A stretch of DNA of 22,189 nt from a virus (IMGVR_UViG_3300030333_006447:1-22189); one strand, 5' to 3'; positions 1 to 22,189 are shown, counted from the stretch's first letter. Made by a program: numbers and translations. Notes: generated by a model from the letters alone, not told the origin.

Positions 1-1
1 T

Positions 2-1258
2 ATTACACCCGAACTTTCGCACGGTAGAGAAATTATTTGGCATAATAGTAGGCTTACACAATTTGGTAGAGAAAGAGATGACATGGGACGTATTGTACCA
101 GGAGGAGAAGAACCTTTAAGAAAGTACATTAAACATGTATCAAACGTAGATTCGCGGCTAACTTTAAAAAACGGATCTACTATTAAGATTGTTGGTTCTG
201 AAAACTGGGCAGCAGCTAACGGTCTAACACCAGATTTTGTAGTATATGATGAATTTAAAGTTTTTCACACACAATTTCATAACGAAATGAATCCAAACCG
301 TATTGTTAGGAAGGCTCCCTTAGTAATTATTGGGACGCCTCCTAAACCTGGAGATAGAAATGCCGAACAATACCTCGAATTCGCAGAAGAATGCTCGGAT
401 AGGCGTGATGCGTTTCACATTATCGCCTCATCTTACGATAACCCTTTTACACCCAGTGATGAAATTGACCGTGAGATCGAAAAATTACGGTTACGTGGTG
501 AAGATGATGTCATCGAACGAGAATATTTTGGAAAAATTGCAGTGGGAGGACGGAACGCTATTTTCCCCATGTTTGACAAAAAACAAATAAAGCCACATAA
601 GGAGTTGTTAAATGCAATTACTAGAGATCGCAAAAAATTGGATTGGTTCTGTATTACTGATCCTGGCTCAACTACTTGTTTCGCTGTTTTACTTGGTTGC
701 ATTAATCCTTATACAAAGCATCTCTACATTATGGACGAAATCTACGAAGTTAATCAAGAAAATACTACCGTAAGATCAATTTATCCTAGAATAGACGCAA
801 AAATGGCAGAACTTTTTCCGCATTCATCCGTAGAAGATGACTGGTGTAAAGTTTATGATGAGGCTGCAGCTTGGTTTTCAACCGAAGTTATGCATCAATA
901 CGGCATTTATTTTATGCCTACTGCCAAACATATGAATAAAAAAGATCATGGTTTAAGTTTAATTAAAGATCAGTTAATACACGATCTTGTATCTATTTCT
1001 GATAGATGTGTAAAGCTAAATTGGGAAATGCAAAACTATGTTAAAGATAGTAAAGGCAACATACCAAAGAAAAATGACCATTTAATTGATTGTTGGCGAT
1101 ATTTAAATGCGGCTGCCAATTATAACATGATTGAAGTATTAGAAACTTTAAAACAAAAGAATGATGAAGATCGTCGTTACTATAGTATGGAAGATGATTA
1201 CAAATCTTTAAAGAAACACGATGATTGGACCTTTAATATATTACCCTGGGAGGATTAA
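2..1258 (+). CDS. terL: Terminase large subunit, 5'-truncated by the window edge
   Basis: This is the motor ATPase and nuclease that pumps phage DNA into the prohead through the portal. The frame is open from base 2, so the first in-frame Met (base 83) is internal and the Walker A part lies outside the window. Counted from that Met, a Walker B strand ends in the acidic pair of FVVYDE (53-57), followed by a motif III-like VIIGTPP (81-87). The C-terminal RuvC-like nuclease shows ITDPGST (191-197, first Asp), VYDEAA (258-262, second acidic site) and NDHLIDCWRY (331-340, last acidic site), in the usual order. It sits directly before the portal, as is typical. CGN arginine codons are commoner here than in later genes. 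The family is clear; the subgroup and the packaging mode (headful or defined ends) cannot be told. Confidence 0.93.
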   Translation: MTPELSHGREIIWHNSRLTQFGRERDDMGRIVPGGEEPLRKYIKHVSNVDSRLTLKNGSTIKIVGSENWAAANGLTPDFVVYDEFKVFHTQFHNEMNPNRIVRKAPLVIIGTPPKPGDRNAEQYLEFAEECSDRRDAFHIIASSYDNPFTPSDEIDREIEKLRLRGEDDVIEREYFGKIAVGGRNAIFPMFDKKQIKPHKELLNAITRDRKKLDWFCITDPGSTTCFAVLLGCINPYTKHLYIMDEIYEVNQENTTVRSIYPRIDAKMAELFPHSSVEDDWCKVYDEAAAWFSTEVMHQYGIYFMPTAKHMNKKDHGLSLIKDQLIHDLVSISDRCVKLNWEMQNYVKDSKGNIPKKNDHLIDCWRYLNAAANYNMIEVLETLKQKNDEDRRYYSMEDDYKSLKKHDDWTFNILPWED

Positions 1259-1501
1259 ATGCCTAATATTATTGTAATGTTGTATATTTTTTCAATTTTA
1301 GGTTGCATTTTAAGTGCAATTAGTATATGCTTGTCTCTGTATGCCATAATTTTGGCAAAAAGTTTGGAAAAAGCAACACATACAGTACAATTTATGCCCG
1401 CAGAGCAAACGCTTGATCCAAATTTCTCAAACCAAAAAGATATTGAGGAAATCAATGTTGAGGGTAAAGAAGAGAATGAAGAAATCTATAGGATGGTGTA
1501 A
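1259..1501 (+). CDS. Small single-span membrane protein between terminase and portal
   Basis: An 80-residue protein of unknown function. Its ATG directly abuts the terminase stop, with GGGAGG just upstream as ribosome site. Residues 4-33 form one long hydrophobic stretch (IIVMLYIFSILGC and onward), long enough for one membrane helix or a tight hairpin. The rest, from K34, is hydrophilic and acidic near the end (EGKEENEEI). It has no lysozyme, metal-binding or nucleotide-binding motif. Its stop abuts the portal start, so it is presumably co-translated with packaging genes. A membrane protein is odd company for terminase and portal. It could be a holin-like or spanin-like piece, or a host-membrane factor, but nothing in the sequence decides this. 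Confidence 0.75.
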   Translation: MPNIIVMLYIFSILGCILSAISICLSLYAIILAKSLEKATHTVQFMPAEQTLDPNFSNQKDIEEINVEGKEENEEIYRMV

Positions 1502-3610
1502 ATGAGTTTTTTTGATGACTTAGGTGATGATCGCCCAGATAAAATTAATGTAAAGCCATTCCATTCTGTAAAAGATAAAGACGAGAAAAAAGTTCTCGCA
1601 TGGTTAGCAAAAGTAATCGAAACTTTAGAAAAACAAGGTATATCAAGGCAAGCTAAATATAGAAAAAATTTAGAGGCTTATCGCGGTTCTTCAAATGTTC
1701 CCAAAAGAAGCGACATTCGTCGTTCAGATCGTCAAACAATAAACCGAGTTAATAAGTTTGTCATTAATCATTTATATGACATGACTGAAACTCGCGTATC
1801 CCAAATGACGCGAATTAAGCCTGCTGTTGATGTATTACCTACAAATGATGAGTTTGAAGACAAAAATGCGGCAAAAGCCGTAAAGTATTTAATTAATCAT
1901 TTGTGGTACATCAATGATATGGACGCTATATTACAAAAAATGCAAAGACAAGCTCGTATATTTGGTGAGTCTTATTGTTTTATTGAATGGGATTCTAGTA
2001 AAGGTGACTTACATCCTTTATATGTAAAAGCTAGAGATAGTAAAATAGATCTTGATCTTTTAGATGAGGAAGGTAATTCAATTGGTAAAATAGATAAAAA
2101 TAAACCAGTATATATTGGTGATATTAAATATGATATAGAAGTACCTTGGAGAGTTCATTTACAAAGACAAAAAAAGTTTGAAGATGTAGAATATTGTTTT
2201 AGAGTTAAAATTAAATCTACAGAAGACTTAAAAAAAGAATATCCTGATAAAGCAGATAAATTAAAATCAGATACAAATGTAAAAGCTTTTTCTGAAAATG
2301 ATTTAACAGAGCATTTATTAGAAGAAGAAACAGTTATATATGAATTTTTTCATAAAAAAACTAAGCATTGTCCTCAAGGATATTTTGCAGTTTTTACTAA
2401 AGATGTAATTTTAGAAGCAAGTGAGCTACCTTATTCTCATGGTAACTTACCTTTAGAAAGATTAACTGATTTAGATATACCTGAACAATTAAATGGTATT
2501 TCTGCATACGAAATGGTTAGACCAATACAAAGTATGCATGATAACCTTTCAACTTTATTAGCTAAAAATATTTATTTAATGGGACATGCAAAATGGGTTA
2601 TGCCTAGAGGTGCTTGTAAAATTGAAAGTTTAGGTAATGATAATACTATTGTACAATACCAAGGTGCAACTCCACCACAAATGTTACAAACATCCCCTAA
2701 TCCCCCAGAAGCATATGCATTTAGAAATTCATTAAGAGACGAAATGGGACAAATATATGGTGTCCAAGGCGTTTCAAGAGGTACTCCTCCTGCAGGTATT
2801 ACTGCTGGGGTAGCTTTACAATTTTTAAATGAGCAAGAACAAGAAAGAGCAACATCTGATGTAGCTAAACATAATGCATTAATTCAAAATATAGCTAAAA
2901 AAACTATTGCTGTAGCGGGAGACTACTACCAACCAGACGACGGACGAATGTTACGCATAGTTGGTAAAGATAATAAATATTCTATACGTCATTTTGATTC
3001 AGCTAATTTAAGTAAAGATTATGATGTTAGAATGCAAGTTGGATCTGCATTACCAGAAAGTAAAGCTGGTAAGATTCAACGTATTGTAGAAATAATGCAA
3101 ATGAAGCCAGACCTATTATCTAATGAAAGGTGGGTAGATCTACTTGAATTAGGTAATAGTGATAAAATGAATACATTAATTACTGCTGCAGTTAAAGCTG
3201 CCGAATCTGAAAATGAAGATATGATGGCAGGCAAACCTGTAGCTGATCCTCAAGATTATGAAGATCATATAGTACATTGGAAAACCCATACTAAAGCAAT
3301 TCAAAATCGTTCTTTTAAAGAAGAGTGTCCACCTGAATATAGAGAAAAGGTGTTAGATCATATTGCTTTACATGAGTTTGTTATGATTGAAAAGGCGCGA
3401 GCTAATCCAGCATTTGAAGCAAAATTAGCAGAACTTCCTCTATTTCCAATTTTTCCAAACGGTTTTGTACCTCGTTCAAGAGAACATATGCAACTTGTTG
3501 TGCAAGGTCAAGCTAATAGAGGAGATCAAATTTCTGGTGTAGTGCCTGGACAAGAACAAAATGATGATAATGAGCCATTTCCAATAAATAAGAAAAAGGG
3601 AGAGAAATAA
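1502..3610 (+). CDS. Portal protein
   Basis: The portal forms the dodecameric ring at one capsid vertex through which DNA enters and leaves; terminase docks on it and the adaptor binds below. At 702 residues it is in the size range of podoviral (P22/SU10-like) portals. A helical N-terminal region (about 30-150) leads into the mixed core; a Gly/Pro loop, VSRGTPPAGITAG, lies near residue 425 and is followed by a long helix (QEQERATSDVAKHNALIQNIAKK is its polar face), a pattern typical of portal stem and crown-side helices. The start follows the preceding stop immediately, with AGGA at about 1490-1493. The N-terminus MSFFDDLGDDRPDK resembles a segment of the scaffold. Arginine codons are CGN-rich to about base 1960, then nearly all AGA. 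Assignment rests on position, size and these features. Confidence 0.88.
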   Translation: MSFFDDLGDDRPDKINVKPFHSVKDKDEKKVLAWLAKVIETLEKQGISRQAKYRKNLEAYRGSSNVPKRSDIRRSDRQTINRVNKFVINHLYDMTETRVSQMTRIKPAVDVLPTNDEFEDKNAAKAVKYLINHLWYINDMDAILQKMQRQARIFGESYCFIEWDSSKGDLHPLYVKARDSKIDLDLLDEEGNSIGKIDKNKPVYIGDIKYDIEVPWRVHLQRQKKFEDVEYCFRVKIKSTEDLKKEYPDKADKLKSDTNVKAFSENDLTEHLLEEETVIYEFFHKKTKHCPQGYFAVFTKDVILEASELPYSHGNLPLERLTDLDIPEQLNGISAYEMVRPIQSMHDNLSTLLAKNIYLMGHAKWVMPRGACKIESLGNDNTIVQYQGATPPQMLQTSPNPPEAYAFRNSLRDEMGQIYGVQGVSRGTPPAGITAGVALQFLNEQEQERATSDVAKHNALIQNIAKKTIAVAGDYYQPDDGRMLRIVGKDNKYSIRHFDSANLSKDYDVRMQVGSALPESKAGKIQRIVEIMQMKPDLLSNERWVDLLELGNSDKMNTLITAAVKAAESENEDMMAGKPVADPQDYEDHIVHWKTHTKAIQNRSFKEECPPEYREKVLDHIALHEFVMIEKARANPAFEAKLAELPLFPIFPNGFVPRSREHMQLVVQGQANRGDQISGVVPGQEQNDDNEPFPINKKKGEK

Positions 3611-4785
3611 TGAGTGAAGAATCAGTAAACCAAGTACAAGAAATTAATGAGGAGGTATCTACTAGTGATGCAGATACAAGTAAAGCTAATTTAATGTCTT
3701 TTGACGATTTAGATAATTTAACAGATGACAGATCAGATAAGGAATTATTAAATGAGGCAAAAAAGGTTTCAGAGGAGAAGGGAGAAGAAGACAAACCAGA
3801 ATCTAAAGAACAAAGTAATGCAGAAGAGAAAAAAGTTAATGCAGAAAAGATTGAAGAGAGCAAAAAAGCTGAAGAAGTTAAAGAAATCAAGAAATTACTT
3901 GGTAAATTTGGTGAAGAAGAGATGGAATTAGCTGCAGAAACTTTATTTAAGCATAAAGTAGATGGAGAAGATGTAGATGTTTCTCTTCAAGAACTATTAA
4001 ATAATTATTCAGGAAAAGTAAGTTATGATAAAAAATTTCAAGAATTTTCTGAATCTAAAAAAGAATTTGATGAATATAAAACTACATATGATAAAGATAT
4101 AAACCTAATTAATGGGTATATTAATGATTTTGCAGAAAAATTAAAAAGTAATGATGCGATGGGTGCATTATCTTATTTTGCAGAGTTTTCTGGAATGGAA
4201 CCGCACACTTTTAAACGGCAACTCCTTGACCAGTTAGCTCCAGAAATTGAGAGAATGTCTTTATTAAGTCCAGAGCAGATTGAAAATGAGCGGTTGGCTC
4301 AGGAGAATGATTATCTCCAAAAACAACAAGAGTCTGAAGCGAATAAACGTCAACAAGAGCAGTCACAAAATGAACTCTTGAGTGAAATAAAACGACTTCA
4401 GGAAGCTCATAGTATCTCGGATGATGAATTTCAAGGTGCTTACCAAGAATTGGTGGATGGTAACTTTGATGGTGAAATTACTCCTGAAATAGTTGCAGAG
4501 TACTACGTACATTCTGCGGCTTTCTCTAAATCAGAAGCAATTTTAGATCAAGTTAATCCCGATCTTGTAAATAACGATCAAATTGTTGAAAGCCTTCAAA
4601 AAGTGGTAGTAGAGAACCCTTCTTTTGATGACAACGATTTGCTAGAAATTGTACAAGAGGTTTATGGAAGTTCTAAAAAACAAGCATCCAAAGCTGTTTC
4701 AAAAAAGGTGGCGCAAGCTGCTCCGAAACAGGTAACTGAGGTGTCAAAAGAAAAACAATCTTTTGTTTCTTTTGATGAACTATAA
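3610..4785 (+). CDS. Scaffolding protein (acidic, coiled-coil rich)
   Basis: Placed between portal and major capsid, where podoviruses encode the scaffold that templates the prohead and then leaves. The 391 residues are mostly charged and helical. The first 100 are very rich in Glu and Lys (EEKGEEDKPESKEQ); a Gln/Glu/Asn-rich coiled-coil stretch spans about 220-265. It lacks the folded-enzyme look. The motif SFDDL occurs at 30-34 and SFDEL closes the protein at 387-391, giving similar short linear motifs near both ends. The ATG overlaps the portal stop by one base, with GGGAG about eight bases upstream. From about base 4190 the codons shift to CGG, CTC and CTT forms. Order and composition support the role; sequence alone gives no family name. 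Confidence 0.8.
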   Translation: MSEESVNQVQEINEEVSTSDADTSKANLMSFDDLDNLTDDRSDKELLNEAKKVSEEKGEEDKPESKEQSNAEEKKVNAEKIEESKKAEEVKEIKKLLGKFGEEEMELAAETLFKHKVDGEDVDVSLQELLNNYSGKVSYDKKFQEFSESKKEFDEYKTTYDKDINLINGYINDFAEKLKSNDAMGALSYFAEFSGMEPHTFKRQLLDQLAPEIERMSLLSPEQIENERLAQENDYLQKQQESEANKRQQEQSQNELLSEIKRLQEAHSISDDEFQGAYQELVDGNFDGEITPEIVAEYYVHSAAFSKSEAILDQVNPDLVNNDQIVESLQKVVVENPSFDDNDLLEIVQEVYGSSKKQASKAVSKKVAQAAPKQVTEVSKEKQSFVSFDEL

Positions 4786-4808
4786 ACTTTAAATAAAAGG
4801 AGTTAGCA

Positions 4809-6071
4809 ATGGCTAATTTTAATTTAACAGATGCTTCTGCCTTATTTAAGATTAAATATGAGAAGCTTTCTGAAAACGTGTATAACTCTGCTAATGTTTT
4901 ATTAGGTAGAGTTAAAAAATCTTACAATTTTACAGGTAAACAATTATCAATTGCAGTACCTCAATCTTTTAGTGGTGGTGTTGGTTCTGGATCTCTTCCT
5001 ACAGCTAATGCAGCAACTTATTCTGATGCTCAAATTACAGCTAAAAAAATGTATGCTGTAGTTGAAATTGATAGAGAATCAATCAAAGCTGCTATGAGTG
5101 ACGAAGGTGCTTTTGTTAGAGCTACTAAAGAAGTTGTTAAAAAAGGTGTTGAATCTTTTATGAGAAACCTTTCTCGTTCACTTTTTAATGATGGTTCTGG
5201 AAAGTTAGGTACTTCTGAAGCAGTAGCTTCTTCTGATCCAAAAGCTGCTCTACTAGCTGCTGATTCTGATGGACATATTGTTGTGCCTATCGCTAGTATG
5301 AAAGAATCTAATTTTGAAGAAAGAGATCTTGTAGATGTTATTGTAGATGCTTCTGCTTCTACTGGAGCTGGTACTACAATATCTGGAGTAGAAGTTATTG
5401 CTGTAGATCCTGATAATAGTACTGTTACTCTATCTAAAGATAAAGTAGTTTTAGGTAATTTTGAAGATGGTTCTGGTAATTTACAGTCTGCTGATATTTA
5501 CATGCAAAATTCTAAAGACAAAGATCCTCAAGGACTTAAAGGTATTTGTGATGCTACGTCAGGAACTGCATACAATATTTCTGTAAAAAGAAGATGGAAA
5601 TCTAAGCAAAAAGATGCTGGAGCAAGTGCTATTTCAACTGATCTTTTAAATGAAATGATGTTAGGTGTTGAAAAACAATGTGGTAAATCTCCAAATCTTA
5701 TTATTTGTTCATATAAACAATATGAAAAGATTCTAAATTTACTTGAAGACCAAAAAAGATATGAAGTTAAAACTAGATCTGGACTTAAGTCTAAATCTGG
5801 TGCTGACATTAGTTTTTCTGGTATTGAGTTTATGTCTTCTTCTGGTCCAGTAGGGATTTTTCCTGAAAGATTTGTTGAAGATGATAGAATTTATTTTCTA
5901 AATGATAATCACATTCACATTTATCACAGACCAGACTTTGGTTGGTTTGACGATGATGGAACGGTTTTCTTAAGAAAATCAAATTCTGATGCTTATGAAG
6001 CAAGATATGGTGGATACCTAGAGTGTTACATTAATCCTTGTTTTCATGGTGTGTTAACTAATTTAGCATAA
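4809..6071 (+). CDS. Major capsid protein
   Basis: The 420-residue protein that tiles the icosahedral head; an HK97 fold is expected from family knowledge but not directly readable. Evidence: it follows the scaffold, has the usual length, and starts MANFNLTDASALFKIKY with a long helix, then a beta-rich glycine stretch (SFSGGVGSGSLPTANAAT, about 53-70) where capsid proteins carry a flexible loop, then a long amphipathic helix (ESIKAAMSDEGAFVRATKEVVKKG) resembling a spine helix. The C-terminal part includes RKSNSDAYEARYGGYLECYI, like the final strands of podoviral coats. The ribosome site AAAAGGAG is the strongest in the region. Codons are strikingly uniform (TCT for Ser, GCT for Ala, GGT for Gly), fitting very high expression. 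A terminator follows directly. Confidence 0.88.
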   Translation: MANFNLTDASALFKIKYEKLSENVYNSANVLLGRVKKSYNFTGKQLSIAVPQSFSGGVGSGSLPTANAATYSDAQITAKKMYAVVEIDRESIKAAMSDEGAFVRATKEVVKKGVESFMRNLSRSLFNDGSGKLGTSEAVASSDPKAALLAADSDGHIVVPIASMKESNFEERDLVDVIVDASASTGAGTTISGVEVIAVDPDNSTVTLSKDKVVLGNFEDGSGNLQSADIYMQNSKDKDPQGLKGICDATSGTAYNISVKRRWKSKQKDAGASAISTDLLNEMMLGVEKQCGKSPNLIICSYKQYEKILNLLEDQKRYEVKTRSGLKSKSGADISFSGIEFMSSSGPVGIFPERFVEDDRIYFLNDNHIHIYHRPDFGWFDDDGTVFLRKSNSDAYEARYGGYLECYINPCFHGVLTNLA

Positions 6072-6080
6072 TCTAAAAAA

Positions 6081-6103
6081 GCTAGGTTCTCTCCCTGCCT
6101 AGC
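6081..6103 (+). other. Upstream hairpin of a tandem pair after the capsid gene
   Basis: GCTAGG (6081-6086) and CCTAGC (6098-6103) are exact inverted repeats with an 11-nt pyrimidine-rich loop. The hairpin starts 9 bases after the capsid stop codon and ends right where the terminator stem begins. It may protect the capsid mRNA 3' end or affect the next hairpin. Its loop segment TCTCCCT (6090-6096) is complementary to AGGGAGA (6130-6136) beyond the terminator. Confidence 0.6.
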
Positions 6104-6129
6104 ACCCCTGGAGAAATCTGGGGGTTTTT
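6104..6129 (+). terminator. Rho-independent terminator closing the head-gene block
   Basis: ACCCCTGGA (6104-6112) pairs with TCTGGGGGT (6117-6125): nine pairs including two adjacent G-T wobbles, capped by the tetraloop GAAA (6113-6116) and followed by TTTTT (6125-6129). Four consecutive C-G pairs near the base and the T run meet the usual requirements of an intrinsic terminator. It lies 33 bases after the capsid stop. No good promoter is visible before the next gene, so some transcripts probably read through and the downstream genes may be expressed at a lower level than the capsid. Confidence 0.9.
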
Positions 6130-6156
6130 AGGGAGAATATTAAAGGAATAAAAAGT

Positions 6157-8832
6157 ATGTCATCAGGTTTTAAAAAACAGTTGTTACAATCACAAGCATA
6201 CAGTGGAACTACCAAAAAAGGTGATGTTGTAGTTCTTCCTCCTGATTCGGAAGACGTAATATTAGTAACAAAATGCTCGGGTAAAGATAGTGGAGTCGTT
6301 AAAGCAACTTTAGAACATTCTCCAGATGAAAACGATGCAAACTTTTCAAGCGTACAATCAGAAAAAATTTCGCATACTGCTGGAGGAAGCGGATGGGGAA
6401 ATTTAAAATATATAGACACAACTGCAGTCGGTACAGGGACTGCACCAAATATAGCTGATCCAAAAAATAAAACAGGTAAAGTAAATAATTTATCGGGTCA
6501 ATCTCATGATATTTTTCATAATACAATGACTAAAGATGATCCGTGGACAATTTCTACGTGGATTAAAAGTAACGTACAACCAACTTCCACAGATTACTCA
6601 CCTGTCCTATTTTCAACAGGTAGTTCAGTTAACATACCAGAACACCCTGGAAATAGCAAAGCTACCAAAAGAGATAATGTTGCTGCAAATTATATGTATT
6701 TTTCTTGGGGTCAAGCAAGCACAGATTTAGATAGTGGTTCAGGGCATTACTTCAAAGACAGTATTTTATGGCAAAGAACTATGTCTTTTTTTAACTGGAC
6801 GATCAGTTTTTGGTTTAAAATAGACGAAACTTTGACTGATGATGCATTTTACAATTTATTTGGTGGGAGCGGTTTGTATTCTACTCAGAAGGGAATCAAA
6901 ATAAAAGACACTAGTGCAGGTGGATATCAAATTAAAATATATAATCATACAACTTACGATTTAGATTCTTCAATCAACTTAGAAGATGGCGGCTGGCACC
7001 ACATAGCACTTTGTAATGACAACACAAGTATGAGTCAAACGCATTCAGGTTCTACATCCGCTGGATTTCAGTACACCAACAAATCTGGAAATCCAAGAGT
7101 TAACATAAGACTTTTCGTGGACGGTATAGAAGCAACTTACAACTCTTCAACTTATACCCACGGTTGGATTCGTTTTAATGGTGATTATAGTACAACGATT
7201 TCAGGACCACAAAATTTATTTTCTGGTTTTCGCTTTAATTCAGTAAATGGTTACACAGCAACAGAGACGGCAAGTAACTATGGTTTTCATTTTGGGAAAA
7301 TTTCTTCAAATGATGCCGATAATAATTTAGCATGTTCTATTGACGAATTTTCTTTACATAAAGTTAACATCGGTTTAGACAGCTCAGGATCTGCGACCAC
7401 AACAGCTACAATATCGGAACTTTATAATAGTGGTGTACCTACAGACTTTAGTACTACAAGTTGGACTTCAGGAAGTTGGGCAACTTCAGACCTACTTATG
7501 CATATAAGAATGGGGGATCAACCAATTTCAGGAGATTCTGACGGAGTAAAATATACTTCTCAAGTAAGTTGTAAACAAATGTTGTACACTGATGATGCTA
7601 ATGGTTATCAAGAACATGCGACAAACACTCTTACTGGAGTTTTAAAACATGCAAATGGAAGTTCTGCTAACAATTCAGTAGATTTAACTTCTTCAGATTC
7701 AATTTATGATGCTCCAATACCAACTTATGACGTTTTTGGGAATGGAATGCGAATGTCATTTACCAAAAAATTAAAAACCGACGCAACTTGGGATACAGCA
7801 GGAGAGCAAACAAGTAGATTTTTATTAAGTTTTGACGGATTTGAAGATACAGCAGATTACTTTTTAGGATATAATACAACATTTACTAGACCATTACATC
7901 CCAAAACAGGGGTTGAGAATGCAAGTGCTGATCTTTTAGACGGAGAATGGCACAATATAATTGTTTCATACAGAGGCGGTGCCCCAGGTACTGCAGTAAA
8001 TCCTCATGACTACATAGCAGTATGTTTTGATGGGAAACAAATGACTACTACAGATTGTGTAGAAAAAACTTCTACAGTAACTTTTGTAAACGACCATTTT
8101 AGATATACAGATGTAACTGAAGATTTAAGGGGAACTTTCTTTCTTTCTGCAGGAGATCCATTTACAGCAGCAGGAACTAATTCAAAATACGCATTTCAAG
8201 GTGGTTTTGATGAAACTTCTTTGCATAACGATAGTTGGCAATTAGGGTCTGCTTCGTCAACAGGATGGGCTTCTGGTGGATTTAATACAATGAAACCAAA
8301 TACAATTTATGGAATAGATAATACAAGAAATGGAGCAAATGATGCAGGTTCTCCATATGATTTAAAAAATCCATCGTCAATAGGGCATCCTGGTCCTACT
8401 GGAAACTCTTATATAGAGCCGTCTGCTTCTGCAGTAGGTGGAGGTTTACAGGTTTACTATAGATGGGGAGATACTCCTGGAGATTGTTCTACATCAATAC
8501 ATGACGTTCAATCAGCACTTGATAATGTAACAGATAGAGATTTAGCTGTACTTTACGGTTCAATTACTGCTGGAGACGCAACAGATGAAAATAGTGCAGC
8601 ATGGGATACTGCTGTAGATACGGTGGCAGAAGGTGGTATAGAAGTAGCTGCTGGGACAACAGAAGGTACATCAGGATTTGCATTAGAAAATGTACAAATT
8701 ACTTGCGCAGATGGTTTACAATTTTTTAGAGTAAATGCGCCAAAATTAGCAAATTTAAGAATAAAGTGGACAGGCGCGGGAACTGCAACTTCAGTCGAAG
8801 CATCAATTCACTATAGAAGGAGAAAGAAGTAA
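6157..8832 (+). CDS. LamG/concanavalin-like lectin adhesin built into a small beta module
   Basis: A likely virion surface protein that binds sugars, 891 residues. Two LamG-like jelly rolls can be read. The first runs from NWTISFWFKID (213-223) through GGWHHIAL (278-285) and IDEFSLH (395-401) to HIRMGD (449-454). The second runs through DGEWHNIIVSY (595-605) and FDETSLH (684-690) to YYRWGD (767-772). A degenerate third start, WTISTWIKSN, is at about 130. The ends match the two next genes: VVVLPP (24-29), LEHSPD (52-57) and the last residues ASIHYRRRKK. These parts are intact in the 85-aa gene, so the lectin part looks inserted. The ribosome site is AAAGGA at 6142-6147. The stop overlaps the next ATG by one base. 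It could be a tail fibre, or a head fibre given its place after the capsid. The LamG call is by motif recognition. Confidence 0.8.
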   Translation: MSSGFKKQLLQSQAYSGTTKKGDVVVLPPDSEDVILVTKCSGKDSGVVKATLEHSPDENDANFSSVQSEKISHTAGGSGWGNLKYIDTTAVGTGTAPNIADPKNKTGKVNNLSGQSHDIFHNTMTKDDPWTISTWIKSNVQPTSTDYSPVLFSTGSSVNIPEHPGNSKATKRDNVAANYMYFSWGQASTDLDSGSGHYFKDSILWQRTMSFFNWTISFWFKIDETLTDDAFYNLFGGSGLYSTQKGIKIKDTSAGGYQIKIYNHTTYDLDSSINLEDGGWHHIALCNDNTSMSQTHSGSTSAGFQYTNKSGNPRVNIRLFVDGIEATYNSSTYTHGWIRFNGDYSTTISGPQNLFSGFRFNSVNGYTATETASNYGFHFGKISSNDADNNLACSIDEFSLHKVNIGLDSSGSATTTATISELYNSGVPTDFSTTSWTSGSWATSDLLMHIRMGDQPISGDSDGVKYTSQVSCKQMLYTDDANGYQEHATNTLTGVLKHANGSSANNSVDLTSSDSIYDAPIPTYDVFGNGMRMSFTKKLKTDATWDTAGEQTSRFLLSFDGFEDTADYFLGYNTTFTRPLHPKTGVENASADLLDGEWHNIIVSYRGGAPGTAVNPHDYIAVCFDGKQMTTTDCVEKTSTVTFVNDHFRYTDVTEDLRGTFFLSAGDPFTAAGTNSKYAFQGGFDETSLHNDSWQLGSASSTGWASGGFNTMKPNTIYGIDNTRNGANDAGSPYDLKNPSSIGHPGPTGNSYIEPSASAVGGGLQVYYRWGDTPGDCSTSIHDVQSALDNVTDRDLAVLYGSITAGDATDENSAAWDTAVDTVAEGGIEVAAGTTEGTSGFALENVQITCADGLQFFRVNAPKLANLRIKWTGAGTATSVEASIHYRRRKK
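6316..6328 (+). repeat. Short exact DNA repeat encoding HSPD (copy in LamG gene)
   Basis: CATTCTCCAGATG occurs here and again at 9310-9322 in the 85-aa gene, in the same reading frame (His-Ser-Pro-Asp). A near copy, CATTCTCCAAATG, is at 9006-9018 in the 121-aa gene. These mark the shared module of the three genes. Confidence 0.75.
8804..8817 (+). repeat. Short exact DNA repeat encoding the IHYR terminus (copy in LamG gene)
   Basis: CAATTCACTATAGA lies at the end of the 891-aa gene and again at 9437-9450 at the end of the 85-aa gene, in the same frame and at the same distance (12 bases) from the stop codon. With the HSPD repeat it brackets the lectin part, which suggests an insertion into a duplicated module. 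Confidence 0.75.
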
Positions 8833-9197
8833 TGGCTTCAGGATTTCATTTAACGGCTTTTGACAATGTGGTTGCAGGAGGAACAGGAGTTTATGTAGAT
8901 AGTTGGGAAGGTGGGTATTTAAAAACTCCTCTACCAGTTGATGCAAATGATTATATAATTACAGTTATTTGCCCTACTGGATGTACTGCTACAGTAGAAC
9001 TTTGGCATTCTCCAAATGGAGTAGATTGGGCACAAGCTACAGATAGTAATGGAGATGCAATCTCTTTTGAATGTCCAGGAGGAGAATGTACTTGTAAGGT
9101 ATTAACAGTTTCTCTTTTACAATATGTTAAAATAAAATTAGGTAATGCGGCAAGTCCAGCAGCATGTACTGTAAAAATACATTATACAACTTTTTAA
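8832..9197 (+). CDS. Small Cys-containing virion protein of the HSPDG module family
   Basis: Function unknown; 121 residues, mostly predicted beta strand. MASGF at the start resembles MSSGF of the preceding protein. VELWHSPNGVDW (55-66) corresponds to LEHSPD and VEHSPDGVTF in its neighbours, and YVKIKL (98-103) plus TVKIHY (113-118) match the last strands of the 85-aa protein (PKIKII, ATIHYR). Six cysteines are present (47, 51, 81, 86, 88, 112), in CPTGC and CPGGECTC clusters; the 85-aa relative has none. They might bind a metal or form disulfides. The ATG overlaps the upstream stop by one base, so translation is probably coupled. Likely a head-decoration, tail or fibre-associated protein judging from neighbours. 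Confidence 0.78.
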   Translation: MASGFHLTAFDNVVAGGTGVYVDSWEGGYLKTPLPVDANDYIITVICPTGCTATVELWHSPNGVDWAQATDSNGDAISFECPGGECTCKVLTVSLLQYVKIKLGNAASPAACTVKIHYTTF

Positions 9198-9207
9198 GGA
9201 GTAATAT

Positions 9208-9465
9208 ATGATAGCAAGTCAAAGTAAAGTATTAGAGCAAAATGAGATTTTTGAATTACCTCCTTATGCTGATTCAATTTTGTTAGTAGGTACTGGAGTT
9301 ACTGTAGAGCATTCTCCAGATGGAGTTACTTTTTATGGAGCAAATACTTCTGGGATAACAGGCTCATCTACTTTGTTTAAAATAAGCGATGCTGTTATTT
9401 TTCCTAAAATAAAAATAATATCTAGTGGAGGAGCTACAATTCACTATAGAGTGAGTAAGAGGTAG
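9208..9465 (+). CDS. Minimal HSPDG-module virion protein
   Basis: An 85-residue, all-beta-looking protein of unknown function and the shortest complete example of the module seen here. IFELPPYADSILLV (14-27) aligns with VVVLPPDSEDVILV in the LamG protein; VEHSPDGVTF (33-42) and GATIHYRVSKR (75-85) align with that protein's two ends. It has no signal peptide or membrane segment. GGAG at 9198-9201 serves as ribosome site, and the tail-fibre gene starts two bases after its stop. The alternation of hydrophobic strands suggests a small beta sandwich that could cap or decorate a virion surface or join fibre to particle. Sure that it is a gene and a relative of its neighbours; not sure what it does. 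Confidence 0.8.
   Translation: MIASQSKVLEQNEIFELPPYADSILLVGTGVTVEHSPDGVTFYGANTSGITGSSTLFKISDAVIFPKIKIISSGGATIHYRVSKR
9310..9322 (+). repeat. HSPD DNA repeat (copy in the 85-aa gene)
   Basis: CATTCTCCAGATG, identical to 6316-6328 in the LamG gene and in the same frame. Confidence 0.75.
9437..9450 (+). repeat. IHYR DNA repeat (copy in the 85-aa gene)
   Basis: CAATTCACTATAGA, identical to 8804-8817 at the end of the LamG gene and in the same frame. Confidence 0.75.
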
Positions 9466-9467
9466 AT

Positions 9468-11627
9468 ATGTCAGATGTAAAAAATTATAAAAAATTTAGA
9501 GGCGGTATTCGGCTAGAAACCCAAGGTTCTGATCCTGATACAAATTTAGAAGAAGGTGCTATTGTATATAATAGTACTGAAAAATCTTTAAAAGTCCATA
9601 ATGGATCTGGTTTTGCAGCAGTTGGAGGAGGAGCTGGAGGAAGTCTTGATACTTTTCACACGGAAGACTTTACAACCTTACAAACTAGTAGTATTAATGA
9701 AACTTCGGGTAAATACTCATTAGAAATTCTTAATGCTGGGATAAGTAAAAAAACTCTTAAAGTTACAATTGATAATTCCTGTACTACAGGTGATAAAATT
9801 GTATTTCCAGTAATTGACTTGAATGCAAGACAAAAAGGACAAACTTGCAGCATTTCTTTTTATTACTACACGGAAGATGAGGGAGGCGGGACTCCTTATG
9901 ATGAAAAAATAGATGTGATTGTAGCTACTGATAGTGGGCTTACAAATCCAATATTGGTTTCAAGTTTAAAAGATAGTAGTTCTATAAAAAAGTTTGTAGA
10001 CACATTTACCGTTCCTTCTAATGTGAACAATTTATATTATGGATTTAAATGTAATGCCACATTACCAAATGGAGTATTTTACATAGATGATATTGAATTT
10101 AGTCAAGATCCATTTGTCCAGGCAGATTTAGGGACAATTACCAGTTGGGAAACATATGAACCTGCTACAACTTCTACATCTGGAGGTTCAGGAGCACTTC
10201 ATGAAGGAAGATGGAGAAGAGTTGGTGATTCAATGGAAGTTGTTTTTGAATTACTTTTAGGTAATAGTGGTGTGGGAAGTGATCCAGCAGTAGTAGGGCT
10301 TCCTACAAGTGTTGCTTCCAGTCCATGGAAAAATGATTATGAAGTTGATCCTATTTTAACACCTTCTAAAAAAAGAATAATTGGAAAATTTTGGATTGCT
10401 CAGGGGGATAATGCTAATTTGGCAGGAGTTGAAGGAGTAACTACAGAAAGCAACGCAACACATTCACATACTATAACAAGAAATTATGTAATTACATTTA
10501 ATAGTGCTTATCCTGGATTTGTTCAATTAGCAGATCAGTCTGTGGGTGGAGGAAGCCCAAATACAGAATTAGAAATATGTAATTGGGATAGTTTTGAAGG
10601 AAACCTTGGTCCTAGTGATAAGATTTATGGAAAATTTACAGTTCCAATTAAGGGTTGGGGATCAACCAACACTCACATAGTAACCCCAAATGAAAGTGTT
10701 CAACCTGCTATGAGACAAATGGCATCAGGAGGAACCTTAGCTCATCCCCTTACTGCATTCATGTGTTTTACTACTGAAATAACTGATTCAGATGATTTGT
10801 TCTCAGGGACATCTACAGGGTTTCAATCAGATTTGGCTAATGCAACTTATTATACCTGTCCAATGGATGGTGTTTATCAAGTAGATATGGGTATAAAGTT
10901 AGGTTCTGAAGATATTGCTGGAAAAACTCCAGCTTACGCTGTCTATTTAAGAAGATATAATAGTAGTGATGTTCAGCAAGAGGAAATATGTTTAATTGAA
11001 AAAATTGATCTTGGGTCAGGCATTAATGTAACAGTCATAGAAACCGCAGTAAGAAGTTTAAATTGTTCAAAAGGAGATAAGTTAACTTTAAGCTTAATGA
11101 ATAATTGTGGAGCAACTTGTGAAAGAATAACTAATGATCAAAACTGGTTTCATGTAACAAAAATACACCATAAACCCCAGCTTAGTGCAATTCCATATAC
11201 AAAATGGCAAAGAAAACATTTGGCTCAAGATGTTACAACTGAAGCTTTGCTCCATAACACAACAGGTAATGGAGATTTTATATTTCAATATTTAACTGAA
11301 GGTACATACAGATTAAGCGGGCAATTTAAAATACGGAATGATGCAAACTCGGGAGGTCAAGGTGCTTCCTTTATAGAAATTAAAAAAGGACCGTCTGTAA
11401 ATTTATTTGTTGTAAAAACTTCAATTGAGGGGGGAGAAGCTTCAACCTATTCATTTAATGAAATCTTTACATTGACTGCTGCTGACATTGCTGCAGGAAG
11501 AAATAGTGTGCAATTTGAAACTAAAGACATGCGTACATCAACTGATGACATACTTTACTTAGGAGATCAAAACACATTTTGTATTTTAGAAAAACTATCA
11601 ATGCATGAAGAAGTAGAAATTTGGTAA
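9468..11627 (+). CDS. Multidomain tail fibre with tandem C1q-like tips
   Basis: A probable receptor-binding fibre of 719 residues. Visible parts in order: an N-terminal phage-fibre motif (GGIRLETQG, then EEGAIVYNSTEKSLKVHNGSGF, about 12-49); a Gly linker (52-59); a carbohydrate-binding-module-like beta sandwich (about 66-212, ending VFYIDDIEF); a second beta domain opening with EGRWRRVGDSMEVVFEL (246-262) and holding THSHTI (331-336); and two jelly-roll units of C1q/TNF style, with DGVYQVDMGIKL (467-478) ending FHVTKI (561-566), and EGTYRLSGQFKI (611-622) ending TFCILEKL (703-710). The two last units look like internal duplicates. GTGGTA-type glycine and Thr/Ser richness fits surface exposure. 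Domain names come from pattern recognition and are less certain than the fibre call. Confidence 0.8.
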   Translation: MSDVKNYKKFRGGIRLETQGSDPDTNLEEGAIVYNSTEKSLKVHNGSGFAAVGGGAGGSLDTFHTEDFTTLQTSSINETSGKYSLEILNAGISKKTLKVTIDNSCTTGDKIVFPVIDLNARQKGQTCSISFYYYTEDEGGGTPYDEKIDVIVATDSGLTNPILVSSLKDSSSIKKFVDTFTVPSNVNNLYYGFKCNATLPNGVFYIDDIEFSQDPFVQADLGTITSWETYEPATTSTSGGSGALHEGRWRRVGDSMEVVFELLLGNSGVGSDPAVVGLPTSVASSPWKNDYEVDPILTPSKKRIIGKFWIAQGDNANLAGVEGVTTESNATHSHTITRNYVITFNSAYPGFVQLADQSVGGGSPNTELEICNWDSFEGNLGPSDKIYGKFTVPIKGWGSTNTHIVTPNESVQPAMRQMASGGTLAHPLTAFMCFTTEITDSDDLFSGTSTGFQSDLANATYYTCPMDGVYQVDMGIKLGSEDIAGKTPAYAVYLRRYNSSDVQQEEICLIEKIDLGSGINVTVIETAVRSLNCSKGDKLTLSLMNNCGATCERITNDQNWFHVTKIHHKPQLSAIPYTKWQRKHLAQDVTTEALLHNTTGNGDFIFQYLTEGTYRLSGQFKIRNDANSGGQGASFIEIKKGPSVNLFVVKTSIEGGEASTYSFNEIFTLTAADIAAGRNSVQFETKDMRTSTDDILYLGDQNTFCILEKLSMHEEVEIW

Positions 11628-11640
11628 TAGGAGATAAATA

Positions 11641-12324
11641 ATGGCAAATACAATTGATTTAACAGGGGATTTACCACTCGTCGTTCCGGTTAAAGGAGCA
11701 ACCAATTGGGACGAGGATATGAAAAATAAAACCTTTCAAAAGATTGCAGATCATGACCATACTGCAGGAAAGGGTAGTCAAATAGATACTGCAGCTTTAA
11801 AGGATAATGCAGTAACTAATGCGAAAATGGCAGATAATGCTGTAGATACTGCTGAAATAGTTGATAGTGCTGTAACCGAAATTAAACTAAATACTAATGC
11901 TGTAACAACCGCAAAAATTAAAGATTCTACTGGGGCTAGTGATGGGGTAACTACTGCAAAATTAGCAACTAATGCAGTAACTGAAGCAAAAATTGCAGAT
12001 AATGCTATTCAAATAGAACATAAAAAAACATACGGACCTACTACATTAGCTGATGATGGGGCAGGAATAACTCCTTCAGGTAATAGTGATTTAGTTGTAG
12101 ATTTTGAAAACACAGTAGAAGCTTTTCATTTAAAATATAAACTTAAAAGAGGGTCTACTTATCAAATTGGAGATTTAGAAGGAGTAGTTGGTTCTACTTT
12201 AATAGATAGTTTTGTAGGTACAGATTTAGCAGTATTTAGTTGGGATACTGGAGACACTACTAAATTACTTGTTAATGGAAATGCTTCTGATGTATTAACC
12301 TATAGTATAGAATTTTTGGAGTAA
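11641..12324 (+). CDS. Short tail fibre/stalk with decapeptide repeats and HxH motif
   Basis: A 227-residue likely trimeric fibre component. The N-terminus (VPVKGATNWDEDMKNKTFQKI, then HDHTAGKGSQI at 38-48) is a recurrent phage-fibre opening; the H38-x-H40 pair resembles metal-binding HxH sites of trimeric fibres. Residues 53-127 hold seven units of about ten residues with the pattern [LIM]-x-D-N-A-V-T-x-A-K, one enlarged by five residues, as expected for a thin stalk. The last 95 residues form a beta-rich head (LAVFSWDTGDTTKLLVNG). The ribosome site AGGAGA lies 8-13 bases upstream. Next to the large fibre, it may attach it to the tail or form a separate fibre. Confidence 0.8.
   Translation: MANTIDLTGDLPLVVPVKGATNWDEDMKNKTFQKIADHDHTAGKGSQIDTAALKDNAVTNAKMADNAVDTAEIVDSAVTEIKLNTNAVTTAKIKDSTGASDGVTTAKLATNAVTEAKIADNAIQIEHKKTYGPTTLADDGAGITPSGNSDLVVDFENTVEAFHLKYKLKRGSTYQIGDLEGVVGSTLIDSFVGTDLAVFSWDTGDTTKLLVNGNASDVLTYSIEFLE
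11797..12021 (+). repeat. Decapeptide-coding repeat tract of the fibre stalk
   Basis: Seven in-frame units code for variants of L-K-D-N-A-V-T-N-A-K. Six are 30 bases and the fifth (residues 93-107) is 45 bases. The DNA is divergent between units (GCAGTAACT, GCTGTAGAT, GCTGTAACC), so the repeat is kept at protein level rather than being a recent tandem expansion. Confidence 0.8.
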
Positions 12325-12327
12325 AAA

Positions 12328-12990
12328 ATGAGTTATGACTTAAATTTAAATATGGATAAAGATTTTGGTTTTCCCGAGCAAGAAAATATACAAATTCCTT
12401 TAAGGCGAGCTGTTAAAAAGAAGCAGATTCAAAAAGCTAAATCTCAAATTGATCCTCAAAGATATGCTTCTGCTAAATTTAATTTAGAAAATCAAAAAAC
12501 ATTTCTTGAGAAAGGAGGAAAATATACTCCAGGAGAAATAGCAGAAATGGAAAGATATGCTGCACTTAAGGCAAAAGAAAGTGGAATGGAGACTTTAAAA
12601 GGAGGCGAGGTTGCAGAAGGAGTTGGAGAAGCTAAAATTAGAGCAGCAAGAGATCCGAAAGTGGGAAAAAGTAGTGATTTAAGTGGTGGATCTAAAGCGG
12701 CTGGATTAGCTAATTTAGGATTACAAATGTCAGGAATGAAAACAGATAGTGCCGCTGGAGGTGGAATTTCTGGAGGTCTACAAGCTGCCGCCATGACAGG
12801 AAACCCATACATTATAGCAGGAGCCGCGGTTTTGGGTGCAATCCAAGGTGAAGCACAGAGAAAAGCAAAAAATAAACAATTAGAGGCTCAAGCTGAATTA
12901 GCTAAAGCACAAGCGCAAAGTACAGCATCGGCACAAAAACAAAAAGCAATGGCACAAATGGGACAAGCATTTCAAGGATATTTTAGTTAG
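12328..12990 (+). CDS. Ala/Gln-rich putative internal virion (ejection) protein
   Basis: A 220-residue protein without a sure family. The N-terminal 120 residues are charged and helical (LRRAVKKKQIQKAKSQ). A Gly/Ala-rich stretch (143-174) includes TGNPYIIAGAAVLGAIQG, a hydrophobic segment able to enter a membrane. The C-terminal 45 residues are an Ala/Gln/Lys helix (EAQAELAKAQAQSTASAQKQ). This build, one weak membrane segment plus an Ala/Gln helix, is what podoviral ejection proteins such as T7 gp14 look like. The ribosome site GGAG lies inside the previous gene, and only three bases separate the two. It sits away from the main ejection block, next to the adaptor. It may alternatively be a tail or neck protein. 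Confidence 0.65.
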   Translation: MSYDLNLNMDKDFGFPEQENIQIPLRRAVKKKQIQKAKSQIDPQRYASAKFNLENQKTFLEKGGKYTPGEIAEMERYAALKAKESGMETLKGGEVAEGVGEAKIRAARDPKVGKSSDLSGGSKAAGLANLGLQMSGMKTDSAAGGGISGGLQAAAMTGNPYIIAGAAVLGAIQGEAQRKAKNKQLEAQAELAKAQAQSTASAQKQKAMAQMGQAFQGYFS

Positions 12991-12998
12991 GAGAAATA

Positions 12999-13928
12999 AT
13001 GCGTAATTTAGAGCATATAATTAGTCAAGTAAGAAAACAAACAGAAAATGAAGATGTTTCTGATTTTGTTGGTATACAAGATTCAGAATTTATTCAATAT
13101 TTAAATGATGCTCAACATAGGCTTCAAGGCTTAATTTTAGGTGTTCATCCTAAAGTATTTTTAGCAGAAGACATACAAGACGTAGTAAGTGGTCAAGAAA
13201 GTTATACATTACCTTCAGACACTTATTTAGATAATAAAGTACATAATGTAGAATATTCCTCAACAGGGGCTGAAGATGATTATTATTCTTTAGAAGAAGC
13301 TACATTAAAGAAAAGAAATCCAGGTGTTGACGGATCTCCTTCGCATTACATTAGAATGTCAGGAAAAATATTATTATCTCCTCAACCAACTGGAAGTGGA
13401 AAAATTAGAATTACATATGCCCAAAGGGTAAGAGAATTAGATATTAGATTAGCTAAAGTAAAAACGGCAGCGACGGTATCAAGCTCAGGAACTTGGACAA
13501 TAGAATTAGATAATGCAAATTTAACAACAAATTTATCTTCTTTGAGTCAACATGATTATGCATGTGTAGTAGATAAAGAGGGTAAATCTATAGTTAAAAA
13601 TATACCAATAGTAAGCACTATTTCAACATTAATGACATTAGATGCGCACACAGTAGGTATAGACGATAGTTCAATATTAGCTAATCATTATATAGTAGGT
13701 GGAAAAGATACTACAACACATGGCGATTTACCGCGAAGTGTAGAAAGATATTTGATTGCATACTGTGCATGGAAAATACTTAAAAGAGATAGTTCGGTAG
13801 ATTCAGCAGAAGCGCAAACTGAGTTACAAGGAATTGCGCAAGAAATAGTAAATAGTTATGCTTTAATTAGCGATGATGTTCAATATGTACCTCAACTAAC
13901 TAGTTGGGATGATTGGAGTATGGTTTAA
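12999..13928 (+). CDS. Head-tail adaptor protein
   Basis: A likely ring protein binding under the portal and holding the nozzle, 309 residues. The N-terminal helices contain IQDSEFIQYLNDAQHRLQ (26-43), the typical opening of podoviral adaptors (P22 gp4 / T7 gp11 / phage SU10 adaptor type), followed by the beta hairpin SGQESYTLPSD (64-74). Then comes a beta region with KILLSPQPTGSGKIRITYAQ (about 123-142) and a helical C-terminus (DLPRSVERYLIAYCAWKIL, then AEAQTELQGIAQEI) matching the same family. At about 150-235 an extra beta part (TVSSSGTWTIELDN...) is present. The gene directly before the nozzle fits. TAG of the previous gene is part of its TAGGAG ribosome site. Good confidence on role, less on the exact family. 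Confidence 0.8.
   Translation: MRNLEHIISQVRKQTENEDVSDFVGIQDSEFIQYLNDAQHRLQGLILGVHPKVFLAEDIQDVVSGQESYTLPSDTYLDNKVHNVEYSSTGAEDDYYSLEEATLKKRNPGVDGSPSHYIRMSGKILLSPQPTGSGKIRITYAQRVRELDIRLAKVKTAATVSSSGTWTIELDNANLTTNLSSLSQHDYACVVDKEGKSIVKNIPIVSTISTLMTLDAHTVGIDDSSILANHYIVGGKDTTTHGDLPRSVERYLIAYCAWKILKRDSSVDSAEAQTELQGIAQEIVNSYALISDDVQYVPQLTSWDDWSMV
13915..13918 (+). promoter_or_regulatory. Ribosome site that sets the nozzle start at 13928
   Basis: GGAG here lies nine bases before the ATG at 13928, which overlaps the adaptor TAA by one base, the same coupling used by other genes of the cluster. A TTG at 13913 in the same frame would overlap this site and has no ribosome site of its own. Confidence 0.7.
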
Positions 13929-16378
13929 TGGCTATAGATCATAGATTACAAAAATTATTTGGTAATTTTAAAGGCTTAGACAAACGAAGCTCTGATTTAA
14001 ATAGGGATTCTGAATTTGCTACAGAAATTAAAAATGCTGTATACAGAAGTTCTGGAGCAATAAGTAAAAGAAAGGGTTATCACGGTATTGCAGGAAATAA
14101 AGAAGGTGGTCACGGTCTAGTATCTTATAAGAATGTAAATTCTACTACAGGAGCTATCACAGAAGAATTAATTTGTGTAGATAGTGGTGGTTTAAAAAAA
14201 TTAGATACTTCTAAATTTTTAAATATAACTTTTGAGAAAGGCGAATGTTCTATAGATCCTACTACTCACACTACTAAAAGTGCATGTGAGGGAGCAGGGG
14301 GAACTTGGAGTCCATCTAATGCTTGGTATACAATGTATTTAGATCCAACCTTAAAAACATTTCAATTTAAAGTACTTTTAGACGGAGTATATGTTTTAGA
14401 AAAAGATTTAGGTACTGGATTTGAAAGTAGTCCTTATGATTTAGAAACATTAAAGGATGAAATAGATAATATGTCAAATTTTACTGCTACTTTAGATAGT
14501 AGTTTAAATAGTTTGCCAGCAGCTTTTTTAGAACCAGTAGGTTTAACCGAAATTACTAATATAAATTTAAAATATAATAAATGGTCAGATATACCTAAGG
14601 GAGATACAGATGCTAATTATTTTTCTGCGTATGCTGGTACATGTTCTGTAAATCCTACTACTCATACTAATCAAGCTGCTTGTGAAGGTGCTGGAGGAGA
14701 TTGGACAAATAATTCTTTAGGAGATGTAGAATTAGAAAATGCATCTTTTGCCCAATTAAATAATGTCTTATATATAAGTAATGGATATGATGAGTTAATA
14801 AAATACGATGGTTCTAAATATTATAGAGCTGGATTACCAAAACCTCCTACACCTACCTGTGCTAATCAAGGGTTAGGGTCTTATGCGTCAACTTTAGCTA
14901 CTTACAAAATAGAGTTTGAATTTAAAGATGCAAAAAATAATACAATTAGAAGTGATATTTCTGAAAAAGTAGCTTTTACTCCTAGTGGTAGTGGATTATC
15001 TACTCGAATAAGTTGGACATTGCCTGCAGGTTTTTATACTTCTTCTTCAAATTTTAAAACTAATATTTATAAAAAAGGAAGTTCTGATATTTATTATAAA
15101 ATAGATTCTGTTTCTACTGGGGCATTATTTTTTGATGATACTACTGGTGCACCTTCTGGAAGTGCTCTTAATGATTCTTATTCAACTCCATTAAAAAAAC
15201 ATAGTTTACCCCCAAAAGGTAAATATATTACAACATTTCAAGATTGCTTAGTTATTGCTGGACAACGAGAAAATGTTAATAATGTACAGTATTCTTTACC
15301 ATATAATGCAGCATCTTTAGAAATAGGTAGCGAATATTTTCCAGATGACGATAATGCAGCAATTGTTGAATCTTCATTTGGTGATAAAATAACGTCAATT
15401 GCACCATTAAAAGATGTTTTATATATTTTTCATGAAAATAGTATACATACTTTATCTGGAGATATTAAAGCATTATCTGGGGTTTCATACAAAATTGACC
15501 TATTAACCACAGAAGGTGGTATTGGGTGTAAAGCACATGCTACTGTTCAAGAATATAAAAGTAACTTATTCTTTTTATCCGAAAATGGTATTTATTCAAT
15601 TAATAATAGTAGTGGTTATCCTGAAGAAATTAGCGCCCCAATCCAACCCGAATTTAAAAAATTAAACTCATATACTAAACAAAAATCTTTGTCATTTAAC
15701 TGGGTTAAAGAAAATGTAATGTTATTTGCTATTCCATTAGAAATAAGTAATGGCACTGCATTAGCTACTTCAAGTGCAAAAATATTTGCTTACGATACAA
15801 ATAAAAATGCTTGGTTAGAATGGAATAATATTGAATGTTCTGGTGGAATTGCTTTATTAGATAATAAGGTATATTTTTCTACAAGATCTGCACATTCTTC
15901 AGCTAACCTTATAGAATCTCAATTATACATAATGCAAGATACAGGTTCTACCTATGATTATACAGATCATGCATCCCCAATAAATTTTGTTTATAAGACT
16001 AATTGGGAATCTTTAGGTGAACCAACCGTACCTAAAAAGTTTTTAAGATTAAAAATGTATGCAATGGATAGTGATGAAACTTTTGAATCATCTTCATTTA
16101 TTTTAGATGTTAAAGTACAGCGAAATTATGTAAGAGATGATATTGGTACTATAAGTATGGATTTTGCAGGCATTTCTGGTGGAGGCTGGGGTGTTGCACA
16201 ATGGGGATCATCTTCTTGGGGTTCCAGTGTATTACAAGGTTTAAAAACAAAATTGCCTTCGGGAAAAACGCGATCTTTGCTTTTAAACTTTGAAAATAAG
16301 ACTATAAATGAGAACGTATTAATAAGTGGTTATGAATTAGAAATAGCTACTCCATATAGATTGGAGATTAAAGAATGA
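13928..16378 (+). CDS. Tail nozzle / tail tube protein B-like
   Basis: A likely hexameric nozzle at the end of the short tail (P22 gp10, T7 gp12 and SU10 nozzle role), 816 residues from the ATG at 13928. Support: it follows the adaptor; it opens RSSDLNRDSEFATEIKNAVYRSSGAISKRKGYHGI, where nozzle proteins carry a similar 'genes-and-grid' start (residues about 18-50); and it has propeller-like strands such as SFGDKITSIAPLKDVLYIF and ENSIHTLSGD (near bases 15375-15460) and NGIYSINNSSGYPEEIS. C-terminal beta parts are Gly/Trp rich (GGGWGVAQWGSSSWG). Two 23-residue Cys motifs (14240-14308 and 14636-14704) sit in the first third. The ATGA overlap with the next gene implies coupled translation. The alternative TTG start at 13913 would add five residues. 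Confidence 0.8.
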   Translation: MAIDHRLQKLFGNFKGLDKRSSDLNRDSEFATEIKNAVYRSSGAISKRKGYHGIAGNKEGGHGLVSYKNVNSTTGAITEELICVDSGGLKKLDTSKFLNITFEKGECSIDPTTHTTKSACEGAGGTWSPSNAWYTMYLDPTLKTFQFKVLLDGVYVLEKDLGTGFESSPYDLETLKDEIDNMSNFTATLDSSLNSLPAAFLEPVGLTEITNINLKYNKWSDIPKGDTDANYFSAYAGTCSVNPTTHTNQAACEGAGGDWTNNSLGDVELENASFAQLNNVLYISNGYDELIKYDGSKYYRAGLPKPPTPTCANQGLGSYASTLATYKIEFEFKDAKNNTIRSDISEKVAFTPSGSGLSTRISWTLPAGFYTSSSNFKTNIYKKGSSDIYYKIDSVSTGALFFDDTTGAPSGSALNDSYSTPLKKHSLPPKGKYITTFQDCLVIAGQRENVNNVQYSLPYNAASLEIGSEYFPDDDNAAIVESSFGDKITSIAPLKDVLYIFHENSIHTLSGDIKALSGVSYKIDLLTTEGGIGCKAHATVQEYKSNLFFLSENGIYSINNSSGYPEEISAPIQPEFKKLNSYTKQKSLSFNWVKENVMLFAIPLEISNGTALATSSAKIFAYDTNKNAWLEWNNIECSGGIALLDNKVYFSTRSAHSSANLIESQLYIMQDTGSTYDYTDHASPINFVYKTNWESLGEPTVPKKFLRLKMYAMDSDETFESSSFILDVKVQRNYVRDDIGTISMDFAGISGGGWGVAQWGSSSWGSSVLQGLKTKLPSGKTRSLLLNFENKTINENVLISGYELEIATPYRLEIKE
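14240..14308 (+). repeat. Nozzle Cys motif, copy 1
   Basis: It codes for 23 residues of pattern G-x-C-S-x-x-PTTHT-x-x-x-A-CEGAGG-x-W. The second copy starts 396 bases later. Its two Cys are probably a disulfide or metal pair. Confidence 0.85.
14636..14704 (+). repeat. Nozzle Cys motif, copy 2
   Basis: It has the same 23-residue pattern and length as copy 1, differing at seven residues and mainly at third codon positions in DNA, so it is an internal duplication kept at protein level. Confidence 0.85.
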
Positions 16379-16716
16379 AATTTTCTTTGGAAACAGCGCG
16401 AGATTTACAAGACCTTATCAGACAACTTTCTGTTGGGTTATCGAAGCTAAATATTGAAGAAAATATGGAAGCGTTTAAGGTGGAAAATTTAGAAATTGCA
16501 GCAGGAAATACTGCAACTATTCGAAATAAATTGACTTTCATCCCTAAACAATATATAATTACATCTCAGGAAGGTAATGGATTAGTTACTAAAGATAAGG
16601 GTTTAACAGATCCTTCAGATCCAGCAACAAATACTATAGAATGGAATGTAAATAATTTATATTTAAAAAATAACGGAAGCAATGCAGTAACTTTAACAAT
16701 AATTTTTATGAGGTAA
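16375..16716 (+). CDS. Small virion-associated protein after the nozzle
   Basis: A 113-residue protein of unknown exact role. An N-terminal helix (ARDLQDLIRQLSVGLSKLN, 8-26) precedes a beta domain, AGNTATIRNKLTFIPKQYII (43-62) and QEGNGLVT (66-73), ending LYLKNNGSNAVTLTIIFMR (95-113). A helix followed by a small beta sandwich with this ending is a recurrent gene beside podoviral tail genes, as I recall it, usually listed as a structural protein. Its ATG overlaps the nozzle stop as ATGA, and the stop is one base before the GNAT gene. It may bind the nozzle tip or link fibres. No enzyme motif or membrane segment is seen. Confidence 0.7.
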   Translation: MKFSLETARDLQDLIRQLSVGLSKLNIEENMEAFKVENLEIAAGNTATIRNKLTFIPKQYIITSQEGNGLVTKDKGLTDPSDPATNTIEWNVNNLYLKNNGSNAVTLTIIFMR

Positions 16717-16717
16717 A

Positions 16718-17059
16718 ATGAAAAAACCATTGTATGCTGATTACATTTTAGAAAGAGAAAATAGTCATTATTATGAAACAGACTATGGCTTTGTAACATA
16801 TAAAGAAGAAGATAATCATATTTATTTAGTAGATATGTATATTAAACCAGGGTATAGAAAAAAAGGTAATGGAAGGCAATTTGTAAAATATATGGAAAAT
16901 ATAACTAAAGAATGGGGTAAAAATTTATTAATAACTTCTGCATCTTTAGAAGCAAAAGGAGCTGAAACTAGTGTAAAAGCTATTTTAGCGTGTGGATTTA
17001 AGTTTTATAGTATGAATGAAAATGATTCTATGCTTTATTTCTCTAAAGGAGTTTTATAA
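16718..17059 (+). CDS. Minimal GNAT-fold protein (T7 gp13-like position)
   Basis: A 113-residue acetyltransferase-fold protein. VDMYIKPGYRKKGNGRQFVK (38-57) is GNAT motif A: the strand, then the acetyl-CoA pyrophosphate loop R47-K-K-G50-N-G52, then a helix. The late strands ACGFKFYSMN (91-100) and MLYFSK (105-110) are as in motif B. The N-terminal two helices of a full GNAT are reduced, giving a short version. In T7, gene 13 of the internal-core block also has a GNAT-like shape and likewise precedes gp14, gp15 and gp16; the same order holds here. Whether it acetylates anything is unknown, but the acetyl-CoA loop is intact. The ATG follows the previous stop by one base. Confidence 0.8.
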   Translation: MKKPLYADYILERENSHYYETDYGFVTYKEEDNHIYLVDMYIKPGYRKKGNGRQFVKYMENITKEWGKNLLITSASLEAKGAETSVKAILACGFKFYSMNENDSMLYFSKGVL

Positions 17060-17829
17060 TGGGTAAAGGGTTTAAAAGAGTAGTTAGAGGTGTAGGGAGA
17101 GTTGTAAAACCTCTTTCTAAATTAAATCTGTATGGGGCTGCTTATAATATGGCAAAATATGGTCAAGCATTTGGTAAGCCTGAAAATAAAGCACAAGGAG
17201 AAAGAGGAGGGCATTTAGCACCTAAACAAATGACATCAGATCAAAAAAGAGAAGCTATGTTAAAAGATGTTAGTGAAGGACGTAAATTTGGTAAAGAAAT
17301 TTTAGGAGATGGCTTAGGTAGGTTAGGTGAAAAGCAATCTATGAAAGATGTATTAGCTAGACGCAGACAGCAAATGGAAGAAGGAATTGGTGCACAAGAG
17401 CAAGAAGCTTTTAGATCCAAATTGTTAAAACAAATGCAAGCTGCAGAACAAAGACAAGGTTTAGCGTTAGGTTCTCAATTAGGTGGTGCAAGAGGTGCAG
17501 GGGCTGTAGCCCAAATGCGAAGTTTGCAACAAGCTGGGTTAGCAAAAAGAGCTGATATTGAAACCGATCTATTTTTAAAACAACAACAAGCCAAACGAGA
17601 AGGTTTGTCTGCTTTTGAAGATACTGCTACGGCACAAGAAAAATTTGATATAAAACAAGCTGCAAAAGAGAAAGGTATAGAAATGGCAGCAGGTATGGGA
17701 TTTGGACAAATGGGAAGTGCTGAAAGAAGTGCATCAACATCTGCACAAGCAGCAGTTACAGCAGCTAAACTTCAACAAAGTAAAGGCGGTATTGCGAAAG
17801 ATTTATTAGGGTGGACAGGATTATTTTAA
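17059..17829 (+). CDS. Ala/Gln-rich internal virion (ejection) protein, gp14-like position
   Basis: A 256-residue protein without a certain family. The basic N-terminus (MGKGFKRVVRGVGRVVKP) is followed by helices rich in Ala, Gln, Lys and Glu (RRQQMEEGIGAQEQEAFRS, about 101-119). A Gly-rich region GSQLGGARGAGAVAQ (136-150) and a long helix (LKQQQAKREGLSAFEDTATAQ) come next, and the end is Ser/Ala-rich plus LLGWTGLF. It has no enzyme motif. Position, composition and size suit a T7 gp14-like protein that is ejected to form part of the DNA channel through the envelope. It overlaps the GNAT stop by one base. The next gene starts 38 bases after its stop, an unusually wide gap for this cluster. Confidence 0.65.
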   Translation: MGKGFKRVVRGVGRVVKPLSKLNLYGAAYNMAKYGQAFGKPENKAQGERGGHLAPKQMTSDQKREAMLKDVSEGRKFGKEILGDGLGRLGEKQSMKDVLARRRQQMEEGIGAQEQEAFRSKLLKQMQAAEQRQGLALGSQLGGARGAGAVAQMRSLQQAGLAKRADIETDLFLKQQQAKREGLSAFEDTATAQEKFDIKQAAKEKGIEMAAGMGFGQMGSAERSASTSAQAAVTAAKLQQSKGGIAKDLLGWTGLF

Positions 17830-17830
17830 A

Positions 17831-17875
17831 ATGGTTTTTAATACTAAATTTATATATGGGGTTAGTAATGGCTAA
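17831..17875 (+). other. Possible 14-codon leader ORF bridging to the GH19 gene
   Basis: ATG at 17831 lies one base after the preceding stop, giving MVFNTKFIYGVSNG and a TAA at 17873-17875, just past the GH19 ATG at 17868. No separate ribosome site is seen. If translated, it could keep ribosomes moving into the next start; it may equally be chance. Confidence 0.25.
17858..17861 (+). promoter_or_regulatory. Ribosome site favouring the GH19 start at 17868
   Basis: GGGG lies six bases before the ATG at 17868, and the protein then starts MANEVK, like other genes here. The alternatives, GTG 17811 and ATG 17856, lack a well-placed ribosome site; 17811 would add a hydrophobic leader of 19 residues. 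Confidence 0.5.
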
Positions 17876-19475
17876 TGAAGTTAAATTAAAATTAATTAAA
17901 GAAGCAAAAGCCAGGGGAATTGTAGGAGAAGAGTTAGATTCTTTATTAAAAACAATCAAAGCTGAAAGTAATTTTAAGGTAGGAGCTGAAGAAGGACATA
18001 TATATAAAGATTTTAAAAGAGCTAAATCTATTTTTAGAAATTTAAGAAAAGCTAATTTAACTGAAAAACAATATAAAGATTTACAAAAAAATAAAGTTAA
18101 ATTTTTTAATTTAGTATATTCTAATAGAAAAGATTTAGGTACAAAAGAAAATGAAGGATATTTAGCTAGAGGACAAGGTTTACTTCAACTTTCTGGGTTA
18201 AGAAATAAAAAAAAATATGCTCCAGAAGCTTTAAAAAATCCTTCTAAATGGAAAGATACAGATTATAATATAAAAACTACATTAGACTATTGGCAAAATG
18301 AAATTTCTAAAAAAGGAGCTAAGTCTATACAAGATGTTACTAATATTGTAAATCCTAATTTACCTTTATTTGAAAAACAAAAAAGGTACAAAAATAATGA
18401 GGAATCTATGAAAAAAGAAAAGTCAAATAAATCTATAATGGGACCATTACAGAGTTTGCAACTAAAGAATGAAAAGCCCGGAATGTCTATGGAACTTATG
18501 TCTTTAGAAAAAATTCCCACCCAACAAGTAGATGAAGTTGTAAATAGATCTCCTGCTTCAAAACAAGTACCTGAAGAAACAATAAATAAAGTTAAGGATG
18601 AATTAAAAGTTCCAGGTGAGCAAGATCGAATTCAAAATAATGCTAAGACAGGGCAAAATAAACAACCTATGGACCAATTAAAAGAAGCATTTATGTATTT
18701 TGGACCACAAATTTTAACATCTATTTTAGTTGGTCCTGAAGCCGGAGCTAAGACTGGAGAACTTTTAAAAGGATATAGACAAGATTTATTAAAGCAACAA
18801 CAATTAGCTAAAAAAGAAGAAATAACACCGTATCAAAGAGAATCTTTAGACAGGCAAGATAGAAGAATAAAATTAGAAAGAGATAAGATGAAAGATATTC
18901 AAACCAGAAGCGATAAAAGATTTGGATATAGACAAGAAGAAAATATTGCTAAACAAATGGGAAAAGAAGCAGCTTTTGACAGAGGAATGCATCAGTTAAA
19001 TCGAATGGAGGAAATTTTATCTAAAAATCCAGCAGGTTTTACTGGGAAAATTGATGCTATAAAGCAAAAGGCAGCACAAGAGATAGGTAGTGAAGATCCA
19101 AATTTTACTGCATTTCAACAAGCTGTAACAGATTTTGGTTCTCAATACATTAAAGAAATTTCTGGTGCTCAAGTTAGTGATGCTGAAAGAAAAAGATTAG
19201 ATGAAGCTTTACCTAGTGTATGGGCACAAGAAAGCGTTAATATGAGTAGAATTAAAGGAATTAAAAATTTAATGTTAGCTATTAAAGATAGAAACGATAG
19301 AATTAAAGCTAGATTAGGTGGAGCTATACCTAAAGGTATGAAGTTAAAAGATTTTTTTAAACCAGGTGATGAATTAGATGTAGATGGTATTCTTAAAGGA
19401 AAGTCTAAAAAGCAAACCTCGGAACCTAAAGTTAAGCCTATTGAAGATCTTGTAAAAGAATATTTAAATAAATAA
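17868..19475 (+). CDS. Virion lysozyme: GH19 domain fused to a long helical ejection protein
   Basis: A likely ejection protein (T7 gp15/16 role) that cuts peptidoglycan during entry; 535 residues from ATG 17868. The N-terminal 175 residues are a GH19 (chitinase-like lysozyme) domain: IKAESNFK (30-37) matches the HES catalytic-acid site with E33, VYSNRKD (83-89) matches the VYANR motif, and EGYLARGQGLLQLSG (96-110) matches the GYRGRGLIQLTG motif. The rest is helical and charged, with an Ala/Gly hydrophobic patch (YFGPQILTSILVGPEAGA, about 274-291) and a conserved-looking EISGAQVSDAERKRLDEALP. No separate endolysin appears in the window. Start choice: GTG 17811 would add a signal-like hydrophobic leader but without a good ribosome site; ATG 17856 is also possible. 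Confidence 0.82.
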   Translation: MANEVKLKLIKEAKARGIVGEELDSLLKTIKAESNFKVGAEEGHIYKDFKRAKSIFRNLRKANLTEKQYKDLQKNKVKFFNLVYSNRKDLGTKENEGYLARGQGLLQLSGLRNKKKYAPEALKNPSKWKDTDYNIKTTLDYWQNEISKKGAKSIQDVTNIVNPNLPLFEKQKRYKNNEESMKKEKSNKSIMGPLQSLQLKNEKPGMSMELMSLEKIPTQQVDEVVNRSPASKQVPEETINKVKDELKVPGEQDRIQNNAKTGQNKQPMDQLKEAFMYFGPQILTSILVGPEAGAKTGELLKGYRQDLLKQQQLAKKEEITPYQRESLDRQDRRIKLERDKMKDIQTRSDKRFGYRQEENIAKQMGKEAAFDRGMHQLNRMEEILSKNPAGFTGKIDAIKQKAAQEIGSEDPNFTAFQQAVTDFGSQYIKEISGAQVSDAERKRLDEALPSVWAQESVNMSRIKGIKNLMLAIKDRNDRIKARLGGAIPKGMKLKDFFKPGDELDVDGILKGKSKKQTSEPKVKPIEDLVKEYLNK

Positions 19476-19487
19476 TAGGAGCAATAT

Positions 19488-21641
19488 ATGACTGAAAAAG
19501 AAGCTTACTTTGAAGCCTTGCGAAAAGCAGATGCAGCAGGGAATGTAGAAGATGCTAAAAGATTAGCTCAAGCAATTTCTGAGAAATTTGGAGATAATCT
19601 GGAAACTAAAGAACCAGTAGAAGAAAAAGATACTTCTACAGCAGGTCAAGCTTTTTTTGAAGGATTAGCTGAAGGTGTTTCTGGAGGATTTTCAGGAGAA
19701 TTATCAGCAGCAGCAAATTTACCATTGATGGCAGCAACAGCATATACTGTAAAAAAACAACAAGCTGAAGAAGGAATGCAAGAATCATTGCCTGGAATTA
19801 AAGAAATGTATGCTGCACAGGTAAAACATGAAGAAGAAAATTTAGAAAAATTTAAAAATAAATATCCAAAAGCTTATTGGACAGGAGATATAGCTGGGTC
19901 TATATTAGGTTCAGTTACTGGGTTATCTGCTTTAAGAGTAGCTAGAGGTGGAAAAGCTGCTTTAAAAACTGCTTCAGGTTTTTTAACTAGTATGGGACTT
20001 TTTGGAGGAATACATGGTGCAGGTAGATCTAATTCTGAAACCATAGAAGGTAGGTTGCGAGCTGGTGCAGAAGGTGCTGTATTAGGCGTAGCATCCGATG
20101 CTCTTATTCCAGGTGCTGGTCGTTTAGCTAAAAGTAAAGTAATAGATCCTTTAAAAGAAAAATTAAGAAATGTTTCTGCAGAAAATTTTTTAAAATTCTT
20201 AGGAGGAGATGCTTTAAAGACTTCAAGACAATTAAATGAGGTAGGAAAAGAGTTAACAGGTTGGAGTGAAAGATTAGTAAATTATACAGATGTAGAAGGA
20301 AAACCTTTAGTAAAATTATCTTCTTCATTAGAAGATTTAGATATAGTATTTCAAGAAGAAAGAAAAAAAGCTGGAAAAGATATGGGAGCAATTTTAAGAG
20401 ATATTGACTCAGGAGAAAAAGGTGTCTCTCTATACATGGACCCAGAAGCATTATATAATAAATTAAATAGAAACCATGTATCGCCTTTATTGGATGAAGG
20501 GTTAAGTCAAACAGATAAACGTGCAGGGTTAAAATTACAAAAAGAATTAAAAGATACTTTTTTATCTAATTTAGAAACTCAAACAGATGTAGATAAATTA
20601 GGAAATCCTTTAGCCAAATCTAAAATAGTAAATAAAAATCTTAATTTAGTTAAGTTACACCAAATGGCATCTGATATACATAAAGATCATAGGCTTTTAA
20701 TTAGAAATGCATCTACTTCAGATCAAATTAAATACCTTGATGCTAGAAAAGGTATGGCTAAGGACATTACAGATAGTATAGATGATATAGTGGAAATGTC
20801 TGGAAAATCTATAGATGCAGATTTATCTTCTCAATATAAAGTAGCAAGGCAAAAATTTGGTGATTTAATTGAAGCAGAAAAAGTAATAACAGGTACATTA
20901 AATAGTGATGATGCAGCTAACTTTGTAACTAAATTATTTAGAGACACTATATTTAGATATAGTTCTGTAGGAGGTACTGTAGCTTTAGTTTCAAATACAC
21001 CGTATGTAAGAGAAACTGCACTTGCAATAGCTGGATTAAGAGCTTTACAAAATATGAGTATTTCAAGAAAATCTACTGCTTTAGGATTGCAACCAGTTAT
21101 TACAGCACTTAGTACTAATCCTAAAAAGTATTCTCCACTAGCCACTAGGCTAATACAGGCTTCAGCAACTTCTACAGATGCTTTTATAGATCAAGTAATG
21201 CAAGTAAGTTCTGAAGTAGATTTAAAAGAAAATCCTTTAATGAGATCTTCGGATGAGGTAATTAAGAGAAAAGACGTTGTTTTAACTAGATTAGAAGATG
21301 TTTCTCCTGATATTGCTAATGATTTAAGAAAAGCTATAGATAGTGAGGATAAAACAGCTATAGCAGGTATTATGGCTTCTTTAGCAGAGCAATCCAAATC
21401 AGGCATAATACAGGAAGGCATTGGTTGGGATGGACATGCAGTAACAGAATCTGAAGTTCAAAAAGTTGAATCTTGGATATCATCTATAAGAGATGTTAGG
21501 AAAAGAAGTAATTTATCTAAGCAATTTGGTGCTGATCGTAAATTACCAGAAGAAATGCTACAAGGTTCTAGTGGGCAAACTTCGCCTTCACAATTTATAT
21601 ATCAAAAAGCAAGAGATAAGGTAAGGAACCCGGAGTACTAA
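19488..21641 (+). CDS. Large ejection/internal virion protein (gp16-like position)
   Basis: A 717-residue protein, the last of the ejection block. The N-terminal helices (EALRKADAAGNVEDAKRLAQ, 9-28) are a motif I recall in phage internal proteins. Gly/Ala/hydrophobic stretches (57-86, 131-148, 162-180 and 196-212, e.g. DIAGSILGSVTGLSALRVA) could enter or cross membranes, as for channel-forming ejection proteins. Central helices and loops (about 215-490) are charged; another hydrophobic patch (VGGTVALVSNTPYVRETALAIAGLRAL) is at about 500-525. The C-terminus is polar (RKRSNLSKQFGADRKLPEE). No lysozyme motif is seen, unlike T7 gp16, whose lytic part sits at its N-terminus; here the lytic domain is on the preceding gene. 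The ribosome site is AGGAG at 19477-19481. Confidence 0.72.
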   Translation: MTEKEAYFEALRKADAAGNVEDAKRLAQAISEKFGDNLETKEPVEEKDTSTAGQAFFEGLAEGVSGGFSGELSAAANLPLMAATAYTVKKQQAEEGMQESLPGIKEMYAAQVKHEEENLEKFKNKYPKAYWTGDIAGSILGSVTGLSALRVARGGKAALKTASGFLTSMGLFGGIHGAGRSNSETIEGRLRAGAEGAVLGVASDALIPGAGRLAKSKVIDPLKEKLRNVSAENFLKFLGGDALKTSRQLNEVGKELTGWSERLVNYTDVEGKPLVKLSSSLEDLDIVFQEERKKAGKDMGAILRDIDSGEKGVSLYMDPEALYNKLNRNHVSPLLDEGLSQTDKRAGLKLQKELKDTFLSNLETQTDVDKLGNPLAKSKIVNKNLNLVKLHQMASDIHKDHRLLIRNASTSDQIKYLDARKGMAKDITDSIDDIVEMSGKSIDADLSSQYKVARQKFGDLIEAEKVITGTLNSDDAANFVTKLFRDTIFRYSSVGGTVALVSNTPYVRETALAIAGLRALQNMSISRKSTALGLQPVITALSTNPKKYSPLATRLIQASATSTDAFIDQVMQVSSEVDLKENPLMRSSDEVIKRKDVVLTRLEDVSPDIANDLRKAIDSEDKTAIAGIMASLAEQSKSGIIQEGIGWDGHAVTESEVQKVESWISSIRDVRKRSNLSKQFGADRKLPEEMLQGSSGQTSPSQFIYQKARDKVRNPEY

Positions 21642-21956
21642 ATGAGTTTAGAAAAAGCTGCAGCAAAAAAGAAATTATCTAAAAGTCCAGCATGGCAACG
21701 TAAAGAAGGTAAGTCAGAGTCTGGTGGTCTAAATAGAAAAGGTATTGCGTCATATAGACGTGCTAACCCAGGTAGTAAATTGTCAATGGCAGTTACTACT
21801 AAACCTTCTAAACTAAAGCCTGGTAGTAAATCGGCAAAAAGAAGAAAATCATTTTGTGCTAGAATGTCTGGAATGAAGAAAAGATTAACATCAAGTAAAA
21901 CTGCGAACGACCCTAATTCTAGGATTAATAAAGCATTAAGGAAATGGAATTGTTAA
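21642..21956 (+). CDS. Small very basic protein, SPAWQRKEGK family
   Basis: A 104-residue, strongly positively charged protein of unknown function that begins directly after the preceding stop. SPAWQRKEGKSESGGLNRKG (15-34), then KPGSKSAKRRKSFCARMSGMKK (58-79), TANDPNSRINKALRKWN (87-103) and a final Cys. This pattern (SPAWQRKEG, SGGLN, RRKSFCARM, NDPxSRINKALRKW) is one I recall as a family in environmental phages, possibly one of the DUFs (perhaps DUF6321; uncertain). The abundance of Lys, Arg and small residues suggests nucleic-acid binding, perhaps DNA packaged in the virion or an RNA-directed role; that is inference. It sits between the ejection block and the holin-like gene. Confidence 0.8.
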   Translation: MSLEKAAAKKKLSKSPAWQRKEGKSESGGLNRKGIASYRRANPGSKLSMAVTTKPSKLKPGSKSAKRRKSFCARMSGMKKRLTSSKTANDPNSRINKALRKWNC

Positions 21957-22189
21957 ATGGACGAGATAAAAAAAGATATTCGCATTATTAGAGAATCACA
22001 AATCCGAATGGAAGGTGATTTAAAGTACCATATAAAACGTACAGATGTTCTTGAAGGTAAGGTGCTTAAGCAAGATGAACTATTAAAACCTCTAATGGTA
22101 TGGTCATGGTTTAAAGCGAATTATCGTCCGATTGTATTTTTAATCACCTTAATGGGTGCTACAATATATTTTTTAGTAACAAGTAAAAT
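21957..22189 (+). CDS. Holin-like coiled coil plus single membrane span (cut by window end)
   Basis: An open frame from ATG 21957, directly after the previous stop, to the last base, so at least 77 residues. The N-terminal part (DEIKKDIRIIRESQIRMEGD to KVLKQDELL, 2-43) is a polar helix with heptad-like spacing, then a Pro/Trp hinge (LKPLMVWSW, 43-51), then one membrane helix (about 58-75: PIVFLITLMGATIYFLVT), followed by SK. This build resembles XhlA-type holins and related small phage proteins (coiled coil, one span, short basic tail). Next to the virion genes it could help lysis. Family is not certain. It is missing from a simple closed-ORF list only because it lacks its stop. Confidence 0.65.
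   Translation, partial: MDEIKKDIRIIRESQIRMEGDLKYHIKRTDVLEGKVLKQDELLKPLMVWSWFKANYRPIVFLITLMGATIYFLVTSK

Follow-up and report, generated by a model that had tools for sequence, protein, structure and literature searches.

Capsid cement proteins of phages are usually seen as small glue, and adhesins on the head as Ig-type additions. Bbp16, the cement protein of Bordetella phage BPP-1, is a jellyroll protein of 140 aa that occurs in one copy and without an insert, and its gene lies directly after the capsid gene, 55 bases downstream of Bbp17. Virions contain Bbp16 in abundance and no infectious particles form once it is deleted, and in the BPP-1 jellyroll the F strand lies in the external sheet (PMC3863775). 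The gp10 protein of Agrobacterium phage Milano is a capsid-cementing dimer (PMC10491603), encoded by the first gene after the capsid gene, and gp002 of phage 7-7-1 has been described as a capsid-decorating dimer; neither has a lectin insert. Accessory domains are held off the capsid in T4 Hoc, which consists of several Ig-type domains, and in Milano LP1, which has an Ig-type domain on an N-terminal arm, and both are presumed to bind weakly to cell surfaces (PMC10491603). A similar beta-sandwich is found in XepA and YomS of Bacillus subtilis prophages, which are pentameric and have been reported as lytic-cassette proteins, XepA also as cytotoxic (PMC6834076). Among open-licence papers we found none that describes a cement or decoration protein with an inserted lectin.

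Here we describe a locus of an uncultured virus with three genes, A, B and C, that share a module resembling Bbp16 in its predicted jellyroll fold, in sequence and in its place directly after the capsid gene. The gene for A is, as that for Milano gp10, the first after the capsid gene. Unlike Bbp16, the module is present in three paralogues and A has about 770 inserted residues. A would work like Hoc and LP1, but its lectin interrupts the anchor itself.

The locus and its relatives

The window, that is the whole stretch of DNA analysed, is a virus record of 22,189 bases with the gene order terminase, portal, putative scaffold, capsid protein, A, B, C, a 719-aa protein, tail fibre and more structural genes; the names of genes without a database match come from this order and from general knowledge of podovirus genomes. 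The three genes, their motifs and their coordinates were all found to be as described in an earlier note on this DNA:

4809..6071, + strand: major capsid protein gene, upstream neighbour of A (Pfam SU10_MCP, E 3.7e-8; phrog_14242 major head protein, E 1.5e-28)
6157..8832, + strand: gene A, 891 aa, cement-like jellyroll (predicted) interrupted by a LamG lectin insert
8832..9197, + strand: gene B, 121 aa, uninterrupted module (AF2 model; resembles phage cement proteins in structure and sequence)
9208..9465, + strand: gene C, 85 aa, uninterrupted short module (hhalign to B 71.2; clade of C genes in 13 viruses)

The capsid gene ends 86 bases before the start of A, with B and then C following downstream. 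The capsid protein profile gave no match to the capsid protein of BPP-1 or to any other solved capsid protein. Inside the structural block, a 113-aa ORF (16718-17059) resembles a GNAT acetyltransferase, as judged by eye from an RKKGNG motif.

Relatives were collected via the capsid protein, and 80 contigs that encode a related one were obtained. Neither A nor B by itself gave anything usable in IMG/VR scans, and the B-family alignment was too divergent as a query. A was not found in GTDB genomes, and tblastn against cultured phages gave no relative of A, B or the S form (defined below), except for weak matches of contig L045 that were later informative. In Arthrobacter phage Brad, which has a distantly related capsid protein, no module was present in the two genes checked after the capsid gene.

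With duplicates removed, 38 records, including the window, have after the capsid gene a gene that is long, or truncated by the contig end, and that starts with the half-module of A. B and C follow A in nearly all sufficiently long contigs, L004 being without C at this place. In 20 more distant contigs a single uninterrupted module of 110-121 aa without lectin, here called the S form, lies shortly after the capsid gene, so that one genomic slot occurs both with and without the insert. Most relatives (such as L012, L019 and L028) also encode, between the capsid gene and A, a conserved protein of 82-130 aa that ends in IGSDITEQY or similar and is absent in the window, L002, L003 and L004. A fourth copy of the module was seen upstream of A in L006 (4440-4742), L036 (8647-8949), L037 (8881-9204) and L051 (5203-5610).

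A module split between the two ends of A

It was confirmed that A starts and ends with the two halves of one domain of about 100 residues, about 770 residues apart, and that B and C carry this domain whole. The parts of A are as follows:

6157..6372, + strand: N-terminal half-module, about residues 1-72 (strands 5-16, 31-40, 48-55 and 67-72; hhalign to B and C)
6373..8673, + strand: lectin insert, about residues 73-839 (Laminin_G_3 at 213-293; weak Laminin_G_2 at 590-608)
8674..8829, + strand: C-terminal half-module, about residues 840-891 (strands 840-845, 852-859, 866-872 and 876-888)

Profile-profile comparison with hhalign gave scores of 99.8 and 59.4 for the N-terminal half of A against B and C, 55.3 and 34.1 for the C-terminal half against B and C, and 71.2 for B against C. 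The best of 100 column shuffles per pair reached 13.6-20.2, and one unrelated family scored 27.4 against the N-terminal half, so that only the score of the C-terminal half against C is close to noise. At the level of protein profiles, the sharing of the module between the ends of A, B and C, which had been noticed earlier, is thus far beyond chance.

An HMM built from nothing but 15 B proteins found complete modules in B and S proteins. On A it matched in eight viruses as two non-overlapping pieces in the correct order, with profile positions of about 30-84 in the N-terminal and 93-135 in the C-terminal piece and the break at one place (about 84 | about 93-97). In these homologues, too, the ends of A match the module. 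The N-terminal half was detected in all 11 complete A proteins with 21-43 bits (best of about 1300 shuffles 11.0 bits; internal segments at most 5.9), with an iE of 8e-5 in the window, and the C-terminal half outscored the best shuffle (10.3 bits) in 9 of 13, with 13.6-22 bits. The C-terminal half of the window itself reached only 3.4 bits, at the correct profile positions 90-135, so that the case for it depends on the profile of the family and on the fold model. An independent profile of the C family also matched A in two halves.

The earlier note had in addition pointed to exact DNA runs common to A and C, and these are located exactly at 6316/9310 and 8804/9437. As a sign of recent duplication they were rejected, because with random synonymous codons for the same proteins at least one shared 13-mer was obtained in 22% of the trials; the duplication being ancient, the runs are no trace of it.

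The insertion point in A lies past the short strand after the SPDG turn and before the strands with the LLQYVRIK-type motif. In the predicted fold this would be the E-F or the F-G connection of a B-to-I jellyroll, depending on the naming of short strands. As the F strand of BPP-1 is external, an insert at this place in A would plausibly face out. Two relatives, L037 (from 9217) and L038 (from 5534), have a second insert of about 330 residues in A, located in the first half-module before the SPDG strand.

Fold models and homology to cement proteins

The AF2 model of B is a beta-sandwich (pLDDT 75.8, pTM 0.68). Its best matches among solved structures are XepA (Z 11.3), YomS (Z 10.1), the Milano chain 8fwg_l1 (Z 9.5) and the 7-7-1 capsid chain 9hz8_0 (Z 9.3), the latter two being gp10 (137 aa) and gp002 (135 aa) by length and position; the baseplate cup protein of Klebsiella phage KP1 also matched with a Z of 9.3. 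In the AlphaFold2 model of A the ends, residues 1-72 and 840-891, are well predicted, with mean pLDDT values of 67-82 for the N-terminal half, and the rest is poor apart from short stretches (mean pLDDT 39 for the full length). This model aligned with YomS over 105 residues (Z 10.1, model range 1-888), with the BPP-1 cement protein 3j4u_H over 104 residues (Z 9.0, range 1-886) and with the 136-residue Milano chain over 117 residues (Z 8.9, range 1-890). All three aligned lengths exceed the number of residues in either end alone, which means that both ends align jointly. In the predicted model the two ends of A thus form one jellyroll of the capsid-cement type. The earlier note had made its reading depend on a superposition of the joined ends with C; an indirect check through B did not refute it, as the models of B and of the joined ends match the same solved structures. 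Structural matches of the insert to ConA-like folds come from the low-confidence part of the model.

At the sequence level, a search with the module profile against 177,635 PDB sequences ranked Bbp16 first (E 0.001). The next match, a 149-residue domain of an alpha-N-acetylglucosaminidase family protein, followed closely (E 0.0014), so that the PDB match taken alone is only suggestive. Among 417 ORFs of six cultured phages, Bbp16 was found by two module profiles with E-values of 2.4e-6 and 2.3e-7. The only ORFs to score were Persinger gp7, Bbp16 and a Murka 'minor capsid protein', with E-values from 4.5e-8 to 6.5e-6 against 0.6 for the next ORF, the genes of which all lie shortly downstream of the capsid gene; the phages were partly picked for earlier matches, and the point is the specificity within each genome. 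Profiles of B only and C only gave E-values of 0.25 and 0.38 for Bbp16 among these ORFs, and the Pfam Bbp16 profile reached only 0.02, in 2 of 28 module members. DUF6385 (PF19912) scored 13.2 bits with B, below the Pfam cut-off of 26.8, and its best E-value among the 28 members was 1.6e-4. Milano gp10 is similar in fold (Z 8.9-9.5 for the Milano and 7-7-1 decoration proteins) but has no sequence match to the B profile.

S forms such as that of L045 (11595-11951) match phrog_9522 'major tail protein' with an E-value of 6e-7. The match covers only the C-terminal part, profile positions of about 126-238 of 241, and a whole-length match was not found. From this likeness the domain may decorate tail tubes elsewhere. 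Since this tail family and the lytic-cassette proteins XepA and YomS (Z 10-11) match as well, the fold leaves the location of the module unfixed.

Paralogy and apparent exchange of the insert

In a tree based on 121 columns, A formed one clade (support 83/58) and the S forms another (88/87), B formed a clade with one extra short form (99/98) and C a group with one extra form (84/88). The separate clades of A, B and C imply duplications older than the split of these viruses, and by this reading of the sequences the three are old paralogues. The insertion in A probably happened once, which is the simplest reading at a modest clade support. The proposal that a module was duplicated and that one copy received a lectin is supported by the two-piece HMM matches, the joint jellyroll model and the single clade of A next to those of B, C and the lectin-free short forms.

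The earlier note had placed LamG-like domains throughout the stretch between the two halves. A Laminin_G_3 match was indeed obtained at residues 213-293 (E 8e-8; 33.0 bits, cut-off 27.6), and the only other LamG-like region to score in the window was the weak Laminin_G_2 at 590-608. Of 31 A proteins, many of them incomplete, 18 have a Laminin_G_2 and 13 a Laminin_G_3 match.

Beyond what could be seen from the window itself, comparison of the relatives indicates that the insert is an exchangeable cassette. The A gene of L002 is 88.7% identical to that of the window over nt 1-401 and 98.5% identical to that of L019 over nt 429-951. The junction in L002 could be a chimeric assembly; the same pattern is shown by L012/L019, L027/L032, L005/L028 and L023/L043. 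The first three of these pairs are 91-97% identical over the first 460-520 nt of A and then diverge, and L023 and L043 have lectin DNA in common at different positions. The conserved 5' part of A extends into the start of the insert. As judged from these alignments, A is a mosaic gene in which the LamG insert is exchanged between viruses and the anchor half is kept.

In two contigs the C-terminal half-module was found as a separate gene:

L020, 15695-15877: C-terminal half gene, 60 aa, own start codon, right after the gene of the 1458-aa LamG protein
L014, 13264-13449: C-terminal half gene, 61 aa, own start codon, after an intervening 97-aa ORF

Frameshift or readthrough is unlikely for both, as an in-frame stop lies 0-1 codons before the ATG and, in L014, the 97-aa ORF lies between. 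L021 is no independent case, being identical to L020 over 8.4 kb. In the tree, the joined forms of L014 and L020 nest within the A clade and are not sisters, so that splitting seems to be secondary and possibly repeated.

Proposed function and alternatives

We consider it likely that A, B and C are cement or decoration paralogues related to Bbp16 and that A holds exchangeable LamG lectins outward from the capsid. The three would be ancient paralogues of a phage capsid cement/decoration jellyroll, with the LamG array of A placed in a single loop about midway through the fold; the chain ends would rebuild the anchor and the lectins would form a lobe on it. We infer that A, and probably also B and C, bind the outer capsid face, from which the lectins held out by A could attach weakly and reversibly to the glycans of host cells or of particles. 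With the anchor separate from the lobe, viruses could exchange the lectin insert by recombination and keep the anchor. The putative decoration of the head, suggested earlier from gene position, gains from the likeness in sequence and predicted fold to proven cement proteins that are encoded at the same genomic place.

The module could instead fix the three proteins to the tail or neck, with A as an adsorption appendage. The phrog_9522 match of the S forms, the KP1 baseplate cup protein among the structural matches and a tail fibre gene about 2 kb downstream are in favour of this, but no long-tail genes were recognised in the 22,189-base window, A comes first after the capsid gene, in relatives the module likewise lies behind this gene, and the three best matches in cultured phages are proven or annotated capsid proteins or are encoded shortly after the capsid gene. 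We regard tail or neck anchoring as unlikely. Even less probable, in our judgement, is that the ends form a jellyroll and A is released or only transiently bound, in a lysis or cell-surface role similar to XepA and with the lectin not on the virion: XepA and YomS are the best structural matches of B and come from lytic cassettes, XepA being cytotoxic (PMC6834076), but the gene lies next to the capsid gene and the sequence homology is to Bbp16, an essential cement protein of BPP-1. That the ends are unrelated and alike only through short motifs shared by chance, A being simply a LamG protein, would agree with the low score of the window's C-terminal half with the B profile; the profile scores far above the shuffles, the two-piece matches in eight viruses and the single cement-type jellyroll that both ends form in the model make this highly improbable.

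Under the preferred reading of capsid decoration, the glue domain itself is broken up by a LamG array that viruses swap with one another. If this is true, uncultured podovirus-like viruses would have a fast-evolving adsorption surface on the capsid and not only on the tail. Proteins of this kind could be sought by their domain order, which provides a testable rule, and the versions made of two genes would be natural split proteins. Tentatively, with somewhat less than even chances, we further propose that the cement protein is a docking frame for exchangeable lectin cassettes which in some lineages consists of two polypeptides, each with half of the jellyroll, one bearing the lectins and the other, from the separate 60-aa gene, completing the fold on the capsid. 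Such a frame would represent a natural split-protein display system.

A conserved RNA element before A

Between the capsid gene and A the following element was found:

6081..6135, + strand: conserved RNA element (variable hairpin with a CTCCCT loop, terminator-like hairpin with a T run, then AGGGAG)

It is present at 45 loci (the window and 44 related ones) in 31 distinct versions and has no match in Rfam. Stem 1 has 7-9 bp and 16 different left arms, each matching its own partner (0.67 with shuffled partners). Because the longest helix was taken as the stem, complete pairing is in part built in, and it is the joint change of both arms that counts as evidence. The CTCCCT loop and the AGGGAG tail are invariant and able to pair, which would make a possible pseudoknot around the terminator, although this pairing never varies. 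The element may determine how abundant capsid transcripts are relative to those of the decoration proteins.
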